Shown piece by piece: positions 1-24,824 of a stretch of DNA of 24,824 bases (its first letter is position 1; every line of letters begins with the position of its first letter). The translations under genes were made by a program, and so were the position numbers. This DNA is from a virus. The stretch lies in IMG/VR virus record IMGVR_UViG_3300048433_000056, positions 1 through 24,824 of that record; one strand, 5' to 3'. The notes under the pieces were generated by a model that searched no databases, was not told where the DNA came from, and saw nothing but the letters and a program-made list of their open reading frames with translations.

Positions 1-1755
1 AATCTGTTACACGTGTTCTAGCATAGTCTGCACTAAAGTTTCTAGCGTAGTCTGCACTATAATTTCTTGCATAGTTACCAGTGTAATTACCTAAGAAGTC
101 ACCCGTGTATGTAGTGATACGAGTTCTGTTAGAATCTCTGGTAGATGTTCTTTGATAATCAGCACTAAAGTTTCTAGCATAGTTACCAGTATAGTCACCT
201 AAGAAATTACCTACGTAATCAGTAATACGAGTTCTATTAGAATCTCTGGTAGATGTTCTTGTATAGTTTCTAGCATAGTTTGCAGTAAAGTTTCTAGCAT
301 AGTTTGTATTACGGTCTCTGGTATATGCGGCACTAAAGTTTCTGGCATAGTTTGCAGTAAACGCTCTTGCATAGTTAGTAGCACGAGTTCTTCCGTAGTT
401 ACCTACAAAGTTACCTGTGTAGTTACCAGCGAAGTTACCAGTGTAGTTACCTACAAAGTTACCAGTGTAGTTATAAGCGTTACCACCTTTACCACCACCC
501 GCATAGTTAGTTGCACGAGTTCTTGAATATGCAGTAGCACGTGTCCTTGCGTATGCAGTAGCACGAGTTCTTGAATAGTCACCTACGAAGTTACCTGTGT
601 AGTTACGAGCATAGTTACCAAGATAATTACGAGCATAGTTTCCTGTGTAGTTACCCTCAAAGTCACCATGATAATTTCTAGCATAGTTACCAAGGAAGTT
701 TCTAGCATAGTTACCTACGAAGTCACCCGCATAGTCTCCCGCAAAATCTCCAGTGTATGTAGTAACACGAGTTCTTTGATAGTTCGCACTATAATTACGT
801 GCATAGTTACCTGTATAATCACCTAAGAAATTTCCTGTATAGTCGCCTGCATAATCTCCTACGTAATCAGTAATACGTGTTCTTTGATAATCAGCACTAA
901 AGTTTCTAGCGTAGTTTCCAGTGTAGTTACGAGCATAGTTACCAGTATAGTTTCCTTCAAAGTTACCAGTAAAAACTTGTGTGTAATCAGTTGAACGAGT
1001 TCTTTGATAATCAGCACTAAAGTTTCTGGCATAGTTACCTGTATAGTTTCCTTCAAAGTTACCAGTGTATGTTCCCGCTGAGTTAGTAACACGTGTTCTC
1101 TGATAATCTGCTTCAAAGTTTCTAGCGTAGTTTCCTGTGTAATCTCCTAAAAAATTACCTGTAAATGTTGTGACTCTATCTCTGGTATAATCTGCTTCAA
1201 AGTTTCTTGCGTAGTTTCCTGTATAGTCACCAGTAAAATCTCCAAGGAAATTAGTAACACGTGTTCTCTGATAGTTTGCAGAATAATTTCTTGTATAATT
1301 ACCTGTATAATTACCAGTGAAATCTCCTATGAATTCCGCAGTACTGTTTCTAGTATATGCAGCACTATAGTTTCTTGAATAGTTTCCGACATAGTTACCA
1401 GTGAAATCACCAGTAAATGTAGTGACTCTTGTTCTTGAATATACAGCAGAATATGCACGAGCATAGTTTCCGATATAATTACCAAGGAAGTTTCTAGAGT
1501 AATCACCAGTATAGTTACCTTCAAAGTCTCTGGAGTAATTACCTACGTAATCTCCAATAAAACTTCTGGAATAATCCCCAACAAAGTCTCCAACAAAGTT
1601 ACCTGTAAAGTCTCCAGTATATTCACCTAGAAAATTACCTGTGAAATTCCTTGAGTAATTACCTACGTAATCAACACTTCTAGAGAAATCTGCGGTACGG
1701 TTTCTAGTAGAATCTGTTGTACTAACCCTTTGATAGTTTGCACTATAATCAGTGT
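1..1755 (-). repeat. Coding tetrapeptide-repeat array, 12-bp unit
   Basis: The array encodes roughly 145 consecutive units of Y/F-x-G/R/A-N/D/T. Higher-order modules recur, typically FSAD-YQRT-R(V/I)TD followed by several YxGD/YTGN units and YARN. One 29-base segment coding RNFSADYQRT is perfectly repeated at 147-175, 879-907 and 999-1027. Elsewhere synonymous codons differ freely between units (TAT/TAC, AAT/AAC, several Gly codons), so most copies are old and conserved at protein level rather than fresh slippage products. One short interruption, rich in Gly and Lys, lies near 475-505. Confidence 0.85.
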
Positions 1756-2563
1756 TTACTAGGTTAAAACGAGTATCCGTTGCAGTACCACGAGTCGCCC
1801 AAGTTCCTGTATCTGTTGGAGCGCCTTGAACATTACTTCTTAATTGATATGTTCCAACTCCATTAGAACCACTTGATATTCTAGATTGTACTCTTGACCC
1901 AAAACTATATTTAATTTCTGCATCGGTCATTTCTTTCAGACCTTGGAAAGAACCAGTCAATCCAGATGCACGTTTAATTGAGACAGGTCTTACTACAGTC
2001 GGTGAAGACATACTAGACTTCACATAAAGGTTATATACTGTTCCTGAAGAACCTGTTTGTAATCTATCAGAGAATACTCCAGCTTTATATGTTGAGTATG
2101 TTCCGCCTGGCGAAGACGAACCTAATCGGTATGTGCCTGGATATTCAGATGTTGCAATACGACTTGTTAAACGGTCTGTGAGTGTATCTACTTCTGAGGA
2201 ATCAAGTTCATGAATCTCACTTGTTCCACTATTATCATTAAACTCAATAGGATATCTAAATGCATCGGAGTCACCCGCAAAGTTAGTGATACCTTCTCTT
2301 TGATATAATGATGTTGTTGTTTGTATTACTGGAACATTACCACTAGCAAATCCGTGTGTTCCAACTGCATCGTCAAAAGTAGTATCGGTATATGTTCCGA
2401 TTAAAGCGTTATTAGTTGAGGATGCGGTAAGTGTTCCTACTGCACTAGAATCCAACGCAGAAAGATGCAACCCTGCTTGATACGCAAGGTAATTCTCCTC
2501 TGTGGTTGTTATTTCCTTGAGGTCACCATTTGTACCTTCAAGTTTTAGTGTGGTAGTTCCCAT
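1..2563 (-). CDS. Tetrapeptide-repeat tail fibre-like protein (C-terminus beyond window)
   Basis: Reading down from the ATG at 2563-2561 gives 854 codons with no stop before the left edge, so the gene is partial at its 3' end. The start is preceded by AGGTTGAT, a plausible ribosome binding site, 10 bases after the previous stop. Residues 1-270 are a non-repetitive head domain clearly paralogous to that of the upstream gene: shared pieces include a YLAY-x-AG motif near residue 28, a TDTxFDxAVGT stretch, TTTSLYQ, RLGSS and SIKRASGxTG. From about residue 270 onward nearly everything is a period-4 repeat of the form aromatic-x-Gly/Arg-Asn/Asp, for example YTGN, YARN, FSAD, broken at intervals by an Arg/Thr-rich unit such as RTRVTD. 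I know no enzymatic motif here. Position after the baseplate genes and the repeat architecture suggest a fibre or other surface structural protein; this is inference. Confidence 0.85.
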   Translation of the reverse strand, partial: MGTTTLKLEGTNGDLKEITTTEENYLAYQAGLHLSALDSSAVGTLTASSTNNALIGTYTDTTFDDAVGTHGFASGNVPVIQTTTSLYQREGITNFAGDSDAFRYPIEFNDNSGTSEIHELDSSEVDTLTDRLTSRIATSEYPGTYRLGSSSPGGTYSTYKAGVFSDRLQTGSSGTVYNLYVKSSMSSPTVVRPVSIKRASGLTGSFQGLKEMTDAEIKYSFGSRVQSRISSGSNGVGTYQLRSNVQGAPTDTGTWATRGTATDTRFNLVNTDYSANYQRVSTTDSTRNRTADFSRSVDYVGNYSRNFTGNFLGEYTGDFTGNFVGDFVGDYSRSFIGDYVGNYSRDFEGNYTGDYSRNFLGNYIGNYARAYSAVYSRTRVTTFTGDFTGNYVGNYSRNYSAAYTRNSTAEFIGDFTGNYTGNYTRNYSANYQRTRVTNFLGDFTGDYTGNYARNFEADYTRDRVTTFTGNFLGDYTGNYARNFEADYQRTRVTNSAGTYTGNFEGNYTGNYARNFSADYQRTRSTDYTQVFTGNFEGNYTGNYARNYTGNYARNFSADYQRTRITDYVGDYAGDYTGNFLGDYTGNYARNYSANYQRTRVTTYTGDFAGDYAGDFVGNYARNFLGNYARNYHGDFEGNYTGNYARNYLGNYARNYTGNFVGDYSRTRATAYARTRATAYSRTRATNYAGGGKGGNAYNYTGNFVGNYTGNFAGNYTGNFVGNYGRTRATNYARAFTANYARNFSAAYTRDRNTNYARNFTANYARNYTRTSTRDSNRTRITDYVGNFLGDYTGNYARNFSADYQRTSTRDSNRTRITTYTGDFLGNYTGNYARNYSADYARNFSADYARTRVTD

Positions 2564-2573
2564 ATCAACCTAT

Positions 2574-5186
2574 TTATGCTGTTCTTACGTAGAGAGTATA
2601 AGTCTCAATATTTTGATTACCACTACCTATGGTTTGACCCGCATAGTTACCAGTAAAGGTTCGAGCAAAGTTTCCTTGAAAGTTTCTTAAATAATTACCT
2701 GTATATTGACCCGCATAGTTTCTAGTATAATTACCAATATAATTAGCAGTAAATGTTCTAGTAAAGTTTCCTATGAAATTACCAGTAAAGGTTCGAGAAT
2801 ATGAGTCTCCTCCACTAAAATTAGAACTTCTTGTACTAACATAGTTTCTAGAATATTGACCACTGAAAAATCTTGTGTAATCACCAGTAAAGTCACCAAC
2901 ATAATCACCCAAGAAATTTCCCGCAAAATCTCCCGCATAATCACCCGCATACTCAGTCGTTGAGTTTGCAGTACTGTTTCTTGTGAATGCACGTGCAAAG
3001 GTATTTTGATATTCACCAATAAATGATGCTGCAAAGTTACCAGTAAAGTATGCCGCAGACCTACGTCTTACAGAGTAAAAATCCCAATATGGAAAATCAG
3101 CATCGGGGTAATCATTATATAAATTACTATGATATCGACCCTGAAAACTACCCTTCTCATATTCATAATTACCAATTATCATACCCGTTACTAGTTTCAT
3201 TTTAGTAATGAAATTTGCCCATGTACCTCCAACAAAATCTTCATAGCTAGGTATTCCAGTAGTATAATTGTATGAAGTTATTGTTAGATATTGACTAAAA
3301 GGTAACACACTTGATGGGTCATCTAACCCAGTAGTAGCTGCATTAGTCATCCCAAGTTGCTGGCTTGACCCTGTATTATCCGCACTGGAGGCATATATTT
3401 TAGCAAAAACAGAAATACCATATTGGTCACCATTAACATGACTCGGCCCACCATAGATTACTCTCCAGTAATCATCCGTAGTAGAATTAGACCTTGAATA
3501 ATAATAACCAGTCCAACCATATGCATAGTTTTGTCTTTGTCTAGTATAATATCTTTGTCCTATGAAATCACCAGTATAGTATTGAACATTACCTTGCTTA
3601 TGTCTACCTCTTTGGTAAACGGCAGTATAATTTGTCGTTTGAATAGAAGTTCTTTGGAAATCACCAGTATAATTTCTTGTGTAGTCACCAGTAAAGTCAC
3701 CAGTAAAGTCACCAGTTATAGTTCTATTTGAATCTCTGTTAGAATCTCTGGTAGATGTTCTCTGGAAGTTTGTCAAGACTGCATCAGTACTATTTCTAGT
3801 ATAGTTAGATTCTCTACTTCTATCAAAGTTTCTGGCATAGTTACCTGTAAAGTCTCTGGCGTAGTTGGCATCATCAATTGATTGACTATCTCTTGTACTA
3901 TTTCTTGTGTATTCACCAGTATAATTACCAGAGTATACGTTTATTCTACCATAGTTTCCAGCAAAAGCATTAGCATAATTACCAGTATAATTATTAACTA
4001 CATTACTTTGTCGTATAAAATTATTACCTTCGGCATCCGCATAGTTTCCTGTGAATACGCTTAATCTAGAATAAGCAGCAGTAAAGTTTTGAGTATAATT
4101 ACCTTGGTAGTTTAAAGCACTACTTCTATTTCTTGAATAGACTCTTTCTGTATTACCAGTAAAGTCACCAGTATAGTTACCTAGAAAACCAGATGCGGCA
4201 TAGTGGTCTGTTCTATCGGTAGTACGAGTTGTTGTGTAACTACTTGTCCTAGTAGCGTCACTGTGACTTAAAAAAGTAGACGAACGATTTCTTGAATAAT
4301 CAGCACTATATGTTGACGTTCTAAGTTTTGAATAGGTTGATGACCTTGCCCTTGTATAGTTTACGTCACTAACAACCTGTCTAGTATCTGTAGCAGTTCC
4401 TTTTGCAGCCCATGTGCCAGGCAAACCTTGACCCGTTGGTGTTGTACCAGAAGGATATATTTTATAAGAACCAATTCCATTAGATGATACTTCTGAGGCA
4501 ATTTTATTTCTAAGATAATCTGCAAAGGTCTGTCTAACTTGGTCATCGGTCATCAACTGAAGACCTTGATACGTTCCTGTAGACCCACTAGCACGTTTTA
4601 TAGAAAACGGTAATACCTTAGTGGGTGAAGTATCATTAGTTTTTCTGTAAATATTATAACCTATAGAAGTTCCATCAGTTCTAGTATCTGTCGCTAAATT
4701 TGATATAACAGCACCCCAACTTCCTGTCGGAGTTGAAGACCCTAGTCTATATGTACTTGGATAGTCAGATGTAAAAACACGACTTCTAATTCTGGTTATT
4801 AAAGAATCCATATCTGAGTCATCCATTTCACGGATAACTCTTTGACCATCACTGTCTCTCTGCATTACAGGAAGACGGAAATTATTAGAACTTCTTATTG
4901 TTGCGTCAGAAATACTTCCCGCTGCTTGATAAAGGGAAGTTGTGGTTGTACCAATTGTTAATAGAGACCCGCCACCACCAGTTCCTACAGCAGAATCAAA
5001 TGATGTATCAGTTAATGTTCCAACAAGGTTTCCTGTGTTGGTAGTGCTTAAAGTGCCAGGCGTACCATTGGCATACCCCGCCATATGTTGACCCGCTAGA
5101 TATGCTAAGTAGTTCTCCTCCGCAGAAGAGAATACTTGCAACTCAGTGGGTGCAGCACTGTCTTTTAACTTTAATGGAACAGTCAT
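2574..5186 (-). CDS. Tetrapeptide-repeat tail fibre-like protein, 870 aa, paralogue of next gene
   Basis: The start at 5186 has a good ribosome binding site (GGAGAAAG) and lies 17 bases after the stop of the upstream gene. Residues 1-275 form a head domain paralogous to that of the gene starting at 2563. Residues 275-540 are period-4 repeats (YTGN, YARN, FTGD and relatives, with Arg/Ser/Thr-rich breaks). Residues about 550-705 are a non-repetitive insert rich in Tyr, Trp and Asp. Residues 706-850 return to the tetrapeptide repeat, and the last 20 residues leave it. No signal peptide, membrane segment or catalytic motif is visible. The adjacent paralogue shows a tandem gene duplication followed by divergence. 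Most likely a fibre or virion-surface protein; the insert could be a receptor-binding or chaperone-like module, but that is a guess. Confidence 0.85.
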   Translation of the reverse strand: MTVPLKLKDSAAPTELQVFSSAEENYLAYLAGQHMAGYANGTPGTLSTTNTGNLVGTLTDTSFDSAVGTGGGGSLLTIGTTTTSLYQAAGSISDATIRSSNNFRLPVMQRDSDGQRVIREMDDSDMDSLITRIRSRVFTSDYPSTYRLGSSTPTGSWGAVISNLATDTRTDGTSIGYNIYRKTNDTSPTKVLPFSIKRASGSTGTYQGLQLMTDDQVRQTFADYLRNKIASEVSSNGIGSYKIYPSGTTPTGQGLPGTWAAKGTATDTRQVVSDVNYTRARSSTYSKLRTSTYSADYSRNRSSTFLSHSDATRTSSYTTTRTTDRTDHYAASGFLGNYTGDFTGNTERVYSRNRSSALNYQGNYTQNFTAAYSRLSVFTGNYADAEGNNFIRQSNVVNNYTGNYANAFAGNYGRINVYSGNYTGEYTRNSTRDSQSIDDANYARDFTGNYARNFDRSRESNYTRNSTDAVLTNFQRTSTRDSNRDSNRTITGDFTGDFTGDYTRNYTGDFQRTSIQTTNYTAVYQRGRHKQGNVQYYTGDFIGQRYYTRQRQNYAYGWTGYYYSRSNSTTDDYWRVIYGGPSHVNGDQYGISVFAKIYASSADNTGSSQQLGMTNAATTGLDDPSSVLPFSQYLTITSYNYTTGIPSYEDFVGGTWANFITKMKLVTGMIIGNYEYEKGSFQGRYHSNLYNDYPDADFPYWDFYSVRRRSAAYFTGNFAASFIGEYQNTFARAFTRNSTANSTTEYAGDYAGDFAGNFLGDYVGDFTGDYTRFFSGQYSRNYVSTRSSNFSGGDSYSRTFTGNFIGNFTRTFTANYIGNYTRNYAGQYTGNYLRNFQGNFARTFTGNYAGQTIGSGNQNIETYTLYVRTA
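2636..3069 (-). repeat. Second tetrapeptide-repeat block of the 870-aa protein
   Basis: This block encodes about 145 residues of period-4 repeat close to the C-terminus, such as YAGD-FAGN-FLGD-YVGD-FTGD. Gly-containing units dominate over Arg-containing ones, unlike the first block, where Arg/Ser/Thr-rich units are common. It stops about 20 codons before the end of the gene. Confidence 0.75.
3600..4360 (-). repeat. First tetrapeptide-repeat block of the 870-aa protein
   Basis: This block encodes about 250 residues of the period-4 motif. The units are more degenerate at its start (near 4360), where Arg/Ser/Thr-rich units dominate, and more regular towards 3660, where FTGD-FTGD-YTRN-type units occur in succession. 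It is separated from the second block by a non-repetitive segment of about 155 residues. Confidence 0.75.
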
Positions 5187-5203
5187 GTTCGCACTTTCTC
5201 CAA

Positions 5204-6709
5204 TTAATTAAGTTGTGTTCCATTCTCATCGAATATAAGTGGAATATCACCCCTTAATGCATTAATAGCATTCACTATACTGTCATCTTCTGTTCCTGTG
5301 AAAGCAGCGTGTAGATTTGATAACGACCCGATTCTAGAATCAACCTCAGCACCAGAAGCATCAAGTCCAGTTACTCTTGCAGCAACTTCGTTGATAGCGG
5401 ATACTAAGTTATTATGACCCGCAGCAGGAACATCGGTAGCATTTAAACCATCAAGGTTACCAACTGCACTATCTAGTAAGTTTAATGATGAACCAATATT
5501 ACCAGTGGTTGTGTTATGAGTTGCCCCAATTGCAGCACCAACCTCTGTATGTAGTTCATTGATTGCACCACGTAATGTGGTAGCAGATGTGTTGAGAGAG
5601 GCAGCACCAATCTCTGCATCGTGTTCGTTGATTGCATCCGCAACAGTTGTTGCAGTAGTAGTCAATGATTGTGTAGGTTCAACAAAGGTATTGAGTGTGT
5701 CAATCTCTGTTTCTAGTTCTGCAATCGCACCTGTAACGGTAGTTGCAGTTGTACCCATTGCACTGTCACCCTGTAGTGCATCAAGTTCATTTACTGCATC
5801 TGATAATGTAGTTGCAGTAGTTGTTAATGCTTGGGCGGGTTCGACTTTTGTATTAAGTGTATCAATCTCTACTTCTAGTTCTGCAATCGCAGTAGATACT
5901 GTAGATGCAGTTGTACCCATTGCAAGAGCAGTAATTGTACCTAACTCATCATCATGTTCTTTAATTGCACCTGTAACAGTAGATGCACTTGTTCCCATTG
6001 AAACATTACCTTGCAATGTATCAAGTTCGTTTACCGCACCTACTAAATCGTTACTAGTAGTACTAATAGTGTAATTTGCTGTAGTACCACGGATTGCAGT
6101 TTCTAGTTCATTGATTGCATCAACGATACCAGTTTTATCGGTTGTACCAAGGGACGCAAGAGTTCTTTTAGTTCCACCCTCTGCGTTAAATATGTCTGCT
6201 TCAAGTTCGTTGATAGCAGCAGTAAGATTCTTTGCACCAGTTGTAAGATTTGTGTGTGGTCTTGCACCAATATCAGAGTCAAGTTCACCAATACCAGTAA
6301 CTAAGTTAGTTGCAGTGGTTGATAGGATATTAGCGACTAGTCCATTATCAGTTCCACGAATAGCAACTTCTAGTTCATTAACACCAGATACAATATCATT
6401 TGCATTTGTTGTTAAATCAGAAGCGGCATTACCACCTCCAGAACCATGCATATCTACATCGTGTTCTACTAGTGCAGACACAACGTTATTTGCAGTAATT
6501 CCTGCTTGTGATAAATCAGTTGCAACTAAGTCATTCGAAGTACCACGAATACCTAGTTCCAGTTCATTAATAGCTGCAACGGCACTAGAGTCCTGATTCG
6601 TGTTTAATCGACCAGTTGCACCTAAGTCTAATGAGACAGTGTTGGTATTAGTAACCAACGTAGTGAACGTATCATTAATCGTTGTAATTGTCGGTTTTGC
6701 GGTAGCCAT
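5204..6709 (-). CDS. Repeat-containing tail fibre-like structural protein, 501 aa
   Basis: The ATG overlaps the stop of the 68-residue gene as TAATG, which suggests coupled translation. The N-terminus (about 30 residues, with a DTF-x-x-LVTxTNT-x-SLDLG pattern) resembles what I recall from structural proteins of marine T4-like phages. The rest is built from around a dozen imperfect repeats in which a Thr-rich strand-like stretch (TTTATTL) precedes an Ala-Ile-Asn-Glu-Leu-Glu helix-like stretch. Repeat length varies from roughly 25 to 54 residues. Such alternation fits an elongated, probably trimeric fibre, but the oligomeric state is inference. No catalytic or metal-binding motif and no membrane segment is seen. 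The position between the giant DUF4815-like protein and the tetrapeptide-repeat proteins supports a fibre or fibre-connector role. Confidence 0.85.
   Translation of the reverse strand: MATAKPTITTINDTFTTLVTNTNTVSLDLGATGRLNTNQDSSAVAAINELELGIRGTSNDLVATDLSQAGITANNVVSALVEHDVDMHGSGGGNAASDLTTNANDIVSGVNELEVAIRGTDNGLVANILSTTATNLVTGIGELDSDIGARPHTNLTTGAKNLTAAINELEADIFNAEGGTKRTLASLGTTDKTGIVDAINELETAIRGTTANYTISTTSNDLVGAVNELDTLQGNVSMGTSASTVTGAIKEHDDELGTITALAMGTTASTVSTAIAELEVEIDTLNTKVEPAQALTTTATTLSDAVNELDALQGDSAMGTTATTVTGAIAELETEIDTLNTFVEPTQSLTTTATTVADAINEHDAEIGAASLNTSATTLRGAINELHTEVGAAIGATHNTTTGNIGSSLNLLDSAVGNLDGLNATDVPAAGHNNLVSAINEVAARVTGLDASGAEVDSRIGSLSNLHAAFTGTEDDSIVNAINALRGDIPLIFDENGTQLN
5690..6012 (-). 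repeat. Two-copy 162-bp tandem repeat inside the 501-aa gene
   Basis: A 54-codon unit is present twice in tandem, offset by 162 bases. Matching words include tgcagttgtacccattgca at 5744-5762 and 5906-5924, and tctagttctgcaatcgca at 5712-5729 and 5874-5891. Each copy codes a MGTTA-TV-AIAELE-EIDTLNT-VEP segment. This is the best-conserved pair in the protein and suggests the most recent internal duplication. Confidence 0.75.
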
Positions 6710-6915
6710 TACAGTTTCTCTATTAGTTTGTTAAGGAGTTCTTTAACTTCACTTACTTCATTCTTTAAATCATCAAACTCTCTTTCTTGTTCTTTTCTTT
6801 TCGTTTTTAATAAACGAGCTTTACTTATCTCATCTTTATTTATATTAACAATTGTCCCCGAATTTGGGTCTCTTGCTAAAGATGAATTTCCTTCTATAGC
6901 AACATACGATTTCAT
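6709..6915 (-). CDS. Small coiled-coil protein, 68 aa, unknown function
   Basis: Its ATG overlaps the stop of the 1732-residue gene (TAATG), and its own stop overlaps the next ATG in the same way, so it is embedded in a translationally coupled string. The first 30 residues contain a LARDPNSGTIVNI stretch. Residues 32-68 are strongly charged and heptad-like, ending in ELLNKLIEKL, which predicts a coiled coil. I recall similarly sized proteins with a 'RDxxSxAIxN' start and a helical tail at this place in other marine T4-like phages, always without assigned function. The real gene status is supported by tight packing and conservation of that pattern. It could be an adaptor or assembly factor between the baseplate periphery and the fibres; this is speculation. 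Confidence 0.75.
   Translation of the reverse strand: MKSYVAIEGNSSLARDPNSGTIVNINKDEISKARLLKTKRKEQEREFDDLKNEVSEVKELLNKLIEKL
6837..6844 (-). promoter_or_regulatory. Possible intragenic T4-type late promoter box (TATAAATA)
   Basis: A perfect TATAAATA octamer on the coding strand lies inside the 68-residue gene, 127 bases upstream of the ATG of the 501-residue fibre-like gene. T4-type late promoters consist essentially of this box alone. Because the box is also just codons for Asn-Ile-Asn in AT-rich DNA, chance is a real alternative. Confidence 0.3.
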
Positions 6916-9900
6916 TATGTTGCCATTGCAATTGCACGTAAGTCCTTGAAGAAAGGAACTTTTGCAGAGTTATTAGTACGCATTACAATCTTAAATTGAT
7001 ATTGCGAGAATGCATCAACATCTCCACCGTCTCCACCAATTAGGAAACGATAATCACGGAAGTTTCTTTCATCAGCAGCAATCGTTTGTTCTGGTGATTC
7101 TAGTGTCCAATCTATATCAAAGATGTTGTCACCATCTTGTGCAACTCTCCAATATAAATCAAAGTCTGAACCAACTGGTCTTAGACAACCAATTATTAGT
7201 TTTAAACCAACAGCGGGTTCTTCAAGAACACCGACTGTAGTCATGTGTTTTGCAAGTGATGAACCACCAAACGCTGTTGTTTCTGCAACATAGTTCAACG
7301 GAACATTGAATCCCGCAGCAGTAGCCGCTGCTTGATTATCAATAATATTGTTTGTAGTTTTGAGTGATACTCTTTGTGCATCAACCAATGGAGAAACATC
7401 TCCACGGACTGTTGTCATGTTAACTTTAAATGTTGCAGACTTAACCCCTGAACCTAGTTCAACAGACTCGTTTGCAGTCTTAGCAATAAGTCTTGGAGTT
7501 GTGAAATAGTTTTCATCTCCAATACGAATCTCAGAAGAGTATGTAATATCTTTTTGATATCTTGTTTGACCAATAGAAGCAAATGATTTACCAGAAGTAA
7601 ATTTAACATTATATGTTATATTTGTGTCATCGGGTTGTAATGTTGTAAATTCTGGAACAACAGTATCGAATAGAACCTGTCTATCTGCCTTAACTGCATC
7701 TCCACCAACTCTACCACCCGCATTTGCATTACTACCCGCTTCAAACTTAATACCAAATCCATCTGCGTGAGTAACAGTTCTGTTACCGTTTATATTACCC
7801 GCAGACAATCCATTACCACCAACAGCACCTGAAATTGTGATAGTATCACTTACATCATAACCGTGGTTCGGGAATAACATAGTAACTGTCGCATCGGATG
7901 ATGTTGTAAAGAATGGATTACTTGAAATTGATTCTTTTTCAAGAGCAGCGTTTTCAAACACTGCATAACCACCCGCAGTATCAAAGTCAGCAGTGAAGAT
8001 TTTAAATGCAAGGTCTTTTGTTTGGTCTGGCTCCCATGTCTTACCATTCTGAGATTTAAATAATGACCCCATAGATGGTTGACGTGAAATACGTTTCTCT
8101 GTAGAACCAAGTTCAAATGCATAAGTCTCTGCGACATAAGCATTATAATCAATTGATTCTGCAAGAAGAACAATACAATAATCCGTTTCTGGATTCAAGA
8201 AGATTGGTTCATCAAACTCAAATGTAGTGGGTGCATTTAAGACCGCAGCTTGTGTTTGAGAAGCAGGAAGATTTACCGCACTTGGGTTCAAGAACTTAGA
8301 CGCATTACCAATAATCTCTGTAGAAGATGGAGCGCCATTTACCATAGGACGAATCTGTAATTCAACAGGAATACTTGTATCCTTGCTTTGAAAATAAGTC
8401 TGAACCTTAGTTACAAACATTCCAGATGGTTTTGTTACTGTGAATGATTGTGCAAGAGGGTCACGATTACGGACACGTGTAGTCTCTGTCCATCTACGAG
8501 TTCTCTTCTGAGTAATACGAGTAGATGTAATAGTCTCTTGTCTAGTATCCAATGTACCTTGAGCAACATAGTTATTTGATGCATGTGATAAAGCAGCGTC
8601 ATCATCATTCTTACTAATATCAAGTAGTTTAAATTCTCTTGTTCCCGCACGGAAACGATTTGTTTCACTTGACGGAATAAAGAATGAACCTTCAATTTCA
8701 CCATTCGAGTTAGATATTAAATTCGAAGAACCCTCTGGGTGAGTAGTAGCTAATCTATTTTCTTTACCACTTAGGAACGTTCCGCTTGCATGTCTTTGGA
8801 ATGCTTTTTCTTTACAGAAAGTTGCAACATCTGTACCATCAAAGAATGGGAAGTATCTAGTGTTAGGTCTTAAACCTTCTGCACGGAAAGATACCTCACG
8901 AGAACGAATGAAAGGAAGGAATGTTAATGATACAGTTTTATCACCAACAATCTTACGAACTGTTCTATTACCAACAACTACATTTTGACTAAAACTTGAA
9001 GTTCTACTAGTAAATGTACCATCGTTTGTTGTAGACACACCAGTTCGGTTTATACCGTTTGAACTTCTTTGGGTGTTTAGACCAGACCAGTTCCACTGAC
9101 CCGCTCCTCTCCATCCTCCAAAGAGGTTGCCGATACCACCACCGCCACCACCAATACCGAATTCACCGAATCCTATTAATGGAATAAAAGGCGCTCCAGA
9201 CCACATCCATGCACCACTACCGCCAGCGAATCCACGTTGTTGTGCAGTACCTACTGCAAGATTACCTTCGTTTAGGTCACCTAGTTGTTCTTCCGCAGTT
9301 TTGTTAATTACATTTGCGGGTTTGTATGCTGTTTGAAACCATTCATCTGAAGCTGGAGATAGAGTAAGATTTCCTTCTCCAGTAATAACTGCGAATGGGT
9401 TAACGTTCTCTGTTCCAGAAATTACTGGTTGACTTATTGATTCAACATGTGTATAATTAAGGAATATCGTATCACCTTTAAGAATAGTGTTTGATGATGC
9501 GGCACTGTCATATACAAGTCCAACGTTATCTTCAAAGGTTGCACATGAAAGTAAACCTTTAGTTGGGTCAATAGCAGCACGATATTCTGAGTTTTCTGCG
9601 TCTGAGAAACTTCTATTTGCAAAGTTATCTACGAAGAAACCTGATTTCATTCTAGAGTTTCCAGCAGAATCAAGAACTAAGAGTGAAGATGTATCAAGTT
9701 CTAACATACTTAAAGTTGTTACTTCTTCTAACTTATCAATTCTATTCTCTAGTTCAGAGATATCTTTCATTGTAAATCCTTTCGCTTTGAGAGGAGTTAC
9801 AACTACGTCAGAGTCATTTAGACCATATGCGTTATGTTCTAGTTCAAAAAGACCTAGAGTATTTGATGGGGTTGCGGGAATCTGAGAAGAAAATCCTGCT

Positions 9901-12113
9901 TCACCTAAAATATTTTTAACTTCACCTTGTTCGGTAACTACGATTTTATCTGAACGAGGGACATAATATGTTACGTCACCTTGGAAGATATCACCATTAG
10001 CAGGGATTTCATTTTGTGATGAAGTAGTAAATACATTACTAGAGTTTACCGCAGAACGGAAATCAATTACGTCACGTAAGTTTACGGATGTTCTAGGCCC
10101 GACTTTGAATGCGGGTATCTTGTCATAATCAACCTTACCTTCGTAAGAGTTAACTGAGAAGTAATCTCCATTACCATGAACAAAATGTTTAAATGCACAG
10201 TAAACTGTTCCGTTTTGAGTCTCTCCACCATTTAATACTAATCGACCATTACCATAGAATCCTGCTCGTTGACCATCATCAACAGTAAATTGATGAGAGA
10301 TATCTGTACCACCAGAATTAGTTAGTCTAATTGATTGTACACTATAGACATCAGTTTTACCTAAATCTAGATATTTTGCACCAGTTAAAGAATCGGTTGA
10401 TAATGTTGCGGTTGCAGTTGCATCGGTTAATGTCTTTGGTCTAACTACTGGGGATGCTTTGTTAATTTTATGATATACGATAGCATTAGCAGATGCTACA
10501 TTACTAACAGTCATAGAGGTAGTACCAGAAGTACCAAAAGTTGCACCAGTTTGTACAGCACCAGTAGATGCATTAATAACAATCCAATCACTTGTATTGG
10601 TATAGGTTTCACCAGTCACAGTCAAGTTAGGCATAGAGAATGAACTTGAAGAATTAGAAATCGTAGCAGAAACTCTTTGAACTTCAAAGTCAACGTCTGT
10701 AATTGCTCTTGGTCTTGGATTAGGAAGAGGATATACTAAGTTTACTTTAGTTGCATCCTTAATCACTGCTTTACTAGATTCAAAAACAGGGATTGCTCTA
10801 TTAGTTGTACTAGTACCAAGTGTTTTAATATTTCGGAAAGACTGTCCACTATTCATCTTGATATCAAATAGATAGACTTTAAAATTAACACCACTCTTTT
10901 CTACAAAACGAACTCTTGCTGTACCTGTAATACTTGCAGCAGGATTAGTAGTAGATGTTGATAGATTAACTGTCTTAAACAATGAACCAATGTCGCCCTT
11001 TAGTTCACTACATAAGACAAATTGACCATAACTAATACCAGTTACTTCATTCTCTAAAGTTACATCAGTTCTTGGTTTTGGAATAGTAATAGGTGTAGGT
11101 TTTTCTGTTGCACCACGATGTCCGTTTACATATGCAACACCATCTGATACAGATGCGACTAGATTAGTCGCTGAGTCACTGAAATCAACAGTGAAGTCTT
11201 TTGCAATATAATCTCCACTCTCTTCTTTTGTTCTTTGTGCAACAAGTGTATTAGGTGCATTGTAATTATCTGCACCAGTTACTTGGTCAACTACATTACC
11301 ATCAACAATATCACAATAGAAGACAAAGTTTTCATCTGAGGCAACGTCATCTTTTGTTGTTAAAGTAAGTTTAATTCGGTATCTATCAGCGCCAGGCGAA
11401 GATAGGTTAGGATTTGCACCCTGATTATCATACAATTCATTAGTATCCGCAACAGTAATAATATCTTCTGTTACTTTAAAACCAATAACTTTAGTAGGAT
11501 ATCTTGTATATTTTGATATAATAAGTGATTGAGGTTTAGCGAATACAAAATGACCACGAGTAAAGAAATCACCCGCAGCATTTGATACTTGACAACCACG
11601 TCCTACAGCAGGGTTTGCAATAGTGTTTGTTGATTGTGTTGTAAATGTAAAACTACCACTTGTGATATCTACACCCGATTGCATACGAACTGGGTTTGTT
11701 CCAACGTCACCACCAGAGGTGTTTGTGTATTGAACATATAGTGTTGCTGGGTCTGAACCTGTAGCAGTCACGACCTCTAGAACTCTTGCAGCAGTACTTG
11801 TTGCGGCATGTGTGAACTCAAGTCCTATTAAAACAGAAGTATCGTCTGGTAAAGTTCTTACTGAAGTATCTAGTTTAATAAATTCATAATCACTATTGAC
11901 GTGAGGGCCGCCTGGATTTACGGCAGCACCGTCTTTAAAGACGTTCCGACCAAATCTCCCGATTTCCTCTTGAATGATTGTTTGTAGTTGAGTAAGTTCA
12001 CGTGCTTGAACCGCTCTACCACTGTTAAAAAGGACACGATGATAATTATCACTGTCCTTAAAATCATCCTTATAGGTTGATTGGAATACGTTAGATGTAA
12101 ATGTCTTTGGCAT
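6915..12113 (-). CDS. Giant DUF4815-like baseplate/tail structural protein, 1732 aa
   Basis: The start at 12113 follows AAGGT and lies 10 bases after the gp8 stop. The N-terminus (first 70 residues, with NxxRVLFNSGRAVQARELTQLQ, then IGRFG and VFKDG) matches what I recall of the DUF4815 family of structural proteins in marine T4-like phages. Visible landmarks are a predicted coiled coil near residues 780-805 (ISELENRIDKLEEV), a Trp/Phe-rich segment running into a six-glycine run near residues 965-1000, a conserved-looking FLPFIRSREV and FPFFDGTDV region near 1080-1120, and a jelly-roll-like region after 1260 that ends with electron-poor loops. Its position after gp8 is where T4 places gp9, gp10 and gp11, so it may replace several peripheral wedge or fibre-attachment proteins. 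That role is inferred; the family itself has no assigned function that I know. Confidence 0.85.
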   Translation of the reverse strand: MPKTFTSNVFQSTYKDDFKDSDNYHRVLFNSGRAVQARELTQLQTIIQEEIGRFGRNVFKDGAAVNPGGPHVNSDYEFIKLDTSVRTLPDDTSVLIGLEFTHAATSTAARVLEVVTATGSDPATLYVQYTNTSGGDVGTNPVRMQSGVDITSGSFTFTTQSTNTIANPAVGRGCQVSNAAGDFFTRGHFVFAKPQSLIISKYTRYPTKVIGFKVTEDIITVADTNELYDNQGANPNLSSPGADRYRIKLTLTTKDDVASDENFVFYCDIVDGNVVDQVTGADNYNAPNTLVAQRTKEESGDYIAKDFTVDFSDSATNLVASVSDGVAYVNGHRGATEKPTPITIPKPRTDVTLENEVTGISYGQFVLCSELKGDIGSLFKTVNLSTSTTNPAASITGTARVRFVEKSGVNFKVYLFDIKMNSGQSFRNIKTLGTSTTNRAIPVFESSKAVIKDATKVNLVYPLPNPRPRAITDVDFEVQRVSATISNSSSSFSMPNLTVTGETYTNTSDWIVINASTGAVQTGATFGTSGTTSMTVSNVASANAIVYHKINKASPVVRPKTLTDATATATLSTDSLTGAKYLDLGKTDVYSVQSIRLTNSGGTDISHQFTVDDGQRAGFYGNGRLVLNGGETQNGTVYCAFKHFVHGNGDYFSVNSYEGKVDYDKIPAFKVGPRTSVNLRDVIDFRSAVNSSNVFTTSSQNEIPANGDIFQGDVTYYVPRSDKIVVTEQGEVKNILGEAGFSSQIPATPSNTLGLFELEHNAYGLNDSDVVVTPLKAKGFTMKDISELENRIDKLEEVTTLSMLELDTSSLLVLDSAGNSRMKSGFFVDNFANRSFSDAENSEYRAAIDPTKGLLSCATFEDNVGLVYDSAASSNTILKGDTIFLNYTHVESISQPVISGTENVNPFAVITGEGNLTLSPASDEWFQTAYKPANVINKTAEEQLGDLNEGNLAVGTAQQRGFAGGSGAWMWSGAPFIPLIGFGEFGIGGGGGGIGNLFGGWRGAGQWNWSGLNTQRSSNGINRTGVSTTNDGTFTSRTSSFSQNVVVGNRTVRKIVGDKTVSLTFLPFIRSREVSFRAEGLRPNTRYFPFFDGTDVATFCKEKAFQRHASGTFLSGKENRLATTHPEGSSNLISNSNGEIEGSFFIPSSETNRFRAGTREFKLLDISKNDDDAALSHASNNYVAQGTLDTRQETITSTRITQKRTRRWTETTRVRNRDPLAQSFTVTKPSGMFVTKVQTYFQSKDTSIPVELQIRPMVNGAPSSTEIIGNASKFLNPSAVNLPASQTQAAVLNAPTTFEFDEPIFLNPETDYCIVLLAESIDYNAYVAETYAFELGSTEKRISRQPSMGSLFKSQNGKTWEPDQTKDLAFKIFTADFDTAGGYAVFENAALEKESISSNPFFTTSSDATVTMLFPNHGYDVSDTITISGAVGGNGLSAGNINGNRTVTHADGFGIKFEAGSNANAGGRVGGDAVKADRQVLFDTVVPEFTTLQPDDTNITYNVKFTSGKSFASIGQTRYQKDITYSSEIRIGDENYFTTPRLIAKTANESVELGSGVKSATFKVNMTTVRGDVSPLVDAQRVSLKTTNNIIDNQAAATAAGFNVPLNYVAETTAFGGSSLAKHMTTVGVLEEPAVGLKLIIGCLRPVGSDFDLYWRVAQDGDNIFDIDWTLESPEQTIAADERNFRDYRFLIGGDGGDVDAFSQYQFKIVMRTNNSAKVPFFKDLRAIAMAT

Positions 12114-12122
12114 GTCTATACC

Positions 12123-13481
12123 TTAAATTTGGATTACGATTTTAATATCTTCAGTCTGGTCAGCACTACGAGTAACCGCTGCACGGTTATCTATGTAGAG
12201 TACTTCTCCAGAGAAAGTGTCAATTTCTGGGTTTACATATGGATGGAAAGAACCGTTTAGAACTCCCGCACCATTACCATTTGTTTCTGATATGTTCTCA
12301 CCTGAACCAAAATTACCGAAACCAGTCTCTTCGGTTTGGTGATACCATATATTAGAAGAGTCTACTTTATCAATCAATGCTTTGATTCCAGAAGTTGAAC
12401 CTAATATCTGGTTATCTGCGGTAAACCCTTGAGTTACACTTGATAATACTAGTTTCTTTAGACCAATACCTGTAGAGGCAGTGAAGTCTACTGTACCCGC
12501 ACTATCTTTTAAATTTCTAATTAAACCAACTTGACGGAAGTCATTACCAATAATAAAGTCATTTCCTTCTGCACCAGATGGTTTTGCGTTAAACATAATT
12601 GAGGTAGCACGAAGGTCATCTCTTGGGTCTCCCCCAAGTCCTATTGGAGTACTAATAACTGCTCTAACTGCGGCTGGTTTAGTTGGAGCTCCACCACCCG
12701 TTATAGTAACATCTGCATAGTCATATCCTGAACCTAATGTGTATGCACCAGAACTATCGATAAGTTCTACTTTAACTACTTGTCCACCAGAAATTGTTGC
12801 GTTTGCTTTTGCCTTTGTTCCGTTACCTGTTACGTTGACTGTTGGTGTGCTTGAATATCCACTACCACCCGAATCAACCTGATAACCTGTAATTTGTCCT
12901 ATAATTGCCGCATTCTGAACTGCAAGTTGTTCAACGTCAGCAGCGGGTGAATCTGAGTCAGTTGCACCCTGTAATTTAATTGGTAAATAGTTTGCAGAGA
13001 TGTATTTGTTTGCGTCTAAAGCACTGATAGAGTATAAGAATTTCCAAATGTAACCGTCTGCGGTATCAAATGCAACACCCGTTGTATTACCTGTAGGTTG
13101 AACAGTTGATGTCTGTGCTTGTCCTGCCGCATTTCTAGATTGTTGAATACACATGTATACTTGGTTATTGTCATTCATAACATAGTATGACTGAGCAGGA
13201 TATCCTACTGACGCATCGTCATATGCAGAATAAATTGCACCAGAAGACCAGTTATATCTGGGAACAACAAAGGATAAATCAATAATGTTTTTTGCAGATT
13301 GTATTCCAAGACGGAAGTTTCTTTCTTCTCTTGCAGAACTTATTACAGTTGGTGCAACGTCAGAATCGTTCCAATCTTCAGAGCGACCTATTACTGCAAA
13401 GTAATTTTCACTTGCGGAATCAAAATCTGATTTGATATCCTTTAATACTTGTTTCTTTAAATCTTGAGTTATAATCGCCAT
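12123..13481 (-). CDS. gp8: Baseplate wedge subunit gp8, 452 aa
   Basis: T4 gp8 is a dimeric wedge protein that ties gp7 and gp10 into the baseplate. Matches to T4 gp8 are visible along the chain: FAVIGRSEDW near residue 30 (T4 has FGRSEPW), PRYNW near 74, an Asp-Gly-Tyr-Ile-Trp-Lys-Phe-Leu-Tyr stretch near 140 (T4 DGYVWEYLF), and a C-terminus GEVLYIDNRAAV...DQTEDIKI that aligns with T4 GEMIYMENRPPI...DQTEEINI. At 452 residues it is about 120 longer than the 334 of T4. The excess is largely a Gly/Thr-rich stretch at about residues 192-278. The start is separated by 5 bases from the preceding stop, with TAGGG serving as a ribosome binding site. Confidence 0.93.
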   Translation of the reverse strand: MAIITQDLKKQVLKDIKSDFDSASENYFAVIGRSEDWNDSDVAPTVISSAREERNFRLGIQSAKNIIDLSFVVPRYNWSSGAIYSAYDDASVGYPAQSYYVMNDNNQVYMCIQQSRNAAGQAQTSTVQPTGNTTGVAFDTADGYIWKFLYSISALDANKYISANYLPIKLQGATDSDSPAADVEQLAVQNAAIIGQITGYQVDSGGSGYSSTPTVNVTGNGTKAKANATISGGQVVKVELIDSSGAYTLGSGYDYADVTITGGGAPTKPAAVRAVISTPIGLGGDPRDDLRATSIMFNAKPSGAEGNDFIIGNDFRQVGLIRNLKDSAGTVDFTASTGIGLKKLVLSSVTQGFTADNQILGSTSGIKALIDKVDSSNIWYHQTEETGFGNFGSGENISETNGNGAGVLNGSFHPYVNPEIDTFSGEVLYIDNRAAVTRSADQTEDIKIVIQI

Positions 13482-13486
13482 TTCAA

Positions 13487-14512
13487 TTACCCTATTGTTG
13501 TGCCATTATTTGACACGAAAAACCATTTGCTTTTAGTTGAGTTCCATACTAGTATACATCCGTCACCTTCTCCGAAAGAGATATGGCCATTATTACTTAC
13601 ACCATGGATATTTGAAGTATTACCTACAGTAAGTCTTGCTTCACCCGCACCAACGTTACTGAAGTATTTTACTTCCCCTTGAATTGTTCCATCTCCGATA
13701 GTTGGAAGGATTTGTGAACCAGAATTAAATACTGTTAATGGTTCGTTTAAATCAATAGCAGTTGTTGATGCAACATCTGTTCCTTTTTCAAGAACAAGTT
13801 TGTTTTTAATTTCAACCGCACCAGTACCTTTTGCAGCAAGTTCAAGACTAATGTTAGCGTCACCACCGTCTACATCAATAGATGGACTGTTACCTGTGGC
13901 ACTGTTTGACATAGTAACAAAGTTAACTGCACTTGCGGTCTTTACAAATTTTAAATATTCGTTGTCTGCACTATCTACTAGTAAAGACCCGCCTGAGATA
14001 CCACCAAACTTAGGATTGTTAACTGTCAATCCACCAATAGTTTTGTTGAGTAACGTTTGTGTTGCATTTGCAAATACAAATGTATCATTACTCTGTAGGA
14101 CTGGTAACGCAATATTACGATTTGCACTTATATCACCTACGGTTACATTGTACGTATGACTTGCATTCGCATCTCGAATCTTAGGTGTTGTCATTGTCGG
14201 AACAAGAATAGTCTTGTTAGATAATGTCTGAGAACAAGAGTCTAATATTAATGTTCCACTGTCATCTGGAATATAGACGTTATTATCTTGTGTTGGTTCA
14301 ACTGGAGAAACTATAGTCTGGTGGGCATTCACTGCCAATCCTTCAAAGATTGCACCCCCCGCTGCAAGTTTTACGTTTGCAGTAGCAGAATCTCCACCAA
14401 TAGAGGTGTAGAGTTCTGTAAAGTTCTCATTTATTTTCTGAGCAGCAGTACGTAAGGTATCACCTGTACCATCGTTTGCTGTAGTTCCTCTGTTTAGTGT
14501 TTGTTTCGCCAT
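13487..14512 (-). CDS. Baseplate/fibre structural protein with gp10-like N-terminus, 341 aa
   Basis: The first 40 residues (RGTTANDGTGDTLRTAAQKI followed by NENFTELY) align position by position with the start of T4 gp10 (NVVDDGTGDYLRKGGIKI followed by NENFDELY). gp10 is the wedge protein that carries the short tail fibre network. Beyond that the protein does not resemble gp10. It contains short repeated phrases such as SQTLSNKTI and TQTLLNKTIGG and ends in a compact domain with a WNSTKSKWFFV stretch. The conserved N-terminal module is also recalled in fibre-like proteins of marine phages, so it may be a general docking element to the baseplate. The gene follows a late promoter box and is the first gene after a 41-base gap, one of the widest in the window. 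Confidence 0.8.
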   Translation of the reverse strand: MAKQTLNRGTTANDGTGDTLRTAAQKINENFTELYTSIGGDSATANVKLAAGGAIFEGLAVNAHQTIVSPVEPTQDNNVYIPDDSGTLILDSCSQTLSNKTILVPTMTTPKIRDANASHTYNVTVGDISANRNIALPVLQSNDTFVFANATQTLLNKTIGGLTVNNPKFGGISGGSLLVDSADNEYLKFVKTASAVNFVTMSNSATGNSPSIDVDGGDANISLELAAKGTGAVEIKNKLVLEKGTDVASTTAIDLNEPLTVFNSGSQILPTIGDGTIQGEVKYFSNVGAGEARLTVGNTSNIHGVSNNGHISFGEGDGCILVWNSTKSKWFFVSNNGTTIG

Positions 14513-14534
14513 TTGATAATCCGTCTGTTTAATC

Positions 14535-14542
14535 TATTTATA
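14535..14542 (-). promoter_or_regulatory. T4-type late promoter box TATAAATA before the gp10-like gene
   Basis: A perfect TATAAATA on the coding strand sits in the 41-base gap, 22 bases before the ATG at 14512. With the usual late-promoter geometry the transcript would begin about 16 bases before the ATG, leaving room for the weak Shine-Dalgarno-like ACGGAT. It would drive the gp10-like gene, gp8 and the genes below. Confidence 0.75.
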
Positions 14543-14546
14543 AGTC

Positions 14547-14566
14547 TTTTACACTATAATGTAAAA
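14547..14566 (-). other. Small inverted repeat spanning the stop codon of the gp7-position gene
   Basis: A 7-bp perfect stem (TTTTACA with TGTAAAA) encloses a 6-base loop that contains the stop codon TAG at 14556-14554, immediately upstream of the late promoter box. The stem has only one G-C pair, and on the coding strand no U-tract follows, so it is a weak terminator candidate. It may instead be an mRNA 3'-end structure or chance in AT-rich sequence. Confidence 0.35.
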
Positions 14567-15567
14567 CTTTTTAGGTATTGGTCACTATCTGCACTATAAA
14601 AAATATGTTTCTCTTGGTCAATCGTTTCCCAATGGAAATGATTTGATAAATCCATACCATTTGTTTCAAACTGGTCAGAATCATCAAATGTTGGAGATGT
14701 TGCAGTTTGTGCTTCTCTTAATGATGAATACTGATTTTCAATAGTCTGTATAGTATTTGGTCTGAACCCTCTGATATCAGTAAGTTCTGCATTAATTCTA
14801 CTTAACATACCATCTGAATCACTATATAGGTCATCAACAAGTGCAGTTAAATCTAGTGTTGGTAACACATTGAACGACCCTGTATTTTCAATAGTAATAG
14901 GTGGTGGTGGTTCAAGTTGAACTAATGGAGCGGTAATTTCATCTGTTCCCACAGATACAATTTGCACTTCACTACCAACAAACATGCCAGCAGGATGGAC
15001 GAACAACTTATATGGTTCTTTCCATTCTGTTTCTGCAATTTCAGACTTGACAAGTAGTGCAAAAGTCTGGTATAATTTGTTATCGGTAATAAACTTCTGA
15101 GAGTTAAAACCAATCTTAGAATCCTCTTCCCCAACCTTAAATATATTTTTCTTAGTATAGATTACGTCTGGGTCAATGGAAAAGAATGTTCTAAAGAATT
15201 GTTGTATTGAATACAATGTTCCTTTTGAACGATATAATGTATTTGAATACTTTGCTGCAGCTCTTTTATCTGCAAATCCTTCAAAGAAAGATTGACCCAA
15301 TAAAAGTTCATCTTCGATATAGGACAAAAGTTCTATATCATTCTGAGTAATATCACGGTTAAGGAACAACTCACTAATCAAACGAGAAGGAGACTCAGAC
15401 CCCGTCTCAAAATGATAGTACTCCTCCAAAAGACTTATGAGTTTTGGATATGTACCTCTAAAGAACTCAGGAAGAACCTCTTGGATTTGATTTTTAGGAA
15501 AGGTAATATCTCTCCTATTTAAATCAATCAGAGTATCGTTCTTGCCATGTGGATGGTTTATTGCCAT
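14554..15567 (-). CDS. Baseplate wedge protein at the gp7 position, 337 aa
   Basis: The ATG overlaps the stop of gp6 (TAATG), with GGAGT upstream. The N-terminal half has the pattern LPEFFRGTYPKLISLLEEYY, then LNRDITQNDIEL, and near residue 115 YRSKGTLYSIQQFFRTFF followed by DVIY. I recall this 'rDID ... lYrsKGT ... lFr.lF' layout from a widespread family of baseplate-region proteins in marine phages, reminiscent of P2 gpI-type tail proteins. In T4, gene 7 follows gene 6 and encodes a 1032-residue wedge scaffold whose core is proposed to correspond to P2 gpI. Synteny therefore suggests a reduced gp7 equivalent a third of the length. A PPPP run near residue 225 separates the N-terminal part from a distinct C-terminal third. 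The gp7 equivalence is inference. Confidence 0.8.
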   Translation of the reverse strand: MAINHPHGKNDTLIDLNRRDITFPKNQIQEVLPEFFRGTYPKLISLLEEYYHFETGSESPSRLISELFLNRDITQNDIELLSYIEDELLLGQSFFEGFADKRAAAKYSNTLYRSKGTLYSIQQFFRTFFSIDPDVIYTKKNIFKVGEEDSKIGFNSQKFITDNKLYQTFALLVKSEIAETEWKEPYKLFVHPAGMFVGSEVQIVSVGTDEITAPLVQLEPPPPITIENTGSFNVLPTLDLTALVDDLYSDSDGMLSRINAELTDIRGFRPNTIQTIENQYSSLREAQTATSPTFDDSDQFETNGMDLSNHFHWETIDQEKHIFYSADSDQYLKSFTL

Positions 15568-17393
15568 TACGTAGTGACTCCAGTGTCAACATCTACGATA
15601 CGACTAAACGATTGACTCTTATCATGTTCAATAATATCTTCTCTGAATGGAGTAATTGCACTTTCATTAGCTGCGACTGCACTTACTTTAATAAATGATT
15701 CTGAACCAACAAAATTATCTATTTGTAATCCTACTATACTAATAGTGTCCTTAGTAAATGAACCAACGTTATCTACTATAACAATACGGTCATTCTGATT
15801 AAATACTTCTAGTTTATTAGTGTTTAGTTTGTTTCTAATGATACATGTCTTATTTTTATATTGAAACGCATTTGAAGTAATGATATAATTTACATCATCG
15901 GTTTCAGAAATATTAGCAGCATATCTTAATGTATGGTCTTGAATCTTAGTTAATGTAGGTGAGAACCTTCTCTGCATTCTAACTGTTGCACGAGATGATA
16001 AGATTGAGGGACTTACGTCATCTATCAAAGTTAATAGATTTGAACGTCTAAATGATTGTCCAAATTTACCTGTGTTATCAGTAAAGTAATCACTAATCGT
16101 TGTGTTGACATTATCTTGAATTGTATTTCTAGAAAGTGTAGTCAAGCTAGGATTAAATTGGAAGAATACTTCTGTCTCAATAAAAGTTTTTACTGGGTCA
16201 ATAAACTCTAAACTAAAGGACGCTACTGATAATTGATTCGAAAGGTCTATAATAGATTGTTTTGTTACGTCTTCTGTTACTGAATCTACATCTGCATTAA
16301 ATAATACTGACATAAAGATTGTCCCAAACTTAGGGTCAAGTGCATCTTCACCACCAAATGATTTTATATCTTTGATTAATGTGGAAAAGTTTCTTAATAC
16401 TAGGGTAGAGTAATCAACCGCAGTTACCATTCGGTTCTGAGTTGCATACTGAAAAGGTGCAGTCTTACGAATGGATTCAATACTTTCTTTCTCACCACCA
16501 CCAACTGCATTTGCAACAGTACTAACAACCACAGAGTAGTTACCACCCGCAACTGATATTGTTGATTGTGGTTCGAATACTTTAGCGGTATCTGATTCAG
16601 CACCACTTGAGGCAAGATATGTCACAACAACTTTATTACCCGCATCTGGGGCTCTACCTAAAGTAGTTCCATTACCAAAAGTTAGTTCAAAGAATCCATT
16701 AGGTGATTCTTTTAGAATAAACAATGTTGATGCAATGTTAATTGTTGTTGCTTTTAGTAAGTTTGTATATGTTGCGAATGCAGAAGCGCCAGGCGTTTCA
16801 TAGACACGAACCACCGCAGTATCAATATCCATATTTGCATCTGGAATAATATAAACTGCATTTTCTTCTTTTCTTGTTATAAGGAAAGTTTTTACTCTTT
16901 CTGTTCCTTCGAATACTTTAATGTTTTCATTACCAGACGCATCTTTAAATATATACAGACCTTCACCATTATCACTTGCAGTTAAATCTTCTAGAGTTTG
17001 AAACACATATTCTGTAGTATCAACGGTTGAATTGAATTTAAAACCACTAGGTATTTGAATGGTTGCAGTACGACCAGAAACACCACTTAAATTTACAGAC
17101 ATCTTAATAATTGCTTGAGAAGATGTTTTAGAATCTGGAATATATCCTATACCTTCTGAAAGAGATACCAATGAACTACGTAATTGTGCAGTACCAAGAA
17201 AAGATTCGTTCAATGCAAAGTTAGCAGTTAAACCATTGTAGTGTGTGTTGTATGCAAGAACATCTAGGATGTTTGACAATCCAGACGCTTCAAAATTAAA
17301 GTCTGAAAACTCATTTTTTTCTGCGAGAAAAGTTTTTAGATTGTTTTTGATTGCATCAAAATCTAACGATGTCGATTTTATTGTTGTTGCCAT
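15567..17393 (-). CDS. gp6: Baseplate wedge subunit gp6, 608 aa
   Basis: gp6 belongs to the baseplate J family and forms the continuous inner ring that links the wedges of the contractile baseplate. The N-terminus shows the family signature: LDFDAIKNNLKTFL, then SNILDVLAYNTHYNGLTANF and a LNESFLGTAQLRSSLVSLSE stretch within the first 80 residues. An AVGGGEKESIESIRKTAPF motif near residues 295-315 and a following ATQNRMVTAVDY match the baseplate J hallmark. The length is close to the 660 of T4 gp6. It starts 1 base after the gp25 stop, and gp25-gp6 adjacency is conserved in T4-like and many other contractile systems, where gp25 caps the gp6-gp7 core bundle. The start is the first ATG after that stop, with AAGG upstream. 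Confidence 0.93.
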   Translation of the reverse strand: MATTIKSTSLDFDAIKNNLKTFLAEKNEFSDFNFEASGLSNILDVLAYNTHYNGLTANFALNESFLGTAQLRSSLVSLSEGIGYIPDSKTSSQAIIKMSVNLSGVSGRTATIQIPSGFKFNSTVDTTEYVFQTLEDLTASDNGEGLYIFKDASGNENIKVFEGTERVKTFLITRKEENAVYIIPDANMDIDTAVVRVYETPGASAFATYTNLLKATTINIASTLFILKESPNGFFELTFGNGTTLGRAPDAGNKVVVTYLASSGAESDTAKVFEPQSTISVAGGNYSVVVSTVANAVGGGEKESIESIRKTAPFQYATQNRMVTAVDYSTLVLRNFSTLIKDIKSFGGEDALDPKFGTIFMSVLFNADVDSVTEDVTKQSIIDLSNQLSVASFSLEFIDPVKTFIETEVFFQFNPSLTTLSRNTIQDNVNTTISDYFTDNTGKFGQSFRRSNLLTLIDDVSPSILSSRATVRMQRRFSPTLTKIQDHTLRYAANISETDDVNYIITSNAFQYKNKTCIIRNKLNTNKLEVFNQNDRIVIVDNVGSFTKDTISIVGLQIDNFVGSESFIKVSAVAANESAITPFREDIIEHDKSQSFSRIVDVDTGVTT

Positions 17394-17394
17394 G

Positions 17395-17844
17395 TTATCT
17401 TAACCTTGCTAATGTTGTGGTGAATTCTACTTCTTCGGTTGTATTCACTACCTTAAATTTAATAGTTACGTCCAGACTGTGTCTATCAGGTTGCATTTTT
17501 ACAATCACATTAAGGACTTCTGCTCTGGGTTCATATACTTCTATGTTCTGTATTATACCTCTACGTAGAATAGAAGACTTTCCTTTGTCCGCTAATTCGA
17601 ACAATTGTCCCCTTACATCTCCACCAAAATCAGGACGAAACGGTTTCTCTAGTCTATTTGTCATAACTAGTGTTTTGATTGACTGTTTCACTGCGGCACC
17701 ATCCAGTTTTTTGAAGATTTCTCCACTGGTAGGTTTCACCTTAAATGAAAGGTCAACGTCAGAATACTGTCTCTCTCTACTAGTTGTTACTGTAGCAGAT
17801 TGGAGATTAGTATCTTCCTGTGCGAATGCTCTACGTATTGCCAT
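17395..17844 (-). CDS. gp25: Baseplate wedge subunit gp25 (GPW/gp25 family), 149 aa
   Basis: gp25 joins the gp6-gp7 core of each wedge and is thought to help nucleate sheath assembly. The family's invariant Glu-Pro-Arg appears in YEPRAEV near residue 103. The upstream segment FRPDFGGDVRGQLFE (near residue 70) matches T4's FDPEFGCDLSDQLFE, and the order relative to gp6 is conserved. The length is slightly above T4's 132, the extra part being at the N-terminus. The start is constrained: the next in-frame ATG is within the conserved core. Only 5 bases separate this ATG from a perfect late promoter box, so the mRNA may be leaderless when initiated there; otherwise translation depends on read-through from upstream. 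Confidence 0.93.
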   Translation of the reverse strand: MAIRRAFAQEDTNLQSATVTTSRERQYSDVDLSFKVKPTSGEIFKKLDGAAVKQSIKTLVMTNRLEKPFRPDFGGDVRGQLFELADKGKSSILRRGIIQNIEVYEPRAEVLNVIVKMQPDRHSLDVTIKFKVVNTTEEVEFTTTLARLR

Positions 17845-17849
17845 ACTTC

Positions 17850-17857
17850 TATTTATA
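17850..17857 (-). promoter_or_regulatory. T4-type late promoter box TATAAATA immediately before gp25
   Basis: A perfect TATAAATA on the coding strand lies in the 20-base gap between the 197-residue gene and gp25. Using the usual placement of this box (about -13 to -6), the +1 base falls on or next to the A of the gp25 ATG. The intergenic position favours a real promoter; the geometry is unusual. Confidence 0.6.
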
Positions 17858-17864
17858 ACCTTTT

Positions 17865-18458
17865 TTAGTCTTTCTCTTTAATTTCTACTAATTCATTTTT
17901 ACTCATTAACTCATTATTAAAATGAGTACTAACATCCTTAGTAAAAGTTATATCAAAACTACTTGGAACAGTCGGAAACTCTAGACCAATCTGACCAGTA
18001 AGTGTTTTATCTGGATTGTATGTGTCATAATCTAAGTAGATGTTCTTAAAATTAATATAATCTTTCCAATACTCTGCAACATCAAATGTTTTCTCTAGGT
18101 CAACATTTCCTTCTCTATCGATTACTTGATAATACACCAATCTACCGTCAGATTTCTTCTGCATGGTTTCATCACCCGCATCAATAGATTTCAGGTCATA
18201 CAAACCTTCTGATACTACTAGTCTTACTTTGTTAAAGTTTTCTGTATTACCGTTAATAATACTCATTGCTTCTGCTTGAAGATATAGATTTCTTGCAGTT
18301 TGTTTCCTTACAGATGCACTTTCAACATGATTGAACGGTGTTCTATCTCCATATGCACCCAAGAACTTGGCAACGGTCACACCTTTTGCTAGTCTAGTTG
18401 CAGAATTAATACTACTTTGAAATTCTGGATTATATACTGGGTCTACTAATATTATCAT
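17865..18458 (-). CDS. Unrecognised baseplate-cluster protein, 197 aa
   Basis: The ATG overlaps the stop of the needle gene as ATGA, with AAAGG upstream, so expression is coupled to the gp5-derived module. I do not recognise a family. The sequence starts with a hydrophobic MIILVDPVY, has a helix-prone stretch near residues 45-75 (ASVRKQTARNLYLQAEAM), and then alternating charged and aromatic segments with VAEYWKDYINFKNIYLDYD near 125-145. There is no signal peptide, no PAAR-type spike tip motif and no visible enzymatic residues. It is soluble and globular in appearance. The place between the needle and gp25 suggests a virion or assembly role around hub and wedge, but nothing in the sequence decides this. 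Confidence 0.8.
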   Translation of the reverse strand: MIILVDPVYNPEFQSSINSATRLAKGVTVAKFLGAYGDRTPFNHVESASVRKQTARNLYLQAEAMSIINGNTENFNKVRLVVSEGLYDLKSIDAGDETMQKKSDGRLVYYQVIDREGNVDLEKTFDVAEYWKDYINFKNIYLDYDTYNPDKTLTGQIGLEFPTVPSSFDITFTKDVSTHFNNELMSKNELVEIKEKD

Positions 18459-19903
18459 GGTGTGAACCTTTTACCTCTATTCTCTAATGCATTACCAATC
18501 GGTTCAAATCCAAATCTAGATGATGGAGATTTCTTTGCAGTTCTTCCAATTGAAGGTGGAGTTGTAGCTTTGTAGTCTGGGTTTAGTCTTTCTTCTGAAA
18601 CAAGAATACCACCTACAGTATCACGAGAAGACTTGTTTCTAAATGCAGAACGAATCTCTTGGGTAGTTGGTATCTTATCAAATACATTCTCGTAATCATC
18701 GGTCAATAAGATTTTATTCTTTAACGAATCATCTGCATCGACCACAACATTCTTGATTGCATATGAACCAGAGGTTGCGTGTCCTACTACTACTAATGGA
18801 GTCAGTGGGTCTTCCCCTGTAATAACCGCCTGTACCTTGGTTGCTGCTGTATGAGTATCACCAACCGCACTTCCAGAAGTTGCTGCTTCCGCATATGACT
18901 GTCCATGTGTTAGGTCAGATACTTCGGCAAATCCTGCTACATTCGCATTGTATGAACGAATCGCTTCGTCTGCAATACCCTTGAATGTACCGTGGAAGAT
19001 TGCACCAGAAGATTCTGCCATTGCACCTTCATTACCTTGGAACACATTACCAGTAAAGTCAACCTTCTTACCACCGATTGCACCCTTCTGTCCCAATACT
19101 GATACGAACTTCGCACCCGTGATATTGGTGTTCTTAGATGATACTGCATAGGATTCTTTACCAGATACAAATATCTTTCCTTCAGATGCTTGGTCAATAT
19201 TACCTTCAACAAGATGTTTATGATTACCCTTGACAAACTGATTATTATCTGATAACATCATATGAGTGTTTGTTCCAACGGTCTTTAGGTTTCTTGTACC
19301 TTTTGTTGTTAGATTAGTATTACCTGTGACTGTTGTTTTTAAATTATGTTCGATAGACTCTACTAAATTACCCGCAACATTGACATTATAATTACCACCA
19401 ACATCTATGTTGTAATCACCTGTTACTTTAAGATTAAGATTACCATTGTAGACTAAGTTACCATGTCCTTCAACAATAACAGTTTGGTCACCACCAGTGA
19501 CTTCTACTTTATTGTTTACCGCAGAAATAAGAACAGAACCATCTGCTCTCATCTCTACACCCGCACCTTTACGGTGTTTAATTAATACTCGTTCACCGCC
19601 TGGCGTGTCATCATATTCTACAACATGACCAGATAAAGATTCTGATACTTGGTTAAAAGGATATTCGGAAGGACGTTGTGATTGTACCCCTAGAGATACA
19701 CCAACGTCTCCACCCCCAAGGTAAAGGTCATTAATCTTTATACCACGGGCAGCTTTATTGATACCTGTTCCGAAGTTATAATCTCTTTTAGGATATTCAC
19801 CAGTAGGGTCTTGCATTCCATCAATAGAAACACCAAGAGTCTGTTCTGTACCCTCACCTAGTTTATTAACTCGTTCTCTGTAATTATCTTTTTTAGTTGT
19901 CAT
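18455..19903 (-). CDS. Tail spike needle protein, equivalent of the gp5 C-terminal beta-helix, 482 aa
   Basis: Residues 85-115 contain SGHVVEYDDTPGGERVLIKH, which aligns with the segment of T4 gp5 just ahead of its needle (SGHIQEFDDTPGQERYRLVH). From about residue 130 to 215 the chain shows the octapeptide period of the gp5 triple-stranded beta-helix, with Val/Leu-x-Gly-Asn/Asp recurring every eight residues (VEGHG, VTGDY, VGGNY, VAGNL, VTGNT). In T4 this needle is the C-terminal part of gp5 and punctures the outer membrane. Here it is a separate gene starting with an ATGA overlap after the amidase gene. A long C-terminal extension (residues about 270-482) has no T4 counterpart that I recognise. 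The extension includes a GAIGGKKVDFTGNV region that still looks beta-rich. Confidence 0.88.
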   Translation of the reverse strand: MTTKKDNYRERVNKLGEGTEQTLGVSIDGMQDPTGEYPKRDYNFGTGINKAARGIKINDLYLGGGDVGVSLGVQSQRPSEYPFNQVSESLSGHVVEYDDTPGGERVLIKHRKGAGVEMRADGSVLISAVNNKVEVTGGDQTVIVEGHGNLVYNGNLNLKVTGDYNIDVGGNYNVNVAGNLVESIEHNLKTTVTGNTNLTTKGTRNLKTVGTNTHMMLSDNNQFVKGNHKHLVEGNIDQASEGKIFVSGKESYAVSSKNTNITGAKFVSVLGQKGAIGGKKVDFTGNVFQGNEGAMAESSGAIFHGTFKGIADEAIRSYNANVAGFAEVSDLTHGQSYAEAATSGSAVGDTHTAATKVQAVITGEDPLTPLVVVGHATSGSYAIKNVVVDADDSLKNKILLTDDYENVFDKIPTTQEIRSAFRNKSSRDTVGGILVSEERLNPDYKATTPPSIGRTAKKSPSSRFGFEPIGNALENRGKRFTP

Positions 19904-21687
19904 TGTACGTTAATCTCGGATGGACTTAATGGTGAACTGCTAGATGGGTCAGTGGTTATATTAGTTTTTCTAAATACTGATTCAATATAATCGGTCACAT
20001 CAAAGTATGGGTCTTCTTCTTGTACATCAATATCATTATGTCCAAATACTTGTCCACCAGAATATTTACGATAGAATGACCTAATAAATTTTTCTAGTGT
20101 CGTATATTGTTCACGAGTGAATGATTGTGAAGACCTATAAGTTTCAGGGTTATCATCTCCCGCAGATACATTTATACCACCAACCATTACAATACCAATT
20201 GAATATACATCATGTCCATTTACTACTGCGTGTTCTCCAACCTTATTAACAGGTCTACCACGTTGAAGTCTACCATCTCTTCTAATTACATAATGATAAC
20301 CAATACCATCGTGTCCTAATTCGTTATGAATGTTATTTATCTCTATTGCACCAATGTCTTTATTGGTAAATGTTTCGGTTGCGTGGACGATTACTTCTGT
20401 AACTTGTCTTTCTACACGAGCGAAATCTGCATCTAATTCCTCTACAGATGCAACGTATGTAAACACATCATCTTTAGATGTACGACCAGACCACTTAGAT
20501 TCATTTTGACCAATAGAAAAGTCTTCATCAAACATACTCTGGTCAATAACAACTGTACCACCAATAGTTGTATCAAGTTGTTCTAAACTATTATCAATTG
20601 TTTGTAATTCTGCAATAGCTACATCTATTTTTTCTTGAGGAACACCTTGTTTTTTTGCTTCGTTTGCAACTTTATCTGACAATGTATTAGGTGTAGTCGC
20701 TTCTACTTTATCAATAATACTTTTCATTTCAGGAGACACGTTATTAGATTTTGATGTCAGTGTTTTAACTGCTTTAGTTTTTTCTGTTGGGTCTCCCGTT
20801 GAAAACTGTCTTAATATTTCTCTTCTCTCTGCTTCAGTTGAACTAATACCGCCAGGCACAATATTAGCGAGGAAAGAAGATGCTTGTCCTGTCAATCCCT
20901 CTGCAAGATTCTGTAAAACTCCACTGACACCTTTGTCTATCGATGATGCAAAGTCATCTGCAAACTTGGTTGCATCATTTACAAATCCTGTAGCAGCGGT
21001 TGTAATATCGTTCAATCCACTTGAAACTAAATCACCAACACTACCGAAATTACTTAATGTATTCTTTGGTGACGGGAGTGACGCACTAAGACCACCAATA
21101 CTAGTTGCATCTGATACTGCATCCTTCACACCATCTCCAAGACTACTCAGACTTGCAACAGGGGTAATCTCACCTACGACTGCATCAAGACTAGGAATTT
21201 CTAAAGAAGGAAGAGCAGCGGTAATACTTGTTAGTTCATCAGCGGAAGCAATACTGGCAGTAAATGTAGATATATCAGTCATCGATTCACCAGAGATAGT
21301 TGTTACTTTATCTACTGCGGATTGAAGGTCTTTGGGTGATGCACCACCAACTGCTTCCATTGCAGATGCAGTAGGGTCTGCTTCTGATAAACCTAAAAGG
21401 TTTGGTATGGATGATTGTGCAGTTGCAGTACCTCCTAAACTAGGAATCTTATCTGTAAGTTTTCCTATACCATCTTTTAATACTTCGTTTCCGTCAAGAG
21501 CAGACGAACCTAAAGACTGAACTCCACCTAAGACTTCTCCATCAACCTTACCAATTTTACTTGTGGTCTTTGCAAATGTATCTTCGATAGTGTTTACAGC
21601 ACTAGAGGCATAATTAGCATTCCCTTCAACCTGTTTATTGATTTCAGAGTTTATTGTACTGTTGAGTGAAGATTTGTTTAATGCCAT
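19900..21687 (-). CDS. Virion-associated protein with C-terminal N-acetylmuramoyl-L-alanine amidase (PGRP/Amidase_2-like) domain, 595 aa
   Basis: Residues about 420-575 read as an Amidase_2/PGRP-type fold: VIVHATET near 432 (first zinc His), GYHYVIRRDGRLQRGRP near 465, GEHAV...YSIGIVMVGG near 484-500, and GHNDI...EEDPYFDV near 547-560 supplying the second His and a candidate Asp ligand. This family cleaves the bond between muramic acid and L-alanine of peptidoglycan. The first 400 residues are Ser/Ala/Thr/Asp-rich and repetitive, with many short helices expected and no clear domain. The gene lies between the gp5-like hub protein and the needle gene, exactly where T4 gp5 carries its lysozyme domain, so it probably supplies the cell-wall-degrading step of infection from within the tail. 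The TAATG overlap with the upstream gene supports a joint complex. Confidence 0.85.
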   Translation of the reverse strand: MALNKSSLNSTINSEINKQVEGNANYASSAVNTIEDTFAKTTSKIGKVDGEVLGGVQSLGSSALDGNEVLKDGIGKLTDKIPSLGGTATAQSSIPNLLGLSEADPTASAMEAVGGASPKDLQSAVDKVTTISGESMTDISTFTASIASADELTSITAALPSLEIPSLDAVVGEITPVASLSSLGDGVKDAVSDATSIGGLSASLPSPKNTLSNFGSVGDLVSSGLNDITTAATGFVNDATKFADDFASSIDKGVSGVLQNLAEGLTGQASSFLANIVPGGISSTEAERREILRQFSTGDPTEKTKAVKTLTSKSNNVSPEMKSIIDKVEATTPNTLSDKVANEAKKQGVPQEKIDVAIAELQTIDNSLEQLDTTIGGTVVIDQSMFDEDFSIGQNESKWSGRTSKDDVFTYVASVEELDADFARVERQVTEVIVHATETFTNKDIGAIEINNIHNELGHDGIGYHYVIRRDGRLQRGRPVNKVGEHAVVNGHDVYSIGIVMVGGINVSAGDDNPETYRSSQSFTREQYTTLEKFIRSFYRKYSGGQVFGHNDIDVQEEDPYFDVTDYIESVFRKTNITTDPSSSSPLSPSEINVQ

Positions 21688-22547
21688 TATGCTATCCTAT
21701 CCATCATTCTTCGTGCGGCAAGTTCTGACTGTTTTGTAAGAGACTCATCTTGAATATAATACTTACACACTACCCTACACACTCCATCAGAACCTTCTAA
21801 CTTATCTGATTGTAGTAGTTTTATATTTGCGTTTGTTTGTGACCCATTTAATTCGTATGCAATGAAGGCAAGTTGAACCATAAATTGATTGTAGTCATTA
21901 GAAAAGTTTTGTAAATCATTATACCTTTTTCTAGAATACCTTCCAAGACCACTTGATTGAACATTAACACCAGTTCTTAAACCAGAAGCCATCTCAAGAC
22001 CAGAAACTAAACCTATAGATTGTTTAACAGTATATCCAAGATTTAAAAAGAACTTGACCGCAGTTTTTTCTCGTGACAATCTTACCAGATTATTAATATT
22101 ACCACTATTGTCATTTTGTATATCAACATCTTTTGGTTTTACTGCGGCAATAACACTTTGCCACAGACCTTCTGGTTTGTTATCTTCTCCAATATCTTCA
22201 CCCACTTGACCTAGTTGAGTTCTTGTAGGTAATTCAATATGCGGTAGACTACCTAATACAATAGGTGTTTGTGAATTTACACCATCCATAAACATACCGA
22301 AGACCAATGCATTAGGTTGAACCTGTGGCATTCTTCCAATACCAGATATTCCACCTTCTGTTGTAGGTACAACGCATTGCGCCCATGGTAGGTCATGTTG
22401 AGGTATTAGTTTAGTAGACGAGGTATGTAATCCATGTACACGAATTTTTACTCGTCCTTCAAAACCATATGGTGGTGAAGAATCCACAACAGTTGCAATA
22501 AACCATCGTGTGTTATCACCATAATACTCTGAAAGAATTGGTTTCAT
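21687..22547 (-). CDS. gp5: Baseplate hub protein with gp5-like OB domain and lysozyme-like domain, 286 aa
   Basis: Residues 12-105 match the OB-fold of T4 gp5: RWFIATVVD, GRVKIRVHGLH, LPWAQCVVPTTEGGISGIG, and FGMFMDG...PIVLGSL all have T4 equivalents in order (NWFVGVVED, GRVRVRVVGLH, LPWMSVIQPITSAAMSGIG, YGHFLDK...GIVLGTY). This domain trimerises under the gp27 ring. Residues about 155-286 are helical and follow the layout I recall for 'phage tail lysozyme' domains: FFLNLGYTVKQSIGLVSGLE, GLGRYSRKRYNDLQNF, QLAFIAYELN and a terminal Arg-rich helix. The position of the family's catalytic Glu appears to be Ala. The beta-helix of T4 gp5 is missing here and is encoded two genes downstream. The start is coupled to the hub gene by TAATG, with GGAG upstream. 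Confidence 0.85.
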   Translation of the reverse strand: MKPILSEYYGDNTRWFIATVVDSSPPYGFEGRVKIRVHGLHTSSTKLIPQHDLPWAQCVVPTTEGGISGIGRMPQVQPNALVFGMFMDGVNSQTPIVLGSLPHIELPTRTQLGQVGEDIGEDNKPEGLWQSVIAAVKPKDVDIQNDNSGNINNLVRLSREKTAVKFFLNLGYTVKQSIGLVSGLEMASGLRTGVNVQSSGLGRYSRKRYNDLQNFSNDYNQFMVQLAFIAYELNGSQTNANIKLLQSDKLEGSDGVCRVVCKYYIQDESLTKQSELAARRMMDRIA

Positions 22548-23899
22548 TATGAAAGTTTCTCCAGTTTACATACGTTCATAGACACCGTGTGTTGTGTTCC
22601 AGAGAAAGTATGTCTAGTATCGTATATAATACAATTACCAGATTTAGTTTTATCTATTAAGTCATCTTCACCGACATTTCTATCTTGTTCTGTATTATCA
22701 TTTACAATTTTTAAATTTACTATGTCACCAACACTTGCTTTCGAAACAATAAATCCCGCACCTTCAATAACTACATTCATCATGTTTTTATATAGAGTAT
22801 TGTGTAATGCTTTACTTTCAAGTTTCTTTTCAAACTTAGTCGCATCAAACTCATCATGGTAACTTTTAAATCTACCATATGTACCACTAGATGTTATTGT
22901 ATGAAACCTCTGTGATTCAAAAGTATCTACAAGAGATTCGTCCATCTTAAACTCAGTATCAAATACATTCTGATACTCTCCAATTATACCATGATTATTT
23001 AATTTATTCAAGGTATTTCTTATTGAAAAGTGTTGACTAAATATTTGTCCTGTGTTAAGATTAGTATTTGACATCTGTGATGAAACTGCACCTTCTTGAA
23101 TAAGTTTCAATGTGTTTCCCATCTTAGATGTTTTTAATGCTTTAATAGTAAATGTTTTTTCTACTTCCGATTGGGTATCTGCACTAGAAACATTTGCTGG
23201 GTTATATGTGTAAGGTAATTTTGAGTTAAACGCTTTTTGTGATAACATGGCATCTAAATTACCTAGACGAAGATTGTCATCATGCATAGATGCATAAGCA
23301 AAGAAAGGTGACCCTGTAACTGTGGTCGCTCTTTGTATCAACCATTTAATTGTTTGTATAGGACTCAGGTTAGGAATAATACCTTTCATATTAGATTGAA
23401 CAGGTAGAGATTCTTTACCGTCACCTCTAAACAAATAAGAAACGTCCACATCCATATTCATTTGAGTTGCAAGAAGTTTAATAATAATCTTGTCAATACG
23501 TCCGTTAAACGATTTACTAATTCTTGTTAGACTACTCAGATATGCATGTTCGTCTAGTAATGTAATAACATACATACTAGATTTTCCGTTATCATTTCCC
23601 TTGACCGAACGCTCGATTCCAGTCATCATAAAGGTACGTTCGAATACGGTATCTAAAGTTTCATCCGCAGAAGAAAGTTTTATACGAAATCGTTCTGTTC
23701 CTTGAAAATTCATTGAATCAAACAATGCTTTGTCATCAAGAATAACAACAGTTCCCGTCAAATAAGGTTTATCTAAACTTTCAAATATATTTAATTCCGC
23801 AACAGATGTACGAACATCAAAAGAATTTGATGCAAATCCACCGAAACGGTCTGCCGAGATTGATGCCTCAGTTATTTTGAACTGTTGAGATGTGGACAT
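22547..23899 (-). CDS. Baseplate hub protein, gp27-like, 450 aa
   Basis: The protein begins with FKITEASISADRF, carries an LDKPYLTGTVVILDD motif near residue 45, and ends with VEGAGFIVSKASVGDIVNLKI and IIYDTRHTFSGTQHTVSMNV...KLE. The C-terminal order resembles T4 gp27 (LTPGVKIIF, then [23 protein letters not shown]...KLE), and the length is near its 391 residues. gp27 is the trimeric, pseudo-sixfold hub ring that connects tail tube and gp5. Here the gene directly precedes the gp5-like OB gene with a 1-base overlap, the arrangement common in simpler contractile tails, whereas T4 itself separates genes 27 and 5. Identification rests on C-terminal similarity plus synteny, so it is likely rather than certain. 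Confidence 0.75.
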   Translation of the reverse strand: MSTSQQFKITEASISADRFGGFASNSFDVRTSVAELNIFESLDKPYLTGTVVILDDKALFDSMNFQGTERFRIKLSSADETLDTVFERTFMMTGIERSVKGNDNGKSSMYVITLLDEHAYLSSLTRISKSFNGRIDKIIIKLLATQMNMDVDVSYLFRGDGKESLPVQSNMKGIIPNLSPIQTIKWLIQRATTVTGSPFFAYASMHDDNLRLGNLDAMLSQKAFNSKLPYTYNPANVSSADTQSEVEKTFTIKALKTSKMGNTLKLIQEGAVSSQMSNTNLNTGQIFSQHFSIRNTLNKLNNHGIIGEYQNVFDTEFKMDESLVDTFESQRFHTITSSGTYGRFKSYHDEFDATKFEKKLESKALHNTLYKNMMNVVIEGAGFIVSKASVGDIVNLKIVNDNTEQDRNVGEDDLIDKTKSGNCIIYDTRHTFSGTQHTVSMNVCKLEKLS

Positions 23900-24681
23900 T
23901 AACCTACTCTTTTATGAAAGTTATTGAATTCACTAACTACGTTGTCTACCACATCGGGTTTTAAAACATTAATAAATTTTAATTCATCGTTCCTTGCTTC
24001 AATTCTATCTCTATAAGTGACAGGTTTCCAGAGAGGATTTGGTGTATCAAAATCAAATAATGTCAAGTCTTGCCATACACCATTAGTATCTTCGTAATGA
24101 TGAACTGCATTGTATTGTTCAGATTCTTTAACAAGTGTTGCAGTATAGAATGCACCATCTTGAGCAGTGTATTGTATGTTCTCTGTAGGGCCAAAGTTTT
24201 CAAGGTTAGGATATTTACCAAAGTAATCGCCAGGCGTTAATGAAGTATCAATTACTAATTGACCCATGTCAAGGTTTCGTTTGATTATAGTACCGACAGT
24301 ACCACTATTTACTCCAGTTACAATCTGACCAACTGGAAATGATGTTGATATATCTGAGTTTGTTGTAACAATTCTATATGGATATTTTGTTTTTGCAGTA
24401 TCCAATAGTTCATATGTAGGGATTGGCCATCCAGACTCACGTAAGTGGTCATTCATAAGAAAGAATGTCCAGTAATAATTAGTAGTTCCATATAACTTGT
24501 ATGAAAGAGTATCAGGTCTTTCACCCGCAACTACAGTATACTGTTCATAGAAAGAAACATTATCTTTCAGTCCATCAATAATATCTACATATTGTGAGAG
24601 GTCATCGAAGAGAACTGAAGAGGTCTCATTACCAAAATTATATCCGACAATATTAAAGTTTTTAAAATATTTTGTTGTCAT
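23899..24681 (-). CDS. gp53: Baseplate wedge subunit gp53, 260 aa
   Basis: T4 gp53 clamps neighbouring wedges together around the hub. The diagnostic stretch is near residues 45-95: YTVVAGERPDTLSYKLYGTT followed by YYWTFFLMND and WPIPTYEL, the LysM-like pattern typical of the gp53 family. The chain length is somewhat above T4's 196. The middle part (residues about 110-190) holds a GQIVTGVNSGTVGTIIKRN segment, which resembles small beta domains often inserted into structural proteins of marine phages. The start has a strong ribosome binding site (GAGGAAGG), and its ATG overlaps the preceding stop (TAATG). Confidence 0.88.
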   Translation of the reverse strand: MTTKYFKNFNIVGYNFGNETSSVLFDDLSQYVDIIDGLKDNVSFYEQYTVVAGERPDTLSYKLYGTTNYYWTFFLMNDHLRESGWPIPTYELLDTAKTKYPYRIVTTNSDISTSFPVGQIVTGVNSGTVGTIIKRNLDMGQLVIDTSLTPGDYFGKYPNLENFGPTENIQYTAQDGAFYTATLVKESEQYNAVHHYEDTNGVWQDLTLFDFDTPNPLWKPVTYRDRIEARNDELKFINVLKPDVVDNVVSEFNNFHKRVG

Positions 24682-24824
24682 TAGAATCCTTCCTCTACAT
24701 CTTTTCTGTTGAGTGTTCTTGTTTCTTGGAATGATAATGACATTTCGATTTCTTGAAAGTTCCCGTCATTGTGCATAGTCATTGATGTGTTATTATATGT
24801 TACACTAACATCTCTAAGGAAACA
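24681..24824 (-). CDS. C-terminal fragment of a tail-tube/baseplate protein (gp48/gp54-like?)
   Basis: From the right edge, one minus-strand frame is open for 47 codons and ends with TAA overlapping the gp53 start, while the other two minus-strand frames stop within a few codons. The fragment includes TMHNDGNFQEIEMSLSFQET and ends RTLNRKDVEEGF. The alternating hydrophobic strand followed by a short Arg/Lys/Asp tail ending in Gly-Phe resembles the C-termini of tail-tube-fold proteins such as tube initiators gp48 and gp54, which in marine T4-like phages sit upstream of gp53. The gene continues beyond the window, so its start and length are unknown. Assignment to gp48 or gp54 is tentative. Confidence 0.7.
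   Translation of the reverse strand, partial: CFLRDVSVTYNNTSMTMHNDGNFQEIEMSLSFQETRTLNRKDVEEGF

Follow-up and report, generated by a model that had tools for sequence, protein, structure and literature searches.

Two tandem genes built from a four-residue repeat

Two genes, A and B, lie in tandem on the minus strand of the 24,824-nt stretch of viral DNA analysed here (IMGVR_UViG_3300048433_000056; hereafter the window), and all features described below are on that strand. Gene A (2574-5186) encodes 870 aa, and gene B (2-2563) encodes 854 aa before the contig end interrupts its ORF. The full-length B protein of 1135 aa, ending in ..TYTLYQRTA, is found in viral contigs L004-L006, where A is identical to the window copy and B is identical over all 854 residues. 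The initial annotation had described a head domain of about 270 residues common to both genes, and this is borne out: head A (residues 1-276, 4359..5186, delimited by AlphaFold block means and family alignment A1) and head B (residues 1-272, 1748..2563, delimited by the same alignment) correspond to a shared domain of ~275 residues; with a 295-residue query they align over residues 6-292 at 44% identity (E 2.7e-57).

Each head is followed by an array of tetrads. In B, aromatic-aromatic pairs occur 100 times at lag 4, against 24.5 expected, and 0, 1 and 0 times at lags 1, 2 and 3; in A the count at lag 4 is 51, against 18.3 expected. The period-four aromatic repeat first proposed for these genes is thus well founded, but the accompanying estimate of over 140 consecutive units in the second gene is too high. 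The strict motif [YF]-x-[GRA]-[NDTA] yields 112 units in B with a longest run of 16, and a count of ~140 is reached only if the motif is loosened so that position 1 may also be Arg, Ser, Thr or Trp. A turn, AGGGKGGNA (residues 688-696), breaks the array. Gene A is far less regular, with 48 strict units, a longest run of 7 and a globular stretch at ~555-712. In a path model, register is kept over up to 205 tetrads, and the arrays of 18 proteins favour whole-tetrad spacings of 3, 6, 7 or 11. Because the favoured lag differs among these proteins, a universal superhelical period, to which the peaks of pooled tetrad classes at lags 3 and 6 might have pointed, was rejected, and only period 4 is universal. 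N-glycosylation sequons (Asn-aromatic-Ser/Thr) were likewise rejected as the reason for the pattern, the frequency of Ser/Thr after Asn being 0.40 against an average of 0.46.

Selection on the repeat, also proposed at the outset, is clear for one member of the pair and weaker for the other. Between the arrays of the B genes of L004 and L014 (830 codons), dN is 0.087 and dS 0.709, with 0.056 and 0.489 for the head. Over 12 pairs, two of them too similar to judge, the array dN/dS ratio is ~0.11-0.13 in three and 0.23-0.42 in three others, and in A-type genes it ranges from 0.3 to above 1 (L021/L022 A: 0.050/0.045). The arrays of B-type genes are therefore clearly under purifying selection, those of A-type genes more weakly so.

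The repeat had been put forward as a candidate for an undescribed structure, and sequence searches of Pfam, PHROGs and the PDB found nothing significant. Pfam gave nothing for B and a best E of 0.93 for A, with none of the repeat models (pentapeptide, RHS-YD) reaching E 1; PHROGs gave nothing for A and only values of 0.0068-0.015 for B, one of them for a tail fibre family. A PDB sequence search with A and B returned nothing at E up to 1, a search in which the repeats may hide remote homology, and the best PDB match of the head profile had E 0.82. Neither this tetrad repeat nor hairpin fibres were recognised in the portion of the PMC literature that was available.

In the collection of relatives, one selection kept the best 80 of 161 candidates. 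Of 156 head ORFs, 127 were distinct; of the 95 relatives whose 3' end is complete, 94 have a TYTLYxR-like C-terminal end. Two tandem copies are present at half of the 104 loci (52), and many of the rest are truncated. Among loci with upstream sequence exceeding 6 kb, a tail-fibre-like gene of PHROG 25848 (501 aa; 5204..6709 in the window) is found upstream in 62 of 95 and a DUF4815/PHROG 358 gene (1732 aa; 6915..12113) in all 95, and a tail-fibre assembly relative lies downstream in 60 of the 60 loci that reach far enough. The downstream d154-d248-d221-Ltf cassette lies outside the window and was read in L004-L006, which carry A and B identical to the window copies. A DNA pattern of four strict units occurs in at least 119 stretches of viral contigs, several of them from contigs already in the set; among those listed, the head shares the frame in 79, longer arrays with no head within the stretch itself make up 29, and 11 are short simple repeats. 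In bacterial genome contigs, the head accompanies none of the stretches listed (at least 119), which are low-complexity runs of at most 15 units, often in short frames.

Arm symmetry and covariation between the arms

Ninety complete proteins were measured, of which 83 have an interruption of the array (a Gly turn or a globular domain) away from its ends and 7 have no usable one. The interruption falls within 2% of the array midpoint in 47 of the 83, where ~3 would be expected under a uniform distribution, and within 5% of the centre in 53; the median interruption lies within 5% of the centre in 18 of 30 head clusters. Of the 30 interruptions more than 5% off centre, 21 are in first-of-pair (A-type) genes. 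In six B-type proteins, ranging from 826 to 1183 aa, GGGKGG or a variant sits at 0.495-0.497 of the array. The turn in B of the window (GGGKGG, residues 689-694, 482..499) lies at 0.497, between an outgoing N arm (residues 273-688, 500..1747, from the cross-arm scan of the L004 copy) and a returning C arm that is incomplete in the window (residues 695-854, 2..481) and was followed in the L004-L006 copies.

Some close homologues show equal lengthening of both (60/60, 32/32, 26/26, 24/24, 20/20 and 4/4, the last three comparing the same three contigs), and 6 of 12 distinct close-homologue comparisons are uncompensated, two of these jumping between different interruptions. Arm changes agree within 4 residues in 80 of 152 pairs and correlate with r 0.46 over all 152; the r of 0.97 over 108 pairs is inflated because these had already been chosen as central. 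The mid-sequence tip changes fastest in a comparison of 11 pairs chosen by the analyst.

In 67 proteins each arm has 12 tetrads or more; 55 of these were left once identical starts had been removed, and the 50 with standard base offsets served to measure covariation. Tetrads at equal distance k from the base on the outgoing and the returning arm covary, in antiparallel sense: mutual information at offset 0 is 0.439 bits per residue pair (1657 tetrad pairs), compared with 0.38 at +2, 0.28 at -2 and 0.20-0.22 at +1 and -1. Controls lie at 0.05-0.09 bits, with at most 0.086 at offsets of 12-20 residues, 0.076 for arms from different proteins and 0.08 for parallel pairing, and the value with one protein per head cluster is 0.437 (25 proteins, 895 tetrad pairs). 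Under leave-cluster-out scoring, shift 0 is best in 24 of 25 head clusters and, with coarser clustering, in 46 of 50 proteins, another shift being preferred by L043 A, L044, L048 and L050, the last under the finer clustering as well. In 16 proteins the signal can be followed further than 40 tetrads away from the base. At position 1, 321 of 341 N-arm Arg residues lie opposite C-arm Phe and none opposite Arg, and N-arm Tyr faces Tyr in 620 of 783 at the recovered register, while position-3 Arg faces Gly in 418 and Ser in 157 of 635; these counts are not independent, because the proteins are related by descent. Two other origins of the symmetry were rejected. For an RNA or DNA hairpin, nucleotide complementarity is 0.246 at the pairing offset (0.20-0.32 elsewhere) and synonymous coupling only 0.0008 bits over the 620 Tyr pairs; for copying of one arm into the other by direct duplication, the parallel signal is absent.

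The same preferences locate the pairing within individual proteins. With a pairing table trained on 39 proteins of other types, a set that omits eight window-type A genes and those genes whose N-terminal motif marks them as B-type, the L004 copy of B gives a best centre at 693 with a score of 68.6, against a permutation maximum of 9.4 (0 of 300 permutations). A scan restricted to the base frame gave no clear peak in five of seven B-type proteins, in our view because of a two-residue register slip near the base, and a local-register scan beat all 300 permutations in 9 of 9 proteins tested. Gene A has a base stem, residues 277-300 (4287..4358) against 825-848 (2643..2714), with a score of 9.4 (shuffle maximum 7.7, 0 of 60 shuffles), and a distal stem, residues 466-501 (3684..3791) against 735-770 (2877..2984), with a score of 7.9 (shuffle maximum 6.7, 0 of 60). 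Between them on the outgoing side, an excursion of irregular tetrads (residues 301-465, 3792..4286) gave no cross-arm block above shuffles, and the globular tip domain (3051..3524) is without a Pfam or PHROG match. These features fit an arrangement of two paired blocks and a side excursion in window A. Both blocks beat all 60 shuffles in 5 of 8 A-type proteins scanned, window A included, with tip limits set by the analyst; L007 fails (5 and 14 of 60), L014 gave 1 and 0, and L008 gave 0 and 2.

Structure predictions and a candidate hairpin fibre

AlphaFold block means for gene A are 72-96 up to residue 270 and fall to 25-44 in the array (29-38 in the L068 protein), where the predicted structure is not confident. 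High pLDDT values are seen over the last 20 residues of A (86-97, residues 851-870) and the last 23 of L068 (89-98), and the L068 model has matching long strands at 259-285 and 393-421. In A, the pLDDT values and the end motif delimit a putative closing strand at residues 849-870 (..ETYTLYVRTA, 2577..2642). The MABP beta-prism of human MVB12B (PDB 3tow) was the only chain with Z of at least 2 for both models, with Z 5.8 and rmsd 3.5 over 110 residues in the first comparison (209 chains) and Z 5.1 and rmsd 3.5 over 107 residues in the second (996 chains). The aligned range ends at the C-terminus in both models, at 10% identity and with Z below the tool's trustworthy level; a functional link is absent, and so low a Z may reflect a common arrangement only. 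Foldseek found nothing at E 0.001 in the PDB, the MABP fold included, or in BFVD; the 870-residue model is mostly of low confidence, and a new fold is not implied. Taken together, the confidence, strands and weak structural match of the two models suggest that the conserved C-terminus is placed in the head.

It is probable that A and B are hairpin-shaped fibre proteins of a T4-like marine myovirus, with arms paired tetrad by tetrad. Sequence comparison establishes statistically the register, the preferences in pairing, the rapid change at the tip and, for most genes not of A type, the symmetry of the arms; beta-strand stems and a C-terminus returning to the head are suggested by the models. 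From a head that the C-terminal strand of the same protein probably completes, the array would run out as an extended arm, turn at a Gly turn in B or a globular domain in many other relatives, and return antiparallel at equal length, so that paired residues would satisfy i+j constant (1386 in full-length B), with Tyr paired to Tyr, Phe to Arg or Ser, and position-3 Arg to Gly or Ser. Because the arms are matched antiparallel, both termini would lie at the base and the mid-sequence would form the tip. The whole array may adopt an extended beta conformation, and several hairpins, perhaps trimers, may pack to bury the aromatic face. The head would attach to the baseplate and the tip would bind a receptor, probably catching host cells. 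A beta-strand rises 0.33 nm per residue, at which the B arm of ~416 residues would span ~140 nm. The initial suggestion of an undescribed fibre or adhesin is thus strengthened by the baseplate neighbourhood, the adjacent tail-fibre assembly gene, the absence of significant hits among known families and the fast tip, but a simple linear shaft gives way to an out-and-back hairpin, to which arm symmetry and cross-arm covariation point.

The alternatives differ in how much of this evidence they accommodate. Pairing of the arms between chains, in an oligomer of swapped hairpins and possibly also of A with B, is unlikely, though covariation would be the same in cis and in trans, A and B share heads and stand in tandem at half of the loci, and phage fibres are commonly trimers; against it, the C-terminus seems to reach its own head already in a single predicted chain, and the turn falls midway along individual chains, neither of which is decisive. 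A real hairpin serving outside the virion, for example as a secreted or cell-surface phage product, is rather improbable: the S-RIM2 repeat protein, annotated 'structural' without this head, lends it some support, and the constant DUF4815 and tail-fibre assembly neighbours speak against it.

Readings without a hairpin fare far worse. Among characterised tail fibres the majority are linear and carry the C-terminus distally, and the whole-tetrad spacings would suit a conventional linear trimeric beta shaft whose symmetry came from its duplication history, yet this is strongly contradicted and very improbable: direct duplication predicts parallel correlation, which does not exceed 0.08, and identity, where complementarity is seen instead (Arg with Phe, Arg with Gly), and synonymous and nucleotide-level signal is absent. 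That the array is an intrinsically disordered or unstructured spacer or coat with a merely compositional pattern is scarcely credible; low AlphaFold confidence and low sequence complexity would agree with it, but B-type arrays are under purifying selection, register is kept over very long arrays and the covariation is exact in register.

For the paired hairpin, a broader reading, somewhat favoured on balance, would join a new hairpin-rod architecture with a pairing code, matched length gains, variable tips, branching and array modification. A single chain would run out and back with up to ~700 residues per arm, following a protein pairing code that may be likened in spirit to base pairing (Tyr:Tyr, Phe:Arg and Phe:Ser at position 1; Arg:Gly, Arg:Ser and Gly:Thr/Ala at position 3). 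Matched tetrad gains in both arms would often change its length, the mid-sequence tip could carry different globular domains, side excursions could branch the fibre, and conserved glycosyltransferase-like and second enzyme-like neighbour genes may modify the array. If this is correct, the design is unlike that of the fibre types compared, with its tip in mid-sequence and both ends anchored, and a simple, legible code sets its length and pairing. With such a code, pairing, tips and branches could be recognised in the sequences of many uncultured marine phages, and protein design could be guided by it. The design would also raise a clear question of evolution, namely how arms hundreds of residues apart gain equal numbers of units.

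Comparison with known fibres and repeat proteins

The T4-type long tail fibre proteins gp34 and gp37 and the gp5 triple-stranded beta-helix are long, beta-rich repeat rods whose chains run one way, whereas the A/B chain appears to turn back at its midpoint. A linear fibre of the gp34/gp37 type has its N-terminus at the virion and its C-terminus at the distal tip; in A and B, statistics (the midpoint turn and antiparallel covariation) and prediction (the return of the C-terminus to the head suggested by AlphaFold) argue against a distal C-terminus. The gp5 beta-helix is built from an octapeptide repeat, VxGxxxxx, unlike the A/B period of four with an aromatic at position 1, and the same period separates the arrays from pentapeptide and RHS-YD repeats. 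Tryptophan-zipper beta-hairpins are small peptides in which cross-strand aromatic pairs of Trp stabilise an antiparallel hairpin; A and B share the opposed aromatics in a statistical sense, through the Tyr-Tyr preference, and differ in the pairs themselves, Tyr-Tyr and Phe-Arg, and in their extent of up to hundreds of residues. The xTGN stretches of cyanophage structural proteins (S-RIM2 SWRG_00083) resemble the A/B arrays in their period-4 units with Gly-Asn at positions 3-4, but they have Val or Leu at position 1, are short, and lie in a different protein of 1912 aa without the head or the TYTLYVR end.

There is a close likeness to CDS0201 of phage C48C1 (OQ984149.1, WJE88074.1, 'hypothetical protein', Kyanoviridae), which shares with A and B the head, the tetrad arrays and the TYTLYxR end, and whose genome carries the same downstream d154-d248-d221-Ltf cassette as family loci, L004-L006 included. 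It differs in being annotated as a single protein of 3347 residues, whose second half holds several additional globular inserts; its largest break has 1538 residues on one side and 1201 on the other, and the 19 tetrads at its base show pairing at shift 0. Two other family heads match C48C1 only, among 50,697 phage records. Weak matches in phage collections were to Mycobacterium prophiGD102-1, marine virus AG-345-D19 and Enterococcus phage 156, the last antisense to annotated genes.

Probable pairing between the two arms of the array

The four-residue units, or tetrads, that follow the head domain of proteins A and B and their relatives very probably form an antiparallel architecture of matched arms, in which an outgoing arm runs from the base, at the head, to a midpoint turn or tip, and a returning arm leads back to the C-terminus. 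When tetrads are numbered from the base, independently on each arm, inter-arm mutual information reaches 0.439 bits per residue pair at a single register, drops to roughly 0.1 eight residues away from it, and is at background past ten. The value is 0.437 with one protein per head cluster, and at most 0.076 for arms taken from different proteins and 0.08 for parallel pairing. The signal is present in every bin of distance from the base (0-10, 10-20, 20-40 and 40-100 tetrads), and shift 0 is recovered in 24 of 25 head clusters with tables learned without the cluster in question. Within six residues, even offsets tend to exceed odd ones, as antiparallel beta strands would give, with uneven variability of the four tetrad positions contributing. 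Pairing within a chain is the likelier arrangement, as opposed to pairing between chains.

A path model with a preference for aromatic residues assigned 14,280 tetrads in 127 distinct proteins. In these, position 1 is Tyr (47.5%), Phe (29.2%), Arg (16.5%) or Ser (5.7%), position 3 is mainly Gly (39.7%), Arg (35.0%) or Ser (11.8%), and position 4 is often Asn (34.2%), Thr (21.7%) or Asp (17.6%). Position-1 Arg occurs mostly where the preceding tetrad has Arg at position 3. At the recovered register aromatic faces aromatic, and the pairing rule, as read from the sequences, is complementarity rather than identity. The face formed by positions 1 and 3, bearing the aromatics, should require burial, and several hairpins therefore probably pack together. 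Purifying selection is evident on the arrays of B-type proteins and less clear for those of A-type, the first-of-pair genes.

Scored against a table learned from 39 proteins of other types, a full-length copy of B, which matches the window's B exactly over its 854 residues, reaches 68.6 at centre 693, a GGGKGG turn; the highest score among 300 permutations is 9.4. The 96 tetrad pairs at this centre include 42 Tyr-Tyr, 20 Phe-Arg, 17 Phe-Tyr and 9 Phe-Ser, and no Arg-Arg. Protein A has two paired blocks, 277-300 with 825-848 and 466-501 with 735-770, each exceeding all 60 shuffles. Its homologues L018 and L024 have two longer blocks, almost contiguous on the returning side and some 113 residues apart on the outgoing side, so that A probably carries a side excursion or branch. 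Block pairing fell below significance in L007, and was only partly significant in L014 and L008.

Arm symmetry, tip and predicted fold

Arms of equal length would be expected of an array inserted as a loop. In chosen examples, proteins of widely differing length have near-equal numbers of array residues on each side of the main interruption (553/551, 494/493, 442/441, 281/283, 293/295, 297/299, 265/267 and 240/241). With a fixed base register, the interruption lies within 2% of the centre in 47 of 83 proteins and within 5% in 53, and where a Gly-rich turn was found near the middle of B-type proteins it sits at 0.495-0.499. The 30 off-centre interruptions comprise 21 first-of-pair genes, the others being L103/L104, L061, L066, L069, L075, C48C1 (a Kyanoviridae phage, OQ984149.1) and lone A-like genes. 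Of the 12 distinct comparisons between close homologues, six show an equal change in both arms (60, 32, 26, 24, 20 and 4 residues) and six an unequal one. Matched gain or loss of tetrads hundreds of residues apart is seen in L106/L107, L066/L069/L072, L086/L090 and L004/L014, each arm of B differing by six tetrads in the last pair; we know of no genetic mechanism for such equal change in two distant arms.

In 11 chosen pairs of relatives, conservation of the mid-sequence tip is below that of the head every time, and below that of the first part of the arm in 10 pairs, as in L097 versus L086 (head 0.99, arm 1.00, tip 0.43) and L018 versus L024 (0.97, 0.98 and 0.53). None of ten tips searched has a Pfam domain above cut-off; those of C48C1 and L052 match PHROG families of unknown function at about 1e-5, and the C48C1 tip has an additional weak tail-fibre PHROG match. 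A receptor-binding tip would fit this pattern.

AlphaFold2 models place confidence at the two ends of the chain. For A (48 sequences), block means are 72-96 in the head, 25-44 over most of the array and 86-97 in the last 20 residues, and for L068, a short relative of 423 aa (60 sequences), they are 81-98, 29-38 and 89-98 at the C-terminus. The L068 model has long strands at 259-285 and 393-421, which we infer to be paired, with the C-terminus back at the head. The ends of these predicted strands give sums of 678-680, in agreement with the recovered register, which sets residue 277 with 401 (sum 678). The beta-prism 3tow is the sole structural neighbour with Z of at least 2 for both models (5.8 for A and 5.1 for L068), and in each case the alignment runs up to the C-terminus of the model.

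Gene neighbourhood, family and possible function

The window, 24,824 bases long, is an entire IMG/VR virus record. On its minus strand lies a T4-like baseplate module ending with A and then B. It includes a gp6-like protein (PHROG 219), a gp8-like protein (Pfam Phage-Gp8), a gp9/gp10 N-terminal-like protein, a 1732-aa DUF4815 protein, a 68-aa structural protein (PHROG 473) and, directly before A in module order, a 501-aa tail-fibre-like protein (5204-6709), all on that strand. The gp6-like protein is closest to that of C48C1 (38% identity), then to those of Pelagibacter phages Mosig and HTVC008M (31%), and on account of these relatives we call the phage marine. The 501-aa neighbour is likely a fibrous structural protein; by eye it is itself repetitive, with recurring INELE/INELD segments. 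A fibre role for the array proteins is probable.

Searches with the A head, an eight-head alignment and the C48C1 head, one of them taken as the best 80 of 161, gathered 102 viral loci. With the window and C48C1 included, a profile search finds 156 head-bearing ORFs in 104 loci, 52 of which have two tandem copies, several of the remainder being cut. Family proteins range from 423 to about 3350 residues, and of the 95 distinct ORFs whose 3' end is closed, 94 have a TYTLYxR-like C-terminal motif. C48C1 was the only match of two other family heads among 50,697 phage records. All 95 loci that extend more than 6 kb upstream have a DUF4815 gene there, and all 60 that extend more than 2.5 kb downstream have a four-gene set on that side (154, 248, 221 and 122 aa in L004, a contig whose A and B match those of the window), counts that are not independent as many loci are near-duplicates.

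Of this set, which lies downstream of B and outside the window, the 122-aa gene is a tail-fibre assembly relative. The 248-aa gene (L004:16507-17250) has a conserved YVDADM-type motif that we take to be that of a glycosyltransferase. This reading rests on the motif, because the Pfam GT2 match, seen in 13 of 24 members, is weak (best E 0.0019), 20 of the 24 match an unrelated ExbD model equally weakly (best 0.0038) and the PDB gave no significant match. The 221-aa gene (L004:17253-17915), also enzyme-like, has invariant His and Arg (HNN..H..R) reminiscent of 2-oxoglutarate oxygenases, a likeness that database searches did not support. At a guess, the two products may modify the array.

Short relatives L064:10001-11311 and L067:3148-4488 retain about four aromatic tetrads beside each end, the remaining arm sequence consisting of other repeats (NYAGPT, NYLGETSGAV). 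Among the matches listed, short FRGD, FPGD and FGGD repeats occur in many bacterial and archaeal genomes (L229-L347); several have flanking translations alike across phyla, and perhaps represent the wrong frame of one common conserved gene. The cyanophage structural protein S-RIM2 SWRG_00083 (L010:7405-13143) has a distinct tetrapeptide array, [VL]-T-G-[ND].
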